From the NCBI GenBank assembly GCA_030432295.1, contig JAUIHI010000039.1, positions 1-59,479 on the forward strand: a stretch of DNA of 59,479 nt. Direction: 5' to 3'. Source of the DNA: Anaerolineae bacterium (GTDB lineage Bacteria; Chloroflexota; Anaerolineae; Caldilineales; Caldilineaceae). The position numbers were made by a program, and so were the translations under genes. How positions within the stretch are numbered: position 1 is the stretch's first letter; each line of letters opens with the position of its first letter. Positions 1 to 59,479 of this stretch are shown here, one piece after another. The notes beneath the pieces are model-generated. The model was not told where the DNA came from, ran no database searches, and saw only the letters and a program-made list of their open reading frames with translations.

Positions 1-72
1 TGCGCTTTTGATCGCCTGCTCGATTTGCTTCAATTCGGTTTCGTTCAGTTGATACTTCAGTTGTTTTGGCAT
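1..72 (-). CDS. Transposase N-terminus, IS630-like, runs off the window
   Basis: The reverse strand from position 72 to the window edge encodes 24 residues beginning MPKQLKYQLNETELKQIEQA. This fits the start of IS630/Tc1-type transposases, where a short basic stretch is followed by an E-L-x-x-I-E-x-A-I helix. Only the N-terminus is visible, so the family call is tentative and no catalytic residue can be checked. The start codon lies directly against the DinB-like fragment on the other strand, so the element end and that gene are fused or very close. Confidence 0.45.
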   Translation of the reverse strand, partial: MPKQLKYQLNETELKQIEQAIKSA

Positions 73-326
73 TCCTTCAGTATGCCATCAACTACCAGAA
101 ATCTAAAAACTTTCTCGGCTCTACTTATCCCGCCAAAGAAGTATTGATCGACTATTATGTTCGTGCCTATCAGTCGGTTGAGACTGTTATGGCGGAGCTG
201 AAGCCAGAAATGTACGATGCACAGAGTCACGGCCTGTTTCTGCATCTGAGTCACACCAACCGTCATCTGGGCATGATCGAGGCCCTGCGTGGGGCGCAAG
301 GGATGATCGGCACAGCAACGAATTGA
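66..326 (+). pseudogene. DinB/DUF664-like protein, 5'-truncated
   Basis: About 80 residues remain. The C-terminal stretch HLSHTNRHLGMIEALRG followed by G-M-I-G-T-A-T is typical of the end of DinB/DUF664 four-helix proteins, which are usually about 160 residues and hold a metal through histidines. The N-terminal half is missing, and the only in-frame start is a TTG inside the neighbouring transposase fragment. I infer that an insertion-sequence event removed the 5' half; the gene is probably non-functional. The stop at 324-326 is intact. Confidence 0.5.
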
Positions 327-474
327 GAACAGTCACAAATTTCTATCTGAGGGAAACATCAAATGCCCAATGAAATCATCGATCCCAACGCATGCCTGGC
401 CCGTCCCTGGTGTGAGGCTGTGGGCTGGAAGGCATAAGTTCTACCGATACAATCCATCAGAAAAGAAAATTGTC

Positions 475-849
475 ATGCAATATATTCGCATATACACGGA
501 CTCGGACGGCGAAAGCCATTTTGAAGACCTGGAGATTGATTTCGCCGATGTGAATTTCGCGCCACCAGCGCCGCTGGTCCGATTGACAACTTTTACCCCG
601 GCCACTCAATGGGCTTTCTTCTCACTGCCGCCTGGCTGGTATGGCGATTGGCATCCCACACCGCAACGCCAGATATTTTTCTATCTATCCGGCGAAGCAG
701 AAGCGGAAGTCAGCGACGGCACGATTCGCCGCTTTCGGGCAGGGGACGCCACAATCGTCGAAGATACGTGGGGGAAGGGCCATCGCAGCCGAACCGTTGG
801 CGATGAACCGCTTCTGCTGGCAGTCGTGCAGATGCCAGACAAACAATAG
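475..849 (+). CDS. Cupin-domain protein
   Basis: A 124-residue small beta-barrel protein. The start at 475 (MQYIRIYTDSDGE) is preferred over the in-frame ATG at 370 because the upstream extension looks non-coding and the domain begins here. The sequence GDWHPTPQRQIFFYLSGEAEAEV followed later by F-R-A-G-D-A matches the two cupin motifs (H, E/Q and the GD turn before the second histidine). Similar short cupins carry no defined reaction. The methyltransferase starts 14 bases downstream, so the two are probably cotranscribed. The substrate is unknown. Confidence 0.7.
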   Translation: MQYIRIYTDSDGESHFEDLEIDFADVNFAPPAPLVRLTTFTPATQWAFFSLPPGWYGDWHPTPQRQIFFYLSGEAEAEVSDGTIRRFRAGDATIVEDTWGKGHRSRTVGDEPLLLAVVQMPDKQ

Positions 850-863
850 AAAGGAAGGTAGTG

Positions 864-1649
864 ATGGCACATACAGAAGGGCATTCTCAGGCAGATTATC
901 TGAAGTTAATTGCTGAAATGGTCGCGAAGCACAAGCAACGAACATACGAATTGATGGGAGTGGCCTCTGGGCAAAGAGTCTTGGATGTGGGGTGTGGTCC
1001 GGGAACGGATACGATTCCGCTGGCGAAAATTGTAGGAGCGGGCGGCCAAGTAATCGGCATTGATGTCGACGAGCAGCAAATCGAGTTGGCTGAAAAACGT
1101 TCTGCGGAGGCAGGGGTACAGAATTGGACTGAACATCGACTTGGCGATGGGAGCAACTTACCGTTCGAGGCGAACTACTTTGACTCGGCAAGAAGCGAGC
1201 GGGTCTTCCAACATACGGACGCACCAATCCAACTTCTGAATGAAATGATTCGGGTGACAAAAGTAGGTGGACGCATAGTTGTGCTTGATACGGACTGGAG
1301 TACGATGTCCGTTGACACCGAACTCATCAATATCGAACAGAGAATCAAGAGATTCCACGTCGAGAAAGGTTTCAGGAATGGTTACAGCGGAAGAAAATTG
1401 TACCGGATGTTTTTAGAGTCTGGGTTAGAGGGTGTATCGGTTGAGATGGCCCCCACTTATGTTACTGACTACCAGATCGGACGCCGCGGTGCGCTTCTTG
1501 ACGAAACGGAGGATGCAGCCCTAGCGGCTGCTGTGATCTCCCAGGAAGAACTGGACGTATGGCATCGTGATCTCGAAAACTCAGATTCACGGGGAATGTA
1601 CTTCGCAGCGATTCTGCAAATGCTGGTTACTGGGCGGAAGCCAAAATAG
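864..1649 (+). CDS. SAM-dependent methyltransferase, class I (UbiE-like)
   Basis: A 261-residue methyltransferase. Motif I is VLDVGCGPGTDT near residue 40, followed by the acidic GIDVDEQQIELA strand end and the GDGSNLPFEANYFDSARSER post-motif segment, which together form the Rossmann-like SAM site. The family uses SAM on small molecules; the C-terminal third, which would define the substrate, is not recognisable. The start is ATG at 864, within GTGATG, behind the GGAAGG ribosome site at about 853; the overlapping GTG at 861 is possible. It follows the cupin gene closely. Confidence 0.8.
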   Translation: MAHTEGHSQADYLKLIAEMVAKHKQRTYELMGVASGQRVLDVGCGPGTDTIPLAKIVGAGGQVIGIDVDEQQIELAEKRSAEAGVQNWTEHRLGDGSNLPFEANYFDSARSERVFQHTDAPIQLLNEMIRVTKVGGRIVVLDTDWSTMSVDTELINIEQRIKRFHVEKGFRNGYSGRKLYRMFLESGLEGVSVEMAPTYVTDYQIGRRGALLDETEDAALAAAVISQEELDVWHRDLENSDSRGMYFAAILQMLVTGRKPK

Positions 1650-1961
1650 CTTTGTTCTTGCCTCTCTTACCCAATTTATCCGAAATATCTACCGGTTGAC
1701 AGAGAGGAGGTGATGCCGATGACTGACTGAGATTGTTTGTGACGAATGCTTTGACGAAACTGGGATCAACCAACACACAAGGAGAACTCGAATGGCCGAG
1801 TATCTGGTTCCTGCATCGTATGTCGGCGAGGGCGTTGTGGGGCTGTTAAAAGAGGGCGGTTCTTCCCGCCGCGATGCTGTTGCACGGGCGGCAGAAGCAT
1901 TGGGTGGAAGTCTGGACTCGATGTACTACGCCTTTGGCGACACTGACGCTTTTGTCATTGT

Positions 1962-2746
1962 CAGTAGTTCACGATTTGTCATTAAAACGATTTGGAAGCA
2001 GTCCTATTTAGCTGGTTGAATGTGGTTATCAAAGACCCATCAACCCAACCAAACAGGACGGTTACTATGATAGTGGAACAGGAACTGAAGGCCCAAGATG
2101 TGCGAATGGCGATGCAAGAAGTAGTCCAAGAGCATCTACCTATCGAAGCCAACGGGTATGTGTTGACGAACGAAATGGTCTATGACGTACTATTGAAAGC
2201 TGCGACGGAGAACATCAGCATTGATGCAGCGTGCCGAGACCTGGAGCAGAGCGTGGGTGGTAACACCCTGCGAGACGTTCTCAACGAACACTTGAAAGTT
2301 GAAGAATTGAGACAGCACGAAGAAAGAATCAACAGCGCATTGTCCGTTCAGATGCCGCGCCGCCTGGGCAAAGTACGGCTGGAAGCAGCCATCGATGAGC
2401 ATGACGAGCCTTGTTACGGCAAATCACCTGCTTTGCGGGCTTACACCGTGCGTAGGCGAGCCAAAAACGGGACGACTCACTTTTTCCGCATAGTCAGTGC
2501 CTATGTCATCTATCGACAAATGCGACTGACCCTGGCGGTTGCCTTTGTAACATCGGAAGAGAAGACAGTCGATGTAGTCACGCGACTGCATGAACGCCTT
2601 AAATCACTCAACCTGAACATTCGTGTCTTCTATCTGGACCGAGGCTTCTGCTTTCGTCTGCTTGCTCAGGCGTGCCATTGAACATCTTTATGGCGTTGTC
2701 ATGTCCGTCCCTTTTCTTACCCCTCTACCCAAATCGTGAACTACTG
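1962..2746 (+). mobile_element. Mini-ISH3-like element, 785 bp, with perfect ends and target duplication
   Basis: The left end (1962-1978, CAGTAGTTCACGATTTG) is an exact inverted copy of the right end (2730-2746). The host sequence ATTGT is present on both sides (1957-1961 and 2747-2751), giving a 5-bp target duplication; removing the element and one copy restores the GYD reading frame. Terminal repeat, duplication size and the encoded transposase piece fit the ISH3 family. Complete ISH3 elements are about 1.2-1.4 kb, so this copy has lost the second half of its transposase and should be non-autonomous. Confidence 0.85.
2067..2681 (+). pseudogene. ISH3-family transposase, truncated
   Basis: About 204 residues from ATG 2067. 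An N-terminal helical region of about 100 residues precedes the start of the RNase H-like DDE domain: IDEHDEPCYGK carries the first catalytic aspartate, and VFYLDRGFC carries the second. After this the frame ends, and the third acidic residue and C-terminal helices are absent because the element is internally deleted or frameshifted at about 2655-2690. It lies inside the terminal repeats at 1962 and 2746, in the same orientation as the GYD gene it interrupts. Confidence 0.75.
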
Positions 2747-3212
2747 ATTGTAGATTTGCCGGGCAATGTGAACGCGGTCGCCGCCTCGCTGGTAGCCAAC
2801 GCCACGGGGACAGTCAAAGCGTCCTATACTGTCCTCATCACTCCGGAAGAGGTGGACGAGACCGCGGCCCAGGGCCGACAGCTTGCCGCGGCCTATCGCG
2901 CGCCGGGACAGTAGCAGGAATGTAGAACTCGGAATGCGGAATTAATAGCGTCGTCGGTTCTCAATTTCCCATTTCCACTTCCAACTGGCGCACCCAAGAC
3001 AGCAGAAAGTCAATCCGGCCCAGCGGCTTCAGAAGCGGGCGGGGCCGATAGCCATCGCCACCAAAGCATCTCTCTCTTTCAAATTTCCACCGAAACCGCT
3101 CACACTACCGATACACCCTCCCCCTTCCCCCAAACCTTCCCCCTGCGGTATAATATCCCCATACTGTCCAACCACCTTTCCCCAAAGGAAACCCGGTCCA
3201 AAGGAGCGACTG

Positions 3213-3905
3213 ATGGCCGAGAACGGACTTTCCGCGATTGTCGATGGCATTATACAGGAGATGGAGCGCATCAATGCGGTGCGGGACGAGACCCTGACCC
3301 GCAGCCGGGCGTTGATCCGCGTCTGCGCCCACAGCATCCGGGCCATGCACCGCCACGAGATGGACGAAGCCGCCGGCCTCATCGCCCAGGCCCAGGCCGA
3401 CGCGGCCGCGATGGTGGCGCCCCTGGCCGACTTCCCGGACCTCTACTACACGGGCTACACCCAGGACGCGCTGAAGGAAGTGGTGGAAGCCCATCTGGTC
3501 TACGCCTTCATCACCGGCGGCGATTTCCCCACCCCGGCTGACCTGCAAGTGACCGGCGCGACGTACCTGAAGGGAATGTCTGAAGCAGCCACGGAGATGC
3601 GCCGCTTTGCCCTGGACCTGATGCGTCGGGATCAGGTGGAGGCTGCCGAGCCTTTCCTGCGGATGATGGACGACGTATACTCTTTACAGGTGACAGTGGA
3701 CTTCCCCGACGCTGTGACGATGGGTCTGCGCCGCCAGACCGATGTGCTGCGGGGCGTGCTGGAACGCACCCGGGGCGATCTGACAATGGCCATGCGCCAG
3801 GAGAAGATGCGCATTGCCCTGCGCCAATTCGAGCAGGCCATCCGCTCTGGCGAAGGGGAGGACGAGGAATTGGTGTTGGAAGAGTGGGACGAGACGGAAG
3901 AATAA
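3213..3905 (+). CDS. Translin-like protein
   Basis: A 230-residue all-alpha protein. The N-terminal D-x-x-N/NAVRDETLTRSRALIR helix, the central G-Y-T-Q-D-A-L-K-E-VVEAHLVYAF, and the C-terminal MGLRRQTDVLRGVLERTRGDL block match translin/TRAX, in the shorter version found in archaea and some bacteria. Eukaryotic translin forms octameric rings that bind nucleic acid; TRAX supplies ribonuclease activity. Whether this copy is catalytic cannot be judged from sequence. The following small membrane protein begins one base after its stop, so they are one transcription unit. Confidence 0.75.
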   Translation: MAENGLSAIVDGIIQEMERINAVRDETLTRSRALIRVCAHSIRAMHRHEMDEAAGLIAQAQADAAAMVAPLADFPDLYYTGYTQDALKEVVEAHLVYAFITGGDFPTPADLQVTGATYLKGMSEAATEMRRFALDLMRRDQVEAAEPFLRMMDDVYSLQVTVDFPDAVTMGLRRQTDVLRGVLERTRGDLTMAMRQEKMRIALRQFEQAIRSGEGEDEELVLEEWDETEE

Positions 3906-3906
3906 T

Positions 3907-4164
3907 ATGGCAAAAGATCGCTCGTTGGTGCGGGCCAGTGACATCGGGGCCTGGGCCTTTTGCAACCGGGCCTGGTGGCTGGCGAAGGTGCAGCACGTCG
4001 AACACGAAAACCCGGCTGTCTTCGTCCGGGGCGACGCGGCCCACGAAGCCCACGGCCAGGCTGTCACCCAGGCCGGTCGGTTGCAACGGATCGGCCTGTG
4101 GTTGCTGATTGCGGGGCTTGGCCTGGGCGGACTGCTGCTGGCAGTGTGGCTGCTGACGGGATGA
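3907..4164 (+). CDS. Small membrane protein with Cas4-like N-terminal motif
   Basis: An 85-residue protein from ATG 3907, coupled to the translin-like gene. Residues 8-28 (VRASDIGAWAFCNRAWWLAK) followed by RGDAAHEAHG resemble the opening helix, first cluster cysteine (C19) and histidine region of Cas4/Dna2-type PD-(D/E)XK nucleases. The D...E-x-K strands and the C-terminal cysteines are absent; instead residues 61-84 form one hydrophobic membrane helix. I infer a degenerate or accessory relative rather than a nuclease. There are no other cas genes here. Confidence 0.5.
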   Translation: MAKDRSLVRASDIGAWAFCNRAWWLAKVQHVEHENPAVFVRGDAAHEAHGQAVTQAGRLQRIGLWLLIAGLGLGGLLLAVWLLTG

Positions 4165-4345
4165 AGGCGTGCTGCGTACTGCGTAGGCAGTCGCAATTGA
4201 GCCACCACTCGTGTAAAAACGAAGAGATGAAAGTCGTTATCTGTTCCTATCCAAATTCGTTGTAGTTTTCCACCACCCAACTAACACCCATCAGCGCGCC
4301 ATCTATCACTACTTACGCAGTACGAAACACGCAGTACCCATCAGG
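4165..4345. repeat. Word-repeat pair, ACGCAGT type
   Basis: Two short arrays sit at the ends of this gap. At 4167-4190 the 7-nt series GTGCTGC/GTACTGC/GTAGGCA occurs; at 4312-4340 the complementary series TTACGCA/GTACGAA/ACACGCA/GTACCC occurs. They can pair across about 120 nt. The same word returns at 23689-23718. No gene is seen between them. Confidence 0.5.
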
Positions 4346-4352
4346 AGTTCCC

Positions 4353-6299
4353 GTGCCCGCCCACCCACTCGTCACCGCCGCCACCAATGCCCTGCGCCGG
4401 GCTGCCCAGACCCCGCCCCTGCCCAATGACCGCCAGGTGCGCCAGCCCGATAGTTGGCTGATCCGCCACTGCTGGCAGGCATTGGCCGCGTCGGGCACGC
4501 CGGAAGCGACTTTTTCGGTGGTCGATCTGACAGACGCTGGCGAGCCGCTCTCCCTCTTTCGGGCCTTGCCCATTCTAGCCGAGAGGGCCGAGAGCGATGT
4601 GGGACTGGCGGTAGCATTGGCCGAGAAACTGCGCAGCGTCAGCGGACTGGCGACGCTCCCCCTCTCCGGCAACCGGGAAATCTGGGCCGAGCGTCTTCTG
4701 GCCCTGGCCTACAGCGCGGCCCGCATCGACGACAGCAGCCTGGCCTTTGCCTGTCTGGAACGGCTGGATCAGCAGCCCGGCATCTGGTCCACCGTCTTCG
4801 CCCGCGCCGAACTGCGGGAGCGGCTGGCCCAGACTGTCGCCTACGCTGGCCCCCATCCCCTGACAATACAACTTCTGCGCAACGCCCTGCGCCACCACGG
4901 CGAGGCGGGCGGTCAATTCCTGCTCAGCGTGGGGACCCTGACGGCCCGGCACATTCGGAAAGAACGCCGGGTCTCGGCCAGCCGCCGTCTGCTGCGCCGC
5001 TGCGTAGACACATTCCAGAACACGGCCATCATCTCCCTCATCAGCCGCCGCCACGCCGCCATCACCTTTGGCCTGGCCGGACAGCCCCAGCAGATTTTGG
5101 AACAGATCACAATCATCGCCAATGTGCAGGAGGCCCGGCGCACAAGCAGCATCTACGCCCTGCGCGATTCCGAGCAGCAGTTGGTGCGCCAGGTACGGCG
5201 TCCCAGAGCCAACGCGGACGTGGACTTTCAACTCTACACCCTCAAAGAGGCCGTCGATGGCCTGCCGTTGGAAAGCGTTTCCCTGGCCCAGCGCCAACTG
5301 TTGGCCGACAAAGTGGCCGAATTGGGTGGGGCCAGCGACGGCTGGAGTGCAGCCGCGGCCGCGGGCACACTGGTGCGATTGGGTGCGACTCAGCACGCGG
5401 TTGCCATCAACGAGCGCGTCGATCCCACGGATCACAGCCGCAGCGAGGCCCACCGGGTGCTGGTGGCTGCACTGTTGCAGGCCGGGGACGAAGCCGGCGC
5501 GTCCGCCCAAACCCAGGCCGGTGTGCGCTGGGCGCAGTCTCTGGCCGAGCAGCACCCGGAGCGGTTGACTATCTGGGGGATTGTGGAAGCCTATCTGGCC
5601 CTGGGCAAGGCCCAAACAGCATTGGCTGTGCTGAACCAGCGACGGCCCGCCAGCTTTGGGGTACGGATGCGCCGCTTCTTTGGCGAAAAGCCCAACGAAG
5701 AGGCCCTGCGCGAGGAGGCCCTGCGTATGCACGCCGCGCTGCTCTCTCAAGAGGGAGCCCAAGGAGGGGGCGAAGATCGGGCCGTTGTCCACCTTTCCCA
5801 CGTGCGCCGCTGGGCGCCCAATCTGTTGGAAGGCAAGGCGCTGGCCCTCTTCTACACAGAAAATGTGCTGGAACCTCTGCTCTCTACCCCCAACGACCGT
5901 TTGCTGTGGGCCTTTCTGCCGGATATGTGCCGGGCGTTGGGTGGGATCGTCAGCCGGGAGTTCCCCACCCGTGTGGAGGATGTCTGCGAGAAACTGGTGC
6001 GCCGGTTGGCCTCGCGCCAGTCCGAGGAGGGCGACGAGCAGGACGTCACCGCCTTGGAAGAAGAACAGGCCGTGCTGGGGGATTTTCTTGCCCAGCTATG
6101 GGAACAGAGCGCGGGCCAGAGTATGTGGCAGACAGTCTATGCCGTCGGGGGTACACTGCCGCTGGTCATTGCCCTGGCCGGCTCCGAAGCGGTGATGGAA
6201 ATCGCCCAACTTGCCGTGGCCGAGGGGACGGGTTGGCGGCCCGTCGTCGAACTGAAAGTGGACACCCCGGACGAAAACGACGAGCGGGAGTATGCGTAG
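4353..6299 (+). CDS. Large helical-repeat protein, function unknown
   Basis: A 648-residue protein from GTG 4353, preceded by AGGAG at about 4340. It is almost entirely predicted alpha-helix, rich in A, L, E and R, with repeating pairs of helices such as LAYSAARIDDSSLAFACLER and AVAINERVDP that resemble TPR/HEAT-like solenoids. No signal peptide, membrane span or catalytic motif is visible. The C-terminal 60 residues contain an acidic linker and a hydrophobic stretch (YAVGGTLPLVIALAG). It stands alone, with a hairpin downstream. I do not recognise the family. Confidence 0.75.
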   Translation: MPAHPLVTAATNALRRAAQTPPLPNDRQVRQPDSWLIRHCWQALAASGTPEATFSVVDLTDAGEPLSLFRALPILAERAESDVGLAVALAEKLRSVSGLATLPLSGNREIWAERLLALAYSAARIDDSSLAFACLERLDQQPGIWSTVFARAELRERLAQTVAYAGPHPLTIQLLRNALRHHGEAGGQFLLSVGTLTARHIRKERRVSASRRLLRRCVDTFQNTAIISLISRRHAAITFGLAGQPQQILEQITIIANVQEARRTSSIYALRDSEQQLVRQVRRPRANADVDFQLYTLKEAVDGLPLESVSLAQRQLLADKVAELGGASDGWSAAAAAGTLVRLGATQHAVAINERVDPTDHSRSEAHRVLVAALLQAGDEAGASAQTQAGVRWAQSLAEQHPERLTIWGIVEAYLALGKAQTALAVLNQRRPASFGVRMRRFFGEKPNEEALREEALRMHAALLSQEGAQGGGEDRAVVHLSHVRRWAPNLLEGKALALFYTENVLEPLLSTPNDRLLWAFLPDMCRALGGIVSREFPTRVEDVCEKLVRRLASRQSEEGDEQDVTALEEEQAVLGDFLAQLWEQSAGQSMWQTVYAVGGTLPLVIALAGSEAVMEIAQLAVAEGTGWRPVVELKVDTPDENDEREYA

Positions 6300-6343
6300 G
6301 GAGCGAACGGGAATGAGGCTGTGAGCTGACAAAAGGGGGGGCA

Positions 6344-6378
6344 ACAGGCGGGGTGCTTTTGCTACCCCGCTTTGGCTT
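6344..6378 (+). terminator. Possible intrinsic terminator
   Basis: Seven-base arms GCGGGGT (6348-6354) and ACCCCGC (6364-6370) are followed by TTTGGCTTT. The T tract is broken, so strength is uncertain. It lies 45 bases after the large helical-repeat gene. Confidence 0.5.
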
Positions 6379-6398
6379 TATCTCCGGCAAAAAAGTGC

Positions 6399-6454
6399 TT
6401 GACAAATCCCTTGATTTTGTGTACACTTCGTGTGTGTAAATCAAGTGTGTACAC
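6399..6454 (+). promoter_or_regulatory. vapBC promoter with two palindromic operators
   Basis: A consensus -35 TTGACA (6399-6404), 17-bp spacer and -10 TACACT (6422-6427) drive the toxin-antitoxin pair. The perfect palindrome GTGTACAC occurs twice, at 6419-6426 overlapping the -10 and at 6447-6454, with centres 28 bp apart. Such spacing suits cooperative binding by a dimeric ribbon-helix-helix antitoxin, which is the usual autoregulation in this family; binding here is inferred. Confidence 0.8.
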
Positions 6455-6471
6455 AGTGACGGAGGATGGCT

Positions 6472-6771
6472 ATGAAACGCGTACAGATGATTTTGGAAGA
6501 GTGGCAGCACGAATGGCTGTCCGAAGAGGCCCAACGCCAGGCAACCACAATGTCTGCACTGCTGCGGGAATTGATCACCACATCCATCGAACAACGGCAG
6601 GCGGCCACCCTGGCCGACGATCCGTTGTGGGGTATCATCGGCATCGGTGCTGGCCCGGATGACGGCGTGAACAGCGAGAATCTGGACACATTCCTTTACC
6701 GGACCGACTGGACAGATCGGGAACCGGCCCAACTGTTGGCGGTGGCAGAAGATGGCCCAAATCATAGCTGA
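6472..6771 (+). CDS. vapB: VapB-type ribbon-helix-helix antitoxin
   Basis: A 99-residue protein. The start is placed at ATG 6472 because GGAGG (6461-6465) abuts the upstream ATG at 6466 but is 6 bases from this one. MKRVQMILEEWQHEWLSEEA followed by TTMSALLRELI is the ribbon-helix-helix DNA-binding fold; the C-terminal half, with D-P-L-W-G-I and TFLYRTDW, would wrap the toxin. It overlaps the toxin start by 20 bases, so translation is coupled. It probably represses its own promoter through the two GTGTACAC sites. Confidence 0.85.
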   Translation: MKRVQMILEEWQHEWLSEEAQRQATTMSALLRELITTSIEQRQAATLADDPLWGIIGIGAGPDDGVNSENLDTFLYRTDWTDREPAQLLAVAEDGPNHS

Positions 6772-7168
6772 TACCAGCGGCTTCTATGCGCTGGTAGACC
6801 GCAATGACCCCCACCACCAGGCAGCCGCGGCCTTCCTGAAGTCGATCCAGACACCGGGGGCACTGCTGGTCTCCAACCACATCTTTGACGAAGCGATGAC
6901 ACTGACCAAAGCCCGGCTGGGGGTTCACGTGGCCCGCCAGTTGGGGATGCGCCTGCGCAACAGCAGCCTGATCGAACTGATCGTCGTAGACGGCGGCGAA
7001 GAGGCCGCGGCCTGGCGACTTTTCAGCAGTTATAGCGACAAAGAATGGAGCTACACCGATTGTGTCTGTCTGGCCCTGGCCCAAAATCGGGGCATCGACC
7101 AGGCATTCAGTTTTGATCACCACTTTGCCCAAATGGGTCTGCGGATGATCCCCACATCCTATTCATAA
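6752..7168 (+). CDS. vapC: VapC-type PIN-domain toxin ribonuclease
   Basis: A 138-residue PIN domain. Acidic residues expected to hold Mg/Mn are present: D8 in IADTSGFYALVD, E47 in IFDEAMTL, D107 in YTDCVCLAL and D125 in SFDHHF. PIN toxins cleave RNA, often tRNA or rRNA, when their antitoxin is degraded; the target here is unknown. The gene begins within the end of the antitoxin gene. The downstream racemase-like gene starts 18 bases after the stop, but this is probably incidental neighbourhood. Confidence 0.85.
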   Translation: MAQIIADTSGFYALVDRNDPHHQAAAAFLKSIQTPGALLVSNHIFDEAMTLTKARLGVHVARQLGMRLRNSSLIELIVVDGGEEAAAWRLFSSYSDKEWSYTDCVCLALAQNRGIDQAFSFDHHFAQMGLRMIPTSYS

Positions 7169-7186
7169 ATCACAAAGGAACCGACA

Positions 7187-8296
7187 ATGAAAATTGAACG
7201 CATTGAACTGCGCCGTATCCATCTGCCCTATGTGCGCCGCTTTGAGACCAGTGGCTGGTTTCACGACGCCAGCGACGCCATTATTGTGCGGGTGGATGCC
7301 GACGGCGTGACCGGCTGGGGCGAGGCCCCGATGAGCGAAGGCCCCTGGTACAACGAAGAGACCTACCAGACCGCCTGGTTTATGATGGAAACTTATCTGG
7401 GGCCGATGCTGCTGGATGCGGATGTGGCTGATCCCTGGCAGACCCGCCACGCCTTCAAACGGGTGAGGGCCAACCGGATGGCGAAATCCGGGCTGGAGTT
7501 TGCCATGTGGGACCTCTTCGCCCGCGCCCAGAATGTGAGCCTTTCCAAACTCCTGGGCGGGACCCGAGACAGCGTAGATGTAGGCGTCAGCGTGCCCATC
7601 CAACCGGATATTCCCACACTGCTGGAAACAGTGGGGGGCTATCTGGACAAAGGCTACAAGCGGGTGAAGCTCAAAATCAAGCCGGGCTGGGATGTGGAGC
7701 CGACAAAGGCCATCCGGGAGCGCTGGCCGGACCTGCTCCTGCAAGTGGACGGCAACAGCATCTATCACCTGAGCGACGCCGAGCATTTGAAGGAACTGGA
7801 CCAGTTCAATCTGCTCCTCAACGAACAGCCCCTGGACCACGACGACATTTTCAATCACGCAAAGCTGGCGAAGATTATCTCGACCCCCCTCTGTCTGGAC
7901 GAGAGTATCGTCTCGCCGGATCACGCGGCCTGGGCTATCGAACTCAACGCCTGCAAGATCATCAACATCAAACCGACCCGCATCGGCGGCCTGGCCGATT
8001 CTGTAGAGATTCACAATATGGCCCAGGCCGCGGGGATGCCCGTCTGGCATGGGGGAATGCTGGAGACAGGCATCGGGCGGGCGACGAATGTGGCCCTGGC
8101 CAGCCTCCCCAACTTCAGCCTGCCCGGGGACATCAGCGCCAATGACCGCTACTTCCCGCGAGATATTGTGCAGAATCCCTTTACCCTCAACAGCGACAGC
8201 ACATTGACTGTGCCCACCGGTCCCGGCAACGGCGCGGTGGTGGATGAGAAACTCCTGGACGAAGTGACCCAGGAACGGGTGGTGTTGACGCGATAG
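7187..8296 (+). CDS. menC: o-Succinylbenzoate synthase / N-acylamino acid racemase family
   Basis: A 369-residue enolase-superfamily enzyme. The catalytic set is complete: K161-x-K163 in KLKIKPG, metal ligands D188 (QVDGN), E213 (NEQPL) and D238 (LDES), and K262 in INIKPTRIGG, at almost the same numbers as the Amycolatopsis racemase. The family forms o-succinylbenzoate for menaquinone or racemises N-succinylamino acids, and many members do both. No other men gene is nearby, so the racemase role is as likely as the menaquinone role. Confidence 0.8.
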   Translation: MKIERIELRRIHLPYVRRFETSGWFHDASDAIIVRVDADGVTGWGEAPMSEGPWYNEETYQTAWFMMETYLGPMLLDADVADPWQTRHAFKRVRANRMAKSGLEFAMWDLFARAQNVSLSKLLGGTRDSVDVGVSVPIQPDIPTLLETVGGYLDKGYKRVKLKIKPGWDVEPTKAIRERWPDLLLQVDGNSIYHLSDAEHLKELDQFNLLLNEQPLDHDDIFNHAKLAKIISTPLCLDESIVSPDHAAWAIELNACKIINIKPTRIGGLADSVEIHNMAQAAGMPVWHGGMLETGIGRATNVALASLPNFSLPGDISANDRYFPRDIVQNPFTLNSDSTLTVPTGPGNGAVVDEKLLDEVTQERVVLTR

Positions 8297-8300
8297 CGAC

Positions 8301-8371
8301 CGACGGCGGACGGTGGACGATAGACGAACCAATGCCACAATCGTTCGTCTGTCGTCCACCGTCCGTCGTCA
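8301..8371. repeat. Word-repeat hairpin, GGACGGT type
   Basis: The left arm (about 8302-8330) is a run of related 7-mers GGACGGT/GGACGAT/AGACGAA. The right arm (8343-8370) is the complementary run TTCGTCT/GTCGTCC/ACCGTCC/GTCGTC. The same design occurs at 41324-41395 and as a half copy at 59309-59338. It separates the menC-like and DUF429 genes. Confidence 0.75.
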
Positions 8372-8409
8372 AAACCGAAACATTTTTCCGTCCCAAACCG
8401 GTAACACCT

Positions 8410-9171
8410 ATGGCAAAGAAAACCGAAGCCCCCGTCTTTATCGGTATCGATCTGGCCTGGAAAGCGTCGAATCCTTCCGGCGGCGCGGTGATTCGCGACG
8501 GGCGGCTGCACACGGCCACGGGCACACTGGGCAGCAATGGTGAGATCGTCGCTTTTGTGGCCGAGTATCTGCCACAAACCGGTGGCGCAGTGGTGGCTGT
8601 GGACGCGCCCTTGCGCGTGCCCAACCAGACGGGTAGCCGTCCCTGCGACACTGCGCTCTCTGCGGACTGGCGACGCTTCCACGCGGGTGCGCTGCCCGCC
8701 AACCGGGCGCGGCTGGCCGAAGAGGGGGTTGTGCGGGGCGAAGCGCTGGTAACCGCGCTTGTGCGGGAACTACGCTTTGCCGAAGCCGCCACAATTCCCC
8801 GGCGCAGCCAGGCCCGACTGGTCTGCGAGGTCTTCCCCCATCCAGCCCACGTCAGCCTCTTTGGACTGGAACGTATCCTCAAATATAAACGGGGCAGGGT
8901 GGACGAGCGACGGAGCGAGATGGCCCGCTATCAGCAGCTATTGCGTGGGTTGCGCAAAGCGTCGCCACCGTTGAAGGGCACGAAGAAACTGCTGACAGGC
9001 GTGGATGTGGCAGAACTGCGGGGGCGGGGATTGAAGGAATACGAGGATACGCTGGACGCCATCACCTGTGCCTATGTGGCGTCCTATCTGTGGGAATACG
9101 GGCCAAAAGCGGCTGTCACCTACGGGTCTGTGACGGAGGGAAGTATTCTGGTTCCGGCAGGGCGGAAGTGA
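8410..9171 (+). CDS. DUF429 protein, predicted RNase H-like nuclease
   Basis: A 253-residue protein from ATG 8410; an in-frame ATG at 8332 lies in the repeat hairpin and is rejected. FIGIDLAWKASNPSGGAV gives the first RNase H-like strand with its aspartate; VVAVDAPLRVPN supplies a second acidic strand; RRFHAGALPANR, VCEVFPHPAHVSLFG and YEDTLDAITCAYVASYL complete the DUF429 pattern, with the last aspartate in the C-terminal helix. Function is undefined experimentally in most members. It is a single gene between repeats. Confidence 0.75.
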   Translation: MAKKTEAPVFIGIDLAWKASNPSGGAVIRDGRLHTATGTLGSNGEIVAFVAEYLPQTGGAVVAVDAPLRVPNQTGSRPCDTALSADWRRFHAGALPANRARLAEEGVVRGEALVTALVRELRFAEAATIPRRSQARLVCEVFPHPAHVSLFGLERILKYKRGRVDERRSEMARYQQLLRGLRKASPPLKGTKKLLTGVDVAELRGRGLKEYEDTLDAITCAYVASYLWEYGPKAAVTYGSVTEGSILVPAGRK

Positions 9172-9233
9172 CAGGGAATCGGTTTGGCGCGAATAATTGG
9201 TGGTAGGTGTCGCATTTGAGAAGGGAGGCATGT

Positions 9234-9638
9234 ATGCCATCAGATGTAACTTTGGTCATACCAGACGATCTGTTTGTACGGGCAAAACAAATTACAGAGG
9301 TGGGCAAAGAAAAATCTGCTGATGAATTGGTAGATTTGCTCGAAGAGATTTTAGCATCTGCGCAACCTCACGAAATTGATGTTTTCGAAGAAGACCCGGC
9401 GGTTGCGCGTGAGATGCAAGCCTACATTGCTATGCACCCCCTTTTGAAGAAAACCCACTTTGGCAAGCATGTGGCAATTTATGAGGGCAGACTGATCGAT
9501 TCTGATACCGATTACGAGAGGTTGACACGACGAATAGACGCCCAATATCCCAACGGGTTCGTGTGGGTTTCAACCGTTGCAGAAGAACCGATCCAAACTT
9601 TCGTATTCCGTTCACCCCGCCTGGAAGAGGTGGAGTAA
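9234..9638 (+). CDS. DUF5678-like protein paired with a retropepsin-like gene
   Basis: A 134-residue protein from ATG 9234, with AAGGGAGG at 9221-9228. The N-terminal 60 residues look like an antitoxin-type helical segment (VIPDDLFVRAKQITEVG). The C-terminal half, LLKKTHFGKHVAIYEGRLIDSDTDYERL followed by FVWVSTV, fits small DUF5678 proteins in which the phrase G-x-x-V-A-I-x-x-G-x-x-I/V-D is typical. Its stop overlaps the next start (TAATG), so the two proteins are made together. Base composition is lower in GC than most neighbours, which may signal transfer. Confidence 0.6.
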   Translation: MPSDVTLVIPDDLFVRAKQITEVGKEKSADELVDLLEEILASAQPHEIDVFEEDPAVAREMQAYIAMHPLLKKTHFGKHVAIYEGRLIDSDTDYERLTRRIDAQYPNGFVWVSTVAEEPIQTFVFRSPRLEEVE

Positions 9639-10024
9639 TGGCGATCTACACCTACGATTATGATTTGGCGTATATCCCGGCGATGCCAACTGTGCAGATT
9701 CAGATCGGGAGACCCGATTCTGTCGCATCATTCAGTTTGTCTGCTCTTGTGGACTCCGGTGCAGACGCGACAATGATTCCAGTCAGTTTTCTTGAAGAAA
9801 TCGCGGCAAAAAAACGACGTCGGGTTTCTATTCGAGGCATCTCCGGCAGACGGGCTGGTGCCAATTTGTACACAGTTTCACTGCAATTTGCCCATTACAA
9901 ACGGCAGCGAATCGATGTGGTAGGTAATGCCGATACTGACGAAGTGATTATCGGGCGAGACGTTTTGAATCACTTGGTGGTCACGTTGGATGGGCTGGCA
10001 AATGCTGTTGTAGTAGAGCAATAA
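9638..10024 (+). CDS. Retropepsin-like aspartic protease family protein
   Basis: A 128-residue protein starting at ATG 9638 inside the previous stop codon. ALVDSGADATMIP carries the aspartic-protease D-S-G motif followed by the typical A-D-A-T-M-I-P; EVIIGRDVLNHLVVTLDG is the second conserved block (I-G-R-D/N-x-L). Single-domain members would dimerise to form an active site, as viral proteases do. The substrate is unknown; the partner protein is the obvious candidate. A strong hairpin terminator follows. Confidence 0.75.
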   Translation: MAIYTYDYDLAYIPAMPTVQIQIGRPDSVASFSLSALVDSGADATMIPVSFLEEIAAKKRRRVSIRGISGRRAGANLYTVSLQFAHYKRQRIDVVGNADTDEVIIGRDVLNHLVVTLDGLANAVVVEQ

Positions 10025-10052
10025 GTGGAAAACCCTCTCGGCGGATCAATAA

Positions 10053-10085
10053 AAAAGCGTGGGCACTCATTGTGCCCACGCTTTT
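10053..10085. terminator. Bidirectional intrinsic terminator
   Basis: Perfect 14-bp arms, AAAAGCGTGGGCAC (10053-10066) and its complement (10072-10085), with a 5-nt loop and A/T tracts on both sides. It lies between the convergent protease-like gene and lexA and can end both transcripts. Confidence 0.9.
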
Positions 10086-10141
10086 CGTCCGAACATCTCC
10101 GCCGAAGCGATTCGATGGCTGGTCAGGAAAATCCGTTTCCA

Positions 10142-10870
10142 CTACTCCAACTGGCGAATCACCGACACGACACGACCTTTCACGCTGACCTGGGCCGCGG
10201 GGAAGAACATATCCTTATAATTAGGATTGGCTGCACGCAGGCGCACCTGCTTGCCTTCCAAATAGAAATGCTTGAGCGTTGTCTCGCCCAGCCCGTCGAT
10301 CCAGGCCGCCACCATCTCGCCGTTCTCAGCCTTCTCCTGATGGCGCAGGATCACAATATCCCCATCCAGCACACTGGCATCCACCATCGAATCCCCCTGG
10401 ACACGCAGGGCAAAGAGTTTGTCCCGGTCCCGGTAGAGGGCTTGGTTCAGGTCAATCCATTCGTCTGCGCTGTCATAATCGGAAACGTCCACCTGAATCG
10501 GCTCGCCAGCGGCAATGTGACCCAGCACAGGCACGCTGAAAAAGCTGACCACCCGCTCCGTTGCCCGGTTGACCCGTTCGGCGACACGCGTGGCTGCGCC
10601 ATTGACAGCGTAGCCCACCGGTTTCTGAATTTCCGGCAGCAGGCCCGCCGCATCCAGCTTCGCCCAATCCAGGCTCAACCCCCGGCTCACTTCCGGGTCA
10701 CGCAGAATCAGCCCGTCCGTCTCCAGTTTGTTCAGGTTGTATTTGACAACCGATGTGCTGGAGATGTCGCAGGCCGCGCCGATCTGTCGGATGGTGGGGG
10801 GATAGCTCCGCTCTTCCACAAATTCAGCGATATAACGAAGAATATTCATCTGACGGTCGGAGAGATTCAT
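10142..10870 (-). CDS. lexA: LexA repressor, SOS regulator
   Basis: A 242-residue repressor. Residues 1-65 form the winged helix (LSDRQMNILRYIAEFVEERSYPPTIRQIG). The self-cleavage bond is A121-G122 in GHIAAGEP, and the catalytic dyad is S161 (GDSMVD) and K200 (TTLKHF). RecA filaments trigger cleavage and release SOS genes. The linker of about 40 residues between domains is longer than in E. coli. It has its own strong promoter carrying SOS-like palindromes, so it should repress itself. Confidence 0.95.
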   Translation of the reverse strand: MNLSDRQMNILRYIAEFVEERSYPPTIRQIGAACDISSTSVVKYNLNKLETDGLILRDPEVSRGLSLDWAKLDAAGLLPEIQKPVGYAVNGAATRVAERVNRATERVVSFFSVPVLGHIAAGEPIQVDVSDYDSADEWIDLNQALYRDRDKLFALRVQGDSMVDASVLDGDIVILRHQEKAENGEMVAAWIDGLGETTLKHFYLEGKQVRLRAANPNYKDMFFPAAQVSVKGRVVSVIRQLE

Positions 10871-10945
10871 TGTTTTGTCCTTTTTAAGGGAATGATTTCC
10901 CAATAACTTATCCCAAATAGCACATCTGTTTCCCAAACTATCCCA

Positions 10946-10997
10946 AATATACACGAACATCTGTGCGATGTCAAGACCCAATTCGCACGAATGTTCT
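10946..10997 (-). promoter_or_regulatory. lexA promoter with two SOS-box-like palindromes
   Basis: On the minus strand, -35 TTGACA (10969-10974), 17-bp spacer and -10 TATATT (10946-10951). The spacer holds CGAACATCTGTGCG (10954-10967), and just upstream is CGCACGAATGTTCT (10984-10997). They match the Gram-positive SOS box CGAACRNRYGTTYC at 11 and 12 of 14 positions, with centres 30 bp apart. Between promoter and start, two direct repeats of the form TTTGGGATA...TTGGGAAA (about 10889-10948) are also seen, of unknown role. Confidence 0.7.
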
Positions 10998-11003
10998 GAG
11001 TTT

Positions 11004-11036
11004 TGGAGATTGGGGATTAAGTATTGGAGATTGGAG
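11004..11036. repeat. Word-repeat array, GATTGGA type, overlapping the dapF 3' end
   Basis: Related 7-mers such as GATTGGG and GATTGGA run through this stretch. Read on the minus strand, the array supplies the last codons (APISNT) and stop of the dapF-like gene. A second array of the same word lies upstream of that gene at 11882-11912, in the same plus-strand orientation, so dapF is bracketed by direct copies. Confidence 0.6.
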
Positions 11037-11877
11037 CAAGGAAGTCTGATGCCCAGAAGCCAGTGAAGACCGGTGTGACTGGGCCGATGAGGGCGACGTG
11101 CCAGCCCTCTGCGTTTGAAGACACATCCACCGTCAGTTCGCCGCCGGGCATCTGCACAGTGACCGGCGACGCGCACCCACCCCGCTGGATAGCCGCCAGC
11201 GCGGCCGCACAACTGCTGCTGCCGCTTGCCTGGGTATAGCCCGCGCCCCGCTCCCAAATTTCGATGGCGATGGTATGGGCGTCGATCACCCGCACAAATT
11301 GAACGTTCGTGCGCTGGGGAAAGGCGGGATGGCTCTCGACAATTGGACCCCAGCGCCGGGCCAGGAACTCGTCGATAGCAGCGTCGGGGAAGAAGACACA
11401 GTGGGGGTTGCCCACATTCACAAGCGTAGCCGGGCCGAGTGCGGCCAGCAGATCGGGTGGCAAAGTATCAGGTTCGGGTGCGGTGGATGCCCGGCCCAAC
11501 TCAACCCGGATGGGCGCATCCGGCCTGTCACCGTAGGCAATGGAGATTGTGCGCCCGCCGCTGTGGAGAATACACCCATCTGTCTCGTCCAGCAAAATGT
11601 AGCCCGCATCCACCAGATAGCGGGCAAAGATGCGCAGGCCGTTGCCGCTCACCTCCGCGATGGAGCCGTCGGGATTCCAGATTTCACAGGCGAAGTGGCC
11701 GGGCCGGGTTTCCTCGGCCAGCGGACCGTAGACGATCCCGTCGCTGCCCACCCCCCGGTGACGGTCACAGATGGCGATAGCCTGGGAGGGCGTCAACCCG
11801 CGGGCCATTTCCCCAGACTGTTGGGCCGGGTCGAGAATCAGATAGTCATTGCCAAGCGCGTGGTATTTTTGGAACAT
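11017..11877 (-). CDS. dapF: Diaminopimelate epimerase homologue lacking both catalytic cysteines
   Basis: A 286-residue two-domain DapF fold, clear from FQKYHALGNDYLILD at the start, HRGVGSDGIVY, NPDGSIAEVSGNG and NVGNPHCVFF. The normal enzyme interconverts LL- and meso-diaminopimelate using two cysteines, in C-G-N-G and A-C-G-(S/T)-G. Here these are S77 (EVSGNG) and S218 (QASGSSSCAA). C223 lies five residues on, where E. coli also has a non-catalytic cysteine. The protein may be inactive, or may act on another substrate with Ser/Ser. Its last six residues are encoded by a word-repeat array. Confidence 0.75.
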   Translation of the reverse strand: MFQKYHALGNDYLILDPAQQSGEMARGLTPSQAIAICDRHRGVGSDGIVYGPLAEETRPGHFACEIWNPDGSIAEVSGNGLRIFARYLVDAGYILLDETDGCILHSGGRTISIAYGDRPDAPIRVELGRASTAPEPDTLPPDLLAALGPATLVNVGNPHCVFFPDAAIDEFLARRWGPIVESHPAFPQRTNVQFVRVIDAHTIAIEIWERGAGYTQASGSSSCAAALAAIQRGGCASPVTVQMPGGELTVDVSSNAEGWHVALIGPVTPVFTGFWASDFLAPISNT

Positions 11878-11881
11878 TGGG

Positions 11882-11971
11882 TTGGGAATTGGAGATTGGA
11901 GACTGGGGATCGGGTGAGACGCCAGCCCATTAAAAATTCACTATTCGCTATTCACCGTTCACTATTGAATG
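11882..11971. repeat. Two word-repeat arrays, GATTGGA and TCACTAT types
   Basis: At 11882-11912 the 7-mers GATTGGA and GACTGGG repeat; at 11937-11971 a different series, TCACTAT/TCGCTAT/TCACCGT/TCACTAT, repeats. They fill the gap between the divergent dapF-like and beta-CASP genes, so any promoters of these genes overlap or flank them. Confidence 0.6.
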
Positions 11972-12052
11972 CACACACCCCTTTGCGCTAGCTGTCAATC
12001 TGCGCCATAATGAAGCCAATGCGACTTCCGTTTCACTACAAAGGCAAATCCT

Positions 12053-13459
12053 ATGAAACTCACATTCCACGGCGCAGCACAAGAAGTCACCGGCTCGATG
12101 CACCTGCTGGAAGTCAACGGCCAGCGCATTTTGCTCGACTGCGGCCTCTTCCAGGGCCGCCGGGCCGAAACCTACGAGCGCAATCTGCACTTTCCCTTTG
12201 ACCCCAAAAGCATCGACGCGGTGGTGATCAGCCACGCCCACATCGACCACACGGGCAAATTGCCCAATCTGGTCAAACAGGGCTTCACTGGCAACGTCTG
12301 GTGTACCGCGGCCACCCGTAACCTCTCGTCCTATATGCTGCTGGACAGCGGGTATATCCAGGAGATGGATATCCAATACCTGAACAAACGGCGCAAACGG
12401 CGGGGCGAACCGCCGGTGGAACCCATCTACACCCAGGAAGACGCCCGCAATTCCCTGCCCCTCTTTGTCAGTGTAGGCATCCGGCGGCAGGTTCCCATTG
12501 CGGATGGGGTAAAACTCACCTACTACAATGCGGGCCACATTCTTGGCTCGGCCTTTGTCCTGCTGGAAATCAAAGAGTTCAGCACAGGCAAAGAGTGGCG
12601 GCTGGTCTTCAGCGGCGACTTGGGCCGGGAGGAACTGGCGATCCTCTACCCGCCGGACACCCTCAACGACGCCGATATTCTGATACTGGAGAGTACCTAC
12701 GGCGACCGGCTGCACGGCTCCCAGATCGACGCCCGCAAACGGCTGGAAGAGGTGGTCAGCGCCACGGCCAAGCGGCGGGGCAAAGTGATTATCCCCGCTT
12801 TTGCCGTAGGGCGCACCCAGGAATTGGTCTATTCGCTCAATATGCTGGACGAGGCCGGCGACATCCCCGAACTGCCCATTTTTGTGGACAGCCCCCTGGC
12901 CGTCAACGCCACGGATGTCTTCCGTATGCACCCGGAATCCTGGAACAGCGAAGTCCAGGAGTTTCTGCTCGAAGGCAAGAAGCGCAACCCCTTTGACGAC
13001 GCCAACATCGAATACGTGCGGGATGTGCGGCGCAGCAAGCAGCTAAACTTTCTCAGCGAACCGGCGATTATCATCAGCGCCAGCGGTATGGCCGAAGGTG
13101 GGCGTATTCTCCATCACCTGAAGAATAACATCACACACAGGGAAAATACGATCCTCTTCGTCAGTTTTCAGGCCGAACACACTTTAGGACGACGGATTTT
13201 AGAAGGTGAAACGGAAGTGAAAATCTACGGCGACGAGTATCCCGTGCGGGCGCAGGTGGAGCATATCGACGGCTACAGCGCGCACGCCGACCAGAGCGAA
13301 CTGCTGGCCTGGGCCAGCCACTTCGACAAAGCGCGCCTGCAAAAGACATTCCTCGTCCACGGCGAAAAAGATGCACAATTCACCCTGGCCGGGAAATTGC
13401 AGGCGCAGGGCCACCGGTCGGTGGAAGTGCCGACGCTGGGGCAGTCGTTTGAGTTCTAG
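12053..13459 (+). CDS. Beta-CASP metallo-beta-lactamase-fold hydrolase, RNA-processing type
   Basis: A 468-residue protein. The MBL metal motif H61-A-H63-I-D65-H66 ([14 protein letters not shown]) is present, with later ligands in [15 protein letters not shown] and [16 protein letters not shown]. The beta-CASP insertion follows ([20 protein letters not shown]), and motif C is in [19 protein letters not shown]. The family includes CPSF-73-like ribonucleases and bacterial/archaeal relatives that cut or trim RNA. The C-terminus [17 protein letters not shown] is also typical. The protein is full length and probably cytoplasmic. Confidence 0.85.
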
Positions 13460-13462
13460 TAA

Positions 13463-13532
13463 ACGGTGAGCAATGACCAGTAATCAGTGGGCATGTCAAC
13501 GACACTGATTACTGATTACTGCTCACTGCTCA
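13463..13532. repeat. Word-repeat hairpin, GATTACT/GCTCACT type
   Basis: The right arm is GATTACT/GATTACT/GCTCACT/GCTCA (about 13506-13532); the left arm (13463-13490) is its degenerate complement. The array overlaps the 3' end of the convergent SARP regulator and encodes its last residues, MSSEQ, and the stop codon. The same words occur at about 22311-22383. Confidence 0.75.
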
Positions 13533-16500
13533 TAGCCAACTCCGCCCGCACCCGCTCACACTCCGCATACTCCCGCACGAGACTGCGACTGGCCGCGTAG
13601 GCAAATGTGCGGCGTAGGATCGAACGGGCCGTCTCTCCGTCGCCCTGGCGGTGCGCGATGCGGGCCAGCCCCAGCCGCCCCAGAACGTATGTGTACGGGT
13701 AGCGATTCTCCGGGTCCGCGGTGGCCTGGGCCAAGAGCGCCTGAGCCTGCTCCACTTCGCCCCGTTCCAACGCCACCAACCCCAGCCCGATGACAGTGCT
13801 GTGCAGATGGGTGCGGAAGCTGTCCCGATTGGCGAGGAAATCGGCAATCTGCTGGAAACGGCTCTCGGCCAGGCTCAGATCGCCCGTCGCCAATGCCTGA
13901 TAGCCGCTGGCAATGCGGGGCCAAAGGCTCGCCAGTTGTGCGCCCGGCCCGTGCGCGGCCCGGTTGATGGCTTTGCTCTCGTCGTTCAGCCGCTGACTCT
14001 CCTCACTATCCCCCTGCAAAAGCGCGGTCACAGCCAACTGGTGATAGGCCAGACTGGCCAGGGAACGCTGACCGCTGGCCTCGGCCATCTCCACCCCGGC
14101 GCGCAGACAGCGGATTGAGTCGTCCAACTGGCCCTGAATCTGCAAAATCCAGCCGTAGATGAGCAGGGGCAGCGCTGCATAGACCGGCCCCATCGCCGCA
14201 GTCAAATCCCCCACCGGGTCGGCCACCACCGGCGGCGGCGGGACAAAAGCAGCCCAGCCCTCGCCGAGCACAGCCTCCTCCTCATCCCGGCCAAAGATGA
14301 CGGCGCGGCGGGCCAGCATATCGGCCAGAGCGGGGGAGGGGCGTTCGGTCGGGCCGACGATCAGCTCCTCCATCAGCGCATTGGACTCGGCCTGCTGGCC
14401 CACCAGCCCCAGCAGCGTCGTCAGCCGGGTGTGGGCCATCAGCGCCATCTCTTTGTCCCCTTTTTCCAAAGCCCAATGGCGCAGAAAGCTGTAGGTGCGG
14501 GTCACGCCGTCCGGGTCGAGCAGACTCTCGTAGGCCAGCCCCAGCCCCCGAAAGCCCCGTTCGATCAGACCCTCCGGTGGGCTAGTCAATGCTCCCAGTG
14601 CGGCCAATCCCCGGTCAAAGTGGACAATCGCCTGTTGTGGGGCAAGGGTGCGCAGCAGTGACTCCCCGGCCAGCAGACTGTAATAGGCAAAATCGGGCCG
14701 AACGCTGGAACCGGCCTGGCCAAAGTGGAACGCAATCTCTGCCGGGTTTTCGTGGGCTTTGCCCCCCGCTACCTGCGCCGTGACAAGGGCGTGGGCCACC
14801 CGTCCGTGCAGCCGCCGCCGTTGCAGACTGTTGAGCTGGTCATAGGCCACCTGGCGCACAATTTGATGGACAAAATCGATGCGCTCGTCGGGCCGTTCCA
14901 ACAGAAATTGGCGGCGCAGCAGCACATCCAACCCCGCAGCCGGATCCGTCTCTGCGGCCTCTTCCAGCAAGTCCAGGCCAAAATCCCGACCCACCACCGC
15001 GGCCAGACGCAGCACATCCAAACTGGCGGAGGGCAGGCGCTCTATCCGCTCCTCAATAATCTCCTGCACCCGCTGGCTGGGGCTGAAATGGGGCGACGGC
15101 TCGCCCGGCTGCTCAGACCGCTCGCGCAGATTCTTCACCGCTTCGGTCAAAAAGAGGGCGTTGCCCGCGGTGGTGCGGTAGAGAGCCGCGGCCAGGGGTT
15201 CGATCGCCTCCCGTTCTGGCCCCAGCAATTGGGCCACCAGCGAACGGGACTCGTCGGGGGTCAGCCGCTCCACGGCAAAAGTGCGGCTGAAAGGGGTGCG
15301 GCGCAGGGCGTGGAGCAGCACCCGCAGATGCTCATTCTCCGCCACATCCTCTTCCCGGAAGGCGAGGAGGAGCAGAATGGGGAAGCGGCTGATCTGCTGG
15401 GAAAGGCGGCTGAGCACGGCCAGAGAATCGGCGTCGGCCCAGTGCAGGTCGTCCAGAAAGAGGACGAGGGGACGCAGTTCGGCCAGCCGTGTGAGAAATG
15501 TGACAATCCCGTCGACAATGCGCTGGCGGCTCTCATCTGGCAGATCGCTTTCGCTGCTCTCCGGCTTTTCTGTGCCCAGGCGGTCCTGAAGGGTAGGCAG
15601 AATCTGCACCAGTTGGGTCAGCGCGGCCGGGGGCAACCGGCGCAAAGAAGAGTCAGACAGGAGTTGCAGATAGCGGCTGATGCCGTCGGCCAGGGGTGCG
15701 TAGGGCAGGTTGTGCTCCAACTGTTGACAGGCCGCGCTGATGACAGTCGTGCCCGCTGCCTCGGCCCGGCGCAGAATCTCGTAGGCCAGACGGCTCTTCC
15801 CCACGCCTGCTTCCCCGGCCAGGAGAGCAATCGATCCATCGCCAGCCAGCGCCCGTTCCAATGCGCTGCTGATGGACGCGATTTCGGCGGCCCGCCCTAC
15901 AAAAGTGTCCAGCAATGGGTCGTCCAAAGTGGGCAGCAGAATCTGCTGGGGCAACGGGCCATCGGGAGAAGGAGCGGGTTGGCTCCTCTGGGCCGGGCCG
16001 GTGACCGGTGCGTGGGCCGCCAGGGCTGCGGCGGAACGCACATCGATTTCGCCGTTGAGGATACGGCTGTGGAGTTCCTGGGTCACAGGGCTGGGGTCTG
16101 CGCCCAATTCTTCGCCCAGAATCGAGCGGCAGCGTTCGTAGGTAATGAGCGCGGCCGCGCTGTCGCCGGACTCGGCCTGATAGCGCATGAGCGCCTGATA
16201 GGCGTTCTCCCGCACTTCGTCTTTGGTCAGGATCAACCGGGCCAGGGGGATTGCGTCGGTGTAGTTGCCCACCCGGCTGTAGAAATCGGCCAGGGCCAGC
16301 AGGCCGTGAAAGTAGAGTTCCCGCAGTCGCTCCCGCTCGCTTTTGGCCCAATCCGCATAGGGGTCGCTGATCAGATAGTCGTCGCTGTAGAGGGCTGTGG
16401 CCTCTTCCAGCAGGCGCTGCTTTTCGTCCGGGTCTCTCGTCTTTTCCGCCTGGCGCAGCAAATTCTCGAAAACTTCCACATCCAGCCAGATGTCGGGGTG

Positions 16501-16851
16501 GGCGCGGTAGGCATAGCCAGGGCTTTGGGTGTGGATATAGCGGGAAGGGGCGCGGTTGGGGCGGTCCGGTTCCAGCACATTGCGCAGGGCGTTGATGGCG
16601 CTGCGCAGAGTCGTGGCCGCTGTCTCCACACTGTTGCCCGGCCAGAGCAGATCGATCAGTCGATCGGTTGCCACCGGACGGGGGCGTTCGGTGATCAGCA
16701 CTTTGAGAAGCTGGCGGGCCTGACGGGTGCGCCAGGTACTCTCCTCGACTTCGGCGCCCTGCCAAACCACACGCAGGGTGCCAAAAGTTGTAATGTGAAT
16801 GAAGGGGGCGGCGCGGGTTGCTGGGCTGGTCATACCTGGCGACACTTCCAT
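13516..16851 (-). CDS. SARP-type transcriptional regulator with BTAD, AAA ATPase and TPR regions
   Basis: An 1,111-residue protein. Residues 15-110 form an OmpR-like winged helix (FGTLRVVWQGAEV...RLIDLLWPG); 125-270 is the bacterial transcriptional activation domain ending YERCRSILGEELGADPSPVT. A STAND/AAA ATPase follows with FVGRAAEIASI, Walker A LLAGEAGVGKSRLA and Walker B LVLFLDDLHWAD, then about 450 residues of TPR-like helices. Such proteins activate nearby or distant genes when a signal frees the ATPase. The target is unknown. ATG 16833 is an alternative start. The C-terminus is encoded by a repeat array. Confidence 0.85.
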   Translation of the reverse strand: MEVSPGMTSPATRAAPFIHITTFGTLRVVWQGAEVEESTWRTRQARQLLKVLITERPRPVATDRLIDLLWPGNSVETAATTLRSAINALRNVLEPDRPNRAPSRYIHTQSPGYAYRAHPDIWLDVEVFENLLRQAEKTRDPDEKQRLLEEATALYSDDYLISDPYADWAKSERERLRELYFHGLLALADFYSRVGNYTDAIPLARLILTKDEVRENAYQALMRYQAESGDSAAALITYERCRSILGEELGADPSPVTQELHSRILNGEIDVRSAAALAAHAPVTGPAQRSQPAPSPDGPLPQQILLPTLDDPLLDTFVGRAAEIASISSALERALAGDGSIALLAGEAGVGKSRLAYEILRRAEAAGTTVISAACQQLEHNLPYAPLADGISRYLQLLSDSSLRRLPPAALTQLVQILPTLQDRLGTEKPESSESDLPDESRQRIVDGIVTFLTRLAELRPLVLFLDDLHWADADSLAVLSRLSQQISRFPILLLLAFREEDVAENEHLRVLLHALRRTPFSRTFAVERLTPDESRSLVAQLLGPEREAIEPLAAALYRTTAGNALFLTEAVKNLRERSEQPGEPSPHFSPSQRVQEIIEERIERLPSASLDVLRLAAVVGRDFGLDLLEEAAETDPAAGLDVLLRRQFLLERPDERIDFVHQIVRQVAYDQLNSLQRRRLHGRVAHALVTAQVAGGKAHENPAEIAFHFGQAGSSVRPDFAYYSLLAGESLLRTLAPQQAIVHFDRGLAALGALTSPPEGLIERGFRGLGLAYESLLDPDGVTRTYSFLRHWALEKGDKEMALMAHTRLTTLLGLVGQQAESNALMEELIVGPTERPSPALADMLARRAVIFGRDEEEAVLGEGWAAFVPPPPVVADPVGDLTAAMGPVYAALPLLIYGWILQIQGQLDDSIRCLRAGVEMAEASGQRSLASLAYHQLAVTALLQGDSEESQRLNDESKAINRAAHGPGAQLASLWPRIASGYQALATGDLSLAESRFQQIADFLANRDSFRTHLHSTVIGLGLVALERGEVEQAQALLAQATADPENRYPYTYVLGRLGLARIAHRQGDGETARSILRRTFAYAASRSLVREYAECERVRAELAMSSEQ

Positions 16852-16996
16852 TCCGGGAACGGAGACGTGACAGAATTGGTTCAGACGTCCTCAGTCACTC
16901 GTCCAGAGCAGTGCCTGGTGGGATGACGGTTGGCTGATGCTGTCATTGTACCCGAAATTTGAGGGGGCGACAAGTCATGACGCGGTGCGGCATGCA

Positions 16997-17066
16997 ATAT
17001 TGGGAATCAGCGACCGGAGACTGGGAGGAATTTTCTCCCCAGTCTCCGGTCGCTGATTCCCAATAT
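16997..17066. repeat. Perfect 29-bp inverted repeat downstream of ssb
   Basis: Arms 16997-17025 and 17038-17066 are exact reverse complements around a 12-nt loop. Words ATTGGGAATCAGCGACC and GGAGACTGG relate to the GATTGGA arrays elsewhere. The hairpin starts 9 bases after the ssb stop on the minus strand, so it could act as a terminator or an mRNA-stabilising stem, though no U tract follows. The rest of the gap up to the SARP start shows no gene. Confidence 0.8.
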
Positions 17067-17074
17067 CCGTTCTC

Positions 17075-17488
17075 TTAAAACGGAATGTCTTCTTCGCCGA
17101 CATATTCTGGGGGGGCTTCGGACGGTGTGGGCGGGCCATAGGAACCGCCGCTGCCGCCTTCGCGCCCGCCGATAAAGCGGACGGTTGTGGCGGTCACTTC
17201 CAACGAAGCGCGCTGGTTGCCATCTTTATCGGTCCACGGGCGGGCTTCCTCAACCTCGCCAATCACCAACACCTGGCGGCCTTTGGTCAGATATTGGCTG
17301 ACGATCTCGGCCTGCTTGCGCCAGGTGGTAATGCGAAACCAGGTGGTCTTGTCCTGTTTCTGCCCGTCTTGCCCGGTCCAGGATTTGTTCACAGCCAGAC
17401 TGAAGCTGGTCACTGGCACACCGCTGGGGGTGTACCTCATTTCCGGGTCATTGCCCAGGTTTCCAACGAGGGTAATTTGTTGATACAT
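17075..17488 (-). CDS. ssb: Single-stranded DNA-binding protein
   Basis: A 137-residue SSB. The OB fold spans residues 1-105 (MYQQITLVGNLGNDPEMRYTP; VTSFSLAVNKSW; TTWFRITTWRKQAE; KGRQVLVIGEVEEARPW), and a short Gly/Pro-rich tail ends in EEDIPF, the acidic tip that binds repair and replication proteins. ATG 17488 is chosen because the fold starts there and a GGAG site precedes it. It protects single strands in replication and repair and is often SOS-linked. A good promoter lies about 100 bases upstream. Confidence 0.95.
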   Translation of the reverse strand: MYQQITLVGNLGNDPEMRYTPSGVPVTSFSLAVNKSWTGQDGQKQDKTTWFRITTWRKQAEIVSQYLTKGRQVLVIGEVEEARPWTDKDGNQRASLEVTATTVRFIGGREGGSGGSYGPPTPSEAPPEYVGEEDIPF

Positions 17489-17590
17489 GCAGAGGCTCCT
17501 TGTCAAGGCAAAAGTGATGAATATAGAATCGCCGATCTCCCAACAATCGACAGGTATGGGAATCCTGCACGGGGGCAAAATTGTGTTGTT

Positions 17591-17619
17591 ATTGTACTTC
17601 TCTTTCCACTATATGTCAA
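17591..17619 (-). promoter_or_regulatory. ssb promoter
   Basis: Minus strand: -35 TTGACA (17614-17619), 17-bp spacer, -10 TACAAT (17591-17596), matching the sigma-70 consensus at nearly every position. It leaves an untranslated leader of about 95 nt before the ssb ATG. Confidence 0.8.
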
Positions 17620-17751
17620 TAAAAATTCAGCCCCAATTAGAAAGTTTGTTCTGTTTTCTCCCGATGAGTTGCGCCATTAGACGCACCGCCCAAGACGTGG
17701 GATAATAGGCAGAAATTATCACCTGCCCATCCTCCCCAATGGAGGTTACAC

Positions 17752-18984
17752 GTGCAACTACAACCCATTCAGGACTACCTGAAAACCAATCATCTGGATG
17801 GCTGGCTGCTCTACGATTTTCGCGGCCAGAACGCCATCGCCCTCTCGGTGGCCGGCCTGACCAGCGGTGGGACCCGGCGCTGGTTCCTGTGGATTCCCGC
17901 GCAGGGCCGCCCGTCCTATCTGATCCACGCCATCGAACAGAACGCCTTTGCCGCGGTCTCGCCAGAGATGCGGGGCGATCTGCATCTCTACATCGGCTGG
18001 CAGCAGTTGGCCGAGAAATTGCCCGAATTTGTGGGCGCACAGGGGGAAAAGCCTCTGCGCATCGCAATGGAGTACAGCCCCCTGGGCGCGCTCCCTTACA
18101 TCAGCAAAGTGGACGCGGGCACGTTCGAACTGATTACCGAAGTGACCGGCGCGGAGATTGTGAGTAGCTCGGATCTGGTGCAACTGGTGCAGGCGGTCCT
18201 CTCCCCGGCTCAGATGGAGAGCCACCGCCGGGCCGCGGCCCACTGCATGCGTATCAAAGACGAAGCCTTTGCTTTTGTGGCCGACGCGCTGAAAAGCGGG
18301 CGGGCCATCAACGAATACGACGTGCAGCAGTATATTCTGGACCGGTTCACCGCGGCCAATCTCTACACAGATCACGGCCCGATTGTGGCCGTCAACGGCA
18401 ACGCGGCTCTCCCCCACTACGCGCCCAGCGCGGAGCAGCACAGCCCGATACAGAAGGGCGATGTGCTGCTGATCGATATGTGGGCCAAGGAGCAGAACGA
18501 TCCCGGCGACTGCTACGCGGACATCACCTGGACCGCCTATTGCGGTGCGACGGTTCCCGCGCAAGTGGAGCGGGTCTTTCAGGTGGTACGCCAGGCACGG
18601 GACGCAGCAGTGGCGGCTGTGCGCGAGGCCATTGCCGGGGGGCGTCGGCCTCGCGGCCATCAGATCGACGACGTGGCCCGGGATGTGATCGACGACGCTG
18701 GCTTCGGCCACGCTATCCTCCACCGCACGGGCCATAGCCTGGGACCGGCCATGCACTGGAACGGCGTCAACATCGACAATGTGGAGACCCAAGACCGGCG
18801 GCGCATCATCCCCGGCGTGATGTTTACGATTGAGCCGGGCATCTACCTGCCCGATCTGGACTTTGACGGCAGCGGCCAGGCCAAAGGGTTGGGCATCCGT
18901 TCGGAGCTCAACTGCATCGCCCACGAAGAGAGTCTGGAGATCGCAACTGGACCGGTACAGACGGAAGTGATCGCGTTGCTATAG
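17752..18984 (+). CDS. M24-family metallopeptidase, Xaa-Pro aminopeptidase-like
   Basis: A 410-residue protein from GTG 17752, behind GGAGG. The N-terminal creatinase-like domain (residues 1-150) precedes a pita-bread catalytic domain. Metal ligands can be seen: D in LIDMWAKEQNDPGDCYADITW (two aspartates), H in HRTGHSLGPAMHW, E in FTIEPGIYLPDL and E in IRSELNCIAHE. Members remove N-terminal residues before proline or, less often, act on creatine-like substrates. It is a single gene followed by a repeat hairpin. Substrate specificity cannot be read from sequence. Confidence 0.8.
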   Translation: MQLQPIQDYLKTNHLDGWLLYDFRGQNAIALSVAGLTSGGTRRWFLWIPAQGRPSYLIHAIEQNAFAAVSPEMRGDLHLYIGWQQLAEKLPEFVGAQGEKPLRIAMEYSPLGALPYISKVDAGTFELITEVTGAEIVSSSDLVQLVQAVLSPAQMESHRRAAAHCMRIKDEAFAFVADALKSGRAINEYDVQQYILDRFTAANLYTDHGPIVAVNGNAALPHYAPSAEQHSPIQKGDVLLIDMWAKEQNDPGDCYADITWTAYCGATVPAQVERVFQVVRQARDAAVAAVREAIAGGRRPRGHQIDDVARDVIDDAGFGHAILHRTGHSLGPAMHWNGVNIDNVETQDRRRIIPGVMFTIEPGIYLPDLDFDGSGQAKGLGIRSELNCIAHEESLEIATGPVQTEVIALL

Positions 18985-19079
18985 CAAATATTGGGTATTG
19001 GATATTTCGTAGTGACGATCTCTCGCGCTGTGCGTATATCGTCACCACAAAACATCCAATACCTGACACCCATTATTCG
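18985..19079. repeat. Imperfect hairpin with TATTGGG words
   Basis: TATTGGGTATTGGATATTTC is partly complementary to the downstream CATCCAATAC, and GTGACGAT pairs with ATCGTCAC inside. It fills the gap between the M24 peptidase and lutA. The TATTGGG word recurs at 22267 and 22418. Confidence 0.5.
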
Positions 19080-19086
19080 AAAACCT

Positions 19087-19977
19087 ATGCAAAAATCATC
19101 CTTCTCCACCCCACCCCGCCGCGTCGCCCTCTTCGTCACCTGTATGGCGGATATGCTCTATCCTGGCGTTGGCATCGCGGCCACAGAACTGCTGGAACGC
19201 CAGGGCATCGAAGTCGTCTTCCCTATGGAACAGACCTGCTGCGGTCAGCCTGCCTTCAACGCGGGCTACCGGGACGAGGCACGGGTGTTGGCCCGGCGCT
19301 TTTTGCAGGTCTTCGGGCCGATGGTGGAGAACGGCAGTGTGCAGGCGATTGTCGCGCCCTCCGGCAGTTGCGTCACGATGACCAGCCACTTTTACGACGT
19401 GCTCTTTGAGGATTCCAAAGAACAGCCCCTGCGCCAGTTGGCCCAACGCCTGGCCTCCGTCACTTTTGAACTGACCGAATTTCTGGTGGATGTGCTGGGT
19501 GTCACCGACACCCATGCCCGGTTGGAAGGCACTGTCACCTATCACCCCTGCTGCCATCTGCTGCGGGAACTGGGCGTGGACGAGCAGCCGCGCAAACTGC
19601 TTGCTGCTGTGGATGGCGCGCAGGTGGTAGAATTGCCCGATGCTGTTGATTGCTGCGGTTTTGGCGGCCTCTTCGCCGTCAAAAATGCGGGAATCAGCGG
19701 CGCGATGGGGCGGCGCAAGGCCGACAATCTGGCCCGCAGCGGCGCGGATGTGGTGGCAATGTGCGACGTGAGCTGCATGACCCACATCAACGGCATCCTC
19801 AGCCGAGAGAAGATCGACTGTCGGGCCGTGCACATCGCCGAGATTCTCAACGGCCAGTTGGGCAGCCGTCTGCATCCGCCAGAGGAAGAGCCGCCAATGA
19901 CGCTGGAACGTCCCCGCCGCTGGCAGGACGCCACCGCAGCGGATGCGGCTGCAAAAGGCGAAAAGGGGGGCGACTGA
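19087..19977 (+). CDS. lutA: Lactate utilization protein LutA (CCG-domain iron-sulfur protein)
   Basis: A 296-residue protein from ATG 19087. Two cysteine-rich CCG domains are visible: EQTCCGQPAFNAGYRDEA and VDCCGFGGLFAVKN, plus TYHPCCHLLRELG and CDVSCMTHINGIL. With LutB and LutC it forms an electron-transfer complex that oxidises L-lactate to pyruvate and replaces a flavin lactate dehydrogenase. The stop overlaps the lutB start (TGATG), so synthesis is coupled. No regulator of the LutR/LldR type lies beside it. Confidence 0.9.
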   Translation: MQKSSFSTPPRRVALFVTCMADMLYPGVGIAATELLERQGIEVVFPMEQTCCGQPAFNAGYRDEARVLARRFLQVFGPMVENGSVQAIVAPSGSCVTMTSHFYDVLFEDSKEQPLRQLAQRLASVTFELTEFLVDVLGVTDTHARLEGTVTYHPCCHLLRELGVDEQPRKLLAAVDGAQVVELPDAVDCCGFGGLFAVKNAGISGAMGRRKADNLARSGADVVAMCDVSCMTHINGILSREKIDCRAVHIAEILNGQLGSRLHPPEEEPPMTLERPRRWQDATAADAAAKGEKGGD

Positions 19978-21407
19978 TGGCTGTGATCAATCTGGAAGCG
20001 CCCTTCAAAGAGCGGGTGGCGAATGCCCTGGGCGATAGCCATCTGGCCCCAGCGGTGGTGCGCGCCACAGATCGGATGCTCCAAGCCCGACACAAGGCGA
20101 TGAACAGCATCGACGGCGAGGGTCTGCGCACCCAGACCCGACAGATGAAAGAGGATGTGCTGCGCCATCTGCCCGACTATCTGGAGCAGTTGGAACGCAA
20201 TTTTCAGGCCAACGGCATTGTCGTCCACTGGGCCAGGGACGGGGTGGAAGCCGGCGAAATTGTGCGGGGGATCGGTCTGCAAAACGGCGCAAAGACGGTT
20301 GTCAAGTCCAAATCCATGGCGACCGAAGAGATTCACCTGAATCACGTGTTGGAGCAGGCCGGACTGAAGGTGGTGGAAACGGACCTGGGCGAGTATATCA
20401 TCCAACTGGCCGGGGAGCCGCCCAGCCATATCGTTGCCCCTGTCATCCACAAACGGCTGGAAGAGATCGCCGAAATTTTCCACGAAAAGTTGGATATGCC
20501 CCGCACGATGGACCCGACGGAGATCACCTCCGCGGCCCGGGTGCGGCTGCGCAATGAATTTTTCGGGGCGCAGATGGGCGTCAGCGGCTGCAACTTTGCC
20601 ATCGCCGAGACGGGGACGATCTGCATTGTCACCAACGAGGGCAACGGGCGGATGGTGAGCAGTATGCCCAAAGTCTATGTGGTGGTGATGGGGATCGAGA
20701 AGGTTGTGCCGACGGTGGAGGACGCGCTGCTCCAATTGCAGGCCCTCACCCGCAGTTCCACCGGCCAGCAGATGACCGTCTATTGTTCGATGACCAGCGG
20801 CCCCCGCCAGCCGGATCAGCCCGACGGCCCGGAGCAGGTGCATGTGGTGCTGATGGACAATGGCCGCTTGCAGATGCTGGAACGGGGCTACGGCGAAGCG
20901 CTGCTCTGTGTGCGTTGCGGCGCCTGTCTGAACGTCTGCCCTGTCTATCAGGAGATCGGCGGCCACGCCTACGGCAGCACCTACAACGGACCGATTGGCG
21001 CAGTCATCTCCCCGGCCCTGGCCCCGGAGATCGCCCGATTCAAAGAACTGCCCCACGCCACCACCCTCTGCGGCGCCTGCCGGGATGTCTGCCCGGTGAA
21101 GATCGATCTGCCCCGGCTGTTGGTGGATCTGCGCTCCGATCTGGTGGAGGCCAAGACCAACCCCCGTGTGGAACAACTGGCAATTCAAGGCTATGTGAAG
21201 GCGATGAGCAGCCGGGAGATGTACGAACGGGGGGGCAAATTTGCCAGCGTTGCCAGCAATCTGCTGGCCGGGCTGACCGGCGGCGAGATCAAATGGATGC
21301 CGCCCCCCCTCAACGGCTGGACCGACCACCGGGACTTCCCGCCCTTTGCGAAGAAGAGTTTTCGGGAGTGGTGGGAAGAACGGCAAAAGTTGAGAAATCG
21401 AGAATAG
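19977..21407 (+). CDS. lutB: Lactate utilization iron-sulfur protein LutB
   Basis: A 476-residue protein. The central LUD domain includes TEEIHLNHVLEQAGLKVVETD and GVSGCNFAIAETGTICIVTNEGNGR. Two 4Fe-4S sites follow: CVRCGACLNVCPVYQEIGGH and TLCGACRDVCPVKIDLPRLL. The final W-W-x-x-R-Q-K-like segment (FREWWEERQKL) is typical. LutB is the core of the lactate oxidation complex and passes electrons from LutC/LutA to the quinone pool. The gene is full length and directly follows lutA. Confidence 0.92.
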   Translation: MAVINLEAPFKERVANALGDSHLAPAVVRATDRMLQARHKAMNSIDGEGLRTQTRQMKEDVLRHLPDYLEQLERNFQANGIVVHWARDGVEAGEIVRGIGLQNGAKTVVKSKSMATEEIHLNHVLEQAGLKVVETDLGEYIIQLAGEPPSHIVAPVIHKRLEEIAEIFHEKLDMPRTMDPTEITSAARVRLRNEFFGAQMGVSGCNFAIAETGTICIVTNEGNGRMVSSMPKVYVVVMGIEKVVPTVEDALLQLQALTRSSTGQQMTVYCSMTSGPRQPDQPDGPEQVHVVLMDNGRLQMLERGYGEALLCVRCGACLNVCPVYQEIGGHAYGSTYNGPIGAVISPALAPEIARFKELPHATTLCGACRDVCPVKIDLPRLLVDLRSDLVEAKTNPRVEQLAIQGYVKAMSSREMYERGGKFASVASNLLAGLTGGEIKWMPPPLNGWTDHRDFPPFAKKSFREWWEERQKLRNRE

Positions 21408-21488
21408 TGGATTGGTTGATTAGTTGATTGGGGTGTATGTGCCCCACTCAGTCAACCAATGAACCAGTCAACCAATGAACCAATACCC
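21408..21488. repeat. Word-repeat hairpin, 8-nt GATTGGTT/AACCAATG type
   Basis: The left arm GATTGGTT/GATTAGTT/GATTGGGG is an 8-nt series; the right arm CAACCAAT/GAACCAGT/CAACCAAT/GAACCAAT is its complement. It lies in the lutB-lutC gap, so lutC may be less tightly coupled than lutA-lutB. Confidence 0.75.
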
Positions 21489-21489
21489 T

Positions 21490-22266
21490 ATGCCCGCACG
21501 CGACGATATTCTGAACCGATTACGCACGGCCCTGCGCCAGCCGGAACTACGCTTTCCGCCGCCGGAGACCCACCGCTTGACCGCGGATGACCGGATGACC
21601 GTCGGCACTGCTGAAGGGGATCGCTGGGCGCTGGCCCGACGCTTTGGCGCGGAGTTGGAGACCCTGCACGGAACCTTTGAAATTGTGGAAACCCTGGCCG
21701 AGGCGCGCATGGCCGCGATTGGCCGCTTGCAGATGTGGGTGGCCGAGGAGTTGGCTGGTCGACGCACAGAGCGACCCGAACAGCCCGGCGACCGGGACAT
21801 TCTCATCTGGTCGCCGGATGCCCTGCCCATCGACGGTTTGACACCCGCGCTCTCCGATCTGGAATTTCGGGTGATCGAGCCGCAGAATCTCCACGACCCG
21901 GACGAGCGGGAACGGGTGCGCTACGCCCGGGCTGGCATCACCGGCGTGGACGCGGCCTTCGCCGCCACAGGCACAGTCGTGCTGGGCGCGGGTCCCCACA
22001 AGAGTCGGGCCGCCAGCCTGACCCCCTTCCGCCACCTGCTGCTCGTCCCCATCAGCCGCATCTTCCCCACAGCCGAGGCGTGGATGGCGAAGATGCGCCA
22101 GGACGGGACCCTGACCGACTTTCTGCGCGAGAGCCGCAATGTGGCGCTGGTCAGCGGACCGAGCAAATCCGCCGACTTGGAAGGCATTTTGACAATGGGC
22201 GTCCACGGCCCGAAGATTCTACACGCGGTGATTTTTGATGATATTGAGGCGATGATTCGGGGGTAG
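21490..22266 (+). CDS. lutC: Lactate utilization protein LutC (LUD domain)
   Basis: A 258-residue LUD-domain protein. The start is ATG 21490; an upstream in-frame ATG at 21475 falls within the repeat arm and is less likely. Diagnostic blocks are ITGVDAAFAATGTVVLGAG, LLLVPISRIFPTAEAW and VALVSGPSKSADLEGILTMGVHGP, the last being the conserved LutC/YkgG C-terminus. It works with LutA and LutB in lactate oxidation. No ribosome site better than CAATACCCT is visible, so translation may be modest or coupled. Confidence 0.9.
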   Translation: MPARDDILNRLRTALRQPELRFPPPETHRLTADDRMTVGTAEGDRWALARRFGAELETLHGTFEIVETLAEARMAAIGRLQMWVAEELAGRRTERPEQPGDRDILIWSPDALPIDGLTPALSDLEFRVIEPQNLHDPDERERVRYARAGITGVDAAFAATGTVVLGAGPHKSRAASLTPFRHLLLVPISRIFPTAEAWMAKMRQDGTLTDFLRESRNVALVSGPSKSADLEGILTMGVHGPKILHAVIFDDIEAMIRG

Positions 22267-22440
22267 GAGGTATTGGGTATTTCGCAGGGGAGATTGGCGG
22301 GTTGATGGAGTGAACAGTAAGCAGTAGACAGTTCGCAAGTGTCTCCACCGACGAGGACCAACTGATTACTGGTCACTGCTCACCGATAACTTCCAGACCC
22401 GAACCGACGTCACTATAAAATACCCAATACCTGTCACCCT
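22267..22440. repeat. Nested word-repeat hairpins, TATTGGG and GAACAGT/CTGCTCA types
   Basis: The outer arms are ggTATTGGGTATTT (about 22267-22282) and AAATACCCAATACC (22419-22433). Inside, the 7-mers GAACAGT/AAGCAGT/AGACAGT (22311-22331) face CTGATTA/CTGGTCA/CTGCTCA (22362-22382). Two different word families are thus nested in one gap. No gene is seen here. Confidence 0.7.
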
Positions 22441-22466
22441 CCACCCCACAGGAGAAAGAGCGACCA

Positions 22467-23543
22467 ATGACCACATCTTCCAAACAATACCGCGTCGGGA
22501 TGATCGGCGCGGGCGCGATTGTGCAGCGGGGACACATCCCCAATTTTCAGGCCGTACCCAACGCCGAAGTCGTGGCAGTCTGCGACGTGAATCTGGCCCG
22601 GGCCCAGGAAGCGGCCCAGGCCACCGGCGTGCCCAACGCCTATTCCGACTACAAAGAGATGCTCTCCAAAGAAGGGCTGGATATTGTGGTGGTGGCCGTG
22701 CCCAATATCTACCACAAGCCGATGACGATTGACGCTCTGCGGGCTGGGGCGAATGTGCTGTGTGAGAAGCCTCTCGCCCTTTCCAGCGCCGACGCTCTGG
22801 AGATGTACGGCGTGGCCGATGAGGTGGGCAAGCAGTTGGCTGTGGGAACCCACTACCGCTACTCGAATCCGGTGCAGAGCGCCAAACAGCAGGTGGACGC
22901 GGGCTTCTTCGGCGACATCTACGCGGCCCGCACCCTCTGGAACCGGCGGGCCGGTATCCCCGGCTATGGCAGTTGGTTCACCAACAACGACCTGGCCGGG
23001 GGCGGCAGCCTCTTTGACATCGGCATCCACGCCATGGACCGGGCACTCTATCTGATGGGCTATCCCGAACCGGTCTCGGTGAGCGGCGCAAGCTACGCCA
23101 AATTTGGCCCCCGGGGGCTGGGGCTGGGCGGCTGGGGGATGGACAAGCAGAAGCCTACCCCCGGCGCGCGCTTCGATGTGGACGACTTCGCCTGGGGCTT
23201 CATTCGCTTTGCCAACGGCGCGACACTGATGCTGGAAGTCAGTTGGGCGGCCCACTTCGAGGACCAGTTCTACACGGAACTCTACGGGACCGAAGGCGGC
23301 GCGTACATCGGCAGCGAAGACCGCATGGAACTGTACACAAACCTGAACGGTCAGCCGGTCAACATTCCGGTCGCCGTGCCCAAAGGCGGCAACTCCTATG
23401 GCCGCTTCGCCCTGGACTTCGTGCGCTATTTGGACGGGGAGCAGACCGATATTGTGACCCGGGAGCAGGCGCTGATCAGCGTGAAGATTGTCGAAGGCAT
23501 CCAGAAATCCGCGGCCAGCGGGAAGGAGAGCCGGATTGCGTAA
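22467..23543 (+). CDS. Gfo/Idh/MocA-family oxidoreductase
   Basis: A 358-residue NAD(P)-dependent sugar or inositol dehydrogenase-type enzyme. The Rossmann start is RVGMIGAGAIVQRGHIPNF, with VAVPNIYHKPMTIDAL and the signature CEKPLA (lysine of the E-K-P motif). The second-domain motif GGGSLFDIGIHAMDRALYLMG provides the D-x-G-x-H catalytic pair. The substrate is unknown. A second, distinct member lies at 35617, next to a dehydrogenase. GGAG lies at about 22450. Confidence 0.85.
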   Translation: MTTSSKQYRVGMIGAGAIVQRGHIPNFQAVPNAEVVAVCDVNLARAQEAAQATGVPNAYSDYKEMLSKEGLDIVVVAVPNIYHKPMTIDALRAGANVLCEKPLALSSADALEMYGVADEVGKQLAVGTHYRYSNPVQSAKQQVDAGFFGDIYAARTLWNRRAGIPGYGSWFTNNDLAGGGSLFDIGIHAMDRALYLMGYPEPVSVSGASYAKFGPRGLGLGGWGMDKQKPTPGARFDVDDFAWGFIRFANGATLMLEVSWAAHFEDQFYTELYGTEGGAYIGSEDRMELYTNLNGQPVNIPVAVPKGGNSYGRFALDFVRYLDGEQTDIVTREQALISVKIVEGIQKSAASGKESRIA

Positions 23544-23601
23544 TGCCACTGCGTAAGTATGTGACGATTGAGTCTCAACCCCACTTTGAGGGTGAGGAGT
23601 G

Positions 23602-23718
23602 AAACGTAAAACGTGAGATCATTCGACTCATCTCACGTTTTACGTTTTATTCACTACTGCGAAGTGCGGAATTAAGCCTCGTTTGCCACTACCTACGCAG
23701 CACGCAGCACGCACCACG
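23602..23718. repeat. Word-repeat hairpin, AACGTGA type, plus GCACGCA array
   Basis: A perfect 17-bp inverted repeat (23602-23618 and 23631-23647) is built from GTAAAAC/GTGAGA words; the same word makes the hairpin at 32464-32524. Further on, 23689-23718 is a single array CTACGCA/GCACGCA/GCACGCA/CCACGTA, matching the words around 4165-4345. Confidence 0.75.
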
Positions 23719-23722
23719 TATT

Positions 23723-24586
23723 ATGACCCAGCGCACCACCACCCTCCTCCAACTCACAATCGCTCTGGCCGCGCTCCTGCTTCTGGCCGCGGGGATGGGC
23801 GGGCTGCGTTTTGAGCCGGGTCAGGACATCAATCTGCTGGCGCTGCTGCTGGGCGACGGACGGCTGCCAACGGCTCCCCCCACCCCGGCAATATCGGGCA
23901 GGATGGACTTCCAGCCCTGGATGCGCGTCGCCTTCTGGCTGATGCTTGCCTTCACCCTGGCCTATGCGATTGTATCGCCGCAGGCGCGCAAACGGCTCTT
24001 TATGACGCTGATTTTTGTGCTGCTGGTTCTCTTTATCGCCGACCGCTACCGGGACCGTTTGCAGGAGCAGCCGTTGGAAATGCCGACAGTTGAGGGGATG
24101 GAAGGACTGCCCGAAGCTGCCCCGGCTGCGATACCCGAACCACCGCCCTTCGTTACGGATCCACCGGTCTGGCTCACTTGGGCAGTGGAAGTGGCGGTGG
24201 CACTGGCTTTTTTCATTCTGCTCTGGTATCTGTGGAAACGGCTGCGTCCCAAACCAGACCCCCAATCCCTGCTGGTAGATGAGGCCGCCAGCGCGCTGGC
24301 CGAGTTGGAAGCGGGTGGCGATCTGCGAGATGTGGTCCTGCGCTGTTATGTGCAGATGACCGCAGTGTTGAAAGAGAACCACCGGGTGGAACGGAGACAT
24401 GCAATGACCCCTCGTGAATTTGAGGGCCAATTGGCTGCGGCGGGCCTGGGCGACGAACACATCCACCAACTCACCCGGCTCTTTGAATCGGTCCGTTACG
24501 GAACCCAAAGCGGCACAGGCAAAGTGGCCCAGGAAGCCAGCGACTGTTTGCAGGCGATTGTCCAGACCTACGGAGCCAAGCCCTGA
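23723..24586 (+). CDS. Membrane protein with C-terminal DUF4129
   Basis: A 287-residue protein. Hydrophobic helices lie at about residues 8-27, 72-88, 91-110 and 150-172; the cytoplasmic C-terminal domain from about 190 (VDEAASALAELEAGGDLRDVVLRCYVQM...TPREFEGQLAAAGL...LFESVRYG) is DUF4129. This domain regularly accompanies MoxR/DUF58 operons, often at the end of transglutaminase proteins. It heads an operon with the next four genes and overlaps the second by one base (TGATG). A role in envelope or complex maturation is inferred from context only. Confidence 0.75.
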   Translation: MTQRTTTLLQLTIALAALLLLAAGMGGLRFEPGQDINLLALLLGDGRLPTAPPTPAISGRMDFQPWMRVAFWLMLAFTLAYAIVSPQARKRLFMTLIFVLLVLFIADRYRDRLQEQPLEMPTVEGMEGLPEAAPAAIPEPPPFVTDPPVWLTWAVEVAVALAFFILLWYLWKRLRPKPDPQSLLVDEAASALAELEAGGDLRDVVLRCYVQMTAVLKENHRVERRHAMTPREFEGQLAAAGLGDEHIHQLTRLFESVRYGTQSGTGKVAQEASDCLQAIVQTYGAKP

Positions 24587-25191
24587 TGCGGCGCTATCTG
24601 CCCTTGGGCATCGTCCTGCTGGTCACGGCCATTCTTGTTCTGGCTTTGGATAATTTCCTGCAGGAGATGATCATTCAACCGCTGCTCTACGTTTTCTGGT
24701 TTTTCGGGCTGGTGTTGAGCAGCCTGCATCAGAGCGTCTTCTGGAGTCTATTATTGCTGGTGGCGCTGGTGCTGATCCTGCGCAGCCTGGGCCGGGGAGC
24801 AAGCGCGCCAGTCACAATCCCGGAGAAGCGTTACCCGTCCCAGGGCCAGGTGCGCCGTTGGATGGGTCTGCTGGAACGGGCCGAGAATCAACGCTTCGCC
24901 CGCTGGAATCTGGCTCAATCCCTGCGCAGGTTGGCCCAGGAGACGCTCAGCCCGGATGAACGCCTGCAGCGGGACAAGCACCGGGTAGACTTTGAGCAGA
25001 ATCTGACGCCCGATATTTCCAACTATTTCAATGCCAAATTGCCGCCCGCGCAGGGCTTTTCCCTGCGCCAGCGCTTGCAGAACAAATCCACCTTTTCATC
25101 CCATCCCGAGCCATCCCACCCCCTGGACCTGGACCCGGAAGTCGTTGTGGCTTTTCTGGAAAAAGAGACCGGGCGACTTGCCGGAGACTAA
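24586..25191 (+). CDS. Membrane protein of the MoxR-DUF58 operon
   Basis: A 201-residue protein with hydrophobic helices at about residues 4-20, 27-45 and 48-62, followed by a charged cytoplasmic tail including RRWMGLLERAENQRFARWNL and an acidic/Arg-rich end. I do not recognise a named domain. It starts inside the stop of the DUF4129 gene and ends five bases before moxR, so it should be part of the same membrane module. Confidence 0.65.
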   Translation: MRRYLPLGIVLLVTAILVLALDNFLQEMIIQPLLYVFWFFGLVLSSLHQSVFWSLLLLVALVLILRSLGRGASAPVTIPEKRYPSQGQVRRWMGLLERAENQRFARWNLAQSLRRLAQETLSPDERLQRDKHRVDFEQNLTPDISNYFNAKLPPAQGFSLRQRLQNKSTFSSHPEPSHPLDLDPEVVVAFLEKETGRLAGD

Positions 25192-25196
25192 TCCCG

Positions 25197-26153
25197 ATGC
25201 TATTGAGTAAAGTTGCAGAGCTAAGCAATGCCGTCGTTGCCGAAGTAGAGCAGGCCGTTGTGGGCAAAGGGCCGGTGTTGCGCCAGATAATGGCGACAAT
25301 CCTGGCCGGCGGCCACATTCTGTTGGAAGACTATCCCGGCCTGGCAAAAACCCTGACAGCCAACAGCTTCGCCATCGCGCTGGGGCTGGACTTCCGCCGC
25401 ATTCAGTTCACCCCGGACCTGCTCCCCGGTGACATCACTGGCAGCTACATCTACGACCGCAACCGGGGGGATTTCGAGCTGCGCAAAGGGCCGATCTTCG
25501 CCAATATCATCCTGGCCGACGAGATCAACCGGGCCTCGCCTAAGACCCAATCTGCGCTGCTGGAAGCTATGCAGGAGCACCAGGTGACGTTGGAAGGGGA
25601 GACGATGGCCCTGCCCCTGCCCTTCGTCGTCATCGCCACCCAGAACCCGATTGAGTACGAAGGCACTTTCCCCCTGCCCGAAGCCCAGTTGGACCGCTTT
25701 CTGGTCAAACTCTCCATTGGCTATCCCTCTCTGGAAGAGGAGCAGGAAATTCTCAGCCGTCGGCGCAAACGGCGCAGCGACGACTTCTCCCTGACGCCGA
25801 TTATCAATGCCGAGACACTGCTGGAAATGCGGGCTGCCATCGAGGAAATTCATGTGGACCCGGATTTGGAGCGCTATATCGTCGAACTGGTCCACGCCAC
25901 CCGCCAGCACAGCCGGGTGACTGTCGGGGCCAGCCCCCGCGGCTCCCTGGCCCTGCTCAAACTGGCCCGCGCCCAGGCCGCGCTGGACGGTCGGGATTAC
26001 GTCCTGCCCGACGACATCAAAGCCTACGTTGGCCCAGCGCTGGTCCATCGGCTGATCCTCAACCCGGAGCTTTGGATGCGGGCAGGCACAGCCGAGGAAA
26101 TTTTGACAGGGATTGTGGGCAGCGTGCGCGTTCCGGTGGTGGGGGGAAGATGA
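25197..26153 (+). CDS. MoxR-type AAA+ ATPase
   Basis: A 318-residue ATPase. Walker A is LLEDYPGLAKT, Walker B is IILADEINRASPKTQSALLEAMQE (D-E-I-N-R is the MoxR signature), and sensor 1 is VVIATQNPIEYEGTFPLPEAQLDRF. The C-terminal lid is RGSLALLKLARAQAALDGRDYVLPDDI. MoxR proteins act as chaperones that insert cofactors or assemble complexes, normally with a DUF58 partner such as the one downstream. The stop TGA lies inside a GATGATGA repeat arm. Confidence 0.9.
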   Translation: MLLSKVAELSNAVVAEVEQAVVGKGPVLRQIMATILAGGHILLEDYPGLAKTLTANSFAIALGLDFRRIQFTPDLLPGDITGSYIYDRNRGDFELRKGPIFANIILADEINRASPKTQSALLEAMQEHQVTLEGETMALPLPFVVIATQNPIEYEGTFPLPEAQLDRFLVKLSIGYPSLEEEQEILSRRRKRRSDDFSLTPIINAETLLEMRAAIEEIHVDPDLERYIVELVHATRQHSRVTVGASPRGSLALLKLARAQAALDGRDYVLPDDIKAYVGPALVHRLILNPELWMRAGTAEEILTGIVGSVRVPVVGGR

Positions 26154-26204
26154 TGAGATGACGGGATGATGCGGACACTCCATCATCTCAGCATCCCATC
26201 ATCC
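26149..26204. repeat. Word-repeat hairpin, 8-nt GATGATGA type, overlapping the moxR stop
   Basis: The left arm GATGATGA/GATGACGG/GATGATG starts before the moxR stop and includes it. The right arm (26181-26204) is CATCATCT/CAGCATCC/CATCATCC. The hairpin splits moxR from the DUF58 gene and might set their expression ratio. Confidence 0.75.
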
Positions 26205-26248
26205 ACTCACCTACCGCTCCCAAGTTTCGCCAAGGGTCGGCAACTTTC

Positions 26249-27523
26249 TTGAACCATTCGCTATTGCTCAGCCTCCTCATATATCTGCCCATTCTGGTTG
26301 GTCTGGCCAGCCTGAACCCGCGCCTGCTGGTGCTGGCCGTGCCTTTCCTGCTCTACGTGGCTGTGGGCCTGTGGGAAAAAGCACCACCCGTCCAGTTGAA
26401 TGCCCGGCGCACCCTGCAACCCAACCGGCTCTTTCAGGGCGAGCCGGTGCAGGTGACGCTGACCTTCACCAACGCCGGCGGCGCATTGGCCGATCTGCTG
26501 GTGGAGGATCCGATCCCCGACGGGCTGGAAGTGGTGGAGGGCGACACCCGGCTGCTGCTTTCGTTGGAAAGCGGCGAGACAGCCGAGATTGCCTATACGG
26601 TTGTGGGCAAGCGGGGGCTGCACACACTGCCCGGCCCCCGGCTGACCGTCAGCGATTCCCTGGGCGTCTTCCGCTCTGAGAGCCAACTGAAGCTGCCCAG
26701 CGTCCTTTTTATCCTGCCGGTGGTCCACAAAGTGCCCGCGGTCGCCATTCGACCCCGCCGGGTGCGGGTCTATCCCGGCCAGATTCCGGCGCGCACGGGC
26801 GGCTCCGGCGTGGAGTTCTACGGCGTGCGTGAATACCAGCCGGGCGATCCCCTGCGCTGGATCAACCACCGGGCCGGGGCGCGTTACGAGCAGACCCTTT
26901 TTGTCAACGATTTTGAGCAGGAGCGGGCCGTGGATGTGGGGCTGATTCTGGACGTGCGGGAGAGTACAAACCTCCTGGCAGGTAGTGGATCGCTTCTGGA
27001 ACAGACCATCGACGCCACCGTCACCCTGGCCGACGCCTTTCTCTCCTATGGCAACCGGGTCGGTCTCTTTCTCTACGGGGGCGCGATTGACTGGACCTTC
27101 CCCGGCTCCGGCAAAGTCCAGCGGGAACGCATTCTGCGCGCCCTGGCCAGGGCGAAAATGGAGCGCAGCCAGGTCTTCGACAGACTGAGCCATTTGCCCA
27201 CCCGTCTCTTTCCCGTGCGTTCCCAACTGGTCCTCATCAGCCCGTTACAGCCCGACGATCTGGACGATATTATCAGCCTGCGGGCGCGGGGCTACGAACT
27301 GCTGCTGGTGACGCCCGACGCCATCACTTTTGAGATGAAGACGCTGGCCGCCACCCGCAACACCCAACTGGCGGCCCGGTTAGCCCAGTTGGAGCGGGGA
27401 CACCTGCTGCGCACTCTGGGCCGGGCCGGTGTGGATGTCTTTGAGTGGGATGTGGAAATCCCCTTTCATCAGGTGGCCCACCGCGCCCTGGGCCGCACCC
27501 GTCTACGGAGTCAGGGCCAATGA
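26249..27523 (+). CDS. DUF58 protein with N-terminal membrane anchor
   Basis: A 424-residue protein, with TTG 26249 as the best-placed start (no ATG precedes the hydrophobic segment). Two membrane helices (about 3-20 and 25-42) are followed by a beta-rich CARDB-like region (VTLTFTNAGGALADLLVEDPIPDGL), then DUF58: GVEFYGVREYQPGDPLRWINHRAGAR. A von Willebrand A-like part follows, including VDVGLILDVRESTN (D-x-R-x-S-like metal site). DUF58 proteins pair with MoxR ATPases. It ends overlapping the next start (ATGA). Confidence 0.85.
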   Translation: MNHSLLLSLLIYLPILVGLASLNPRLLVLAVPFLLYVAVGLWEKAPPVQLNARRTLQPNRLFQGEPVQVTLTFTNAGGALADLLVEDPIPDGLEVVEGDTRLLLSLESGETAEIAYTVVGKRGLHTLPGPRLTVSDSLGVFRSESQLKLPSVLFILPVVHKVPAVAIRPRRVRVYPGQIPARTGGSGVEFYGVREYQPGDPLRWINHRAGARYEQTLFVNDFEQERAVDVGLILDVRESTNLLAGSGSLLEQTIDATVTLADAFLSYGNRVGLFLYGGAIDWTFPGSGKVQRERILRALARAKMERSQVFDRLSHLPTRLFPVRSQLVLISPLQPDDLDDIISLRARGYELLLVTPDAITFEMKTLAATRNTQLAARLAQLERGHLLRTLGRAGVDVFEWDVEIPFHQVAHRALGRTRLRSQGQ

Positions 27524-28026
27524 TCGCGAGATTGCGTGTGCTGGTGGCTCTTTCGATCGGGGCTGTGACGCTTTGTCTGGGGGCCGCTTTCATCTCCACC
27601 AGTTGGTACACCAGTCTTGTCATGCTGGGTATTGGCCTGCTTTGGCTCAGTGTGCTGCGTCACGGCAATGGCCGAGTGGCCGATTGGGGACTCTTTTTCT
27701 TTGTGATGGCCGCGGTCTGGGGTGGATTGCAAGGGGTGGGCTGGGGCTGGCTGTTGACAGGCGTCACAGCCGGGCTGGTTGGCTGGGACCTGACCCACTA
27801 TCTGGCCCATTTGCAGGCCGCGGCCGAGCGCCAGGGAGAGGGAGAATTGGTGCATCGCCATCTGCTGCGTGTGGCTGGGGTGGCTGGGGGCGGCTGGCTG
27901 CTGGCCGTACTGACGCTGGCCGCCAGCATTCGCATCAATTATATTTGGGCCATTGTGCTGGCCGGGCTGGCTGTGATTCTGCTTACCCGCGCCGTGCGTG
28001 CCCTGCGCAGCCGCAGTGCTGAATAA
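27520..28026 (+). CDS. Small integral membrane protein ending the MoxR operon
   Basis: A 168-residue protein with five or so hydrophobic helices (about residues 6-25, 30-46, 55-75, 78-92 and 118-150) and an internal soluble loop WDLTHYLAHLQAAAERQGEGELVHRHLL. The start at ATG 27520 overlaps the DUF58 stop. No family is recognised. A strong terminator right after it marks the end of the operon. Confidence 0.7.
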   Translation: MIARLRVLVALSIGAVTLCLGAAFISTSWYTSLVMLGIGLLWLSVLRHGNGRVADWGLFFFVMAAVWGGLQGVGWGWLLTGVTAGLVGWDLTHYLAHLQAAAERQGEGELVHRHLLRVAGVAGGGWLLAVLTLAASIRINYIWAIVLAGLAVILLTRAVRALRSRSAE

Positions 28027-28032
28027 TAGTTA

Positions 28033-28072
28033 GAAGTTCGACTTTTTCTGAAAAGTCGAACTTCTTTTCTTT
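28033..28072 (+). terminator. Strong intrinsic terminator of the MoxR operon
   Basis: Perfect 14-bp arms GAAGTTCGACTTTT (28033-28046) and complement (28051-28064), a 4-nt loop and TTTTCTTT. Related palindromes built on AGTTCGACT occur at 47060 and 50452. Confidence 0.9.
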
Positions 28073-28094
28073 GCCACAAAAAAGGAGCCGAGAA

Positions 28095-28940
28095 ATGTAT
28101 ACGACACTGATTTCGACCGCTGAACTGGCCGCTGTGCTGGATGGCCCCCGCATTGCGGTCATCGATTGCCGCTTCTCCCTGGCCGACAAAGCCGCTGGAC
28201 GCAAGGCGTATGCCGCGGCCCACATCCCCGGCGCTGTCTACGCCAATCTGAACGAAGACCTCTCCGCGCCTGTGGCCCCGGACCGCTCAGGGGGCCGCCA
28301 TCCCCTGCCCACACCGGAGACGTTTGCCCGCACCCTCTCGGCCTGGGGCATCGACAACGAAACGCAAGTGATAGCCTATGACGACGGCCCCGGTGCAATG
28401 GCCGCCCGCTGCTGGTGGATGTTGCGCTGGCTGGGACACGACGCAGTGGCTGTGCTGGATGGCGGGTGGGCCGCGTGGAGTGGGGAGAATCGTCCTGTAC
28501 AGAGCACAGCGCCGACAGTGACACCCGCGCACTTTGTCCCCCACCTGCGCGCAGAGATGGTTGTGGATGTGCAGAATGCGCTGCAATATACGGCCAGCGG
28601 CGGCGCGCTGCTCATCGACGCCCGATCAGCGGATCGCTATCGGGGCGAGAATGAGACGATTGACCCGGTGGGCGGCCATATCCCCGGCGCATCCAACCAC
28701 TTCTACGGCCAGAATCTGGCCGATGGCCGTTTCCGCAATCGGGAAGAACTGGCCCAAGAGTTTCGCGCGCTGATCGGACAACGCCCCACCAGCGAAATCG
28801 TCCACTACTGCGGCTCCGGCGTGACAGCCTGCCACAATCTGCTGGCGATGGAACACGCGGGGCTGGGACTGGCCCGCCTCTACCCCGGCTCGTGGAGCGA
28901 CTGGAGCAGTGATCCCAGCCGTCCCCGGGCACAGGGATAA
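28095..28940 (+). CDS. Thiosulfate/3-mercaptopyruvate sulfurtransferase (tandem rhodanese)
   Basis: A 281-residue protein with two rhodanese domains. The N-terminal, inactive domain reads AVIDCRFSLADKAAGRKAYAA...IPGAVYANL; the C-terminal domain carries the catalytic cysteine in VHYCGSGVTACHNLLAM. The loop CGSGVTA is typical of mercaptopyruvate-type enzymes, while thiosulfate types usually read C-R-K-G-V-T. It moves sulfane sulfur to cyanide or thiols. AAAGGAG precedes ATG 28095. It appears monocistronic between two strong hairpins. Confidence 0.88.
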   Translation: MYTTLISTAELAAVLDGPRIAVIDCRFSLADKAAGRKAYAAAHIPGAVYANLNEDLSAPVAPDRSGGRHPLPTPETFARTLSAWGIDNETQVIAYDDGPGAMAARCWWMLRWLGHDAVAVLDGGWAAWSGENRPVQSTAPTVTPAHFVPHLRAEMVVDVQNALQYTASGGALLIDARSADRYRGENETIDPVGGHIPGASNHFYGQNLADGRFRNREELAQEFRALIGQRPTSEIVHYCGSGVTACHNLLAMEHAGLGLARLYPGSWSDWSSDPSRPRAQG

Positions 28941-28955
28941 GCGCTGAAAAATAGC

Positions 28956-29024
28956 TTGTACACACGGATAGAAGGGAACACGGATAAGTTAAAAATCCGT
29001 GTTCCCTTCTATCCGTGTGTACAA
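28956..29024. repeat. Perfect 30-bp inverted repeat
   Basis: Arms 28956-28985 and 28995-29024 match exactly around a 9-nt A/T-rich loop. Each arm is an 8-nt series ACACGGAT/AGAAGGGA/ACACGGAT. It sits 15 bases after the sulfurtransferase stop and 68 before the next start, so it can end or insulate transcription. Similar ATCCGTG words recur at about 39820-39862. Confidence 0.85.
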
Positions 29025-29091
29025 AATTTCCATCCTCCGTGGCGCGCTTGGCGCATGGAGAACTGATTTTATTTTCGAGCAAGGAGCTTCT

Positions 29092-30144
29092 ATGCCGAAT
29101 CGTCCGTCTATCCTGCTTGCCTGCAATCCAAATGTCCGCAACGGCTATCTGACGCCGGAGGATATCGCCCGCCTGGAATCCTTCGCCGATTGGGATTGGT
29201 TTTCCTGTGAAGGGGGGGGCATCTACTCCTCCAACACCGACACCGAAACGGCCCGACGGCTGAGCGAAGCGCTGGGCGAAACCGACGCGCTGATCGTCTG
29301 CCACGGCGCGCCGGCGATTACCGAAACAGTGCTGGCAGGCGCGCCGAATTTGCGTTTCATCGGCGAACTGGAAGGGGATCGCTTCGCCAGTCGCATGGAT
29401 TTGGACGCGGCCTGGGCACGGGGCATCCGCACAGTGGACACCACCAACGCCTCTTCCTATCCGGTCTCCGAGTGGGCGCTGGCCCTGATTCTCATCTCCC
29501 TGCGCAACGGAGGAACCCATTTCCGCCGCATCATCGCTGGGGATACGACGATGAAACAGGAACTCTTCCCCACAATGCAGGGGGAACTGTGGGGCAAGCG
29601 GGTGGGGCTGATCGGCTGCGGCCATATGGGGCGGCGGTTGATGAAGCTGATTGCGCCCTTCCAGACCGAGATTTTTGTCTACGACCCGTACCTGCCCCGA
29701 GAACTCCCCGAAGCTCTGGGCTTTACCCAAACTTCCCTGGAAAATGTGCTCTCCGGCTGCGATGTGGTGGTCTGTCTGGCGCCCCACACGCCCAAAACCG
29801 AGAAGATGCTGGGCGCAGCCGAATTCGCTTTGCTCCGTCCCGGCACAGTCTTTGTCAGCGTCTCGCGAGGCAAAGTCGTGGACTCGGATGCGCTCATCGC
29901 CCGCCTGCGTCAGGGGGACATCTGCGTGGGGCTGGATGTCTTCGACCCGGAACCCATCCCCCCGGACAGCGAACTCCTGCAACTGCCCAACGTTTTCCTC
30001 AGCCCTCACATCGGCTGGTATGCGGGCGGCACACAGACCGGCTTCTTCGGTCTGATGGTGGACGAGTTGGAGCGCTTCTTTGGAGGCCACGAAACCTGGT
30101 TTGATCTCACCCCCCGTTCCCAGGCCAATCGCAACGGAAAATAG
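29092..30144 (+). CDS. D-isomer-specific 2-hydroxyacid dehydrogenase family protein
   Basis: A 350-residue protein from ATG 29092 with AGGAG upstream. The NAD-binding segment is GKRVGLIGCGHMGRRLMKLI, and VVVCLAPHTPKTEKMLGAAEFALLRPGTVFVSVSRGKVVD provides the R-G of the catalytic arginine loop. E in FDPEPIP and H in LSPHIGWYAGG complete the Arg-Glu-His set. It interconverts 2-keto and 2-hydroxy acids with NAD(P); the substrate is unknown. The divergent paralogue at 36657 lies near an oxidoreductase. Confidence 0.85.
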   Translation: MPNRPSILLACNPNVRNGYLTPEDIARLESFADWDWFSCEGGGIYSSNTDTETARRLSEALGETDALIVCHGAPAITETVLAGAPNLRFIGELEGDRFASRMDLDAAWARGIRTVDTTNASSYPVSEWALALILISLRNGGTHFRRIIAGDTTMKQELFPTMQGELWGKRVGLIGCGHMGRRLMKLIAPFQTEIFVYDPYLPRELPEALGFTQTSLENVLSGCDVVVCLAPHTPKTEKMLGAAEFALLRPGTVFVSVSRGKVVDSDALIARLRQGDICVGLDVFDPEPIPPDSELLQLPNVFLSPHIGWYAGGTQTGFFGLMVDELERFFGGHETWFDLTPRSQANRNGK

Positions 30145-30148
30145 CCGG

Positions 30149-30244
30149 TTGACAGTCCGGGGGAAAGACGGTATAGTATTCGCGTCATCAGTGGTCTACC
30201 AAATAGACCACCCCATCTGGTGACCTGTTGTACCGTAGACCATC
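30149..30244 (+). promoter_or_regulatory. Promoter and palindromic operator of the ABC transporter operon
   Basis: -35 TTGACA (30149-30154), 17-bp spacer, -10 TATAGT (30172-30177). Just after it, GTGGTCTA (30191-30198) and TAGACCAC (30204-30211) form an exact inverted repeat whose first half contains TGGTCTACCA, a GntR/FadR-like TGGTnnACCA palindrome. GTAGACCATC repeats at 30235-30244. I infer repression by a regulator encoded elsewhere. Confidence 0.75.
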
Positions 30245-30326
30245 AACTGTAGTATAGACGCCCAAAATCGGTTACAAATCCACACTTTTGACCGCACGTA
30301 TTCTCTATCCATAGGAAGCGCCGCCA

Positions 30327-31328
30327 GTGGTCAACTATATTATCCGCCGTTTCCTGGCGGGCATTCTGACAATCTGGGCAGCGTCGATCATTTCCTTTGT
30401 AGTGATCCAGCTGCCGCCGGGCGATTACGTGACCGCCTATATCGCCAACCTGCAATCCACCGGAACCGTCCTCTCCCGAGAAGAGGCCGATGCCCTGCGC
30501 ATCCAATACGGGCTGGATCAACCGATCTACGTCCAATATGTAAAATGGGCCGGGCTGATGTTGCGGGGCAATTTTGGGATGGCCATGGAGTACAACCGGC
30601 CTGTGCGCGAGGTGATCGGCGACCGCATGACGACGACGATTATCGTCTCTGTGGCCGCGATTATTCTGATTTGGGCGCTGGCTCTGCCTATCGGCATCTA
30701 CTCGGCTGTGCGCCAATATTCCATCGGCGACTACTTTTTCACCTTCCTGGGCTTTATTGGGATTGCTGTGCCCAATTTTATGCTGGCGTTGATTGTCCTC
30801 TACGCCAGCTTTAAGTATTTCAACGTGCAGAATATTGGGGGGCTCTTTTCGCCCGAATATCTGCAACAGAGTTGGAGTTGGGCAAAGGCCTGGGATATGG
30901 CCAAACATCTGCCCCTGCCCGCTTTCATTCTGGGGCTGGCTGGTATGGCCGAAGTCGTGCGCATTATGCGGGCCAATCTGCTGGATGAATTGCGCAAGCC
31001 CTATGTGGTCACTGCCCAGGCCAAAGGACTCTCCCGCAACCGAGTGATCATGAAATACCCCGTGCGCGCGGCGATGAATCCCTTTGCCAGCACCATCGGC
31101 TATCTCTTTCCCTTTGTCGTCTCCGGCAGTATTATCGTCTCACTCGTGCTCAGCCTGCCCACAGTCGGCCCGATGCTCTTCAAAGCGCTGGTGGCCCAGG
31201 ACCTCTTTCTGGCCGGTACAATTCTGCTTCTGCTCTCGATTCTGACGGTTGTAGGCACATTTGTCTCCGACCTGATTCTGATGTGGATCGACCCCCGCAT
31301 TCGTCACGGAATGGAGGGGCAAAGCTGA
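30327..31328 (+). CDS. ABC transporter permease, DppB/OppB type
   Basis: A 333-residue inner-membrane permease from GTG 30327, with AGGAAG 11 bases before. It starts MVNYIIRRFLAGILTIWAAS, the standard DppB opening, and has about six membrane helices. The EAA loop that contacts the ATPases is in RIMRANLLDELRKPYVVTAQAKGLSRNRVIMKYPVRAAMNP. The family imports peptides, nickel or oligosaccharides. The next permease starts inside its stop codon. No substrate-binding protein gene is found in the operon. Confidence 0.88.
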   Translation: MVNYIIRRFLAGILTIWAASIISFVVIQLPPGDYVTAYIANLQSTGTVLSREEADALRIQYGLDQPIYVQYVKWAGLMLRGNFGMAMEYNRPVREVIGDRMTTTIIVSVAAIILIWALALPIGIYSAVRQYSIGDYFFTFLGFIGIAVPNFMLALIVLYASFKYFNVQNIGGLFSPEYLQQSWSWAKAWDMAKHLPLPAFILGLAGMAEVVRIMRANLLDELRKPYVVTAQAKGLSRNRVIMKYPVRAAMNPFASTIGYLFPFVVSGSIIVSLVLSLPTVGPMLFKALVAQDLFLAGTILLLLSILTVVGTFVSDLILMWIDPRIRHGMEGQS

Positions 31329-32455
31329 TGAGTGTGGCCATCGAACCCCAGGAGCAGGAGACCGTTTCGGCCCAACGCATTTTCGTCGCCACCCAGTGGC
31401 AGTTGATGTGGTGGCGTTTTCGCAAACACAAACTGGCGATGATCGCTGCCGCCATTATTATCCTCTTTTATGTGGGCGTCGTTTTCGCCGACTTTCTGGC
31501 CTACGCCGACCCCCAGATATCGGAAGCCCAGCGTTCGCTGTTGCCGCCTCAGCCCATCCACTGGTACGACGGCGACACCTTCCGCCCTCACGTCTTCGGG
31601 TTGACCGGCAAGCGGGACCCCAAAACGTTCAAGCGAGTCTACCAACCGGACCCAAATCTGAAAGTGCCGTTGAAGCTCTTCGCCGAAGGCTACGAGTACA
31701 AATTCCTGGGGCTGTTCAAGACCAACCGCCATCTGCTGGGCGTGGAAGGGGCCAGAGCCGAGGATACAATCTTCCTGCTAGGGACCGACTTACAGGGCCG
31801 GGACCTCTTTTCCCGACTGATGCTGGCGACCCAACTGTCGATGGTCATCGGTCTGGCAGGCGTGGCGATGAGTCTCTTTCTGGGCATTCTGCTGGGCGGG
31901 CTGTCCGGTCTCTACGGCGGTGCTGTGGACAATATCATCCAGCGTATGATCGAAATCGTACGTTCTATCCCGACGATTCCCCTGTGGATGGCTCTGGCCG
32001 CGGCGGTTCCGACCTCCTGGCCTATCACCCGGGTCTATTTCTTCATCACACTGATTCTGGGCATTATCGGCTGGACGACGCTGGCCCGTGTGGTGCGGGG
32101 GCGCTTTCTCTCCCTGCGCACGGAAGATTTCGTCACAGCCGCGGAACTGGCCGGCGCGGGACAGATGCGGATTATCTTCCGCCATATGGTTCCGTCGTTC
32201 CTCAGCCATATTATCGCCGCCACGACCCTGGCCCTGCCCGCAATGATTATCGCCGAAACCTCCCTCAGCTTTTTGGGCCTGGGATTGCGCGCCCCGGCCA
32301 TCAGTTGGGGTGTTCTGCTGCAACAGGCCCAGAACATCCAGGCGGTCGCCCTCTCGCCCTGGCTGCTCTACCCGGCGATACCGGTGATTGTGGCGGTGCT
32401 GGCCTTCAACTTCTTGGGCGATGGCCTGCGCGATGCGGCGGACCCTTACGGATAA
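31328..32455 (+). CDS. ABC transporter permease, DppC/OppC type
   Basis: A 375-residue partner permease. The first helix follows a cytoplasmic RRFRKHKLAM-like start; an enlarged periplasmic loop of about 110 residues (YADPQISEAQRSLLPPQPIHWYDG...) precedes the GTDLQGRDLFSRLMLATQLSM segment, typical of OppC. The EAA loop is FVTAAELAGAGQMRIIFRHMVPSFLS. The long loop is larger than in DppC of E. coli and is common in Chloroflexota and Thermotoga homologues. It forms the channel with the preceding gene product. Confidence 0.88.
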   Translation: MSVAIEPQEQETVSAQRIFVATQWQLMWWRFRKHKLAMIAAAIIILFYVGVVFADFLAYADPQISEAQRSLLPPQPIHWYDGDTFRPHVFGLTGKRDPKTFKRVYQPDPNLKVPLKLFAEGYEYKFLGLFKTNRHLLGVEGARAEDTIFLLGTDLQGRDLFSRLMLATQLSMVIGLAGVAMSLFLGILLGGLSGLYGGAVDNIIQRMIEIVRSIPTIPLWMALAAAVPTSWPITRVYFFITLILGIIGWTTLARVVRGRFLSLRTEDFVTAAELAGAGQMRIIFRHMVPSFLSHIIAATTLALPAMIIAETSLSFLGLGLRAPAISWGVLLQQAQNIQAVALSPWLLYPAIPVIVAVLAFNFLGDGLRDAADPYG

Positions 32456-32463
32456 AACAGATG

Positions 32464-32524
32464 AAATGTGAGGCGTGAAACGTGAGAGCAACCCCATCCT
32501 TTCTCACGTTTTACGCCTCACGTT
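32464..32524. repeat. Word-repeat hairpin, AACGTGA type
   Basis: Arms 32464-32487 and 32501-32524 pair at 22 of 24 positions and repeat GTGAGGC/GTGAAAC/GTGAGA against TCTCACG/TTTTACG/CCTCACG. It divides the permease pair from the ATPase pair and may adjust their stoichiometry. Confidence 0.75.
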
Positions 32525-32549
32525 TACGCATTCAAAACTACGTGGACCG

Positions 32550-33575
32550 ATGAGCCAACAAAACGCACCCATTCTCTCCGTCGAAAACCTGCACACCTAC
32601 TTCCGCCAGGACGAGGGCGTCGTGCGCGCGGTAGAGGGGGCCAGCTTCGACCTCTACCCCGGCCAGACCCTGGGCATTGTGGGCGAAAGCGGCTGCGGCA
32701 AGAGCGTCACCGCCCGCTCCATTCTGCGCATTGTGGAGGAGCCGGGCAAAATCGAGCAGGGCAACATCTGGCTGCGCACCAGCGGCAGCAACGGCAGCAG
32801 CCAGCGGGTGGACCTGACCACACTGGACGCGGACAGTCAGGCAATGCGTGACATCCGCGGCGGCGAGATTGCGCTCATTTTTCAGGAGCCGATGACCTCC
32901 TTCAGCGCCTTCCACACCGTCGGCAATCAAATTATTGAAGCCATCCGCCTGCACCAAAAGCTCAGCCCGAAAGAGGCCCGGGAAAAGGCCATCGATCTGC
33001 TAAGACAGGTAGGCATCCCCAAACCGGAACGGCGTATCGATGAGTATGCCTTCCAACTCAGCGGCGGTCTGCGTCAGCGGGTGATGATTGCGATGGCCCT
33101 CTCCAGCGACCCGAAGATTCTGATCGCGGACGAGCCGACTACCGCCCTGGATGTGACCACCCAGGCCCAGATTCTCGACCTGCTACGCCAGTTGCAGGAG
33201 GAGAAGGGCGTCTCGATTATTCTGATCACCCACGATATGGGCGTGATTGCGGAGATGGCCGACGCGGTGGTGGTGATGTATCTGGGCCAGGTGGTGGAGG
33301 AGGGACCAGTGGACGACATTTTCCACAACCCCAAACACCCCTACACCCGTTCGTTGCTCAAATCGATCCCCAGCATTCTCGCCAAACCCCGCACGAAACT
33401 GGCAACGATCACTGGCTCGATTCCCCATCCCTACAACCGGCCTGCGGGCTGCTCCTTCCATCCCCGCTGCCCGGACTTTATGCCGGGGCGCTGCGATGTG
33501 GCCGAGCCGAAGTTGCAGAAGCTCAACGAGCGGCAGGTGGTAAGCTGCTTTTTGTATGACAATCTACCGGAATAA
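32550..33575 (+). CDS. ABC transporter ATP-binding protein, DppD/OppD type
   Basis: A 341-residue ATPase from ATG 32550. Walker A is GESGCGKSVTARS, the Q-loop is IALIFQEPMTSFSAFHTVG, the signature is LSGGLRQRVMIAMAL (G-G-L instead of the usual G-G-M), and Walker B is LIADEPTTALDV, followed by an H-loop in ILITHDMGV. The C-terminal oligopeptide/dipeptide domain with CSFHPRCPDFMPGRC suggests an iron-sulfur or metal-binding end. It powers the permeases with its partner. Confidence 0.92.
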   Translation: MSQQNAPILSVENLHTYFRQDEGVVRAVEGASFDLYPGQTLGIVGESGCGKSVTARSILRIVEEPGKIEQGNIWLRTSGSNGSSQRVDLTTLDADSQAMRDIRGGEIALIFQEPMTSFSAFHTVGNQIIEAIRLHQKLSPKEAREKAIDLLRQVGIPKPERRIDEYAFQLSGGLRQRVMIAMALSSDPKILIADEPTTALDVTTQAQILDLLRQLQEEKGVSIILITHDMGVIAEMADAVVVMYLGQVVEEGPVDDIFHNPKHPYTRSLLKSIPSILAKPRTKLATITGSIPHPYNRPAGCSFHPRCPDFMPGRCDVAEPKLQKLNERQVVSCFLYDNLPE

Positions 33576-33647
33576 TTGAACCGCGAAGGCTCAAAAGCAC
33601 GAAAAGGCCCGATACTCTTCCTTTGTGGTTATTCATCAGGTAATGAC

Positions 33648-34667
33648 GTGAACGAAACCAGACAAACTCTTCTCGAAGTCCGTGGACTGAAAAAGTATTT
33701 CCCTATCCGCAAGGGACTCCTGCGCCGGGTAGTAGGGAATGTGCGCGCCGTGGATGATGTGAACTTCACCATCCGCCGGGGCGAGACCCTCTCGTTGGTG
33801 GGGGAGAGCGGCTGCGGCAAGACGACCACCTCCCGCTGCATCCTGCGCGCGCTGACGCCGACCGCGGGGGATGTGAATTTCCTCACGGAAAAACAGCGAG
33901 TTGTCAATATTGCCACAGTGCCGAAAAGCCAACTGCGCCCTCTGCGTCGCCAAATGCAGATGATCTTTCAGGACCCCTACTCTTCCCTCAACCCACGCAT
34001 GACCCTGCTGGATATCATCGGTGAACCCCTGCTGGTCAACGGCGTGGGCACTGCCTCTGACCGTCGCGACCGGGTCGAGGAGTTGCTGAAGCTGGTCGGT
34101 CTGCCCCCGGAATTTATGAGTCGCTATCCCCACGCCTTCAGCGGTGGCCAGCGCCAGCGCATCGGCATCGCCCGCGCCCTGGCCCTGGAACCCGCGCTGA
34201 TTGTGGCCGACGAGCCGGTCTCCGCGTTGGATGTCTCTGTCCAGGCCCAGATCATCAATCTGATGCTGGAATTGCAGGAGGAGATGGGCCTCTCCTATCT
34301 CTTTGTGGCCCACGACCTGAGCGTCGTCAAACACGTGAGCGACCGGGTGGCAGTGATGTATGTGGGCAAAATTGTGGAGATTGCCGGTACGGAAGACATC
34401 TTTCAGCAGCCGATGCACCCGTATACCGAAGCCCTGCTCTCCGCAGTCCCCAAGCCGGACCCCCGACTCCGTTCCCAGCGCATCATCCTGGAAGGCGAAG
34501 TGGCCGACCCCGCATCCCCCCCCAGCGGCTGCTACTTTCACCCCCGCTGCAAGCACGTCATCGACCGCTGCCGCACCGAATCTCCAGTCCTGGAAGAGGT
34601 GCAGCCCGATCGCTTCGTCAGTTGCCACCGGGCACGGGAGTTGACGCTGGCGGGTGTTCAGGAGTAG
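33648..34667 (+). CDS. ABC transporter ATP-binding protein, DppF/OppF type
   Basis: A 339-residue ATPase. I choose GTG 33648 because the stretch from the in-frame TTG at 33576 looks like repeat-derived, non-coding sequence. Walker A is [13 protein letters not shown], the signature is [15 protein letters not shown], Walker B is [13 protein letters not shown], and the C-terminal region has [15 protein letters not shown]. It completes a two-permease, two-ATPase peptide-type importer. No binding protein follows, so a solute-binding subunit must come from elsewhere. Confidence 0.9.
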
Positions 34668-34734
34668 GATAGGACAGGCTTTTCTGCTTGGGGAAGGAAT
34701 TTCCCTCAGAGTTTTGAACAAATGGAGGGTGAAT

Positions 34735-35133
34735 ATGTCCGTCCAACTCACCTTGACACTTTCCGATAGTATCGTGGAGAGCGCAAAACGTGTAGGGCAT
34801 TCCAGCGAGCAGGCTGTCGAGGCCGTCTTGACCAATGCGTTGGAAACGCTGTGGCCCGCGTGGAATGCACTCCCTTTAACATCCATTTATCCCCCTATTT
34901 CTGATTTGTCCGACTTGGAAGTATTGGCGATTGCTGATATGAAATTGAGTGTGGCACAAAATAAGCGGCTGTCAGATTTGCAAGAAAAAGGAAAAACGGA
35001 GAGCCTGTCCGAAATAGAACGTCATGAACTGACTTCATTGCTCTATATTTTTCAGATAGGCCAATTGCGCAAGTCTGAAGGCATTGCCGAAGCCTTTCGT
35101 CGTGGACTTCGCAAACCGCTGACCGATGCCTAG
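34735..35133 (+). CDS. Small helical protein coupled to an HNH nuclease
   Basis: A 132-residue acidic/helical protein from ATG 34735, with GGAGGGTGAAT before it. The N-terminus LTLTLSDSIVESAKRVGHSSEQAVEAVLTNALE resembles the short ribbon-helix-helix/antitoxin-like front of several small proteins; the rest, including SDLQEKGKTESLSEIERHELTSLL, resembles a zinc-free helical linker. Its last eight bases overlap the HNH start. I do not recognise the family; the overlap and size suggest a regulator or inhibitor of the nuclease. Confidence 0.6.
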   Translation: MSVQLTLTLSDSIVESAKRVGHSSEQAVEAVLTNALETLWPAWNALPLTSIYPPISDLSDLEVLAIADMKLSVAQNKRLSDLQEKGKTESLSEIERHELTSLLYIFQIGQLRKSEGIAEAFRRGLRKPLTDA

Positions 35134-35548
35134 GATTAGCCGGGAACTCCGCGTTCTGGTGCGTGCCAGGGCCAGAGATCGTTGTGAATACTGCCACAGT
35201 CCCCAAGCGCTTATTATGGGACGTCTCCAAATTGACCACGTACTCCCCCTAGCAAAAGGTGGGGAGAATGAGAAAGAGAATCTCTGCTTGGCCTGTGAGC
35301 TATGCAACCAGCACAAATGGACGCAAACAGAAGCTCCCGACCCACAGACCGGAATCGTGGTCAACCTCTTCAATCCCCGCAACCAGCGATGGGACGAGCA
35401 CTTCGTATGGAGTGCAGATGGCAGTCGAGTCATCGGCGTTACCCCTATTGGACGGGCAACCGTCGAAGCACTTCGGTTGAACACAGAACTGGCGCAAACC
35501 GTTCGGCGCAATTGGATTGTAGCTGGTTGGCACCCGCCCCATCCATAA
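35126..35548 (+). CDS. HNH endonuclease
   Basis: A 140-residue nuclease. RDRCEYCHSP supplies the first zinc CxxC, IDHVLPLAKGGENEKENLCLACELCN holds the catalytic D-H and second CxxC, and CNQHKWTQ gives the final N-x-x-K/H part of the beta-beta-alpha-metal site. Stand-alone HNH proteins with this arrangement cut DNA nonspecifically or as part of defence or selfish modules. It overlaps the 3' end of its small upstream partner. Confidence 0.85.
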   Translation: MPRISRELRVLVRARARDRCEYCHSPQALIMGRLQIDHVLPLAKGGENEKENLCLACELCNQHKWTQTEAPDPQTGIVVNLFNPRNQRWDEHFVWSADGSRVIGVTPIGRATVEALRLNTELAQTVRRNWIVAGWHPPHP

Positions 35549-35616
35549 TGAAGTGGGTATCCAACCCAACGGAAGCCCATCCCACGAAAATCAACACTGC
35601 CAAACGAAAGTAAGCC

Positions 35617-36660
35617 ATGCGTGTTCTCCTCGCCGGATTGAGCCACCCCCACTCCCTCGCCCATCTGCGCACCCTGGCCCAGACGCCGGAAGTGGACGCG
35701 ATTCTGCTCTGGGATGCAGACGCGCAGAGATTGGCGTCGGAGGAAGTGCGGAGGACGGCGAAGGTTACTGCGACCCACACAGACCTGGACTGGCTGTTGA
35801 CCGAACACGACGCCGATTTTGCGCTGGTGGCCGTGCGCAACGACCGAATGCCTGCTGTCTGCAAACGGATTGCAGGCGAAGGTGTCCATTTGCTGGTCGA
35901 GAAACCAATCGCAAACAGCCCGGCAGCCCTGGCGGAGGTGATCTCAGCGGCTGACCGGGCTGGTGTGCGTCTGGGCGTCTGCTATCCCAACCGCTGCCAC
36001 CCGCTGGTAGAGGAGGCAAAGCGGGCGGTGGATGCGGGTCTGCTGGGGCCACTGATGACCCTGCACATGCAGCTTCTCACCACCCAGCCCCACTTCCGCA
36101 ACCCCCAACATTGGCTCTTTCGCAAGGAATACGCGGGCGGCGGCATTCTCCCCTGGCTGGGCTGCCACTATCTGGACCTGATGCGTTTCATCACCGGCGA
36201 CGAAATTGTGGCTGTCTCCGGCCACTGTTCCACCCGCAGTGGGGAGGCCATCAACGTGGAAGATGTGGCCGTCCTCAATCTGACTTTTGCTTCCGGAGCG
36301 GTGGGCAGCCTGCATGTGGGCTACGTCCTCTCCCTCAGCGGCGCAGGCTATGAGAACCGCCAGGGCTACGCCACCCACGCCGAATTCTGCGGCCAGAGCG
36401 GTCGCCTGGGCTGGCACGGCGATACAATCTTTCCGCCCGATTTGTGGATCGAAAGCAGCCATCCCGACTGGGCTGCCGCGCCCCGCCGGGAATTCCGAGC
36501 CGACCTCATCCCCTCCACCGCCTATGCGGGCGCGCACGGCCTGATCTTCCTGCGCCGTTTCGTGCAGGCCATTCAGACCGGCGATCCCTTGCCCGCCAGC
36601 GGTGAGGATGCGTTAGCCGTGGCCCGTGTGGTGGAAGCAGCGTATGCATCCAGCAATTAG
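35617..36660 (+). CDS. Gfo/Idh/MocA-family oxidoreductase
   Basis: A 347-residue enzyme. It starts MRVLLAGLSHPHSLAHLRTLA, where the usual G-x-G-x-x-G is loosened to G-L-S-H-P-H, so cofactor binding may differ. The second hallmark, V-E-K-P, is present in LLVEKPIANSPAALAEV, and the C-terminal domain has AGGGILPWLGCHYLDLMRFITG with the catalytic H. The substrate is unknown. It overlaps the convergent dehydrogenase by four bases, with no terminator between. Confidence 0.8.
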   Translation: MRVLLAGLSHPHSLAHLRTLAQTPEVDAILLWDADAQRLASEEVRRTAKVTATHTDLDWLLTEHDADFALVAVRNDRMPAVCKRIAGEGVHLLVEKPIANSPAALAEVISAADRAGVRLGVCYPNRCHPLVEEAKRAVDAGLLGPLMTLHMQLLTTQPHFRNPQHWLFRKEYAGGGILPWLGCHYLDLMRFITGDEIVAVSGHCSTRSGEAINVEDVAVLNLTFASGAVGSLHVGYVLSLSGAGYENRQGYATHAEFCGQSGRLGWHGDTIFPPDLWIESSHPDWAAAPRREFRADLIPSTAYAGAHGLIFLRRFVQAIQTGDPLPASGEDALAVARVVEAAYASSN

Positions 36661-37664
36661 CGCGGGCGAAACTGATCCGCCAGCGCCGTTGCCCAAGCCT
36701 CGTTGGCGTGGACGGTGCGCCCCGCGTTGTGGGGCGAGTGGACCACATTCTCCCGCCCCAGCAGGGGATCGTCCAACGGCAACGGCTCCACATCGAAGAC
36801 GTCCGCGGCCAAAGACAGTTCGTCGGCCAGCACCCGCTCCCGCAGCGTCGGCATATCGCAGATATTCGCCCGCGTCGCCAGGACGACCAGACAGCCGGTG
36901 GGTAGCGCCCGGATGTGTTCGGCGGTCACCAGCCCACGGGTCGAGTCGGTCAGGGGAACCATCGGCACAAAAATCTCAGCGTCCTGCACCAACCGGTCCA
37001 GGTGAAATTCTCGCCGGGAACCGGCCCGGTGAAAGGCAGGCTCGGCTGCGAAGGGGTCCCAGACGGCCACATCTGCGCCCAGCATTTTGACGAAGCTGGC
37101 GTAGCGGCTGCCGATATTGCCCGCGCCCACAATACGCACCCGCTTGCCCGCTACCGTCCCGTTCGTAAAGCGAGAATCGTCGCCGTACTGCTGCCCCCGC
37201 TGACCAGCCAGCCCCACGCCATCCGCGGGCGAATAGTCCCAGGCCGACAGGTCGGTGAGAATCCGGTGATGCAGTTGGGGAATCCGCCGCAGCCCGCAGA
37301 GAGTCAGGGCCAGGGCGTACTCCGAGACGCTCTGCCCCCAGAAGCCTTCGCTGTTCTGGCGATAGACCGTCACTCCTCTGGCCCGGAAGAGATTGCCTGC
37401 GCTGTCCTGATAGGCTTCCTGGCAGGCTACCTCTTCCAACGCTGTGAACTTCTCCACACACGATTCCGTCACCGGCACACCCAGCACGACCATCCGCGTC
37501 ACTTGGCCAGACGCGGCCACCACCTCCCCCAGCGGACGGCTTTCGTCCGGGGGGAGGCGCAGAAACTCCGTTGGCCCGTGCGCCTGCCAACGGGTGCGCA
37601 GGGCATCAGCCGCAAAGGGCCAGACGCCGTCGAACTTTGGATGGACAACAATTAGGCTCGTCAC
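36657..37664 (-). CDS. D-2-hydroxyacid dehydrogenase family protein
   Basis: A 335-residue protein. GKRVRIVGAGNIGSRYASFVKMLGADVAVWDPFA is the NAD site; LVVLATRANICDMPTLRERV holds the arginine loop in the variant form T-R-A-N; E in FDVEPLPLDDP and H in VHSPHNAGRTVHANE complete the catalytic set. The N-terminal domain is unlike that of the 29092 homologue, so the two act on different substrates. It is transcribed towards the oxidoreductase at 35617. Confidence 0.8.
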   Translation of the reverse strand: MTSLIVVHPKFDGVWPFAADALRTRWQAHGPTEFLRLPPDESRPLGEVVAASGQVTRMVVLGVPVTESCVEKFTALEEVACQEAYQDSAGNLFRARGVTVYRQNSEGFWGQSVSEYALALTLCGLRRIPQLHHRILTDLSAWDYSPADGVGLAGQRGQQYGDDSRFTNGTVAGKRVRIVGAGNIGSRYASFVKMLGADVAVWDPFAAEPAFHRAGSRREFHLDRLVQDAEIFVPMVPLTDSTRGLVTAEHIRALPTGCLVVLATRANICDMPTLRERVLADELSLAADVFDVEPLPLDDPLLGRENVVHSPHNAGRTVHANEAWATALADQFRPR

Positions 37665-37826
37665 AGGTATCTCCTAACCTCGCTTAAATAAAGGGTGAAC
37701 AGTCTCTTCATTCTCCCACTCTCCAACTGACCAGTAAAATCTCTGGCCTGTCGTATCGGAATTCTTCCCTGTTTCTCTGTAGAATGTGGGTAGCTCTCCG
37801 CCCACTTTGTGCAAACGGGATTTACG

Positions 37827-39782
37827 ATGGATTATCAGACTACAACTGCAATTGACGACCCGCCGGTCATCCTCGTCGGCAATCCCAATGTGGGCAAATC
37901 GGTGATCTTCGGCGCGCTCACGGGCCGCTACGTGGCGGTTTCCAACTATCCGGGCACAACCGTTGAGGTCGCGCGGGGGGCGTTCACGCCCAACGGTCAC
38001 AGCCGACCCCTCATCGACACCCCTGGCATCCAGAGTATTGTACCCTTTTCCGACGACGAACGGGTCACCCGGGACATCCTTCTGGACAACCAGTCCGCAA
38101 TCGTCGTGCAGGTCATCGACACGAAAAATCTGCGCCGGGGGATGCTCATCGCACTGGAACTGGCCGAGACAGGTCTGCCCCTGGCGATCTGTCTGAATAT
38201 GGCCGACGAGGCCGAGGCCCGGGGCATTCGGGTGGACGCCCCGCGATTGGCCGATCTGTTGGGTGTGCCGGTCATTTCTACAGTGGCGACCCAGCGTGCG
38301 GGGCTGTCGGGCATCTCTGGTCTGGTCGAAGAGGCCCAGACCGCTAACTACGCCACAGTTTTTGCCGAGCCGATTGAGGAGGCTGTCACCGTCATCAGCC
38401 AGCTTCTGCCAGAGACAGCCATCTCCAGCCGCTCCCTGGCGCTGATGCTGCTGGCGGGCGACGAGAGTCTGCTGGAACGGCTGGGACTGTCAGAGTACGA
38501 CGAAAGCCTTATCGAAGAGGCAAGGGAAGGGGCTGAACAGGCCGTGGGTCAGCCCCTGCGTTTTGCCATCAACCGGCAGCGTTTGCAGCGGGCAGAGGCC
38601 ATTCTGGACGCGGTGATCGCACGCACACCGGTCAAGCGAAGCGTCGCAGCGGCCTTGGGCCAGTGGGCTGTCCATCCGGTTGTGGGCTGGCCGATTCTGC
38701 TGCTGGTCCTCTACGCCCTCTACCGTTTCGTCGGCGTCTTCGGCGCGGGCACACTGGTCGATCTGATCGAAAGCCGTCTCTTTGGCGAACTGATCAACCC
38801 GTGGCTGACGGGGATTGTGAATCAGCTCACCCCGCCGGGTCTGATCCGGGACTTTCTGGTGGGGGAGTACGGCCTCTTCCCCGTCGCGCTCACCTACAGC
38901 TTTGCGATTGTTCTGCCGATTGTCGGCACATTCTTCCTCGCCTTCAGCCTACTGGAGGATTCGGGCTATCTGCCCCGGCTGGCGGTGATGCTGGACCGGG
39001 CCTTCCGCTGGATGGGGCTGAACGGCAAAGCGGTGCTGCCGATGATTCTGGGGCTGGGCTGCGACACAATGGCGACGATGACCACCCGCATTCTGGAGAC
39101 ACGCAAGGAGCGCATTCAGGTGACGCTGCTGCTGGCGTTGGGCGTGCCCTGCTCGGCCCAATTGGGGGTGATTTTGGGGATGATCGCCGGGCTGGGGGCT
39201 GCTGCCACAGCCATCTGGGCCGGGGTGATTGTGGGCACGCTGTTGGTGGTGGGCTACCTCTCCGCCCGTCTGCTGCCCGGTGAGCGCTCAGATTTCATTC
39301 TGGAATTGCCGCCCATGCGCTTGCCTGCGCTGGGCAATATCGCGCTGAAGACAGCGGCCCGGATGGAGTGGTATCTGAAGGAAGTGGTCCCCGTCTTTGT
39401 GGTCGGGACCGCCGCCCTCTTTGTGCTGGATCGGCTGAACATTCTGGGCCTGTTGCAACGGCTGATGTCCCCCCTGATTGTGGGCTGGCTGGGATTGCCC
39501 GCCACCGTGACCGACGCCTTTCTGGTCGGCTTTCTGCGCCGGGACTACGGCGCGGCGGGTCTCTTTGCCATCGCCCGGGACGGCAGTTTGGATACGGTGC
39601 AGATTGTCGTCAGTCTGGTTGTGATTACACTCTTTATGCCCTGCATCGCCAATCTATTGATGATTGTAAAGGAATACGGCGGGCGCACGGCGATTGCTGT
39701 GACAGCCGTCGTCTTCCCCCTCGCTTTTCTGATCGGCGGCGCGCTGAATTTCATCCTGCGGGCCTTCGCCGTCGTGCTTTGA
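37827..39782 (+). CDS. feoB: Ferrous iron transporter FeoB
   Basis: A 651-residue protein from ATG 37827 (GTG 37809 is an in-frame alternative). The N-terminal G domain has G1 GNPNVGKS, the G2 threonine region YPGTTVEVARG, G3 LIDTPGIQS and G4 CLNMADEAEARG. Then comes the helical GDI region and about eight membrane helices, including two Gate motifs (LEDSGYLPRLAVMLDRAFRWMGLNGKAVLPMILGLGCD; FLRRDYGAAGLFAI). It imports Fe2+. Its partner follows instead of preceding, which is unlike the E. coli feoABC order. Confidence 0.92.
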   Translation: MDYQTTTAIDDPPVILVGNPNVGKSVIFGALTGRYVAVSNYPGTTVEVARGAFTPNGHSRPLIDTPGIQSIVPFSDDERVTRDILLDNQSAIVVQVIDTKNLRRGMLIALELAETGLPLAICLNMADEAEARGIRVDAPRLADLLGVPVISTVATQRAGLSGISGLVEEAQTANYATVFAEPIEEAVTVISQLLPETAISSRSLALMLLAGDESLLERLGLSEYDESLIEEAREGAEQAVGQPLRFAINRQRLQRAEAILDAVIARTPVKRSVAAALGQWAVHPVVGWPILLLVLYALYRFVGVFGAGTLVDLIESRLFGELINPWLTGIVNQLTPPGLIRDFLVGEYGLFPVALTYSFAIVLPIVGTFFLAFSLLEDSGYLPRLAVMLDRAFRWMGLNGKAVLPMILGLGCDTMATMTTRILETRKERIQVTLLLALGVPCSAQLGVILGMIAGLGAAATAIWAGVIVGTLLVVGYLSARLLPGERSDFILELPPMRLPALGNIALKTAARMEWYLKEVVPVFVVGTAALFVLDRLNILGLLQRLMSPLIVGWLGLPATVTDAFLVGFLRRDYGAAGLFAIARDGSLDTVQIVVSLVVITLFMPCIANLLMIVKEYGGRTAIAVTAVVFPLAFLIGGALNFILRAFAVVL

Positions 39783-39889
39783 GTGCGACTAATCTTAACG
39801 CAGGGGATTCCTTTGCGTTGTGGAATCCGTGCAAATCCGTTCCATCCGCTTGTATCCGTGTCCTTTTGTTTTGCTTTGGGAGTTTTGCT

Positions 39890-40354
39890 ATGCAATGCCA
39901 ACTTTGCGGCTACGAATTTGAAGTGACATCACTGGTCTGCCACACAAACTGTCCCCTGGGCAGCCACTGCAATCTCATCTGCTGCCCCCACTGCGGCTAC
40001 CAGGCCGTGGACGAGTCCCGCAGCAAGCTGGCCGGCTGGATCGGACGTATATTTCCCGCCCGTGCCCGCCCAGAGAATGCAGGGGACCGCGCCCGCAAAG
40101 TGATGGAAGAGAAGCTCGTGCCCCTCAGCCACATCCCCGACGGCGCAGAGGTGGAAGTGGGCACGCTGGACGAAATGCCCGCCCGCCGCCTGGCCCGGCT
40201 CAGCGTCTTTGGCCTGCTCCCCGGCAGTTGGGTCACACTCGTCCAGCGTACCCCCGCGCCGGTCATCCGCATCGGCGAGACCGAACTGGCCCTGAGTACG
40301 GAGATTCTGGACCAAATTTGGGTGCATCCAGAGGCTTCCCCCCACGCCCCATAG
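39890..40354 (+). CDS. FeoA-like SH3 protein with Cys-rich N-terminus
   Basis: A 154-residue protein. Residues 1-45 hold nine cysteines in CQLCGYEF...CHTNCPLGSHCNLICCPHCGY, which can form one or two zinc/iron sites. The C-terminal 75 residues (LVPLSHIPDGAEVEVGTLDEMPARRLARLSVFGLLPGSWVTLVQRTPAPVIRIGETELAL) are a FeoA domain. FeoA binds the FeoB G domain to permit Fe2+ uptake. The added metal module could sense iron. It is separated by 107 bases from feoB, including ATCCGTG repeat words at 39820-39862. Confidence 0.8.
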   Translation: MQCQLCGYEFEVTSLVCHTNCPLGSHCNLICCPHCGYQAVDESRSKLAGWIGRIFPARARPENAGDRARKVMEEKLVPLSHIPDGAEVEVGTLDEMPARRLARLSVFGLLPGSWVTLVQRTPAPVIRIGETELALSTEILDQIWVHPEASPHAP

Positions 40355-40438
40355 GCCCCTCCCCAACTGATTTTGTGATACAATTCTCCCATCAATTCCA
40401 TATGCCCCATCTTCCACCCACCTCTGGGAGAAGCATCC

Positions 40439-41287
40439 ATGCACATCACAAAAGCACTCATCACCGCGGCCGGGCGGCGGCAACGCACCCTGCCCTTGCA
40501 AACCCTCATCGACCGGGACGGCGTGGAAAAATCGGTCCTGCGCATTCTCGTCGAGGAGGTCATCGCCGCGGGGGTGGACGACATCGGCGTCGTCATCCGC
40601 CCCGGCGACGAGAAAGCCTATGCCGATGTGGCGGGTGAACACGCGGGCCGCCTACACTTCATCCCCCAGACCGAACCCCTGGGCTACGGCCACGCTGTCT
40701 ACTCTGCCCGCGACTTTGTGGGCGGCGATTCTTTCCTGCATCTGGTGGGGGATCACCTCTACGTCAGTCGGGAGGGCCAGGGCTGCGCGCAACGGCTGGT
40801 GGAAGTCGCCACCCGGCAGGGCTGCGCGGTCTCTGCGGTGCAGGCGACCCGTGAGCATCTGCTGCCCTACTACGGCGCAGTGGGCGGTCGACGGCTGGCG
40901 GGCCGGGACGATCTCTACCGCATCGAAACGGTCATCGAAAAGCCCACCCCCACCCAAGCCGAGCAGCACCTCATCGCGCCCGGTCTGCGCGCCGGTCACT
41001 ATCTCTGCTTCTTTGGGATGCACGTCCTCACGCCAGCAGTGATGGAAATTTTGGGCCGTCTGCTGGCCGCGGACAACAGCGGGGGCCTGCCCCTCTCCGC
41101 CGCACTGGACGAACTGGCCCGCCGCGAGCAATACCTGGCCCTGCAACAGAACGCACAGCGCTTCGATGTGGGGGTGAAATATGGCCTGCTCACCGCGCAG
41201 GTGGCTCTGGCCCTCAACGGCCAGGACCGGGACGAGGTTCTCGCCCGCCTGCTGGAACTGCTGGCCATGCGGGAGGTGGGGGGATGA
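40439..41287 (+). CDS. Sugar-phosphate nucleotidyltransferase-like protein (GalU/NTP_transferase type)
   Basis: A 282-residue protein with the GalU layout: [24 protein letters not shown], then [31 protein letters not shown] (D of the metal pair), [11 protein letters not shown] and [20 protein letters not shown]. The nucleotide loop A-A-G-R-R-Q-R replaces the usual A-A-G-x-G-T-R, with loss of a key glycine and threonine, so activity may be reduced or changed. It is upstream of the kinase-uridylyltransferase fusion and separated only by a repeat hairpin, so both probably serve one nucleotide-sugar route. Confidence 0.78.
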
Positions 41288-41323
41288 AGTCATTGATTGA
41301 ACAACCCGTTTCCCGTTTCGCTG

Positions 41324-41395
41324 GACCGCGGACGGCGGACGGCAGACGAACCAATTCGCCAGACGTTCGTCTTTCGTCCGTCGTCTGTCGTCGTC
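41324..41395. repeat. Word-repeat hairpin, GGACGGC type
   Basis: The left arm (41324-41351) has GGACGGC/GGACGGC/AGACGAA; the right arm (41365-41395) has TTCGTCT/TTCGTCC/GTCGTCT/GTCGTC. It is the closest relative of 8301-8371 and of the half copy at 59309. It lies between the nucleotidyltransferase and the giant fusion gene. Confidence 0.8.
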
Positions 41396-41411
41396 AATGG
41401 GGAGGTGTCCG

Positions 41412-44400
41412 ATGAGCCAACTCATCCCCATCATCACCTCCCCCGACCCCGCCATCCGGGACCGCTCGCTGGAAGGCTTTGCCCGCAATGCGTCTCTGGC
41501 CGAACTGCTGGACGAATGCGCGGCTCTGGACCGGATGCGCCGGGAGAATGCCAATCTCTACGAGCGGGTGCGCGCGCTCTTTTTTCTCTATGCGCTGCAT
41601 CGCTTCCACCTGCCCGCCAAGGCCGATCTGCTCGGCCAGGGCCACATCCCCTTTGACGGCTACGAGCATCTGCTCCAACGCCGCTTTGACGAGGCCATCG
41701 ACAGCTTTCTGGCCCAACAGAGCAGCGACGGCCCCAACGCGGCCATCTCCAGCGCGCTGGCCGCGGCCTATCACCAACTGGCCTTCCAGACCCTGGCGGA
41801 TCAGGTGCGGCGCAGCGTGCGCAGTGTGAGCGGCAACCGCTGGATGTTCCGGGCCGGCCACCCCGCGGATCACCCCCTGCGGGTGCGGCCCGAACTCCTG
41901 CGCGCCTCGGCCAGTGGACTCTACCCGATTCTGCGCGAGCGCACGCCTGTGCGCATGGACCTGACCCACAGCGGTTGGAGCGACATTTTCTTTCTGGGTA
42001 TGGACTTCCCCGAAGGTGCGCGGGTGCTGAATGTCTCCATCGACCTCAGCGTGCGGGACTTAGCCGATACAAGCTCCCCCCAGAATGGGGGGCGGGGAGG
42101 GGTTCCCCAACCGCCGGTGGAAGCCTGGCTGCGGGTCATCGACCGGCCTGTCCTCCGCCTGACCAGTGTGGATTTGGGCGCGTCCGCCGAGATTACTTCC
42201 CTGGCCGAGATTTTCGACTTCGCGCGGGACTATCTGGGCCTGCTCAAAGCCGCGCTCATCGCCGCCGGGATTGTGCCGCCGGGGATGGAAGGCGCGCAGC
42301 AACCCCTCAGCGATCTGCTGGCCCGGCTGGTCGGCCCCGGTTTAGGGCTGGAACTAGTGAGCAAAGTCAACGACATCCCCAAAGGCTCCCGGCTGGCGGT
42401 CTCGACGAATCTGCTGGCCTCCCTCATCGCCGTCTGTATGCGCGCCACCGGGCAAACCGCTGCCCTGACCGGCGGGCTGGACGAGGCTGAGCGGCGGCTG
42501 GTGGCGGCGAGAGCCATTCTGGGCGAGTGGCTGGGCGGCTCCGGTGGCGGCTGGCAGGATTCGGGTGGGGTCTGGCCGGGGATGAAGTTGATCCAGGGCG
42601 AACTGGCTGCGGAGGGTGATCCGGAGTTCGGCGTGAGCCGGGGGCGGCTCTTACCCAGCCATCACGTTTTTGGCCGGGACGAAGTGAGCGAGGAGACCCG
42701 GCGCAAGCTACAGGAGTCGCTGGTACTGGTCCACGGCGGGATGGCCCAGGACGTGGGACCGATTCTGGAGATGGTGACGGAGAAATATCTGCTGCGGGCC
42801 GAGGCGGAATGGGCCGGACGCAAAGCCGCGATGGCGACGCTGGACCAGATCACTGGCCTGCTCAAAGCGGGAGATGTGCGGGCCATCGGCGCGGCTACCG
42901 AAGCCAACTTCACCGGCCCGTTGCAGACGATTATCCCCTGGGCGGGCAACCGCTATGTGGATACACTCATCCGCCGGGTGCGGGACGAGTTCGGCGAGAA
43001 TTTTTGGGGCTTCTGGATGCTGGGCGGGATGTCCGGCGGGGGGATGGGTTTTATCTTCGACCCGGCCCACAAAGCCGCGGGGCAGGTCCGCTTGCAGGCG
43101 ATTATGGACGAAACAAAAGCGGCCCTGGAAGGGGCTGTCCCCTTCGCCATGCAGCCGGTAGTCTACGATTTTGCCATCAACGAGCGGGGAACCTGGGCGG
43201 AGTTGGTCGGGAAAGATACAGCCGAGGGCGACGCCGCGCTGATGCCCGCCAGCTACTATACGCTGACCGTCCCGGAGCTTCTGCGCCAGGAGCAGCGCAG
43301 CCTTTCCCCTTCCCGCCGGGCCGAGTTGGATCGCTTCGGCGCGGCCTGCCGCACAGACCCCACTCTCTCCGGCACAGTCCAGGCCCTTTTCGACCGTCTG
43401 CTGCCCCAGGCCGAGAGCGCCGCACCGGGCAGCGGTTCGCTGGACGAGCTGCTGGCGGCCAACGGCTTTGACCGGGCACAGCACGAACAGATTCGGGCCG
43501 AACTGCGCTCCGGGCGCATCGGTCTGGCCCAGAACCGACTGCCCAGCCGTATGCACATCGAAGATGTGCGCGCCGGCGATGTGACCGACGCCACCGCCGG
43601 TTTATCAGAAGAATTGCGCAGCGTCGGGCTGGATGCGCTGGCAAAGGGCGAAGTGGCCGTCGTCTCTCTGGCCGGGGGCGTGGGCAGCCGCTGGACAAAA
43701 GGCGCGGGCGTCGTCAAAGCCCTCAACCCCTTCGCCCGGCTGGACGGGGCGCACCGCAATTTCGTGGAGGTCCATCTGGCCAAGAGTCGGCGCATCAGCC
43801 GCCTGGTCGGGGAATCTCTGCCCCACATCTTCACCACCAGCCACCTGACCCACCGGCCTATCGCCGACTTTCTGGCTGCGGAAAATCGTTACGGCTACGA
43901 CGGACCGCTGCATCTATCGCCGGGGCGGGCCATCGGTCTGCGTCTGATTCCGATGGCACGGGATTTGCGCTTCGCCTGGGAGGAGACACCCCAACAGCTT
44001 CTGGATGAGCAGGCGCAGAAGGTGCAAGAGAGCCTGCACGCCGCGCTGATCGGCTGGGCACAAAGCGCGGGGGAAGGCAGCGACTATACAGACAATCTGC
44101 CCAGCCAGTGCATCCACCCGGTGGGCCACTGGTACGAACTGCCCAACCTCCTGCGCAACGGCGTCCTGGCCGATCTGCTGGAGACCCACCCCCAACTGCG
44201 CACCCTTTTTATGCACAATATCGACACAGTGGGCGCGGATGTGGACCCGGCCCTGCTGGGACTGCATTTGCAGAGCGGGGGCGCGATGACCGGCGAGGTG
44301 ATCCACCGGTTGCTGGACGACCGGGGGGGCGGGCTGGCCCGCATCGACGGTCGTCTGCGTCTGGTGGAGGGGCTGGCCCTGCCCCACGAGCGCATCGAAT

Positions 44401-44777
44401 TTGGCCTCAGCTTCTACAATTCCAGCAGCTTTTGGATCGACATCGACCGGCTGCTGGCCCTCTTTGGCCTGGGCCGGGACGATCTGCGGGACGAGGCGCG
44501 GGTCTCGGCCACTGTGCGGGGGATGGCGGCGCGGATGCCCACCTATGTGACGCTGAAGGATGTGAAGAAGCGCTGGGGCAAAGGCCAGGAGGACATCTTC
44601 CCCATCACCCAATTCGAGAAGCTGTGGGGGGATATGACTGCCCTGCCCGAATTCGATTGCCGCTTTGTGGTCGTGCCGAGAGTACGGGGGCAGCAGTTGA
44701 AGGAAGTCGATCAGCTCGATGGCTGGCTGCGGGACGGTTCCGCGGCGTATGTGGCGGGGCTGTGTGCGTGGGAGTGA
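41412..44777 (+). CDS. GHMP sugar kinase-UDPGP uridylyltransferase fusion
   Basis: A 1,121-residue protein from ATG 41412 behind GGAGG. Residues 1-170 are helical. A fucokinase-like GHMP kinase follows: [10 protein letters not shown] (182-191), [16 protein letters not shown] (322-337, the phosphate loop), [15 protein letters not shown] (379-393) and [12 protein letters not shown] (538-549). From about 740 a UDPGP-type nucleotidyltransferase starts with [24 protein letters not shown] (750-773) and [14 protein letters not shown]. Kinase plus pyrophosphorylase fusions are known for fucose (FKP), but with the order reversed. I infer a salvage enzyme that turns a free sugar into a UDP- or GDP-sugar. 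Confidence 0.82.
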
Positions 44778-44797
44778 GCTTCAAAGGAGGTTATTCT

Positions 44798-45238
44798 GTG
44801 ACTATCAAACCGATTTACACCGAAAGTGATTATCGGGCCACCCTTGCAGAAATCGAGACACTGATGGATGCAGCGCCGGGTTCGCCAGATGAAGAACGTT
44901 TGGATGTGCTGGCGACACTGGTTGTAGCCTATGAGGAGCAGTACCACCCCATTCCCCACCCATCGCCTATTGCTGCCCTCGAATACTATCTGGAAAGCCG
45001 CGGTCTGACACGCAAAGCGTTGGAGCCGTTCATTGGTTCACCGAATCGGGTCTCCGAAATACTAAACCGCCGCCGCCGCCTGACGCTGGCGATGATTCGC
45101 CGTTTGGCAGCCGGGACGGGTATCTCAGCCGCGGTGCTGATTCAGCCCTATGAATTAGCAACGGATGAATTAGCGACGGACGTCGCAGTTCCAGAGCCAG
45201 CGACATCTCTACGTATACAGTCTACCATCAGCGGATAG
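44798..45238 (+). CDS. higA: HigA-type antitoxin/XRE regulator, orphan
   Basis: A 146-residue protein from GTG 44798, with a textbook AAAGGAGG at 44783-44790. The sequence fits the COG5499 HigA form: TLAEIETLMDAAPGSPDEERLDVLATLVVAYEEQYHPIPHPSPIAALEYYLESRGLT, then a helix-turn-helix (RKALEPFIGSPNRVSEILNRRRRLTLAMIRRLA). HigA is the antitoxin of mRNA-cleaving HigB and usually follows it. Here the gene upstream is the kinase fusion and no HigB is visible, so it acts as a lone regulator or has lost its toxin. Confidence 0.8.
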   Translation: MTIKPIYTESDYRATLAEIETLMDAAPGSPDEERLDVLATLVVAYEEQYHPIPHPSPIAALEYYLESRGLTRKALEPFIGSPNRVSEILNRRRRLTLAMIRRLAAGTGISAAVLIQPYELATDELATDVAVPEPATSLRIQSTISG

Positions 45239-45244
45239 AGGCGA

Positions 45245-47017
45245 TCACAGCCAGTCGCGCAGATCGGTCAGGTCATTGACCACCAGATCGGCCCCGGCAA
45301 AGTCGATTTCCGCTGTCTGCGGGCTGAGCAGACCACAGCGCACCGCACCGGAAGCCTGGGCCGGGCGCAGTTTCCATTCGCTATCGCCCACCACCAGCAC
45401 TTCGCTGGGTGTCAGCCCCAGGGCCTTGACCGATTGGGACAGGGATTCGCTGGGAGATGTGGATGAACGGAGATCGTCCTGGGCGGTAACCACCCCGAAA
45501 AGTGCCGGGGGAAGCTCGGCTTTTTCCAGAAAGCAATCGACTTCGGCGCGGGGACGGGCGGTCAACAGCCCCAATTGATAGGTGTGGCTCAACTCCCGGA
45601 GCAGCTCGGCAGTACCGGGCCGCATACGCAACTGTTCGGCTGGGGGGAATGCCCTAACCCGATTGAGAAAGCCAGTCATCCGCTCCAGATCGTCGTGTAG
45701 TTGAACCCAGAGCAGAATACCGATCCACCAATTGACCGGACCCTCCATTTTGAGCAGCAACCGGCGAAAAGTCCGGCTGCGCATTTCCGCAGGCCAGATT
45801 CTGTCCGCCCACCCCAACCGGGCGGCAAGCTGATCTGCTAAAGCGAAGTCGAGATCAGTCAGCACCCCGTCCAGATCGAAGATAACAGCCTGGATGCGAT
45901 GGCCGGCAATCAGGCCGGGGATTCGCACATCGCTTTGGGTGAAGTTGCTCTCAAAAGGTTCCTGGTCCCGCAGTTTACGCATGATGTAGGCCAGCAGTGT
46001 GCGCACACTGGCGATGGTGGGTGTTATCAGCAACACACCCAGAAAGCCGAAGACCAGAGCCGCGCTGATAATCCCGGCGAAGGTGACGGCAGGGTGCAGA
46101 TTGACCCGCCGCCCCACCAGCCGAGGGATGAGATAGACGCTCTCGATTTGGGTGATGACGACGTAAAGCCCCATCACTATCAGAGCAAAGATGAGCGGGT
46201 TTACCGGCAGCCAGGTGGACCCTTGAAAAAGGGCAAAAAGTGTGCCAATCGCGCCGCTGATGCCAGGACCGACAGTGGGCAGAAACTCCATCAGCGCGGC
46301 CAAAAGCGCAAAGCCCGCCGCGCTGGGCAGACCCACAATCCCCATGGCAATCCACGTCATCGCACCCACCACCAGTGCCAGCACAAACTGCCCACGCAGA
46401 AAAGCGTACCAGATGAGCGAGAGTTCCTGGCCCAGGCGGCGCACATCTTCCCGATAATCGACGGGGACGCTGTTGAGAATGGCGCGCTGGAGAAGGTGAA
46501 TGTCTTTGAGCAGCCAGAAGCCCAACACCAGCACATAAATAGTGCTCAGCACAGTCGTCGTCAGAGTGAGCGCGAAGCCCAGCGCGCCGACAGCCGCCGG
46601 CGAGAGCACATCCTGAATTAGTGTGCCCACCTGCTGGAAGAGGCTGTCCAGGCTGATTTGAAAACCGCCAAACTGAAAGATAGGACCCAGCGCGGCGGTT
46701 TGCAGATCGTTGACCAGCGTAGCCAGGGCGGTGCTGAGGGATTGGAGGGATTCTACCAGTCGGGGCAGAAAGGCAACAGGCGTGATGATCAGCAGGAGGA
46801 TCAAAAAGATGTAGACGCCGCCCACCGACGCGCCCCGACTCCAGCCTGTGCGCCCCTGCACCCAATTCACAGGCTGATGCAGGATGAAAGTCAGCAGCAG
46901 CGCGACGATTGTGGGGCGGATCATCGCCCGGAAGGTAATGAGCAAAATCACCGCCAGCAGAGCCAGCAGTGAAGTCACAATAATTTTGGTTGTGGAACTC
47001 CAGCGTTTGGATGTCAT
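45245..47017 (-). CDS. AI-2E-family transporter fused to a HAD phosphatase
   Basis: A 590-residue protein from ATG 47017 (TTG 47026 is possible). Residues 1-350 are an AI-2E/PerM-type permease with about eight helices and the family signature LLAALMEFLPTVGPGISGAIGTLFALF. Residues 375-590 form a HAD hydrolase: motif I VIFDLDGVLTD, motif II LLTARPR, and motif IV VVGDSEWKLRPAQASG; the cap has about 110 residues. Such transporters export small molecules or drive Na+/H+ exchange. The fusion suggests a phosphatase acting on a substrate before or after transport. Confidence 0.85.
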   Translation of the reverse strand: MTSKRWSSTTKIIVTSLLALLAVILLITFRAMIRPTIVALLLTFILHQPVNWVQGRTGWSRGASVGGVYIFLILLLIITPVAFLPRLVESLQSLSTALATLVNDLQTAALGPIFQFGGFQISLDSLFQQVGTLIQDVLSPAAVGALGFALTLTTTVLSTIYVLVLGFWLLKDIHLLQRAILNSVPVDYREDVRRLGQELSLIWYAFLRGQFVLALVVGAMTWIAMGIVGLPSAAGFALLAALMEFLPTVGPGISGAIGTLFALFQGSTWLPVNPLIFALIVMGLYVVITQIESVYLIPRLVGRRVNLHPAVTFAGIISAALVFGFLGVLLITPTIASVRTLLAYIMRKLRDQEPFESNFTQSDVRIPGLIAGHRIQAVIFDLDGVLTDLDFALADQLAARLGWADRIWPAEMRSRTFRRLLLKMEGPVNWWIGILLWVQLHDDLERMTGFLNRVRAFPPAEQLRMRPGTAELLRELSHTYQLGLLTARPRAEVDCFLEKAELPPALFGVVTAQDDLRSSTSPSESLSQSVKALGLTPSEVLVVGDSEWKLRPAQASGAVRCGLLSPQTAEIDFAGADLVVNDLTDLRDWL

Positions 47018-47059
47018 ACGTGGCAATCAGCGCTCGGCAAGCGAAGTTTTTGATACCAG

Positions 47060-47089
47060 AAGTTCGACTCTTTGGAAAAAGTCGAACTT
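47060..47089. repeat. AGTTCGAC palindrome
   Basis: AAGTTCGAC (47060-47068) and GTCGAACTT (47081-47089) form a perfect 9-bp stem. It lies between the signal peptidase stop and the AI-2E-HAD start on the minus strand and lacks a clear U tract. It is the same core as the terminator at 28033. Confidence 0.6.
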
Positions 47090-47138
47090 GTAAAACCCCA
47101 GAAACTGGTTCTGGCTGTGGGCAGCACTACCGGTGGGT

Positions 47139-47789
47139 TCACTGAAAGAATGTGAAACGGTTGAGCGGCCAGTAGCGCAGCCACGCCTTCCCCGTAATTT
47201 CGTTCCGATGGACAGGGCCAAAGACCCGGCTGTCGTTGCTGTTGTTGCGGTTGTCACCCATCACAAAATAGTCGCCAGCCCCCAGTGTGATGGGTCCGTA
47301 GGTGGAACCGTCGGGCAGTTGCACGAACGACTGGTCGATGGCCTGGCCGTCGATCAGTACCCGCCCCCGCCGGATTTCCACAGATTCCCCAGGCAGACCC
47401 ACCACCCGTTTGATCAGCAGATCACTCATTTGGGGTCGGTCCAGCACCACAATATCACCCCGTTGGGGCGCGCCAAAATAGTAGGAAACCTTCTCGATCA
47501 CCAGCCGCTCTGAGGGCTGTAGATTGGGCTGCATACTCTGACCATAGACAACTGTAGCCTGGGCCAGAAAGATGTGAATTGCCAGGGCCAGCAGGATGGC
47601 AGGCACAACCACCTGCAAAACCTCTTTGAGAGCCGTCCCAATCAGGGCGAATGTCTGCCCCACACCGTCACCCGCTGGGGAAACCTCGTCCGCTCCGGGG
47701 ATTTCGTCTGGAGACTCTGTCTGATAATCCTCGGCAGGGATAGGCTCGTCGGTTGCCCTTTTGGTGTCAGTGATGTCTATATTCTCGGT
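47139..47789 (-). CDS. lepB: Signal peptidase I
   Basis: About 216 residues from GTG 47789, which has AAGGGG seven bases upstream; an ATG at 47864 would place the start within the pnp terminator. One membrane helix (VLQVVVPAILLALAIHIFLAQ) precedes the catalytic serine in VYGQSMQPNLQPSERL and the general-base lysine in LLIKRVVGLPGESVEI. The last box is GDYFVMGDNRNNSNDSRVFGP. It cleaves signal peptides from exported proteins on the outer face of the membrane. An acidic N-terminal tail of about 50 residues precedes the helix. Confidence 0.9.
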   Translation of the reverse strand, partial: TENIDITDTKRATDEPIPAEDYQTESPDEIPGADEVSPAGDGVGQTFALIGTALKEVLQVVVPAILLALAIHIFLAQATVVYGQSMQPNLQPSERLVIEKVSYYFGAPQRGDIVVLDRPQMSDLLIKRVVGLPGESVEIRRGRVLIDGQAIDQSFVQLPDGSTYGPITLGAGDYFVMGDNRNNSNDSRVFGPVHRNEITGKAWLRYWPLNRFTFFQ

Positions 47790-47862
47790 CACGAGAAGAC
47801 CCCTTGGAAATCGCGTACCCAATTGTCTGAGTACAGAAATACAACCATTCTCCGCAAAAGTC

Positions 47863-47897
47863 AAGACGCCAGCGCCGGTCTTGGGCGCTGGCGTCTT
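47863..47897. terminator. Hairpin terminator after pnp
   Basis: A perfect 13-bp GC-rich stem, AGACGCCAGCGCC (47864-47876) and its complement (47884-47896), with a 7-nt loop and T-rich flanks on the plus strand (TTTC). On the minus strand, the direction of pnp, only TGACTTTTG follows. It separates pnp from the downstream signal peptidase. Confidence 0.75.
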
Positions 47898-47929
47898 TCA
47901 ATTCATTGGTAGACGGCTATGGGGAAAAC

Positions 47930-50170
47930 CTAACGACGTCCGCCCCGACCGCCGCGGTCGCCACCGCGCCCGCCCCGATCGTTGCCGCGTCCGCCTCGGT
48001 CACCACCGCCGCGGCTGCCGCCCCGATCCCGTTCCCTGGCCTCTTCGGCGCTCCAGCCTTCCAGCACAGCCTGGCGACTCAGGCGCACTTTGCCGGATGG
48101 GTCTACGTCGATGACCATTGTAGTCAGTTCGTCGCCCACATTGGCAATCTCTTCCACATTGTTCACCCGATAGTCGGCCAACTGGCTGATGTGCACCAGC
48201 CCGTCGATGCCGGGGAGCAGATTGACGAATGCGCCATACGGCTCTACCCGAACAACCTGGCCGGTGTAGATTTTGCCGACCTCGACCTCTTCGGTCATGG
48301 ACGTAATCTCGACCCGGGCCAGTTCGGCCAGTTCACCGTTCAGACCGGAGATGTAGACAGTACCGTCCTCGTCCACATCGATCTTGACCTGATACTTCTC
48401 CTGCATCCCACGGATGGTCTTGCCGCCCGGCCCGATGATCTTGCCGATCTTCTCCGGGTCGATGCTGACAGTGAGAATGCGAGGGGCGTGAGGACTCATT
48501 GCCTCACGCGGTTCCGGCAACACTTCCAACATCTTGCCCAGAATGAAGAGCCGCCCAGTCTGGGCCTGCTCCAACGCCTGGCGCAGAATGTCGAAGTCCA
48601 GCCCCTTGATTTTCATATCCATCTGCAGGGCGGTAATGCCGTGCTCGCTGCCCGCCACCTTGAAGTCCATATCGCCCAGGTGATCTTCCAGGCCCTGGAT
48701 GTCGGTGAGGACTGCGTACTTGCCCGTGTCCATATCCTGCACCAGGCCCATAGCGATACCGGCCACGGGTGCATCAATCGGCACACCCGCATCCATCAGG
48801 GCCAGGGTGCTGCCACAGACAGAGGCCATACTGGTCGAGCCGTTGCTGCTGACCGCTTCGCTGACCAGGCGCAGGGTGTAGGGGAAGTCTTCGGGAATCA
48901 CCACCGACAGCGCCCGTTCTGCCAGCGCGCCGTGACCGATCTCCCGGCGCTTGGGTCCGCGCAGGGGATAGGCTTCGCCGGTGCTGTAGGGCGGGAAGTT
49001 GTAGTGGTGCATATAGCGCTTGGATTCGTCCGAGAGGAGGGTGTCCAGCCGCTGGGCGTCGCCGGGCGTGCCCAGGGTGGCGATGGTCAGCACGTGGGTT
49101 TCGCCACGCATAAAAAGGCCGCTGCCATGCACACGGGGCATTTTGCCCACCTGCACCCGAATCGGGCGAATTTCGGTCAGTGCCCGGCCATCGGGACGCA
49201 CACTGTCGTCCAGAATGCGCCGACGCACAGCCTCTTTGACAATCGAATCGAGGACATCCTTCACATCTTTGGCTGCCACTTCGCCGCTTTCCATACGGGG
49301 CTTCAGAGATTCCACCACCTCGGCGGTCACAGCGGTCAGACGGTCCTTGCGGTCGCCCCGGTCGTCGCTGGTGGCGATGACTTCACGAATCTTGTCGGTC
49401 GCCAGTTCCTTGACCAGTGCTGCGGTCTCTTCCTTAGGCAGGAAGACGGTGTAGCCGGTGAACTTCTCTTTGCCGATCTCTTCCTGCATCTGCTTGATGG
49501 TCTGGATAACCGGCTGCATGGACTCGTGGGCCAGTTTCAGCGCTTCCAGCATCACATCTTCGGGCAGCTCGTTGGCGCCCGCTTCCACCATCAGAATGTT
49601 GTCCTCGGTCCCGGAGACTTGCAGGGCCAGGGTGCTGTTCTTCATTTCCGAATTGGTGGGGTTGACGATAAACTGGCCGTCCACATAGCCGACCGAAGCC
49701 GCACCCACAGGTCCACCCCAGGGGATGTCGCTGATGGCGACGGCTGCCGAAGCAGCGATGATAGCCAGGGGATCGAAAAGATGCTCGGCATCCGAACTGA
49801 GCGCGTGCAGAATCACCTGCACGTCGTTGCGGAAGCCTTTGGGGAAGAGGGGGCGCAGGGGGCGATCCACCAGACGGCAGAGCAGAATGCCCTGTTCGCT
49901 GGGGCGGCCTTCGCGCCGGAAGAAGCTGCCGGGGATGCGGCCCACCGCGTACATCTTTTCTTCAAAGTCCACCGTGAGTGGGAAGAAGTCGATGCCCGGT
50001 CGCACATCTTTGGCCATCGTGGCGGTTGCCATAATCACAGTGTCGCCGCAGCGCACAGTGACCGAACCGCCGGATTGTTGAGCCAGGACACCTGTCTCAA
50101 TGCTGATTTCTTTGTCGCCAAGATGGGTTGTGTAAACCTTGGCACCATCAAAAATCTGTAAATCGTGCAT
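47930..50170 (-). CDS. pnp: Polyribonucleotide nucleotidyltransferase (PNPase)
   Basis: A 746-residue protein from ATG 50170; the longer frame upstream lies in the leader. It has two RNase PH domains ([52 protein letters not shown] and the second core [18 protein letters not shown]...[10 protein letters not shown]), a KH domain ([18 protein letters not shown]) and an S1 domain ([32 protein letters not shown]). The C-terminus is an RGG-type tail of about 40 residues, unusual in length and rich in G, R and D. It degrades RNA 3' to 5' with phosphate. Confidence 0.95.
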
Positions 50171-50491
50171 ACTCGTTACTACCTTTCGTAGAACTACTCT
50201 GTTTTGTGGCGGGCGCGAAGTGCCCGGCCACACGTATGGAACGCACAGGGCGCTCACACGCAGGCCGCATGAACACAAATAGATTCATACGTCTGATTGG
50301 GAGGTTCTATCGAGGTGCGGAACTGGAGAATGGGTCGAAGCCTGGGAAAGCTTCGCTCCATTCTCCAATGCCGGACCCCGAACGCGGGTAGAGTAGAAAC
50401 CGGCCAACAGATACGTGTGTGGGTCCCGTGCAGGAAACCCTATGGAAGAAGCTCGACTCTACTTTTGAAGAAAGTCGAGTTTCTGAGACAT
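50171..50491 (-). promoter_or_regulatory. rpsO-pnp intergenic region with leader hairpins
   Basis: This stretch holds no gene. Two stem-loops lie in the pnp leader: GGAGAATGG-n2-CGAAGC (about 50325-50342) pairs with GCTTCG-n2-CCATTCTCC (50349-50368), and CTCGACT (50452-50458) pairs with AGTCGAG (50473-50479). In E. coli, PNPase controls its own mRNA through a leader stem cut by RNase III; a similar role here is only an inference. Two long plus-strand frames here look like chance. Confidence 0.45.
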
Positions 50492-50541
50492 AAAAAGAAA
50501 ACAGGGGCGGTGCCGTGATTTGCTTCGACAAACCGCCCCTG
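50492..50541 (-). terminator. Intrinsic terminator of rpsO
   Basis: On the minus strand, CAGGGGCGGT (50532-50541) and ACCGCCCCTG (50502-50511) form a perfect 10-bp stem followed by TTTTCTTTTT (50492-50501). It begins 11 bases after the rpsO stop, so pnp needs its own promoter or read-through. Confidence 0.9.
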
Positions 50542-50551
50542 ATCTTCTTTT

Positions 50552-50821
50552 CTAACGGCGCAGCCCCAATCGCTGAATCAATTGGCGATAACGGGCAACG
50601 TCCTTGCCAGCCAAATAGGCCAGATGGCGTCGCCGCTGACCCACCAGCTTGAGCAACCCCCGCCGCGACCCTTCGTCGTGGCTGTGGGTGTTCAAATGGT
50701 CAATCAGCCCATTGATTCGCGTGGTCAACAGCGCGACCTGTACTTCGGGTGAGCCTGTATCTGTCTCGTTGATACGGTACTCTTCGATAACCTGAGTCTT
50801 GCCTTGCTTGGTTATACTCAT
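50552..50821 (-). CDS. rpsO: 30S ribosomal protein S15
   Basis: An 89-residue S15 of standard length. It matches along its length: [58 protein letters not shown], including the HxxDxxSRRGL block that binds 16S rRNA helix 22. It is one of the first proteins to bind in small-subunit assembly. It lies upstream of pnp as in most bacteria but is separated by a strong terminator. Confidence 0.97.
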
Positions 50822-50979
50822 TGGTACTCCTACGCTCCTTCTAGGCTATCTGGAATTTGCTCCAGGCTTTGAACCGGACTGACACTCATTCCGGTGTTTA
50901 GCCAGACCAACGCTGGAATACCAAGGCCAAGGGCCCAGCTAAACAGTCCAACTATAGCACATATTTGCGAAACCACCAA
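50822..50979 (-). promoter_or_regulatory. rpsO promoter and 5' leader
   Basis: On the minus strand a -10 TATAGT (50951-50956) and a weaker -35 TTGGTG (50974-50979) lie 17 bp apart. The leader of about 125 nt can fold CTGGAGCAAATTCCAG and a stem over CAGTCCGGTTC near the AAGGAG ribosome site. S15 often represses its own translation through such leaders, but no known S15-leader motif can be assigned with certainty. Confidence 0.4.
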
Positions 50980-51028
50980 ATCCCTTATTGTCTACCATAC
51001 ACAAAACTTAAAGAAGTGGAAGGTTGCA

Positions 51029-51068
51029 GGTGTCGGGTGTCACGTCCTTTTGCCTTTTGCCTTTCCCG
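51029..51068. repeat. Word-repeat array, CCTTTTG type
   Basis: CCTTTTG/CCTTTTG/CCTTTCC is a 7-nt series preceded by GTGTCGGGTGTCACG. Only one arm is clear. It lies directly upstream of queG. Confidence 0.45.
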
Positions 51069-51091
51069 CCTGGGGATGTCAAAATAACCCT

Positions 51092-52378
51092 ATGAACAAT
51101 CTTGCCACCCTCATCAAACGAGAAGCAGCCCGTCTGGGTTCCGATCTCTGCCAGATTGTGCCTGTTGCACAGGCAGCCCACAGCGAATTTTACCGGCGTT
51201 GGCTGGCGTTGGGACGGGCGGGGGAGATGGGTTATCTGGAACGGAATGTGGAGAAACGGGAAAACCCGGCCCTATTGGCCGAAGACGGGGAACCCTTTCG
51301 GTCGCTGATTGTGCTGGGGGTGGACTATCACCGCTTTGACCTGCCCCCGGCCCTGCGCGACGACCCCAGCCGGGGTATCATCGCCAGCTATGCCTGGGGC
51401 GACGACTATCACGAAATCATCCGCCCCCTGCTACACGAACTGGACGGTTTCATCCGTGGGCAGAGCGGGCGCACGACGCTGGGCAAAGGGCTGGTGGACA
51501 CGGGTCCGGTGCTGGAACGGGACTGGGCGATGCAGGCTGGGCTGGGCTTCACGGGCAAGAATTGCTGCACCATTCACCCCCAGCGGGGAAGCTGGCTCTT
51601 TCTGGCCACCCTCCTCGTGCCCGAAGGGTTGGCCGCGGATTCAGCGCCTATACCCGTCAATCTCCCGCTGTTTTCCGCCGATGCTGTCGCCGCCGGTCTC
51701 CCGCCCTCTATAAACTTCGGCGGATGGCAACTGCCCAATCTCCAATCCCCAATCTCCAATCCCCAATCCCCGCCCGCCACCTGTGGCCGCTGCACCCGCT
51801 GCCTGGACGCCTGCCCCACCGACGCATTTGTCGGCCCTTTTCACCTGGACCCGGAACGCTGCATCTCCTATTGGACAATCGAGTCCCGCCAGCCCATTCC
51901 CCGCCATTTGCGCCCGCTCTTTGGCAACCGCATCTTCGGCTGCGACATCTGCCAGGAGGTCTGCCCGTGGAACAGCCGCCTGCCGGAACGCACACCCCAA
52001 CTGGCCGGACTGGCTGCACGCAACGAACGGATCGCGCCGCCTCTGCTGGAGGGCTTTGCGCCAGAGAGTCCCTACTGGCTGGATCAGACAGCCTTCAGCC
52101 AGCATTTCCAACGGTCGCCCATCAAACGGGCCAAGCGGGCGGGGATGCTGCGCAATGCCTGTGTGGCCCTGGGCAACTGGGCCGATCCATCGGCGCTGCC
52201 TGGGCTGGCGCTGGCACTGGAGGACGAGGCGGCGTTGGGCCGAGGACACGCGGCCTGGGCCATCGGGGAGATTCTGCGCCGTCACCGGTTGCCCCAGGCC
52301 GGGGAGATGCTGGCGGCACGGCTGGCTGTGGAAGGTGATCCCTGGGTGCGGGAAGAGATCAGCGCTGCATTGGGATAA
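51092..52378 (+). CDS. queG: Epoxyqueuosine reductase QueG
   Basis: A 428-residue protein. It reduces epoxyqueuosine in tRNA to queuosine using cobalamin and two 4Fe-4S clusters. The catalytic aspartate is D136 in GLVDTGPVLERDWAMQAGLGFTGKN. The clusters are C231-C241 (CGRCTRCLDACPTDA) and FGCDICQEVCPWN. A HEAT-like C-terminal region (WADPSALPGLALALEDEAALGRGHAAWAIGEI) binds tRNA. Residues about 213-228 (QLPNLQSPISNPQS) come from an in-frame repeat array just before the first cluster, so the loop is longer than usual. Confidence 0.93.
   Translation: MNNLATLIKREAARLGSDLCQIVPVAQAAHSEFYRRWLALGRAGEMGYLERNVEKRENPALLAEDGEPFRSLIVLGVDYHRFDLPPALRDDPSRGIIASYAWGDDYHEIIRPLLHELDGFIRGQSGRTTLGKGLVDTGPVLERDWAMQAGLGFTGKNCCTIHPQRGSWLFLATLLVPEGLAADSAPIPVNLPLFSADAVAAGLPPSINFGGWQLPNLQSPISNPQSPPATCGRCTRCLDACPTDAFVGPFHLDPERCISYWTIESRQPIPRHLRPLFGNRIFGCDICQEVCPWNSRLPERTPQLAGLAARNERIAPPLLEGFAPESPYWLDQTAFSQHFQRSPIKRAKRAGMLRNACVALGNWADPSALPGLALALEDEAALGRGHAAWAIGEILRRHRLPQAGEMLAARLAVEGDPWVREEISAALG
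51734..51771. repeat. Word-repeat array, CCAATCT type, inside queG
   Basis: CCAATCT/CCAATCC/CCAATCT/CCAATCC/CCAATCC is a near-perfect 7-nt series lying wholly inside the coding sequence and preserving the frame. It is the complement of the GATTGGA arrays around dapF (11004, 11882). Confidence 0.85.
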
Positions 52379-52545
52379 TCGGTGCAACTTTCTGCCCGAT
52401 GCTTCGTACTGTTCTTTGCGGGATCGCCCGCTGGATTGCGACTCTTTCGGGCGGTGTGCTACAATTCGCTGGTTTGGACAGGCCATTTTGTGAACAGGTG
52501 AGTTTTGCCCCTGGCCACTGAAAATACAATCAAAGGAGAACGGAA

Positions 52546-53322
52546 ATGGATATTGGACGCGCACTCACATTTTTTACAGAGGATGAGCGCTGGATCGAAA
52601 AGACGGCCATCGGCACAGGTGTCCTGCTGCTCAGCACACTCCTGTCCTTTGTACTGGTAGGTGTGGTGGGCTACTTTATTGTGATGGGCTACGGTGTGCG
52701 CCTGTTGCAAAATGTGCGGGACAATGCCAATCCGGTCCTGCCCGAATGGGATCAGTGGGGCGATGATCTGAGCCGGGGCTTCAAACTCTTTGTGGTGCAG
52801 TTTGTGTGGGCGCTGCCGATTATTCTGATCATTCTGCCGGTTATGATTGTGTCGGCAATCGTCGGCAATGCCGGGGGACGCGACGCCGAAGGCTTTGCTG
52901 CATTGCTGGCCCTGTGCGCCACCTGTGTCTCCTTTATTGTCGCCATCGCCTACACGCTGATTCAGCCGGCCATGACGATCTTCTTTGCAGAAAAAGAGCA
53001 GATCAGCGACGGCCTGCAAATCGCCCGCATTTGGGATTGGACCCGGGCACACATCGGCGAAGTGGTGATTGTGACGATTGTCTATCTGGTGGGCAGTATG
53101 ATTATTGCCACCGTTGGTAGCATCGCCGGTGTCATCCTCTGCCTCATCGGCCTGGTGGTGACAATCCCCCTGGCCCAACTGGTCATCTATTATCTGCAAT
53201 TCCACCTCTACGGTCAGTTGGCTCCGGCAGTGGTAGGTGGCAGTGGTCCGGTGGAGATGGACGACCTGAACAGCGATGAGAGTGACGAGGACGACTTCAC
53301 CCCGCCGCAGATTGTCTCGTAG
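52546..53322 (+). CDS. DUF4013 membrane protein
   Basis: A 258-residue protein with about five hydrophobic helices (residues 24-46, 78-100, 113-137, 172-195 and 196-222). MGYGVRLLQNVRDNANPVLPEWDQWGDDLSRGFKLFVVQFVW is the DUF4013 signature, with its amphipathic loop between helices 1 and 2. The acidic C-terminus (DDLNSDESDEDDF) is cytoplasmic. Function is unknown. AAAGGAG precedes ATG 52546. A strong terminator follows. Confidence 0.85.
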   Translation: MDIGRALTFFTEDERWIEKTAIGTGVLLLSTLLSFVLVGVVGYFIVMGYGVRLLQNVRDNANPVLPEWDQWGDDLSRGFKLFVVQFVWALPIILIILPVMIVSAIVGNAGGRDAEGFAALLALCATCVSFIVAIAYTLIQPAMTIFFAEKEQISDGLQIARIWDWTRAHIGEVVIVTIVYLVGSMIIATVGSIAGVILCLIGLVVTIPLAQLVIYYLQFHLYGQLAPAVVGGSGPVEMDDLNSDESDEDDFTPPQIVS

Positions 53323-53352
53323 TACGTTGTGCGTGGACTGGTAAACAAAGCA

Positions 53353-53396
53353 AAAAGGGGCTGCCGAACAATTGGTTCGGCAGCCCCTTTTTTGTT
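53353..53396 (+). terminator. Strong intrinsic terminator
   Basis: A perfect 17-bp stem, from AAAAAGGGGCTGCCGAA (53353-53369) to its complement ending at about 53391, with a short AATTG loop and TTTTTTGTT after it. It ends the DUF4013 gene and, in reverse, can also act on pdxT read-through. Confidence 0.92.
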
Positions 53397-53441
53397 AAAA
53401 ATTGTATTGGTCAGCGACATCTCAAAGTATTGATTTTCAAT

Positions 53442-53509
53442 GCAAAGCAGCAAAGGAGCAGAGACGCAAAGCTATTCTCTGCGTCTCCCCATCTCTGCGA
53501 CTCTGCGTT
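53442..53509. repeat. Word-repeat hairpin, 8-nt GCAAAGGA type
   Basis: The left arm GCAAAGCA/GCAAAGGA/GCAGAGAC/GCAAAGC (53442-53472) is an exact 8-nt series; the right arm CTCTGC/GTCTCCCC/ATCTCTGC/GACTCTGC/GTT (53477-53509) is its complement. This is the clearest 8-nt example. It lies 60 bases beyond the pdxT stop. Confidence 0.85.
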
Positions 53510-53567
53510 AAAGTTCAATATCTTCCTGACCAGCCCCTATTTTTGTAAAAAACCCGCTTGAATCTGT

Positions 53568-54182
53568 TCAATCCGCATCCGATTCTGTCACCATCCGCAC
53601 AAACAACGCATGCCAGCGCAGATCGTCGGTCAGTTCCGGGTGGAAGGCGGTAGCCAGAATCGGCCCGGACTGGACAGCCACGGCGACCGTCTGCCCTGCG
53701 TTGTCGGTGAGATCGGCCAACACCTCCACGCCAGCGCCGGTCCCGGTGATGGCCGGAGCGCGGATGAAGACCGCGTGAACCGGTGGAGCGCCCAGGGCAG
53801 GCACGGTCAGGTCGGCCTCGAAGCTGTCGATCTGGCGGCCAAAGTAGTTGCGGTTGACCGTCACATCCAGCCCGCCGATGAGGGACTGGCCGCCCTGCTT
53901 CTGGCCTGTGGCCCTGTCCGAGAGCAGAATCATCCCCGCGCAGGTGCCCCAGGTGGGTTTGCCCGCGCCTACCCACGCCTTCAGCGGCTGGACCAGCCCC
54001 CAGCGCTCCGCGATCAGCGCCATACTGGTGCTCTCGCCGCCGGGAATGATCAGCCCATCCAGGCCGTCCAACTCCTCGGGTTTGCGCACTTCCCGCGCGG
54101 TCACGCCCAATTGACGCAACATTTTCATATGTTCGGCAAAAGCGCCTTGCAGGGCAAGAACGCCGATTGTCACACCACTCAT
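53568..54182 (-). CDS. pdxT: Pyridoxal 5'-phosphate synthase glutaminase subunit PdxT
   Basis: A 204-residue glutaminase from ATG 54182; the longer frame is rejected because PdxT begins at [20 protein letters not shown]. The catalytic cysteine is in [10 protein letters not shown], and the His-Glu pair is FHPEL. G-G-E-S-T in [13 protein letters not shown] is conserved. It hydrolyses glutamine and channels ammonia to PdxS. It follows pdxS on the minus strand across a repeat hairpin. Confidence 0.95.
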
Positions 54183-54208
54183 AGAAGCATCCTTCACTGG
54201 CTGGGTGG

Positions 54209-54272
54209 CAAGGCGAAGGGATGACAAAGTGAACCCGAATCGTCACCTTGTCACCCCTTCATCCTGTCATCT
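54209..54272. repeat. Word-repeat hairpin, 8-nt CACCTTGT type, between pdxS and pdxT
   Basis: The right arm CACCTTGT/CACCCCTT/CATCCTGT/CATC (54243-54271) is complementary to AAGGCGAAGGGATGACAAAGTGA (54209-54231, read with mismatches). It fills the whole gap of the pdxS-pdxT operon. The same words return at 57883-57927. Confidence 0.75.
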
Positions 54273-55190
54273 TTACCAGCCCCGGTGGGCCAGCTTTTCA
54301 GCCTCAGGCAGGGTGTCGATATTGATGCCGACCATCGCTTCGCCCAGGTTGGCGCTGATCTCAGCCAGAATCTTGGGGTCGTTGTAGTGGGTGACGGCCT
54401 GGACAATGGCGTATGCCCGCTTGGCCGGGTCGCCACTCTTGAAGATGCCGGAGCCGACAAAGACGCCATCCACGCCCAACTGCATCATCAGCGCGGCGTC
54501 GGCGGGGGTGGCCACACCGCCGGCTGCAAAGTTGACCACCGGCAGGCGGCCCAGGCTGGCAGTCTCTTTGACCAGCGCATAGGGGGCGCGAATCTCTTTG
54601 GCAAAGGCGAAAAGCTCGTCCTCGTCCATTGTCTGCAAGCGGCGGATGTCGCCGTAGACGGCCCGGGCGTGGCGCACAGCCTCGACCACATTGCCCGTGC
54701 CCGCTTCGCCTTTGGTGCGGATCATCGCCGCGCCTTCGCCGATGCGGCGCAGGGCCTCGCCCAGATTGCGGCAGCCACAGACAAAAGGCACGCCGAATTT
54801 GTGCTTGTTGATGTGGTGCTCCTCATCAGCCGGGGTCAGCACTTCGCTCTCGTCGATGTAGTCCACGCCCAGGGCTTCCAGAATCTGGGCCTCGACGAAG
54901 TGGCCGATGCGGGCCTTGGCCATGACAGGAATGGTCACGGCTTCGATGATGCCTTTGATCATTTCCGGGTCGCTCATGCGCGAGACGCCGCCATCACGCC
55001 GGATGTCGGCGGGGACCCGTTCCAGGGCCATAACCGCACAGGCCCCGGCCTCTTCGGCGATGCGGGCCTGCTCCGGCGTCACCACATCCATAATCACGCC
55101 GCCCTTCAACATCTGGGCCAGACCGGCTTTGACCGCAAAAGTACCCTTTTCCACCTGGCCGTTTTTGTGGCCGTTCAATTCCTTGCTCAT
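54273..55190 (-). CDS. pdxS: Pyridoxal 5'-phosphate synthase subunit PdxS
   Basis: A 305-residue TIM barrel from ATG 55190. It joins ribose 5-phosphate, glyceraldehyde 3-phosphate and ammonia from PdxT to give PLP. The Schiff-base lysines are in [21 protein letters not shown] (upstream GLAQMLKGG) and [14 protein letters not shown] in VMDV and the C-terminal [26 protein letters not shown] loop are conserved. It is full length and leads the operon, with its own promoter. Confidence 0.97.
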
Positions 55191-55391
55191 TCCTCTGCTC
55201 CTGTTCTGAAAGTAGCCACTGATGGACACGGATAGACGCGGACGAAATTTCTCTGCGGCTCCGCGCCCCTGCGGGAGAATCTCCCTTTTCAGTGGCTGCA
55301 CACGGATTGTCTGTCCGGCGCGATCTGCCTGCGCCATCCCACGCGACAACTGCACTCGCCCCGTTTCTGATCTTCGCTGGGGTAGTTATCT

Positions 55392-55421
55392 ATTGTAACG
55401 AGAAAGGGGGTGTAAAATCAA
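55392..55421 (-). promoter_or_regulatory. pdxS promoter and leader
   Basis: Minus strand: -35 TTGATT (55416-55421), 18-bp spacer, -10 TACAAT (55392-55397). The leader of about 195 nt to the ATG contains an inverted repeat, AGCCACTGA (55214-55222) and TCAGTGGCT (55289-55297), that could fold in the RNA. No known riboswitch was recognised. The remaining gap to 55549 holds only a remnant gene. Confidence 0.6.
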
Positions 55422-55451
55422 CTCTGGGAAGGGCTGGGGGTGTTTGCGTCG

Positions 55452-55526
55452 TTATCGGGCGACGCGTTCAGGCAGCAGGTCGGTGGCTTCGGTAGTGGGG
55501 ATGACGTCGATCCAGGCCATACTCAT
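55452..55526 (-). pseudogene. Remnant of an AhpD-like peroxidase N-terminus
   Basis: A 24-codon minus-strand frame (start 55526, stop 55452) begins MSMAWIDVIPTTEA, which matches the opening of carboxymuconolactone-decarboxylase/AhpD-type proteins (M-A-W-I-x-V-I-P-x-x-E-A). The C-x-x-C catalytic part is absent. Full proteins have about 190 residues. It may be a decayed gene or a chance frame; evidence is a short match only. Confidence 0.35.
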
Positions 55527-55549
55527 ATCCACCGCTCAGTAAGTTTCGC

Positions 55550-55966
55550 CTACGGGTGGAAAAGCGGATCGGAGCCGATGCTGTCAAAGCAGTCATCGGC
55601 CGAGACGGCGTGGCCGATTTCAAACCACTGGTCGTTGAAGCGTTGAAAGGCCAAGTTGAAAGTGCTGTTGCCCTGGTATTCCATGCGGGCAAACTTCGAC
55701 TCGAAGGTAGGTCGAATGGCATTGGGGCCAACCACCCGATAAGTGGCAAAAAAGTAGAAGTAGCGCCCGCGCCAGTAGCAATCGATCTGTTCGATGTAAT
55801 TGAACTGGGGGTCATCGGGCGGCGGCTTTAGGTGTGCCGGTTTGAGCGTGGACTCGATCAGTTCGTCGCCACGGCGTTTGATTTCGTCTTTGAATGCGGC
55901 AGGTACAGCGAGATTCGATTTGGTTTTGGATGGGGTATAGACCCATCGCTTTTGTTGTTTTGCCAT
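55550..55966 (-). CDS. Small conserved protein, third gene of the nuclease operon
   Basis: A 138-residue protein from ATG 55966. It has a basic, proline-rich opening (MAKQQKRWVYTPSKTK), then ELIESTLKPAHLKPPPDDPQFNYIEQIDCYWRGRYFYFFATYR and a mixed alpha/beta end with FARMEYQGNSTFNLAFQRFNDQWFEIG. The pattern LKPxxxKPPPxDPxFNYI is one I have seen as a conserved bacterial protein of unknown function. It is 12 bases downstream of the DUF559-like nuclease, so it belongs to the same transcript. Confidence 0.65.
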   Translation of the reverse strand: MAKQQKRWVYTPSKTKSNLAVPAAFKDEIKRRGDELIESTLKPAHLKPPPDDPQFNYIEQIDCYWRGRYFYFFATYRVVGPNAIRPTFESKFARMEYQGNSTFNLAFQRFNDQWFEIGHAVSADDCFDSIGSDPLFHP

Positions 55967-55978
55967 TGGTTGTTCCAC

Positions 55979-56794
55979 CTAATCGTCAAAGAGACCCATT
56001 TGCTGGGACCCATCCGGATTCTTCGGATCAAAGTTCCTTGCTACAAGTCTTCCGTCGTCCAGACCAGCCAATCCATTCACATTCTCGACAATCGTCGGTA
56101 TACAATATTCCGCCAGTTCTTCCCGGATTTGCGGGGTATTGAAACGCAGCACTTTCCACCCGGCGGTCTTCAGCGCATTGTCTCGATAGTTGTCTTCGGT
56201 AGCCTTTTTGGGATTGGAGTGCCAGCTATCGCCGTCGGTTTCAATGTCAATTTTCCCATCTCTGCAATAAATCGCAAAATCGAGGGCAAAATCCCGCTTC
56301 TTGACTCGAACAAATTCCTGACGTTCCGCCTGAATATGCAGACGTTTCAATGCCGCCCACAATCGATCTTCCAATGGACTTTCGTCGTACAGATCGTTGA
56401 TCTCAACCGCCTGCATAAATTTTGCCCAGGTCGTTGAAATGAAGACGATCCGGCGTAGACGACGGCTGAAGATCGGATCGGGAAGCCTCTGTAAAGGGCC
56501 AAGATGCAGTTGATAATAGCGACGCGTACTCCGATAGTCGTAGGGCTGATCGGGCAGTAGTTCCCAACGAGCCTTTTCACTGATGCTGATTATCGGCGCG
56601 TAATAGTGGATGGCATAGGCCAGATCACCAAAGATTTTGGTGTGGTAAAATGCGATCCATTCCGGCGGCCAGCGGTTGCGCAGCCATTTGTCAACACTGC
56701 TTACGGGGATTCGATACCACTGCTGCTCGCGAGCGATCGTGAAATCCTGCAAATTATTGACGATAGCAACCAGTACATTAGATTCTTGTGCCAT
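55979..56794 (-). CDS. DUF559/Vsr-like nuclease with C-terminal clamp-binding-like motif
   Basis: A 271-residue protein from ATG 56794 (a TTG at 56854 is an in-frame alternative). Residues 1-140 have an N-terminal domain (LVAIVNNLQDFTIAREQQWYRIP...WIAFYHTKIFGDLAYAIHYYAP) with no name I recognise. The C-terminal part is PD-(D/E)XK-like: SPLEDRLWAALKRLHIQAERQ, FALDFAIYCRDGKIDIETDG (D...E-x-D) and DNALKTAGWKVLRFN. It ends QQMGLFDD, similar to the QL(S/D)LF sliding-clamp motif. I infer a DNA endonuclease recruited to replication forks. Confidence 0.7.
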   Translation of the reverse strand: MAQESNVLVAIVNNLQDFTIAREQQWYRIPVSSVDKWLRNRWPPEWIAFYHTKIFGDLAYAIHYYAPIISISEKARWELLPDQPYDYRSTRRYYQLHLGPLQRLPDPIFSRRLRRIVFISTTWAKFMQAVEINDLYDESPLEDRLWAALKRLHIQAERQEFVRVKKRDFALDFAIYCRDGKIDIETDGDSWHSNPKKATEDNYRDNALKTAGWKVLRFNTPQIREELAEYCIPTIVENVNGLAGLDDGRLVARNFDPKNPDGSQQMGLFDD

Positions 56795-56822
56795 CTCGCT
56801 AACTTTGCTCCGAAGATGTTGG

Positions 56823-57773
56823 TCAACCACCGACTTTTCTATAGGCCATCTCAATGAATGGTTTTGTTATCTCAAAATCGGCATCGTTTTTTACAGTAAA
56901 TTCGGCATCCCCCGTCCCATAATGCCCAATGTCGGTCACATCCCGGTAATTAGGTGGCGGGTGTAGAACATCGCCCTGCTTCAACTTGAGATAAAGCGTA
57001 ATATGCTGCTTACGGACTTCCATACATACGATATTTTGTGAAATCTTGTAAGCCACATAGAACTTTTTGGGGCTTTCCTCAATTCCTGAATCCAGACTAA
57101 AAATATATTCCTGAATAGCAATCACCAGTTCACGAATTTTCGGTGTTTTACCTTCGATATGCTGATCAAAGGTGTAATTTCCTGTGGCTCTGGTCAGAGC
57201 AGCCTTTTTCCCCGCTTCCACCATTACCGGATTTTTGGCCGAACCTTCGATGAGTGGTTCGATATTCGTGTTTTCGGTGGGATAAGTTTGGCGGTAGACT
57301 TCTTCAAAGTAGATCGTAGAATTCAAAAACAGACGATAACGCCATAGTTCAATATTTGCTCCCATCACCTGTACTGCATGCAGGTCATATTTTTTGTACC
57401 CGGGAGCAATGCAGATCACTCGAACATCAGACCAATCAACTTCAATATCTGCGCCCAAACTTTTCATGGCAGCAATCTCAAAGTCGCCGCGGTGATCGTG
57501 AATCCATGACAAGTAGAATAAACTCTGATTGATCAATTCGGAAGACTCGATCTTCTTGTACTCAATAATCACTGGATTGTTGTCTTCGGAAAGTGCAAGT
57601 GTATCAATCCTACCTGCATGTTTCGCGCCAGTAGAGAATTCCGTAGCCACAAACCGGCAATTGAAGATAGCAATAAGACTTTTTTCCACCATTCGCTGGA
57701 GCATTTTTTCAGATTCGAAATTTGTCTGCTCAATGGCGTCCATTCCATTCTCACGAATGCTAAATAGTGGCAC
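56823..57773 (-). CDS. NucS-like/DUF5655 restriction-type endonuclease
   Basis: A 316-residue protein from GTG 57773, with GGGAGA eight bases before. The N-terminal half has a PD-(D/E)XK core, GRIDTLALSEDNNPVIIEYKKIESSELINQSLFYLSWI, in which D, E and K are all present (D-T-L...E-Y-K-K). The C-terminal 130 residues (TPKIRELVIAIQEYIFSLDSGIEESPKKFYVAYKI...VCMEVRKQHITLYLKL) fit DUF5655. It heads the three-gene minus-strand operon; its AT-richer composition differs from its neighbours, which suggests transfer. Confidence 0.75.
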   Translation of the reverse strand: MPLFSIRENGMDAIEQTNFESEKMLQRMVEKSLIAIFNCRFVATEFSTGAKHAGRIDTLALSEDNNPVIIEYKKIESSELINQSLFYLSWIHDHRGDFEIAAMKSLGADIEVDWSDVRVICIAPGYKKYDLHAVQVMGANIELWRYRLFLNSTIYFEEVYRQTYPTENTNIEPLIEGSAKNPVMVEAGKKAALTRATGNYTFDQHIEGKTPKIRELVIAIQEYIFSLDSGIEESPKKFYVAYKISQNIVCMEVRKQHITLYLKLKQGDVLHPPPNYRDVTDIGHYGTGDAEFTVKNDADFEITKPFIEMAYRKVGG

Positions 57774-57882
57774 GAGGAAATCTCCCTGATGAAGTGAAAA
57801 TAGTCAGCAAAAAAACATCCCAACCATTCTACACCCCTTACGCCCACCCTGCAACCAACAAAAAAGGGGTAAGAAGCACCTG

Positions 57883-57927
57883 CCTCTCACCCCTTCACCT
57901 TGTCCTCTTGTCATCCCGTCATCCCCA
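57883..57927. repeat. Word-repeat array, 8-nt CACCTTGT type
   Basis: CACCCCTT/CACCTTGT/CCTCTTGT/CATCCCGT/CATCCCC is an 8-nt series directly beside the stop of the PmbA-like gene. It matches the array between pdxS and pdxT. Only one arm is present. Confidence 0.7.
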
Positions 57928-57929
57928 CC

Positions 57930-59282
57930 TCACCCACTCCCGCCAATCATCACCCCGTCCACCCGAATCGTCGGGGACCCCAGCGCGCCGAACATCGGCA
58001 CAAATGTGAGATCGTTGCCCACCGCGGAGACGTTGCGCAGCAGGTCCTGCAGGGAGATGGCAATCGTCACCTCATTGACCGGATGGCTGAGTTTGCCCCC
58101 TTCGATCCAATAGCCTTTGGCCGAGACCGAATAGTCGCCGCTGATGGGGTTGATGCTGGCCGTATTCATCACCGTCTCCACATACAGGCCGTTCGCCACC
58201 CCCGCGATGACCTCCTCGGCGCTCTGGGGGCCGGGCTGGAAGTAGAAGTTGCTGGCCGCGAGACCGGGCAGCCCCGCGTGGCTGGAACGGCTGGCGTTGC
58301 CCGTGCTGCTGGCTGTGCCGTCCCGGGTGGCGGTGTAGTGGTCGTGGAGCACAGCCTGGAAGACCCCCTCGTCGATGAGCCGGGTGGCGCTGGTGGGCAC
58401 GCCCTCGTCGTCAAAGGGACGAGTGGCCACGCCGCCAGCCAGCCGCCCGTTGTCCAACAGCGTCACCATATCCGACGCCACTGTCTGGCCCTGCTTGCCC
58501 TGCAAAAAGGAGCGGTTGCGCTGGATGGCGTCCGCGCCCAATGCGCGGGAGAGCGCACCGGCAATCGAGACCGCGGCCAGGGGCGAGTAGACGACCGTCG
58601 CACTCTGGGTGGGCACAGGCTTGCCGCCCAGCATCGACACCGCTTTGCGGCCCGCGTCCTGGCCCACCGCGTCGGGATCAAAATCGGCCAGCCGGGAGAC
58701 AATCGAAAAGCCAAAGGCCATCGACCGGTCGTTCTCGTCCGCCGCCATTGCCATTGTAAAACCGCCCACCACCGCTTTGTCATAGCTGCCCGCCACGCCG
58801 TTGGTGTTGGCAATGGCGACGGTCCCGCTTTGGCTGAGGAGGGTGCAGCGGTTGGTCAGCACCACCCGCGGATCGTAGCCCAGCGCGGCCTGCTCGATGC
58901 GTTTTGCCATCGCCACCTTCTCTTCGATGGACAGTGAGACAATCGCTGGATCGTAGATTTCCAGATCCTCGTCGGCGACGGGCTGGGCCGCGGGCAGTGT
59001 ACGGAATTCGTCACCGTCAGCCACTTCGGCCAGGGCAATGGCCGCGTCAATCGTGTGTGTCAGGCTGGCCGAGGAAAAGTCGGAAGTGTAGGCGTAGCCC
59101 ATCTTCCCCTCCCGGATCACCCGCACCCCAATCCCTTTGCTCCCCGCGTGGGAAAGTTTTTCCACCTGGCCCCGGTCCACCGTAATCTCCGAGTTCTGCC
59201 CCACATTGACAAACGCCTCTGCCGCCACACCCCGTGCGCCGGCCTGGGACACAACAGATTCGGCGAGTTTGAGATAGTTCAT
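57930..59282 (-). CDS. TldD/PmbA-family protein, PmbA (TldE)-like
   Basis: A 450-residue protein. N-terminal AEAFVNVGQNSEITVDRGQVEKLSHAGSKGIGVRVI and C-terminal SGDYSVSAKGYWIEGGKLSHPVNEVTIAISLQDLL are typical of the family. The HExxxH zinc motif of TldD is missing, and the middle of the protein carries the TldE-type PGPQSAEEVIAGVANGLYV. TldD-TldE pairs cleave unfolded peptides, mature microcins and degrade CcdA. A separate TldD copy should exist elsewhere. No terminator but a word-repeat array follows. Confidence 0.85.
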   Translation of the reverse strand: MNYLKLAESVVSQAGARGVAAEAFVNVGQNSEITVDRGQVEKLSHAGSKGIGVRVIREGKMGYAYTSDFSSASLTHTIDAAIALAEVADGDEFRTLPAAQPVADEDLEIYDPAIVSLSIEEKVAMAKRIEQAALGYDPRVVLTNRCTLLSQSGTVAIANTNGVAGSYDKAVVGGFTMAMAADENDRSMAFGFSIVSRLADFDPDAVGQDAGRKAVSMLGGKPVPTQSATVVYSPLAAVSIAGALSRALGADAIQRNRSFLQGKQGQTVASDMVTLLDNGRLAGGVATRPFDDEGVPTSATRLIDEGVFQAVLHDHYTATRDGTASSTGNASRSSHAGLPGLAASNFYFQPGPQSAEEVIAGVANGLYVETVMNTASINPISGDYSVSAKGYWIEGGKLSHPVNEVTIAISLQDLLRNVSAVGNDLTFVPMFGALGSPTIRVDGVMIGGSG

Positions 59283-59308
59283 TGTTTCATCTCCTTATGA
59301 GTGCTGGA

Positions 59309-59338
59309 CGGCGGACGAAGGACGATAGACGAACGCCG
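59309..59338. repeat. Half copy of a GGACGGC word-repeat hairpin
   Basis: GGACGGC/GGACGAA/GGACGAT/AGACGAA is a 7-nt array like the left arms at 8302 and 41324, but the matching right arm is not seen. The IS transposase start is about 100 bases further, so the insertion may have broken the hairpin. Confidence 0.6.
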
Positions 59339-59410
59339 AGTGTCACACTTCGTTTGTACCGTCCTGATATATATTGACAGAGTCAAAACCAAGAAGGAGA
59401 CTCTGGAAAG

Positions 59411-59479
59411 ATGACAAAATCGGTACTCAAGCGATATAGTGTGGCCTTCAAGCAGCATGTTGTAAGAGAGTACGAGACT
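59411..59479 (+). CDS. Transposase N-terminus, IS3-like OrfA, runs off the window
   Basis: Twenty-three residues begin MTKSVLKRYSVAFKQHVVRE, which fits the helix-turn-helix opening of IS3/IS911-type OrfA proteins (R-Y-S-x-x-F-K-x-x-V-V). An AGAAGGAG-like site precedes it at about 59389-59395. The element end is not certain; a TGTAC sequence near 59355 is a possible left tip. The rest is outside the window. Confidence 0.5.
   Translation, partial: MTKSVLKRYSVAFKQHVVREYET

Follow-up and report, generated by a model that had tools for sequence, protein, structure and literature searches.

A Vsr-like nuclease family with a PUA-like domain and a putative clamp-binding tail in Chloroflexota, and its UvdE-linked sister clade

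Three closely packed genes on the minus strand of an Anaerolineae contig (the window, 59,479 nucleotides from a 6.7 Mb genome) raise the question of whether they form one nuclease system or whether one of them acts on its own. An earlier note, made from the letters of this DNA, read them as a possible clamp-tailed defence or repair system of three genes. The present study reveals that the clamp-like tail occurs in every orthologue examined of the middle protein, P0002, but that the three-gene system does not stand. The packing itself is as that note had described: open reading frames lie on the minus strand at 55550-57773 (Table 1), with 28 bp between P0001 and P0002 and 0 bp between P0002 and P0003. 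An alternative TTG start of P0002 would give a 291-aa form overlapping P0001. The genes are also lower in GC than their surroundings, another point read correctly from the letters: 0.429, 0.498, and 0.534 for P0001, P0002, and P0003, respectively, against 0.597 for the window. This reduced GC, together with the patchy distribution described below, is compatible with gene transfer.

Table 1. Positions of the genes, predicted domains and tail motif in the window.
Feature	Position	Strand	Description
PmbA/TldD	57930-59282		Flanking gene of the trio
P0001	57773-56823	minus	ORF, GTG start, 316 aa; probable NucS_C-like nuclease domain and DUF5655 (PADLOC PDC-S18)
P0002	56794-55979	minus	ORF, ATG start, 271 aa; PUA-like domain, Vsr-like nuclease and clamp-motif tail
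PUA-superfamily-like N-domain of P0002 (predicted)	56390..56794	minus	~residues 1-135; fold match and conserved residues
Vsr-like PD-(D/E)XK nuclease domain of P0002 (predicted)	56063..56386	minus	~residues 137-244; E142, D172, E185, D187, D189, H192 conserved
Tail QMGLFDD of P0002, putative beta-clamp binding motif	55982..56002	minus	Residues 265-271; conserved in orthologues
P0003	55978-55550	minus	ORF, 142 aa; DUF3024
PdxS	54273-55355		Flanking gene of the trio

P0001 matches DUF5655 in Pfam (2.9e-8) and the PADLOC defence candidate PDC-S18 (4e-106), on which we found nothing in open-access papers; its own match to PD-(D/E)XK is weak and sub-threshold. Its homologue in a relative genome (G027) matches Pfam NucS_C (5.8e-6), and P0001 itself probably carries a NucS_C-like nuclease domain. 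P0003 matches DUF3024 (Pfam, 3e-14) and is without a nuclease signature in domain searches.

A single functional nuclease operon, that is, a new three-gene system, would be consistent with the one strand, the tight spacing, and a GC content that is below the flanks in all three genes. However, no homologue of P0001 or P0003 was found within ~5 kb of any of the 15 close P0002 orthologues whose surroundings we compared (some contigs end sooner). Furthermore, a close P0001 homologue was present in one of 100 relatives (G015, 66% identity), on a different contig from the P0002 homologue of the same genome. P0003 had good matches in three relatives; the best, in the same-genus genome G005 (74%), lies ~5 kb from PmbA with P0001 and P0002 absent there and PdxS on a different contig, and no complete trio was found in same-genus genomes. 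All three families are independently scattered. On the orthologue neighbourhoods and the separate scatter of P0001 and P0003 homologues, we reject the three-gene system as largely refuted and very improbable. The locus is a variable, rearranged place where independent genes gathered, and P0001 and P0003 are chance neighbours of P0002; next to PmbA there appears to be a site of variable insertion. As a separate observation, no same-genus genome was found to have the PmbA-PdxS junction (window 55356-57929).

P0002 was aligned with 14 orthologues (45 to 64% identity), and its AlphaFold2 model (pLDDT 87.1, pTM 0.80) was compared with other structures by VIA-align, scored as Z. In the model, residues 137-244 resemble the DUF559-type NGO0050 (3hrl, Z 12.3), the homing endonuclease I-Bth0305I (Z 11.4), and E. 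coli Vsr (1cw0, Z 9.6 over 101 residues at 2.4 Å). The same protein matches DUF559 in Pfam (8e-9; 35.8 bits versus a cut-off of 20.6) and MTES_1575 (4.9e-9) slightly below the cut-off of that family. This region is predicted to adopt a Vsr-type fold with acidic and histidine active-site positions, and is presumably active. The likeness to the very-short-patch repair endonuclease and to DUF559 is one of fold; Vsr proper (TIGR00632) was rejected as the identity of P0002, whose score of 10.4 bits is below the cut-off of 97.85. To our knowledge, no Vsr carries a PUA-like domain or a clamp tail. Neither did P0002 match NucS in Pfam or NCBIfam.

Over residues 1-131, dozens of PUA-superfamily chains match the model with moderate Z (8 to 9.3) and an rmsd of mostly 3.5 to 4 Å. 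They include the EVE protein MJECL36 (Z 9.3), VcaM4I (Z 8.6), the YTH domain of Mmi1 (Z 8.6), and an ASCH protein (Z 8.4). The PUA-superfamily fold (EVE/YTH/ASCH-like) is the fold of modified-base readers. None of 15 members of the P0002 family matched EVE (PF01878) in Pfam, and comparison of the N-domain profile with EVE by hhalign gave an E of 0.16, with just four diverse sequences on the EVE side. Since no sequence match to EVE was found, the term PUA-like is used here at the level of fold: judging from the model at these moderate Z scores, the N-domain is predicted to have a PUA-type barrel (EVE/YTH/ASCH-like). At the same level, P0002 appears to join a base-reader-like domain to a nuclease.

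The C terminus of P0002 reads QQMGLFDD, and the ending QMGLFDD remarked on from the letters is indeed present. Its presence in orthologues, proposed in the earlier note as a check, was borne out: the pattern Q-[LMPTK]-[SGTAE]-[LI]-[FL] occurs in all 30 orthologues examined, from many families, followed by D or E in 29. Q is kept in 30/30, L in 29/30 (I once), and F in 27/30 (L in three). When the last 40 residues were shuffled, Q..L[FL] was expected in 0.99 of the 30 orthologues; it is found there in 29, and the 30th has QMSIF. The linker ahead of the motif is poorly conserved (median ~0.33 for the commonest residue), and 0 to 27 residues follow the motif across orthologues. An orthologue from the same phylum but outside the class (L182) ends QLGLFDDLHGES. 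The final ~20 residues of P0002 have low pLDDT, in keeping with a flexible peptide. The bacterial sliding-clamp consensus is QL(S/D)LF (PMC9690074), and actinobacterial NucS ends in [EK][LY][TR]LF, which is required for DnaN binding and function (PMC8228993). By its sequence, the P0002 tail matches the bacterial sliding-clamp binding motif and would be expected to bind DnaN.

A class-wide profile search placed clamp-type orthologues, at a score of at least 332 bits, in 39 places in 38 of 396 genomes; below this, a gap extends to 271 bits, where a broad set of relatives begins. Some member of the family occurs in 338 of the 396. In a midpoint-rooted tree of the N-domain, the clamp-type sequences (n = 30) form one clade with a support of 0.86. 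In this group E142, D172, E185, D189, and H192 are kept in 29/29 and D187 in 28/29. The 52 sister paralogues compared have lost most of this conservation at the six positions (least at D172) and lack the tail, bar two pattern matches at chance level (1.8 expected). Thus, the active nuclease and the tail go together. Both clades keep W26, Y27, R28, P30, Y50, Y93, and F118 almost without exception, which makes the PUA-like domain the part common to both; for W26, Y27, R28, P30, Y93, and F118, this is as expected of a ligand pocket. The P0002 family is a previously undescribed Chloroflexota group in which a Vsr-like nuclease is combined with a PUA-like reader domain and a tail of clamp type, and its sister clade, lacking the active site and the tail, is a near-universal, unannotated protein in Anaerolineae.

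The sister clade is tied to UvdE, a UV-damage endonuclease. UvdE (Pfam 9e-45 and 3e-45) is encoded immediately upstream of the sister paralogue in the genome of the window and in others. Overall, 40 of the 62 genomes having both genes, from many families, have UvdE either as the adjoining upstream gene of the same strand or fused to the paralogue (one of the 40 with a gap of ~2.1 kb); several genomes encode the pair in a single open reading frame. No description of this link was found in the open-access papers searched, and a survey of EVE/DCD proteins (PMC7641849) mentions neither UvdE nor Chloroflexi. Resemblance to these Chloroflexota UvdE neighbours goes through the sister; in contrast, P0002 has an intact nuclease and the tail, its gene is away from UvdE, and no clamp-type gene was beside UvdE in the neighbourhoods examined.

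From the architecture computed at fold level, the conserved active-site positions, the conserved tail, and the association of the sister clade with UvdE, we infer base reading, nicking, clamp binding, and a role in repair for P0002. Specifically, P0002 may be a nickase for excision repair that reads base damage and is anchored to the clamp, built on a plan like that of NucS/EndoMS from unrelated parts; we give this reading a probability of about 0.5. P0002 would process DNA as an endonuclease acting on its own, with a function for each of its three parts. Its PUA-like N-domain would flip and read a base that is abnormal, whether damaged, mispaired, deaminated, or modified in some other way, and the Vsr-like domain would then nick the DNA next to it. 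Through its flexible C-terminal Q-L-x-L-F peptide the enzyme would bind the DnaN sliding clamp, which would place the cutting on, or activate it at, newly replicated DNA, most likely for the excision repair of damaged or mispaired bases. The catalytically dead sister form would serve UvdE. Since the sister clade is tied to UvdE, a repair role is favoured. A wider proposal, a hitherto undescribed Chloroflexota route of replication-coupled base-lesion repair in which one PUA-like reader family supplies both a clamp-tethered Vsr-type nickase and a nuclease-dead guide of UvdE, as a convergent analogue of NucS, is offered tentatively. Substitution for a missing MutS/MutL mismatch repair is not supported: MutS, the component surveyed, is present in 98 of 100 relatives, so there is no missing repair pathway needing replacement.

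Several observations weaken the repair reading. Clamp-type genes have no conserved neighbour and none stands beside UvdE; they are patchy (38/396), with more defence-type genes nearby than controls; the wide presence of MutS leaves no repair gap to fill; the N-domain gave no sequence match to EVE; and the best-known PUA-nuclease fusions are modification-dependent restriction enzymes (PMC7897488). P0002 could accordingly be a type IV-like enzyme of this kind, whose PUA-like domain reads modified bases of phages or plasmids, whose Vsr-like domain cuts, and whose tail directs it to incoming foreign DNA that uses the host clamp for its replication. The plan is like that of EVE-HNH and other PUA-nuclease restriction enzymes (PMC7897488), VcaM4I among the fold matches of the N-domain (Z 8.6). 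Unlike EVE-HNH VcaM4I, P0002 has a Vsr-like nuclease instead of HNH, a conserved clamp tail, and a UvdE-linked sister clade. Transfer is suggested by the patchy distribution, by the lower GC of several clamp-type copies, and by a closest relative that belongs to a different family.

The surroundings bear on the same alternative. Across those of 15 orthologues, no neighbour family recurs broadly beside clamp-type genes; AP_endonuc_2 sugar-isomerase TIM barrels beside two of them (L034 and L041) were considered as a conserved neighbour and look incidental. Defence-type genes (AbiE, HKD-Snf2, PDC-M05A, and Mrr) lie inside ~5 kb of several clamp-type copies, and a defence role is thus possible; in the window, the gene upstream of P0002 is itself the defence candidate PDC-S18. 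PADLOC matched 82 families among 94 clamp-type neighbours versus 4 among 94 sister-paralogue neighbours; these tallies are inflated, as they count families and not genes and a single protein matches a large number of models. The control, moreover, is a core locus. By our estimate, the real enrichment amounts to perhaps seven or eight proteins versus one or two, which is less than the family counts show. Clamp-type genes do reside in variable regions. Nevertheless, an enzyme that has to leave host DNA untouched would not be expected to attach itself to the clamp of its host, and the sister clade, which has this domain too, is associated with UvdE. Phage records likewise yielded no copy, and a phage origin of P0002 was rejected. 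Matches on viral contigs are confined to the DUF559 part or begin around residue 88, and none spans the whole N-domain; the 10 plasmid matches listed cover the nuclease part only. We regard restriction as the chief alternative to repair, but as less likely.

A selfish or mobile nuclease, using the clamp motif in the fashion of a transposase to reach replication forks, is a further alternative, to which the similarity of the nuclease domain to I-Bth0305I and the patchy distribution would lend themselves. Clamp motifs are used by transposases (PMC4549789). However, no transposase or common flanking element recurs beside the copies, and the N-domain is common to a near-universal chromosomal sister, leaving this alternative improbable.

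Among the closest known systems is EndoMS/NucS of Actinobacteria and Archaea, which likewise has an N-terminal recognition domain, a C-terminal PD-(D/E)XK-type nuclease, and a C-terminal clamp motif (PMC8228993). In contrast, the P0002 nuclease matches the Vsr/DUF559 group and its N-domain is PUA-like, and hosts of the P0002 family also have MutS, which NucS-reliant Actinobacteria do not. If the repair reading is correct, P0002 would be the second bacterial enzyme, after NucS, that joins recognition and nuclease in a single chain and is activated by the sliding clamp. PUA-type base readers are familiar from RNA biology and restriction, and the reading would suggest that they serve DNA damage repair too. 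The UvdE link offers a directly testable handle on the workings of the sister protein.

Some members of the family deserve separate mention. In the Caldilineaceae genome G015 (JAGRCP010000005.1; L038 / L032), an in-frame TAG interrupts the N-terminal part of the clamp-type copy, reflecting either a broken gene or a sequencing error. A PUA-like protein without an intact nuclease (L176:2969-3604, G078) ends SPHQLRLFEQAAHW, a possible clamp motif seen in a single case and near chance level. One genome (G189) holds two different clamp-type genes, on contigs C217 and C16. Stand-alone PUA-like sisters of ~170 aa from several Anaerolineae families (L159, L162, L166, and L178) share a C-terminal motif of about [RQK]FV[TKI]L[MK][DE].
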